From an uncultured candidate division Zixibacteria bacterium (GTDB lineage Bacteria; Zixibacteria; MSB-5A5; GN15; FEB-12), in the NCBI GenBank assembly GCA_913009765.1, contig CAJVYT010000073.1:1-13429 (forward strand): DNA of 13,429 bases. Direction: 5' to 3'. Shown here in pieces: positions 1-13,429 of the stretch; position 1 is the stretch's first letter, and each line of letters starts with the position of its first letter. The position numbers and the translations under genes were made by a program. The notes beneath the pieces were generated by a model. It searched no databases. It worked only from the letters and a program-made list of their open reading frames with translations, and had not been told where the DNA came from.

Positions 1-39
1 ATGAGTAGTAAGAAGATTGTAATTAGTAATTTTTTTTTT
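1..39. other. Non-genomic read-through tail outside the adapter
   Basis: This stretch lies outside the adapter at 40-105 and ends in a run of nine T. Its complement is A-rich, as expected when a sequencer reads past the end of an adapter-ligated fragment. It has no coding signal and should be trimmed with the adapter. Confidence 0.85.
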
Positions 40-105
40 CAAGCAGAAGACGGCATACGAGATATATCAGTGTGACTGGAGTTCAGACGTGTGCTCTTCC
101 GATCT
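40..105 (-). other. Illumina TruSeq P7 indexed adapter (contaminant)
   Basis: Read 5'->3' on the plus strand, this is the P7 flow-cell sequence (40-63), then ATATCAGT (the reverse complement of index ACTGAT plus its AT extension), then the TruSeq read-2 primer site ending in CTTCCGATCT at 105. It is an exact reverse complement of 13307-13372. From memory the index corresponds to TruSeq LT index 25. This is synthetic DNA, so the organism's sequence begins at 106. Confidence 0.98.
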
Positions 106-355
106 GATACAAATCTAAATCGGTAAAAACAGTAAATTTGTGATTCCATTGTTTTGACTGCTTAAAATTCTTAGAAACATCAACTTTCAAATTATTTAAC
201 ATTGAACCGGCTTCAAGGGAATCTGCATAAGAGTGATATAGATTTGACTCATAAAATCCGCCGTATGTTAGTTCGATATCCATTAAATCATCAGAGGCAT
301 TTATAGATACTGATATTATAAAACTTAAACATATTGACAAAATAATTTTATTCAT
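106..355 (-). CDS. Exported protein, 3'-truncated by adapter; possibly an outer-membrane beta-barrel
   Basis: Only the first 83 residues are genuine. The open frame runs on into the adapter to position 83 and would add an artificial tail, Q plus IGRAHV, where IGRAHV is the familiar translation of AGATCGGAAGAGCACACGT. The start at 355 is supported by an AAGGAG ribosome site at 362-367, 7 nt upstream. Residues 1-20 form a signal peptide (MNK, hydrophobic core, then A-S-D). The mature part has alternating polar/hydrophobic and aromatic stretches (about 25-40 and 55-83), compatible with the first strands of an outer-membrane barrel. That is inference only; no family is recognisable. The gene starts 14 nt after the TPR gene stop and so is probably in the same operon. 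Everything beyond residue 83 is missing. Confidence 0.75.
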
Positions 356-369
356 TATAAACTCCTTGT

Positions 370-2097
370 TTACTTAAATAATTCATCATACTCATCCTTG
401 AATTTTTTAGAATCGGGGTTATAATTAGCGGCAAGAGCATATTCGTTCATCGCCTCATCAATACGATTCATTTTAACTAAAACCTGTCCTAATTTCCAAT
501 GTGTCTTCCAGCTATCGGCATCATAATCAAGTGCCTTGAGAAGCAAATCGACTGCTTTAGTATAATTTTCTGATTTTTCTTCTAAAATAGCCAAATTATG
601 ATAAGCTTTTGCATAATCAGCCTTTAATTCAATTGCTTTTGCATAATCCTGTTTGGCTTTATTTATATCTCCAAGTTCACTATAAACTTTAGCTCGATTA
701 TAAAATGCTTTGGGATCCTGCGATAGATTCACCAGCCTATTAAAACAAATTAAAGCAGAATCCAAGATATTAAGTTTTAAGTAAGCTGTACCCAAGTTGT
801 GCAGTCCTTTTGTATTGGTAGGGTCATTATCTATCAGCTTTGAATAAACATCGGCAGCATTTCTTATTTGACCTGATTTATTATAAGCTAATCCAAGATT
901 ATAAAGAGCTTTCATATTTTCAGGGTCTAAATCTATAACTTTGTTATAATACGTTATTGCTGAATCATATAGATTCTTATCATAAAGTATGATAGCAATA
1001 TTATAGTACGCTTTTGAATAGCTTCTGTTTGCTTTTGTTGCCTGTTGATAATAAAATAAAGCACTGTCTTTTTTGTTTTCCTTATAGTACAATGAAGCTA
1101 AGTTATAGCTTGCTTGATAATGTGAACTGTCTGCCTTAAGACATTGCAAATATGATTTGACCGCATCATCATTTTTACCCATCTTTTTATATAAAATTGC
1201 CAAATTATACCATGCGGCAGAATTATTTTTTTCAAGCTCAGCTCTTTTTTGATACGCTAAAACTGCTTTATCAAGCTTACCAAGTTTACTGTAACAGAGT
1301 CCAAGATTCCGATAAAGCTTTGCTTTTTTAAATCCGAGATTTTTACTTTTTTCAAGCTCCTGCACAGCAGTTTTACAATCCCCTTGATCAATTTTCAAAA
1401 GTGCGAGATTAAACCTTGCTTCAACATAGTTTGGTCTCAAGCGTAGTGCCTCTCGATAACTTGCTTCTGATTTTACAAGGTCATTTGTTTTTTTGTATAA
1501 TATCCCTAAGTTGTAATGTGCCGATGCTGAGGTGCGGTTACCTTTTATTTCTGAAGCTCTTGTGAACCATTCAATTGCATCATTATATTTATCAATTGAG
1601 CTATATAAAACACCTAAATTATATACCGGTTCGTAATAATAAGGACGTAACGTAAATGCTTTTTTATAAAACTTAATAGCGTTGCCAAGTTTGTTTAATC
1701 TGTGATTGGCAACACCCAAATTGTAATAAGCCCGGGCATAAGTTGAATCAAGTTTGAGAGCTTTGGTAAGAAGATTAATTGCTGTATTATAATTTTGTGA
1801 TTCAAAAAACAGTAAAGATGAATCGTTTAGCTTAACCGCTTCAGGAATTGAGCTGAAATATATTGAGCTGTCAGTTTTATCGTTTGTAAAAAGAATTTTA
1901 TCGGCTTCATCCGGTATAGATTTTTCCGAATTTTTCTGTTTGCTTTGCACTTCTGCCGACAAATCTTCAGACGACTTATTACTCACCTGAATTACCTCAA
2001 TTCGAGTATCTTTATAAGAACCGGATGTTATGACAGCAAAAACAATAACAGAAATAGCTGCTATCCATGCAGCAATATTTAAAATATAATATCTCAT
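370..2097 (-). CDS. Membrane-anchored protein with about 14 TPR repeats
   Basis: This 575-residue protein has one hydrophobic segment at residues 5-25 with no clear cleavage site, so it is probably a signal anchor that leaves the rest in the periplasm. A low-complexity polar linker follows (about 28-85). From about residue 87 to 570 there are roughly fourteen consecutive 34-residue tetratricopeptide repeats, with the usual Y-N-L-G/A, Y and A at helix A and helix B positions (for example AYYNLGVANHRL, ALYNLGLAYNKSG) and a final P-D/N at most repeat ends. TPR superhelices bind partner proteins or peptides; no catalytic domain is visible. Its start codon overlaps the ligase stop as ATGA (4 nt), so translation is probably coupled. 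The partner is unknown, but its place in the operon suggests a scaffold for the ligase/transglutaminase system. The function is not established. Confidence 0.9.
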   Translation of the reverse strand: MRYYILNIAAWIAAISVIVFAVITSGSYKDTRIEVIQVSNKSSEDLSAEVQSKQKNSEKSIPDEADKILFTNDKTDSSIYFSSIPEAVKLNDSSLLFFESQNYNTAINLLTKALKLDSTYARAYYNLGVANHRLNKLGNAIKFYKKAFTLRPYYYEPVYNLGVLYSSIDKYNDAIEWFTRASEIKGNRTSASAHYNLGILYKKTNDLVKSEASYREALRLRPNYVEARFNLALLKIDQGDCKTAVQELEKSKNLGFKKAKLYRNLGLCYSKLGKLDKAVLAYQKRAELEKNNSAAWYNLAILYKKMGKNDDAVKSYLQCLKADSSHYQASYNLASLYYKENKKDSALFYYQQATKANRSYSKAYYNIAIILYDKNLYDSAITYYNKVIDLDPENMKALYNLGLAYNKSGQIRNAADVYSKLIDNDPTNTKGLHNLGTAYLKLNILDSALICFNRLVNLSQDPKAFYNRAKVYSELGDINKAKQDYAKAIELKADYAKAYHNLAILEEKSENYTKAVDLLLKALDYDADSWKTHWKLGQVLVKMNRIDEAMNEYALAANYNPDSKKFKDEYDELFK

Positions 2098-2972
2098 TGA
2101 ATTTTAGTTCCCAAACCATCTTGATTAGCCAATTGAATATTTAAACCCGGACGGGCGTTTACTTCCAAAACCATTGCCCCGTGTGCGACATCACACACAA
2201 AGTCGACTCCTATATAGCCTAAGTTTACAATATCGCTTATCCTTGCACCAAACTCTAACATATCTTGAAAAAATGGAACTTCGTGTCCCTTGAGTTCTAT
2301 CTTGTTGTCAGGGTGATGCGTTATAAAATTATTCTTATGACATCCATTAGTAGTCATAGAAGTTTGTAAATCAATTCCGATTCCAATACCACCCTGATGT
2401 AAATTAGCTTTACCATCCGATTCTTCAGTAGGAGCTCTCAGCATTGCCATAACCGGAATATTGTCTTGATATATTATCCGAATATCTGTAATACCATCCT
2501 GCCCTTCTAATGTAAATTGAGAAAGTTCCGGATGATTAGTTATAGTCTCTTCAAAATATGCTGTATCAGAAGTATTGTCTATTGAAAAAGCACCATTATA
2601 AATCTGCTGAAGATGGAAAGTAATATCATCTTTGCTAATTTCTTCTCCCGAACTATAAAAGGTATCTTCTACCCTCTTTATAAGTTTTATACCATTTCCT
2701 CCAAATCCACGATTTGGTTTAATAACAAAATTATCTAAAGAAGAAAGCTCATTTTCCCACCCTTTAAGAACTTTTGGAGAATCAACCACATACAATGTCT
2801 TTGGTACCGGGATATTATGTTCCTGCAATATTTTTTTACAGAGTAGTTTGTTGTCAACATTGGGAAAATATGTTCGCTTATTATGAGTATAAATTAAATC
2901 AAGGTTTCGTTTATTTATACCAACAATCCCTTTTCGTGACGGAAGCATTTTGAATATGTCTAAAAAAGCCAT
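2094..2972 (-). CDS. RimK-related ATP-grasp ligase (alpha-L-glutamate ligase-like protein)
   Basis: This 292-residue soluble protein matches the family annotated as alpha-L-glutamate ligase-related, which resembles RimK but has its own N-terminus. The opening GINKRNLDLIY...YFPNVDNKLLCK (residues 18-46) is the family signature. The ATP-grasp nucleotide loop is FVIKPNRGFGGNGI at 82-95, with K85 the likely ATP-binding lysine. MAMLRAP at 175-181 and SDGKANLHQGG at 185-195 form the central core. D257 and E270/N272 (VLEVNARPG) are the likely Mg-binding residues. ATP-grasp ligases join a carboxylate to an amine through an acyl-phosphate; the substrates here are unknown. It has no signal peptide, so it acts in the cytoplasm. 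It starts 2 nt after the transglutaminase-7TM gene and overlaps the next gene by 4 nt. The family pairing with a 7TM transglutaminase-like protein is known, and a peptide-adding role is predicted, not shown. The C-terminus ends soon after the ARPG motif, slightly shorter than I recall for relatives. Confidence 0.9.
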   Translation of the reverse strand: MAFLDIFKMLPSRKGIVGINKRNLDLIYTHNKRTYFPNVDNKLLCKKILQEHNIPVPKTLYVVDSPKVLKGWENELSSLDNFVIKPNRGFGGNGIKLIKRVEDTFYSSGEEISKDDITFHLQQIYNGAFSIDNTSDTAYFEETITNHPELSQFTLEGQDGITDIRIIYQDNIPVMAMLRAPTEESDGKANLHQGGIGIGIDLQTSMTTNGCHKNNFITHHPDNKIELKGHEVPFFQDMLEFGARISDIVNLGYIGVDFVCDVAHGAMVLEVNARPGLNIQLANQDGLGTKIQ

Positions 2973-2974
2973 TA

Positions 2975-4576
2975 TCAGGACCTTACTAACAGATGTTTAA
3001 AACGAGTAAATTCAATCAGCCTAAATCCACTGTATCGACCTATATAAATATAGATTGCAATCACAACTAAAATTGTTTCAGGAAAAGTAATTACGATTGA
3101 TTGTAAAAATCTGGATGACATAATTGCATAAGACGATGATGCAACAATCAGAGTCAAAAAAGCAATACGTAAAGCATTCCAAATACCGGATTCCTCCGTT
3201 ATAATAGAAAGACGTTCAACAGTCAATGTCAGAATAATCATCGGAAATAGAGCAACACGGGCAAAGTTGAGAAACCCTAAAGATACTCCCACTGCGGTCA
3301 ATCCGAGATTAAACAAAACAACAGTAGAAAGTAAAATAGCCAAACGGGGAGTATGCAATAGATGCAGCCTCTCCAAAATTACTCTCATCACAGACCCAAA
3401 ACCCATTATGAGTGCAAATAACAGTATACCGCTCGATAGACCGGTATCTCTAAACCCGATAGCTATAAGTGCCGGCATAAAAGTTCCAAAGGTTTCAAGC
3501 CCGACAATATTTCTAAAGAAAACAACTGCTAAAACACCGATTGGCAGCATAATAATAATTTTTAACAGTTCTAATGAAATAGCAACTTTTTTAAAGGTAG
3601 CCCAAATATTTAAAATATCAAGAGGGTTCTTTTTCAATTTGTTAAGACCGGCAACAGTTGAAGTTAGTCGTTTTTTGAGATTAAAATAATATTTAAAATT
3701 TATATCTTTCGTGTGTGTAATAAATGAAATTTCACCATAATACAGTATCAAATAATTAGAAGGAATCTCGGCAAAATATTCATTTGTCGGACAAAACGGC
3801 ACCCAGTAGTTACCGATATAAAACTCAACCCAAATATGTGTCGCTTTTGACTGACCGGAAGATAAAATCTTTCCACCGACTAATCTGGCAGGTATGCCCA
3901 AGTATCTGGCAAGTGCCGCCATAATACGGGACTTACCACCACAAGATGCTTCATTAAGACGATAAGCAGTTAAGGCATCAATAGTACCGGAATATCTTAC
4001 ATAATTCATGCCATAGGTAGCAAAATCATAAATAATTCTACTATTATATAAAATAGAACTGTCGCTTGATAAATGTAACGAATCAGCCAAATCCTTTATT
4101 TCCGGATTTTCCGATTGAATCATGCTGTCCGGTAATAAATAAAATGCCGCACTTTTTGGTACCTGATTCGTCGGCAATATTGTTGAGTCAATAATATACT
4201 TAATATTCTTAGTTAGAATCGTAGCCGTATAGTTTAGCTGACGTTTACCGTCAACAGAAGATGACTGCCATTTTCCGCGGCGATTTAATCTGTTTTTTTC
4301 AAAACTAAATTTTAAATCGTCAGAACCAAACGCCTCATCTTTAACAGTCTGATTGGGCAAGTTTTTGGGAAGTGCAATACTAACCTCTACCGGAGAACTA
4401 TGACCATCTAATTCCATAACCATCTCCAAGTGGTAACTCTCCGATTGAGTTACCGCTTCAAGATTATATCCAAGATATTTTATCTTGTACATGGCAACTG
4501 CCGACGCAACAAAAATTAGCAGTGCCGGCAGAACACCTATTAAAACCTTTGATGCTTTCAAGCGACTTACGGACAT
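2975..4576 (-). CDS. Transglutaminase-like domain fused to a C-terminal 7TM-type membrane domain
   Basis: This 533-residue inner-membrane protein has one N-terminal helix (about 12-30), then a periplasmic region (about 31-330) whose end is a transglutaminase-like core. The core holds SCGGKSRIMAALARYLGIPARLVGG (in part, 211-235) with Cys212, THIWVE with His247, and WVPFCPTN, where the usual Asp of the D-P-T motif is Cys262. The C-terminal part (about 335-510) is a bundle of about six or seven hydrophobic helices carrying ETFGTFMPALIAIGFRDT (361-378), typical of proteins annotated as inactive transglutaminase fused to seven transmembrane helices. The domain order and the neighbouring ATP-grasp ligase match that family. 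It may bind, cleave or transfer the product of the ligase; this is inference. The gene overlaps the preceding TPR gene by 10 nt. Unlike the family label, Cys and His are kept here, so residual activity is possible. Confidence 0.88.
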   Translation of the reverse strand: MSVSRLKASKVLIGVLPALLIFVASAVAMYKIKYLGYNLEAVTQSESYHLEMVMELDGHSSPVEVSIALPKNLPNQTVKDEAFGSDDLKFSFEKNRLNRRGKWQSSSVDGKRQLNYTATILTKNIKYIIDSTILPTNQVPKSAAFYLLPDSMIQSENPEIKDLADSLHLSSDSSILYNSRIIYDFATYGMNYVRYSGTIDALTAYRLNEASCGGKSRIMAALARYLGIPARLVGGKILSSGQSKATHIWVEFYIGNYWVPFCPTNEYFAEIPSNYLILYYGEISFITHTKDINFKYYFNLKKRLTSTVAGLNKLKKNPLDILNIWATFKKVAISLELLKIIIMLPIGVLAVVFFRNIVGLETFGTFMPALIAIGFRDTGLSSGILLFALIMGFGSVMRVILERLHLLHTPRLAILLSTVVLFNLGLTAVGVSLGFLNFARVALFPMIILTLTVERLSIITEESGIWNALRIAFLTLIVASSSYAIMSSRFLQSIVITFPETILVVIAIYIYIGRYSGFRLIEFTRFKHLLVRS

Positions 4577-6090
4577 GTAGCCAATCCTATAGTATCTCTT
4601 CTAACTACTGCATTAGGGTATTTTGAACAATTTGGATACTGAGTAATCACCGTACAATATTCATCATGAGCCGAAACGTCATCCAAAAGTTTCTCATAAC
4701 ATTTTCCCGCCCAGTAATGAGCATCACCGGCATCTTTATTGTTGGGATATGTGTTATAGAAAGTTGTGTATTGAGCCAATGCAAGAGAATAGTCACCGTT
4801 GGCATAATATGTCGATGCAATTTTATATACTGCTTGAGGAACCCAATCGTTATTTGGCTCATTTGCTAAATAGTCCTGATACAGTGAAATAGCAGCGGTA
4901 TAGTTATCTAAATTGTATTCACAGGAACCCAAATAATATCTTGCATGTGCCTCACGGCTTGAATTTGGAAAGTTTGTAACAATATATTGATAATCTGCTT
5001 TAGCATCCAAATATGTGTATGCTTCTAATTTATATTTACATTGAGAACGGTAGTACCATGAGTCAGTAAGTTTATCACCAGACGGATAACTTGTAATACT
5101 GTTATTAAACTCGGCAAGAGCTTGAGCAAAATTTTCCTGATTATAATAACTCATACCTTTGTAATAGCTCGCCTTGGCAGCTTCTGTTGAAGCAGCATAA
5201 TTATTTAAGAGATTATTAAATTCAACAATAGCTGAACCATAATTATCATCTGTATAATACAGCCATCCCGCATTATAAATAGCAGGCGTGATATCGGGTG
5301 ATGCTGGATAATTTGTCTCTACTAATTGATAAGCAGTAATAGCTGAAGCAGTATTTCCAAGAGCCTCATAAGTACGTCCAATTCGATATTGTGCTCTACT
5401 GGCTATCGTACTTGCAGGGAAATTTGCTGTTACAAATTGATAATCACTTAAAGCACCATTCAAATCATTTTGGTTTTCTTTATAAATACCTCGACTGTAA
5501 TAAGCAATAGGAACAATAGAATCAGCAGGAAAATCTGTGATACATAATGTAAAGTTTGCAATCGCAGAATCTAACATATCTATATTCGCGTAAGATAACC
5601 CTAAACGATATCTGGCAAGTGGTGCATAAGCACCGGATGGTGCTGAACTAAGTAACGATTTTAATTGTGCAATCGCTGAGTTAAAATCATCATAAGTATA
5701 AGAAGTCATAGCATCACCAAAAAGTTGTGCCTCAGTACTATTGTTTGCTGTTAAAACTATTGAAGGAACAACGTTTACTTGACCAGCTGATGCGATAAAT
5801 TGATTTGTAATCGCCTCACTTACATATCCGCATTTTGTGGCTATTAAACTGTATACTCCAATTGGAACTCCTATGATTGTATAATCACCGGACGCATCGG
5901 TCACACCTACGATATTAGTTCCCGAAACGGAAATAAATATACCGGAATGATCAGTTCCGCCGGTTTGAATATTACCGGTAAATGTTCCATAAGGAACTAA
6001 ATCAACATTCACATAAGTCGTATCAGCCTTACCAACCGAAATAACAGAAAACAAAACAACTAAAGTAAAAATATATTTTTTATAATTCAT
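4567..6090 (-). CDS. Secreted TPR protein (YbgF/outer-membrane-assembly style) with N-terminal regulatory-like beta domain
   Basis: This 507-residue protein has a clear signal peptide (residues 1-22, MNYKKY plus hydrophobic core, ending GKA). Residues about 34-114 form a carboxypeptidase-regulatory-like beta-sandwich domain (GVTDASGDYTIIGVPIGVYSL). From about 118 to 500 there are about ten TPR-like repeats of 36-39 residues. The repeats have the pattern A-x-Y-x-x-G-x-x-Y and end in Y/F-P, as in YbgF/CpoB and BamD-type periplasmic proteins (for example TDFPADS, TNYPASP, TNFPNSS). The start at 6090 has GGAGA about 10 nt upstream. The gene lies 38 nt after the dockerin-like gene and overlaps the transglutaminase-7TM start by 10 nt, so it is co-translated with it. 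It is likely a periplasmic or surface scaffold. No enzymatic domain is seen and the target is unknown. Confidence 0.88.
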   Translation of the reverse strand: MNYKKYIFTLVVLFSVISVGKADTTYVNVDLVPYGTFTGNIQTGGTDHSGIFISVSGTNIVGVTDASGDYTIIGVPIGVYSLIATKCGYVSEAITNQFIASAGQVNVVPSIVLTANNSTEAQLFGDAMTSYTYDDFNSAIAQLKSLLSSAPSGAYAPLARYRLGLSYANIDMLDSAIANFTLCITDFPADSIVPIAYYSRGIYKENQNDLNGALSDYQFVTANFPASTIASRAQYRIGRTYEALGNTASAITAYQLVETNYPASPDITPAIYNAGWLYYTDDNYGSAIVEFNNLLNNYAASTEAAKASYYKGMSYYNQENFAQALAEFNNSITSYPSGDKLTDSWYYRSQCKYKLEAYTYLDAKADYQYIVTNFPNSSREAHARYYLGSCEYNLDNYTAAISLYQDYLANEPNNDWVPQAVYKIASTYYANGDYSLALAQYTTFYNTYPNNKDAGDAHYWAGKCYEKLLDDVSAHDEYCTVITQYPNCSKYPNAVVRRDTIGLATCP

Positions 6091-6128
6091 TTTTTACAAT
6101 CTCCATTTTTTTAATGTACATAATAATT

Positions 6129-6620
6129 TTATAAACACGGTGCCGGTGCTGATCCACTTTGGAAACTATAAGCAACAAGATATACCAAATCAGAAACATT
6201 GATAGAACCGGAGCCGTTAATATCACCTTCATCTTCACATGCCGGTGCAGGTCCGCTTTGGAAACTATAAGCAACAAGATATACCAAATCAGAAACATTG
6301 ATAGAACCGGAAGCATTAACATCACCTCGCAAAGTACAGCATGAACCAATAGTTTTCGTAAAAATTAACGGGGTATAATTGACAGAACCGGCTAATAACG
6401 TATATGACCCGTTAACAACATTCGGAATAAAATAATTCCCGTTAACATCTGTCATCGTGCTATCACCGGTTTCTATAATTTTAATAATAACATTTGGAAT
6501 TGGGAGTCCGGTGTCACTATCTGTCACGGTACCAACAATATCGGCAGCGAAAATACTGCCCGGAACAAGACCAATGAAAAACAATAAAATTAAAAACAGA
6601 AACATCTTTTTTTGTTTCAT
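6129..6620 (-). CDS. Small secreted protein: regulatory-like beta domain plus two dockerin-like repeats
   Basis: This 163-residue protein starts at 6620, where AGGAG lies 6 nt upstream; an in-frame ATG at 6659 would add 13 residues ahead of the signal peptide and is less likely. Residues 1-25 are a signal peptide (MKQKK, hydrophobic core, ending IFAA). Residues about 27-90 are a carboxypeptidase-regulatory-like domain (GTVTDSDTGLPIPNV, DVNGNYFIP). The C-terminus has two dockerin-type calcium-binding loops, GDVNASGSINVSDL and GDINGSGSINVSDL, each followed by VYLVAYSFQSG and a Pro-Ala-rich end. In many FCB-group candidate phyla such C-terminal repeats occur on secreted proteins without cellulosomes, perhaps for surface attachment. 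Dockerin repeats normally bind cohesin domains or calcium; no cohesin is in the window. It is the first gene of operon B, with a beta domain like that of the next gene. Confidence 0.85.
   Translation of the reverse strand: MKQKKMFLFLILLFFIGLVPGSIFAADIVGTVTDSDTGLPIPNVIIKIIETGDSTMTDVNGNYFIPNVVNGSYTLLAGSVNYTPLIFTKTIGSCCTLRGDVNASGSINVSDLVYLVAYSFQSGPAPACEDEGDINGSGSINVSDLVYLVAYSFQSGSAPAPCL
6157..6212 (-). repeat. 56-bp direct repeat, copy 1 (dockerin-like repeat 2)
   Basis: This is identical over 56 nt to 6256-6311, offset 99 nt (33 codons), so the copies are in frame. It encodes the GSINVSDLVYLVAYSFQS core of the second dockerin-like repeat. Absence of even synonymous differences points to recent duplication or gene conversion. 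Confidence 0.95.
6256..6311 (-). repeat. 56-bp direct repeat, copy 2 (dockerin-like repeat 1)
   Basis: Exact copy of 6157-6212 encoding the core of the first dockerin-like repeat. The flanking bases diverge (for example GCCGGTGCTGATCCA against GCCGGTGCAGGTCCG in plus orientation), so only the core is perfectly conserved. Confidence 0.95.
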
Positions 6621-6624
6621 TAAA

Positions 6625-6632
6625 TTCTCCTC
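6625..6632 (-). promoter_or_regulatory. Ribosome binding site deciding the start at 6620
   Basis: The minus strand reads GAGGAGAA here, with AGGAG (6627-6631) 6 nt before the ATG at 6620. It favours this start over the upstream in-frame ATG at 6659, which would place charged residues ahead of an otherwise canonical signal peptide. Confidence 0.8.
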
Positions 6633-6846
6633 TTTATTACATCTTACAATTATCGACAAAAGAAGACATAAATTAACCGATTTAGTAAAAGCACTATTAT
6701 ATATTAACCTACATAACTCTAAATCTAAGTGCGGTTTACATCGAAAAAGTCACAACATTTGAGTTCATAATCAATGAACACAACTTTATAATAAATTTTT
6801 ACAGATATTAATTCTTACGTGAACAGTAGGATCGATAACAAAAATC

Positions 6847-6879
6847 TCATTTTTGAAATGAACGCATATTTATATATGC
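6847..6879 (-). promoter_or_regulatory. Two adjacent stem-loops at the 5' end of the operon B leader
   Basis: Hairpin 1 is GCATAT/ATATGC (6864-6869 with 6874-6879, loop 4). Hairpin 2 is TCATTT/AAATGA (6847-6852 with 6856-6861, loop 3). They are only 2 nt apart, begin just downstream of the predicted start point near 6880, and on the minus strand are followed by GATTTTTG. They could stabilise the 5' end, act as operator half-sites, or form a weak attenuator. AT-only stems are weak, so the role is uncertain. Confidence 0.4.
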
Positions 6880-6886
6880 TTTTTCA

Positions 6887-6914
6887 AATATACATAAAAG
6901 AGCTATTATGTCAA
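6887..6914 (-). promoter_or_regulatory. Sigma70-like promoter for operon B
   Basis: The minus strand has a perfect TTGACA (6909-6914), a 16-nt spacer and TATATT (6887-6892, five of six matches). It would start transcription near 6880 and leave a leader of about 260 nt before the ATG at 6620. A TATAAT at 6696-6701 nearer the gene lacks a good -35 (TTTAGA at 16 nt) and is a weaker alternative. If the organism uses a Bacteroidetes-type primary sigma factor this prediction would not hold. Confidence 0.5.
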
Positions 6915-7124
6915 GAACTAATTTATAACAGATACATATTTACTTTTTCTGAATAAGAGAATTGTTAGCTTTTTATCATCATTTAATTGAAAAAGCTATT
7001 TTTCTATTATCCCGTATCCCGTAAACACTTCTCCTTTCTCAAGCACAGGTCATCTTTACTAACTCTATATTTACATCTTAAAACCATTATAAATAGCCTT
7101 TTACTTTAGAAAATAACAACAGAC

Positions 7125-7164
7125 AAAAAATGGCTCCGTATAAAATATATACTTGGAGCCATTT
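7125..7164 (-). terminator. Intrinsic terminator of the metal efflux operon
   Basis: On the minus strand AAATGGCTCC (7155-7164) pairs with GGAGCCATTT (7128-7137) across a 17-nt loop. The stem runs into a T tract (TTTTTTG, from 7130 downward). It begins 35 nt after the stop of the PII-like gene, the last gene of the operon, and separates it from operon B. Confidence 0.85.
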
Positions 7165-7199
7165 CAATTTTAAAGCTTTTGTTCATAAGACAGAAATTC

Positions 7200-7541
7200 T
7201 CACACCGCTATTTCTCCGCGTTCTCCGGTACTAATGCGAATAGCTTGTTCGACATTTAAGACATAAATCTTACCGTCTCCACATAAACCGGTATGAGCAG
7301 CTTTTTCGATAGTATTTATGAGACTGTCGACCATGGCATCGGTACAAAAAATTTCAATTTTTGATATCATTAAAAAATCACCGGGATCATCGTTATGATG
7401 CTGATGATCGTCCGATACACACTCTCTGCCAAAACCTTTGACCTCAGTAACACTCATCCCTGTTAGATTCTCCACTTTATGCAGTGCGAGTGTAACTTCT
7501 GACAAACGATGCGACTTAATATAAGCTTTGATTTTTTTCAT
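7200..7541 (-). CDS. PII-like protein with His/Asp-rich T-loop, linked to metal efflux
   Basis: This 113-residue protein has the PII fold signatures: KKIKAYIKSHRLSEVTLAL at 2-20, the B-loop TGLCGDGKIYV at 84-94 and RISTGERGEIAV at 102-113. PII proteins are trimeric sensors that bind nucleotides and act on other proteins through a flexible T-loop. Here the T-loop region (about 37-57) reads CVSDDHQHHNDDPGD. It has no tyrosine for uridylylation, but three His and several Asp that could bind metal. It therefore belongs to the PII-like group found next to heavy-metal RND genes (called PII-NG in the literature), not to GlnB/GlnK. Its ATG shares one base with the pump gene's TAA (TAATG), so the two are translationally coupled, which suggests it senses metal or nucleotide state to control the pump. 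A CutA-like identity is less likely because of the TGERG and GDGKI motifs. Confidence 0.9.
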   Translation of the reverse strand: MKKIKAYIKSHRLSEVTLALHKVENLTGMSVTEVKGFGRECVSDDHQHHNDDPGDFLMISKIEIFCTDAMVDSLINTIEKAAHTGLCGDGKIYVLNVEQAIRISTGERGEIAV

Positions 7542-10500
7542 TATTCTTTTTCCTCATTTATTGATATTACAGCTTTTGCTGGAGCATCTGTAAACCATTT
7601 ATAAATTGCAGGCAGTACCAATAATGTTAAAATTGTCGATGTGATTAATCCACCTACTACTACTGTTGCTAATGGACGTTGCACTTCACTGCCTATTCCA
7701 CTGGAAAAGAGAAGCGGAATCATACCGAGTGCTGCTGCAAGAGCTGTTATAAGCACAGGTCGCAGCCTTAAACAAGCCCCTCTCATTGATGCCTCTTCTA
7801 CTGAGTATCCTTCCCTCACTAACTGATTAAAATATGTTACGAGAACAATTCCATTCAAAAGTGCGATACCGAATAAAGCTATAAAACCAACCGAGGCAGG
7901 AACTGACAAATTCTGTCCGGTTAACCAAAGCCCAACAATACCACCTACTAATGCAAGAGGAAGATTCAGTAATATTAAAAGAGAATTCTTAAGTGAATTA
8001 AAACTTGAGAACAATAGGAAAAAGACAAACAGTAGAGTAATTGGAATTACTATTGCCAACCTTTTGTTTGCTTCCTGCTGAAGTCGGAACTGTCCACCCC
8101 AAGTAGTGTAATAACCTGTCGGCAATTCAACATTCTGTGCTATCGCTTTTTTGGCATCTTTAACAAATGATGTTATATCACGACCGTTAACATTACACTG
8201 AATTGTAATAAACCGTTGATTATTTTCACGAGTAATCTGTCTTGGTCCTACAATCTCTTCTATAGTTGCCAGTTCATGCAGCGGAATCCAAATATCATCA
8301 TGCGATTGAACCAAAATTTGTCCAATTTCTTCAGGAGTACTGCGAAACGATTCATTATATCGAACAAGAATATCAAAACGTTTGACTCCTTCAAATATCT
8401 GTCCTGCAATTTCACCACCTACAGCAGCTTGAATTACTTCTTGCACATCGGCAACATTGATTCCATAACGAGCAATTGCCTGTCGGTTTATTTTCATAAG
8501 CAGTTGCGGAGTTCCCGAAATTTGATCAGGTTGCACATCAGCAGCACCGGAAACTTGACCAAGAACCTGTGCTATTTCATCGGCTTTAATTTTTAGCGAA
8601 TCCAAGTTATCACCGAATATTTTTATAGCCAGTTCTGCTCGCACTCCCTCCAAAAGTTCATCAACTGTCATTTGAATAGGTTGTGTAAAATTGGTCAAAA
8701 CACCCGGAATATTACCTATTTGATTGCGAATGTATGTTTGCAGTTCTTCCTGCGAATTGGCAGATTTCCATTCATCTCTTGGTTTGAGCAGAATATACAT
8801 CTCAGCACTATTGACAGGATCTGTATGAGCTCCAACTTCTCCTCGTCCAATCCGAGTAACAACTCCTGTTATATCATCAATCTTCATTAACCGCCGCTCG
8901 ACAATCTGAGTTATACGTGTACTCTCTGTTAATGCAATAGATGGCGACATCGTCATTCGAAGCACTAGAGTACCTTCCTGAAGAGTAGGTGTAAATTCAG
9001 AACCTAATTTAGGGTAAATAAAAGCCCCTACCACTATTAACGAAAAAGCAATAATAAGGGCAACAAAACGTCGAGCTATTAAGAATTTCAATATCGGTCT
9101 ATATGGAATGAGCAGCCATCTGATAAGTCCTTTTTCACCTGTTTCAGAATTATTATCATTTGATGTATGTTGCAGATTTTTTGGACGCCGCATAAAAAGC
9201 GAAGAAAGAGCCGGAACAATAAACAGGGCAAACAACAAAGATCCCAACATAGCTAAAGCTACTGTATATGCTAACGGCTTGAAAGTTTTCCCCTCCACTC
9301 CCGAAAGAGTAAACAGGGGAAGAAATACAACAATAATAATGAATATTGCAAAAACAATCGGTCTTCCCACTTCTTTACAGGCACGAGCAACAATGTGAAT
9401 GCGGGATTCGGATGGGTCAGAGCTATGCAGTAGTCTTTCAGTATTTTCAACCATGACTACAGCACCATCAACAAGCATACCGATCGCAATTGCTAAACCA
9501 CCAAAAGACATTAAATTGGCAGAGATACCAAACTGCTTCATCCCTATAAAAGCAAAAAGAACTGAAAATGGAATTGAAATTGCTGCTACGAGGCTTGGTC
9601 GAAAACTTCCTAAAAAGATCACGAGAATTATAATAACAAGAATCATACCCTCAAGAAGAGCATTTGTTACGGTTTTAACACAAGCGGCAACAAGAGTTTT
9701 CTGCTCGTAATATGGAACGAGTTTGATTCCTTCAGGAAGAAGTTTGTTAATCTCCACCATTTTGGATTCCACTGCCTCAATAACGGTTGAAGAGTTTGCA
9801 CCAAACAGTTTTACAACCATTCCTGAAACAACTTCACTAATACCGTTATAGGTTTGAACACCTCGACGTATGGCTCCACCTATTTCAATATCAGCTATCT
9901 GACTCAAAAAGATAGGAGTACCATTTTCAGATTTAATTACAATATTTTCAAGATCTTCTATCGTATAAGCAAGTCCGACTGAACGCACTATAAGTTCTTC
10001 AGCATCACGTTCAATAAACTGTGCCCCGACGTTTAGATTATTTGCACGTATCTTCTCTATAATATCTGACAAAGATATATTATAGCGAAGAAGTCCTTCA
10101 GGGTTGATATTAATTTGAAACTGTTTCTCATACCCGCCAATCCCCAAAACTTCTGTTACACCGGGAACAGTCTGCAGGTTGAACTTAACCAGCCAATCCT
10201 GAATACTTCTTAATTCTTCTAAACTATAAGTACCTGTCTCATCTTCAAGATAATAGAATAGTATCAAACCCATTCCGGTTGATATTGGACCCATTGACGG
10301 TTCGCCAAATCCCTCAGGGATTTGTTCGCGAGCCTCTTGTAAACGTTCATCAACAAGTCTACGGGCAAAATAGATATCCACTTCATCCTTGAAATATACA
10401 TTTACAACTGAAAGTCCAAAATTTGAAATTGAGCGTATTTTAGATATCCCCGGTAATCCATTCATTGCAGCTTCCACCGGATAAGTAATATACTGTTCAA

Positions 10501-10681
10501 TTTCCTCAGGAGCTAACCCTTCGGTAATTGTAAATACCTGTACAAGATTAGGGGAAACATCAGGAAACGCATCTACCGGTAATTGATTATAGCTGAATAA
10601 TCCCCCAGCCATAATCATAAGACCAAACACCAAAAAGAGTAGACGATTCCTTAAAGAGAGCTTTATAATTTTATCTATCAT
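7541..10681 (-). CDS. Heavy-metal efflux RND pump (CzcA/CusA family), inner-membrane subunit
   Basis: This 1046-residue, full-length HME-RND transporter is proton-driven and exports metal ions from the periplasm or cytoplasm through the adaptor and outer-membrane channel. TM1 is at about 12-32, followed by the family signature LPVDAFPDVSPNLVQV (34-49). The TM4 motif is AIG-MLV-DGA-VVM-VEN (399-413), with D405 and E412 as likely proton-relay residues. The second half repeats the layout: TM7 about 536-556, porter loop QPIQMTVDELLEGVRAEL (667-684) and the last helices 877-1030. QPIQM...GVRAE followed by KIFGDN resembles CzcA (divalent Zn/Co/Cd), while the A-I-G at TM4 replaces the D-F-G of Czc pumps and recalls CusA. 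M576, M578, M628 and M671 lie near the CusA methionine positions. The substrate metal is therefore not settled. It starts 18 nt after the adaptor gene with GGAAAG as ribosome site. Confidence 0.95.
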   Translation of the reverse strand: MIDKIIKLSLRNRLLFLVFGLMIMAGGLFSYNQLPVDAFPDVSPNLVQVFTITEGLAPEEIEQYITYPVEAAMNGLPGISKIRSISNFGLSVVNVYFKDEVDIYFARRLVDERLQEAREQIPEGFGEPSMGPISTGMGLILFYYLEDETGTYSLEELRSIQDWLVKFNLQTVPGVTEVLGIGGYEKQFQININPEGLLRYNISLSDIIEKIRANNLNVGAQFIERDAEELIVRSVGLAYTIEDLENIVIKSENGTPIFLSQIADIEIGGAIRRGVQTYNGISEVVSGMVVKLFGANSSTVIEAVESKMVEINKLLPEGIKLVPYYEQKTLVAACVKTVTNALLEGMILVIIILVIFLGSFRPSLVAAISIPFSVLFAFIGMKQFGISANLMSFGGLAIAIGMLVDGAVVMVENTERLLHSSDPSESRIHIVARACKEVGRPIVFAIFIIIVVFLPLFTLSGVEGKTFKPLAYTVALAMLGSLLFALFIVPALSSLFMRRPKNLQHTSNDNNSETGEKGLIRWLLIPYRPILKFLIARRFVALIIAFSLIVVGAFIYPKLGSEFTPTLQEGTLVLRMTMSPSIALTESTRITQIVERRLMKIDDITGVVTRIGRGEVGAHTDPVNSAEMYILLKPRDEWKSANSQEELQTYIRNQIGNIPGVLTNFTQPIQMTVDELLEGVRAELAIKIFGDNLDSLKIKADEIAQVLGQVSGAADVQPDQISGTPQLLMKINRQAIARYGINVADVQEVIQAAVGGEIAGQIFEGVKRFDILVRYNESFRSTPEEIGQILVQSHDDIWIPLHELATIEEIVGPRQITRENNQRFITIQCNVNGRDITSFVKDAKKAIAQNVELPTGYYTTWGGQFRLQQEANKRLAIVIPITLLFVFFLLFSSFNSLKNSLLILLNLPLALVGGIVGLWLTGQNLSVPASVGFIALFGIALLNGIVLVTYFNQLVREGYSVEEASMRGACLRLRPVLITALAAALGMIPLLFSSGIGSEVQRPLATVVVGGLITSTILTLLVLPAIYKWFTDAPAKAVISINEEKE

Positions 10682-10699
10682 TTTATTTTCTTTCCGCTC

Positions 10700-11659
10700 T
10701 TAATGGCTGTCGCTTAACGAACTTTTTTTAAGTTCAGCCTTAATAGTGAATGCACCTTTGCTGGCATATTTCTGTCCGACAACCAAACCGGAAAGTATTT
10801 CAGCCGAATTTTTATTTACACGCCCTATTTTTACTTTCACCGGTTTAAAGCCTTTAGGAGTGCTAACGAATATCACATCATTACCCTCAAATTTCTGTAA
10901 TGAAGATTTTGGGACAAGAAGTGATACCAATTCCTCGTCTATTACTATTCTACCTTCCACAAATAATCCAGGTCTCCAATCTCTGTTCAAATTAGGAATT
11001 ACAACTCGAGCAGTAGCAGTTCTTGTATGTTCATCAACAATAGGTGATAGGTAAGAGATTACTCCAGTCGCTTCTTTATATTCCTTTCCGGATGAAATAA
11101 TCATCTTCTGTCCCACTTTTACGTAGGGTAAGTGCATTTGATAAATAGAAAAGTTAACCCAAACAGTATCTAAGTCAGTAATAACAAAAGCAGAAACATC
11201 TTCGGTACTTACTTCTCCAATGGTTATATGCTTTTCAATAACAACCCCATCCGAAAGTGATTTTATTTCATAAGGCACCAATCCCTCATTACTCTCTATA
11301 ACTGCCAAAACATCACCGGTTTTTACTTTTTCACCTAAATGTTTATTAACCTTTTTTACCACACCAGGAAATCTCGGAGCGATATGGGCAAGTTTGTCAT
11401 AGTTGACAGCTACTTCACCGGGGACAACAATTTCTTTACGAAAAATCCCAGATGAAGCGGTAGAAAGTTCAATTTCAAACTCATCCAACTCTGATGGAGT
11501 AAGTTGTACAACCTCTCCATGATCCTCATCTCCATCATTATGTTTTGTATCTGCAGTTTGTTCTGATTGATTAACATTATCATGTTCTCCTTCGGCAAAT
11601 AAAGCAACCGGAGTCATAGTTAGAAGAAAGATGCAGATATAAATAAGTAATAATTTCAT
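10700..11659 (-). CDS. Periplasmic adaptor (CzcB/CusB-like) of the RND efflux system, short form
   Basis: This 319-residue membrane-fusion protein has a signal peptide at 1-22 and a His/Asp/Glu-rich N-terminal segment (23-48: GEHD, TKHNDGDEDHGE) that may capture metal. The barrel-sandwich half HIAPRFPGVVKKVNKHLGEK (92-111, GDVLAVIES to 123) is followed after about 10 residues by the second half, YEIKSLSDGVVIEKHITIGE (130-149). No space remains for the alpha-helical hairpin that usually reaches TolC. The beta-barrel domain (VWVNFSIYQMHLPYVKVGQ, 166-184; RTATARVVIPN, 213-223; RPGLFVEGRI, 229-238) and the membrane-proximal domain (250-310) follow. It couples the pump to the outer-membrane channel. 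The gene starts 20 nt after the channel gene, with AAAGGAAA as ribosome site. It is shorter than typical CusB/CzcB (about 380-520 residues), but the reading frame is intact. Confidence 0.92.
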   Translation of the reverse strand: MKLLLIYICIFLLTMTPVALFAEGEHDNVNQSEQTADTKHNDGDEDHGEVVQLTPSELDEFEIELSTASSGIFRKEIVVPGEVAVNYDKLAHIAPRFPGVVKKVNKHLGEKVKTGDVLAVIESNEGLVPYEIKSLSDGVVIEKHITIGEVSTEDVSAFVITDLDTVWVNFSIYQMHLPYVKVGQKMIISSGKEYKEATGVISYLSPIVDEHTRTATARVVIPNLNRDWRPGLFVEGRIVIDEELVSLLVPKSSLQKFEGNDVIFVSTPKGFKPVKVKIGRVNKNSAEILSGLVVGQKYASKGAFTIKAELKKSSLSDSH

Positions 11660-11679
11660 TTCTTTTTCCTTTAATAGTA

Positions 11680-12981
11680 TTATTGGTATATTCTTATGCC
11701 GCTAATTTGTTCAATTGCTAACAACTGTTCATAAATAGCAAAAAGCATATCGTTGTGTTCAAATCGTAAATCAATCAATGAACGTTCAGCTTCCAGAAAA
11801 CTCGTATAGGGAATTCGACCAAGAGAATATGTTTTCTGAATTGTGTTGTAAGCATTTTCAGCTGTCGGCAAAAGTAATGTATCTAATGTCATGTGCTGAT
11901 TTATCAATTCTGTTAATTGTGAAATCGAAGAATTAATGTAAGCTTTCGTTTCTATACGAGTTTTTTCCTGTTCATATTCTTTTGACCGAATTGATGCTTG
12001 GAGAGATGCCCTATCACCTTGATTTTTATTGAAGAGAGGTAAAGGAACTGATATGCCAAAAAGAAACGAGTTAGAGTTGTTAACTTTAATCCGTTTAAAC
12101 CCGCCGCTAAAAGTTACATTAGGCTTTGCTTCTTTGGAGACAAGTTGTTTCTCTGCCCGCACTTTTTTAATATCATAGCTCAGTTGCTGAACATACCTTG
12201 TTGAATCCAGCTGACTGGTTATTTTTTGTAATCTATCTAAAGCACTTTGTAAGTTTGGCTCATTGGCAGAACTAACTGTTATATCTGTTTTTTTACTGTT
12301 CCATAAAGCCGCCAGTTCAATTTGAGAACTACGCAGCTCTTGTTGTACTTTCTGATAATCAAGTTCTAAACGCTGCAGTTCAAGTTGGGCAAGAAGAAAC
12401 TCAGAATGCAACGCTGCCCCCCGGTTCATTCTGAATTCAATGCTCTTTACAATATTTTCAGCAAGTAATACCGATGAATCAGCCAATAATATCTTATTTT
12501 GAGTATAAAAAAGTTTAAAAAATCTTCTTTTCACTTCTAAGTAAAGATCAAATGCCTCGACCATGGTTTCAAATTTGGTTAATTCAATTCCAGCTAATGC
12601 CACATTCTTTCGAGCATTTCTCTGACCGAATATCTCAAACTCTTGTGATAAAGAAATCGATATTTCTGATTCACTAAAACCGGGGGCATCCCAACCTACT
12701 TCTTCAAATTCGGTTGAAAGTTCAGGATTCTGCCAAAGCCCGGCTTGTTTTAATTGATTAACAGCTGCTTCTCTTTTATACACATACGACTTTAACGATG
12801 GGTTATGTACAGAAACTAAATCAACTATTATATCAATCGTCATTACAGACAACGAAGCATCAGATGTAATAACTTTAGAAGTATCAAAGCTATTATTCCA
12901 ACGTTCTCCAGCTTTGATATTTGAAAAAGTCGTCATAAGCAATAATAAAAAGGGCAGTAAAAGGTGTAGGTGTCTTTTCAT
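11680..12981 (-). CDS. TolC-type outer-membrane efflux channel (CzcC/CusC-like)
   Basis: This 433-residue protein has a signal peptide (1-24, MKRHLHLL plus hydrophobic core, ending IKA). It shows the duplicated outer-membrane efflux protein layout. In repeat 1, NPSL at 60-63 is followed by QNPELSTEFEE and SISLSQEFEIFGQR (108-121), then long coiled coils (about 123-220). Repeat 2 begins at about 258, with FLFGISVPLPLFNKNQGD (306-323) and YSLGRIPYTSFLEAERSLID (385-404). The SQEFEIFGQR and PLPLFNKN motifs are typical of the CzcC branch. It forms the trimeric exit duct for metal. It is not a lipoprotein, since no lipobox Cys is present. The start at 12981 has GGAGAA (12988-12993) 6 nt upstream. 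It is the first gene of the operon and lies 20 nt before the adaptor gene. Confidence 0.93.
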   Translation of the reverse strand: MKRHLHLLLPFLLLLMTTFSNIKAGERWNNSFDTSKVITSDASLSVMTIDIIVDLVSVHNPSLKSYVYKREAAVNQLKQAGLWQNPELSTEFEEVGWDAPGFSESEISISLSQEFEIFGQRNARKNVALAGIELTKFETMVEAFDLYLEVKRRFFKLFYTQNKILLADSSVLLAENIVKSIEFRMNRGAALHSEFLLAQLELQRLELDYQKVQQELRSSQIELAALWNSKKTDITVSSANEPNLQSALDRLQKITSQLDSTRYVQQLSYDIKKVRAEKQLVSKEAKPNVTFSGGFKRIKVNNSNSFLFGISVPLPLFNKNQGDRASLQASIRSKEYEQEKTRIETKAYINSSISQLTELINQHMTLDTLLLPTAENAYNTIQKTYSLGRIPYTSFLEAERSLIDLRFEHNDMLFAIYEQLLAIEQISGIRIYQ

Positions 12982-13115
12982 CTACAATTCTCCATAAGTT
13001 AAATTTAAAATTAGATCCACTTTATCAGATTTGTTGTAAAAGTTCAATATGTCTTTCAAGACACTTTCCAGCTAAGCAAACTGCCGGTAACTTGAAAAAC
13101 AACAGCATACAATTT

Positions 13116-13143
13116 ATCATACAGCCCGCCTAAGAGGGGTCAA
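13116..13143 (-). promoter_or_regulatory. Sigma70-like promoter of the metal efflux operon
   Basis: The minus strand has TTGACC (13138-13143, five of six), a 16-nt GC-richer spacer (13122-13137) and TATGAT (13116-13121, five of six). The start point would be near 13109, giving a leader of about 130 nt. A TATAAT at 13236-13241 further upstream lacks a good -35. The spacer is not the 19-20 nt expected of MerR-type (CueR/ZntR) promoters. Confidence 0.45.
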
Positions 13144-13151
13144 AGTATGCT
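13141..13151. repeat. Inverted repeat arm 1 overlapping the -35 box
   Basis: CAAAGTATGCT here is the exact reverse complement of 13286-13296, 134 nt away. It overlaps the predicted -35 hexamer (13138-13143) and could be a regulator half-site. Function is inferred from position only. Confidence 0.5.
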
Positions 13152-13227
13152 TTTACATAAGAAGTTTTTCAACAATCCTATAAAAGGTGAGGTCAAGAGA
13201 TTTTAAGTTGTTTAGAAAGTTAACAAA

Positions 13228-13268
13228 ATCAGCAGATTATAATAGTAGTAGATATTATTGAAGCTGAT
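13228..13268. repeat. Nested interrupted palindrome upstream of the efflux operon
   Basis: ATCAGC (13228-13233) pairs with GCTGAT (13263-13268), and inside it ATAATA (13239-13244) pairs with TATTAT (13253-13258). Unpaired spacers are 5, 8 and 4 nt. It may be an operator, or the end of a transcript from an unseen neighbour. It is AT-rich and may be partly chance. Confidence 0.35.
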
Positions 13269-13285
13269 GGGGCAAAGATGTTTTG

Positions 13286-13296
13286 AGCATACTTTG
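13286..13296. repeat. Inverted repeat arm 2 upstream of the promoter
   Basis: AGCATACTTTG is the reverse complement of 13141-13151. It also forms part of a local dyad, GCAAAG (13272-13277) with CTTTGC (13292-13297), so this site alone resembles an operator. Confidence 0.5.
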
Positions 13297-13306
13297 CAGT
13301 TGATTG

Positions 13307-13372
13307 AGATCGGAAGAGCACACGTCTGAACTCCAGTCACACTGATATATCTCGTATGCCGTCTTCTGCTTG
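13307..13372 (+). other. Illumina TruSeq indexed adapter (contaminant)
   Basis: It starts with AGATCGGAAGAGC and reads through the read-2 primer complement, index ACTGAT with AT, and the P7 complement ending in CTTCTGCTTG. It is the exact reverse complement of 40-105. It is synthetic, so the genomic insert ends at about 13306. Confidence 0.98.
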
Positions 13373-13429
13373 AAAAAAAAAACAAAAACATAAAAGAAAA
13401 AAAAAAAAAATAGAAATAATAAAAAAGAA
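13373..13429. other. A-rich read-through tail after the adapter
   Basis: These 57 nt are almost all A with scattered other bases, directly after the P7 end. This is typical of base calls beyond the end of a short fragment. It is not genomic. Confidence 0.85.

What the first reader, a model, noticed from the sequence alone, without database searches (positions are those of the whole stretch)
2094..6620. Candidate new variant of the ATP-grasp ligase / transglutaminase-7TM system, built with secreted TPR and dockerin-like partners
Seen: a RimK-related ATP-grasp ligase and a transglutaminase-like 7TM protein are adjacent (2 nt apart). They sit in one tight gene run with a secreted YbgF-style TPR protein (10-nt overlap), a dockerin-repeat protein, a 14-TPR membrane-anchored protein (4-nt overlap) and a truncated exported protein. 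Known: the ligase and 7TM-transglutaminase pair recurs in bacteria, often with a RimB-like aspartyl/zinc protease, and was predicted by comparative genomics to make peptide tags or amide-linked products. Inferred: here the ligase makes a peptide or amino-acid conjugate in the cytoplasm, the 7TM protein handles it at the membrane, and TPR scaffolds present it to envelope or surface proteins.
Basis: partly seen in the sequence, partly recalled or inferred. Interest (0 to 1): 0.72.

Follow-up and report, generated by a model that had tools for sequence, protein, structure and literature searches.

The report
Envelope-spanning amide ligase–transglutaminase gene module
A run of genes in an uncultured bacterium encodes a ligase inside the cell, a membrane protein carrying an enzyme domain with its catalytic residues in place, a scaffold protein and an outer-membrane channel; the same set recurs in many distant bacteria and looks like an undescribed machine for making and moving an amide-linked product through the cell envelope.

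Summary
The tight gene run is real and its core is conserved far beyond this contig, which comes from a Zixibacteria relative. (1) The "truncated exported protein" is cut by Illumina adapter; a full-length orthologue is a predicted 16-strand outer-membrane barrel (pLDDT 90). (2) The transglutaminase keeps Cys212 and His247, unlike the "inactive" RloB of the known rloABC operon. (3) The 14-TPR gene is core: present in 66 of 66 loci with enough flank and in 0 of 22 RloB-type loci; RloA protease is beside 21 of 22 RloB-type loci and 0 of 85 of this type. In Myxococcota picked by the 7TM domain alone, intact Cys-His went with the TPR gene in 12 of 12; 4 of 4 without it had neither TPR gene nor RloA. 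The secreted TPR and dockerin-like genes are lineage extras. Best reading: a trans-envelope module (ATP-grasp ligase, inner-membrane 7TM with probably active transglutaminase, anchored TPR, outer-membrane barrel) that makes, processes and delivers an amide-linked, perhaps glutamate-rich, product. Product and activity are unknown. New variant of a known kind.

The parts
2975..4576 (-). TG-7TM protein: N-terminal helix, transglutaminase domain (predicted periplasmic) with Cys212, His247, Cys262, Asn265, then 7TM domain (about residues 336-529)
2094..2972 (-). RimK/RloC-type ATP-grasp amide ligase, expected cytosolic
   Evidence: K42, K85, E141, D163, R165, R179, D257, E270, N272 invariant in 60 of 60 T-type and 20 of 20 RloC rows (catalytic roles recalled)
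370..2097 (-). 14-TPR protein with N-terminal hydrophobic anchor (TPR14); core partner
   Evidence: in 66 of 66 T-type loci with at least 3 kb downstream, 0 of 22 RloB-type; N-terminal hydrophobic segment in 50 of 53
106..355 (-). 5' part of an outer-membrane beta-barrel gene (orfT/C3); the rest is lost at the contig end, where adapter follows
4567..6090 (-). Secreted protein: CarboxypepD_reg-like domain followed by YbgF/BamD-like TPRs (lineage accessory)
   Evidence: (TIGR02795 180.4 bits, cut-off 90.1); TPR gene upstream in 20 of 68 T-type loci
6129..6620 (-). Small secreted protein: CarboxypepD_reg domain plus two dockerin-type repeats (lineage accessory)
   Evidence: PF13620, PF00404; ATG at 6620 read; upstream in 10 of 61 T-type loci

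Best explanation
It is a trans-envelope module with a four-gene core. (1) The cytosolic ATP-grasp ligase joins amino acids or amines by amide bonds; a glutamate-rich oligomer is the likeliest product because the ligase is RimK/RloC-like and the protease of the sister rlo system cuts poly-glutamate (inferred). (2) The 7TM domain holds or passes the product across the inner membrane (inferred). (3) The periplasmic transglutaminase domain, with Cys-His in place, cuts or transfers amide bonds of that product in cis (residues shown, fold predicted, activity inferred). (4) The membrane-anchored TPR protein couples this to a 16-strand outer-membrane barrel, which carries the product to or through the outer membrane (gene linkage shown, barrel predicted, transport inferred). 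In RloB-type relatives the transglutaminase has lost Cys and His and the TPR gene is absent. In Zixibacteria two secreted CarboxypepD_reg proteins (one TPR, one dockerin-like) are added, perhaps as acceptors or surface anchors.
For: Conserved gene set: ATP-grasp 77 of 80, TPR14 66 of 66, barrel 46 of 62 (53 of 62 at a weak cut-off) eligible loci of 85; record titles include Zixiibacteriota, Gammaproteobacteria, Mariprofundaceae, Nitrospirota, Bacteroidales, Calditrichota, Krumholzibacteriia, Planctomycetota, Myxococcales, Spirochaetes and Fibrobacteres. C212/H247/N265 in 77 of 77 T-type rows and 120 of 120 listed homologues; none of 20 RloB-type rows has Cys212 or His247. 7TM-only sample of Myxococcota: 12 of 12 intact sites with TPR14, 4 of 4 degenerate without. 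HMM-found Pseudomonadota: all 6 T-type genomes have TPR14 (loci L020, L032, L043/L188, L044, L046, L187). Ligase residues invariant. Barrel model. TG fold. Sister system: RloA cleaves runs of 8 or 10 Glu but not 6 or fewer; deleting rloB or rloC rescues the osmotic defect of the triple rloA mutant (PMC12239564).
Against: No product, substrate or activity is known. The third triad residue is Cys262 here and in 86 of 120 listed homologues (Asp in 33, Gly in 1); one papain-like family (Tae1) uses Cys there (PMC10318531), but that is analogy. The barrel gene was not detected in 9 to 16 of 62 eligible loci. The 7TM domain has no demonstrated transporter relative; the PgsC link was not significant. 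On the 7TM tree the T/R label needs only 2 changes, so the exclusion reflects few evolutionary switches, not about 100 independent cases. RloA does not always accompany a dead site: 4 of 4 degenerate Myxococcota loci and 1 of 22 RloB-type loci (L171) lack it nearby.
Confidence: 0.45

Rival explanations
1. A protein-tagging system: the transglutaminase links the ligase's product, or free amines, onto envelope proteins, and the TPR proteins present the acceptors; the barrel is a substrate or anchor, not an exporter.
For: Transglutaminase-type fold with Cys-His; two extra secreted proteins in Zixibacteria that could be acceptors; RimK adds Glu to a protein C-terminus (PMC12239564); a gene family with a spermidine-synthase-like domain sits after the barrel gene in L053, L070 and L071 (domain scanned in L070 only).
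Against: The extra secreted proteins are absent from most loci (TPRs 20 of 68, DOC 10 of 61), so they cannot be general acceptors; the clustering of neighbours showed no other gene common to most loci.
Confidence: 0.25
2. An envelope-stress or cell-wall homeostasis complex like rlo: the transglutaminase acts as a periplasmic protease/amidase on a ligase product whose level controls cell shape and osmotic tolerance; the TPR and barrel are structural.
Against: The P. aeruginosa data concern the RloB type, without the TPR/barrel genes; the type of the Shewanella gene was not tested. The extra outer-membrane barrel suggests transport.
Confidence: 0.22
3. The transglutaminase domain is catalytically dead despite Cys-His and only binds the product.
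For: Pfam describes the family as usually fused to an inactive transglutaminase; the third residue is Cys in this window.
Against: C212, H247 and N265 are invariant in 120 of 120 listed homologues while RloB-type rows drift there; same contrast in a 7TM-picked Myxococcota sample.
Confidence: 0.1

Closest known systems
rloABC operon (RloA retropepsin, RloB 7TM with inactive transglutaminase, RloC ATP-grasp), P. aeruginosa, PMC12239564 (abstract, passages, and sections 8 and 12 whole were read)
   Same: Same 7TM_transglut protein family next to the same ATP-grasp ligase family
   Different: Here the transglutaminase keeps Cys-His, RloA is absent, and an anchored TPR protein and an outer-membrane barrel are added; the window protein scores 205 bits with NCBIfam's RloB model against 792 for an R-type protein (L171); both are under its cut-off of 900
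ATP-grasp/7TM-transglutaminase neighbourhoods predicted by Iyer et al. 2009 (PMC3268129; not held; known from recall and citations only)
   Same: Predicted peptide ligase plus inactive transglutaminase-7TM pairs (recalled)
   Different: Could not be read, so whether a TPR/barrel variant was noted there is unknown
RimK-RimB
   Same: RimK-like ATP-grasp ligase (PF08443)
   Different: Cytosolic ribosome modification (PMC12239564 passages); PF05618 proteases absent from the 8 Zixibacteria genomes tested
Synthase-dependent polymer export with TPR plus outer-membrane barrel (PgaA, BcsC, AlgK/AlgE; roles recalled)
   Same: TPR protein next to an outer-membrane barrel of about 16 strands
   Different: An ATP-grasp ligase and TG-7TM protein take the place of a glycosyltransferase synthase; TPR and barrel are separate genes
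PgsBCA poly-gamma-glutamate synthase (recalled)
   Same: Idea of ligase plus small membrane protein exporting poly-glutamate
   Different: ATP-grasp ligase instead of PgsB (recalled as Mur-ligase-like); the 7TM domain is not detectably PgsC

Membership tests
rloABC (Rlo) operon | RloB: 7TM fused to transglutaminase lacking catalytic residues | tested here: not met
   7TM present, but C212 and H247 retained. NCBIfam RloB 205.2 bits vs cut-off 900; the R-type protein L171 also stays under it (792), so the cut-off alone is not the argument
rloABC (Rlo) operon | RloC ATP-grasp ligase next to RloB | tested here: met
   ATP-grasp 2 nt downstream, same residues as RloC rows
rloABC (Rlo) operon | Adjacent secreted RloA retropepsin | tested here: not met
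   0 of 85 T-type loci, window included; PF05618 absent from the 8 Zixibacteria genomes tested. Control: the 21 frames called RloA beside RloB all match PF05618
Pfam PF14402 7TM_transglut | Score above curated cut-off | tested here: met
   193.7 vs 25 bits
TIGR02291 alpha-L-glutamate ligase-like | Score above curated cut-off | tested here: not met
   266 vs 314.2 bits; above cut-off for PF14397 (213 vs 31.4)
Active transglutaminase/papain-like enzyme | Cys and His of the catalytic site on a transglutaminase fold | tested here: met
Active transglutaminase/papain-like enzyme | Third catalytic residue Asp | tested here: inconclusive
   Cys262 here; Cys 86, Asp 33, Gly 1 of 120 listed homologues; Asp 50, Cys 26, Gly 1 of 77 locus rows; N265 invariant in both
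Active transglutaminase/papain-like enzyme | Enzymatic activity | not testable with these tools
   needs biochemistry
Outer-membrane beta-barrel (last gene) | N-terminal signal-like region, beta-barrel fold, C-terminal aromatic | tested here: met
PgsC/CapC (poly-gamma-glutamate) | Homology of the 7TM domain to PF14102 | tested here: inconclusive
   No PF14102 match listed at E up to 10 (filters drop most weak matches); hhalign score 20.5, E 0.022; 6 of 150 shuffles as high
CpoB/YbgF (secreted TPR gene) | Full-length CpoB (PRK10803) match | tested here: not met
   69.6 vs cut-off 383 bits; YbgF-like TPR model above cut-off (TIGR02795 180.4 vs 90.1)
Synthase-dependent polysaccharide export | Glycosyltransferase synthase in the module | tested here: not met
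   no such family among the matches listed for the run's genes (the list for the 14-TPR protein is capped at 25)

The most novel reading that the evidence does not exclude
A previously undescribed, phylogenetically widespread Gram-negative machine that builds a peptide-like (poly-amino-acid) polymer with an ATP-grasp ligase, moves it through a 7TM inner-membrane channel, cuts or anchors it with a covalently attached, catalytically active transglutaminase, and exports it through a dedicated TPR-guided outer-membrane barrel; RloB-type systems are a reduced offshoot in which the transglutaminase died. Related 7TM loci swap in other amide-handling enzymes: RloA protease, an M14/AspA-type carboxypeptidase (L022, L050, L061), or gamma-glutamyltranspeptidase beside a stand-alone 7TM and a Ddl-like ligase (L136).
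Probability: 0.28. Interest if true: 0.86.

Novelty: new variant of a known kind. Interest (0 to 1): 0.62.

Why it matters
It shows that the 'inactive transglutaminase' membrane family has a large branch with its catalytic residues conserved, tied to an anchored TPR gene and usually an outer-membrane barrel. This gives an open question (what the rlo-type ligase/7TM pair makes and where it goes) a concrete, testable trans-envelope route, and it warns that the label 'inactive' may be wrong for many database entries.

Tried and rejected
PgsC/CapC homology of the 7TM domain: a shared G-x-x-x-P-x-L-I-A motif caught my eye. Profile-profile comparison was weak with narrow profiles (prob 0.4, E 0.16) and with wider ones (prob 2.2, E 0.022); 6 of 150 column-shuffled controls scored as high. 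Not claimed. PF14102 was absent from the 10 carrier genomes tested; three sub-cut-off hits in other genomes look like MFS transporters by eye (sequences, not scanned).

Single-transcript proof is not available. A strong terminator-like hairpin at about 7127-7165 on the - strand (-19.4 kcal/mol, z -5.8) between the P-II-like gene and the run suggests separate transcription from the metal-efflux genes; the consensus scan did not list it. The promoter scan (7 found, 4.7 expected) is not used.

RloA as an obligate replacement for an active transglutaminase: rejected as a general rule (4 of 4 degenerate Myxococcota loci have neither an RloA nor a TPR14 hit of 40 bits or more; L171 has no RloA).

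Bias noted: one of the two DNA patterns that fetched L001-L080 contains the catalytic Cys, so Cys in those rows is partly built in; His247 and Asn265 are not in the patterns. Samples without that filter: the protein search (120 of 120 listed of 252 hits), the HMM searches and the 7TM-only search. L001-L080 are the best 80 of 263. The 22 RloB-type loci are 22 of the 40 that one search lists at 163-252 bits. Two of these 22 (L167, L172) gave no called protein and are missing from the residue count of 20. L188 is the same contig as L043, so 85 loci are 84 distinct ones, window included. The HMMs were built partly from the loci they then scanned; the RloA references came from an ORF caller that picked some wrong frames, so I checked the 21 RloA calls beside RloB against Pfam: 21 of 21 match PF05618. 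The PF05618 genome counts (13 of 60) do not tell RloA from RimB. My ORF caller failed on several loci (8 of 81; L167, L172, L186); the six-frame HMM survey replaced it. The 77 of 80 for the ligase misses L058, L069 and L077, where a ligase hit exists on a long or shifted frame.
Full report
What is there. The window's - strand holds, in order of transcription, an efflux set (OEP, HlyD-type adaptor, RND-type protein, P-II-like; the RND gene is named from its neighbours and sequence, it was not scanned), a gap of about 580 bases with a strong terminator-like hairpin just after the P-II-like gene, and then the run named in the finding: dockerin-like, secreted TPR, TG-7TM, ATP-grasp, 14-TPR and a truncated ORF. 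The nearest relatives are Candidatus Zixiibacteriota MAGs (88% and 87% identity of the TG-7TM protein).

Artefact at the ends. Bases 1-105 and about 13307-13429 do not look like genome: read on the - strand they hold the Illumina index-adapter sequence with the same 8-base index at both ends, next to low-complexity sequence (adapter identity recalled). The 'truncated exported protein' ends in adapter-coded residues (QIGRAHV). Its orthologues in L001-L003 and L005-L008 lie downstream of the 14-TPR gene (in L004 found by HMM) and, where complete, are 367-405 aa as called.

Two architectures. A six-frame HMM survey of 85 T-type loci (84 distinct) and 22 RloB-type loci gave, for loci with enough flank: ATP-grasp 77 of 80 vs 22 of 22; TPR14 66 of 66 vs 0 of 22; barrel 46 of 62 vs 0 of 22; RloA 0 of 85 vs 21 of 22; secreted TPR upstream (weak cut-off) 20 of 68 vs 0 of 21; dockerin-like upstream 10 of 61 vs 0 of 21. 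The 21 RloA calls all match PF05618 in Pfam. In the Myxococcota sample the 12 with intact sites all have a TPR14 hit (two weak, 66 and 70 bits, at contig ends), and the 4 with degenerate sites have neither TPR14 nor RloA at 40 bits; one genome (G699) carries one of each. So the firm association is intact active site with TPR14; RloA with a degenerate site was seen in Pseudomonadota. There, 6 of 299 genomes have the T-type (759-785 bits) and 40 listed ones the RloB-type (163-252 bits), with a clear gap. On a tree of the 7TM domain the 20 full-length RloB rows form one group (support 91/79; bootstrap not settled), so these are few evolutionary events.

Ligase. The residues expected of an ATP-grasp active site are invariant in 60 T-type and 20 RloC rows (roles recalled). 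Substrate unknown.

Protease. PF05618 (RloA/RimB, not told apart) was found in 1 of 10 and 12 of 50 carrier genomes, none of them among the 8 Zixibacteria genomes tested.

Related enzymes. Three loci (L022 Calditrichota, L050 Chlorobiota, L061 Draconibacterium) carry an M14/AspA-type carboxypeptidase-family gene directly upstream of TG-7TM (domain scanned in L050). One Zixibacteria-phylum genome (G282, L136) has a gamma-glutamyltranspeptidase gene, then a stand-alone 7TM gene (called ORFs overlap), then a D-Ala-D-Ala-ligase-like ATP-grasp gene. These few cases suggest that the 7TM/ligase pair is combined with different amide-cutting or amide-transferring enzymes, which would fit an amide-linked product; recurrence could not be tested because the search machine did not answer.

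Mechanism. Shown: gene order, conservation, residues. Predicted: barrel, transglutaminase fold, membrane anchoring. Inferred: product, its passage, and the enzyme step. The sister system gives the main experimental hints: RloA cleaves runs of 8 or 10 Glu in vitro but not 6 or fewer, and deleting rloB or rloC rescues the triple rloA mutant's osmotic defect (PMC12239564; passages, sections 8 and 12), as expected if RloB/C make or export a product that RloA removes. That paper suggests free poly-alpha-glutamate as one possibility; the term TPR does not occur in it, and 'barrel' was not looked up. In Shewanella vesiculosa, disrupting an 'inactive transglutaminase' 7TM gene raised vesicle production (PMC12096838, passages seen).

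Literature. In searches no listed paper appeared, from title, start of abstract or the passages I opened, to describe the TPR/barrel variant. Iyer et al. 2009, the founding prediction, is not held, so I cannot say that it was not noticed there; hence 'new variant', not 'new kind'.

Verdict. The novelty lies in an active-site-bearing branch with a fixed TPR partner and usually an outer-membrane barrel.

Noticed in passing
window 1-105 and 13307-13429: Illumina index adapter (recalled) with the same index at both contig ends, plus low-complexity sequence: unremoved adapter in the assembly.
   Followed up: yes
window 7200-12981: Metal-efflux-like set (OEP, IhpB-like adaptor, RND-type protein) ending in a P-II-like protein gene that overlaps the RND gene by 1 nt. 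In L007 the same set (P-II 77%, RND 84%) lies next to the TG cluster but on the opposite strand, so it is a neighbour, not part of the run.
   Followed up: partly
window about 7127-7165 (- strand): Strong terminator-like hairpin after the P-II-like gene (z -5.8).
   Followed up: yes
L136 5395-8859: Gamma-glutamyltranspeptidase gene, stand-alone 7TM_transglut gene and Ddl-like ATP-grasp gene in a row in a Zixibacteria-phylum genome.
   Followed up: partly
L186 3165-7419: RloA/RimB-like frame (122 bits) and a weak ligase hit (54 bits) upstream of a stand-alone 7TM frame that overlaps an RloC-type frame; may bear on the origin of rlo from rim.
   Followed up: no
L053, L070, L071 downstream of the barrel gene: Gene family shared by three Bacteroidales/Bacteroidetes loci, with a spermidine-synthase-like domain where scanned (L070).
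   Followed up: partly
L001 15346-15804; L002 9732-10814; L005 41-1165; L134 11956-13044: DUF3541 (PF12060; scanned in L001, L005, L134) or same-cluster (L002) gene near the TG cluster in several Zixibacteria, downstream or upstream; function unknown.
   Followed up: partly
L211 and L212 (genome G699): One Myxococcota-phylum genome has both a degenerate TG-7TM with an RloC-type ligase and an intact TG-7TM with TPR14.
   Followed up: partly
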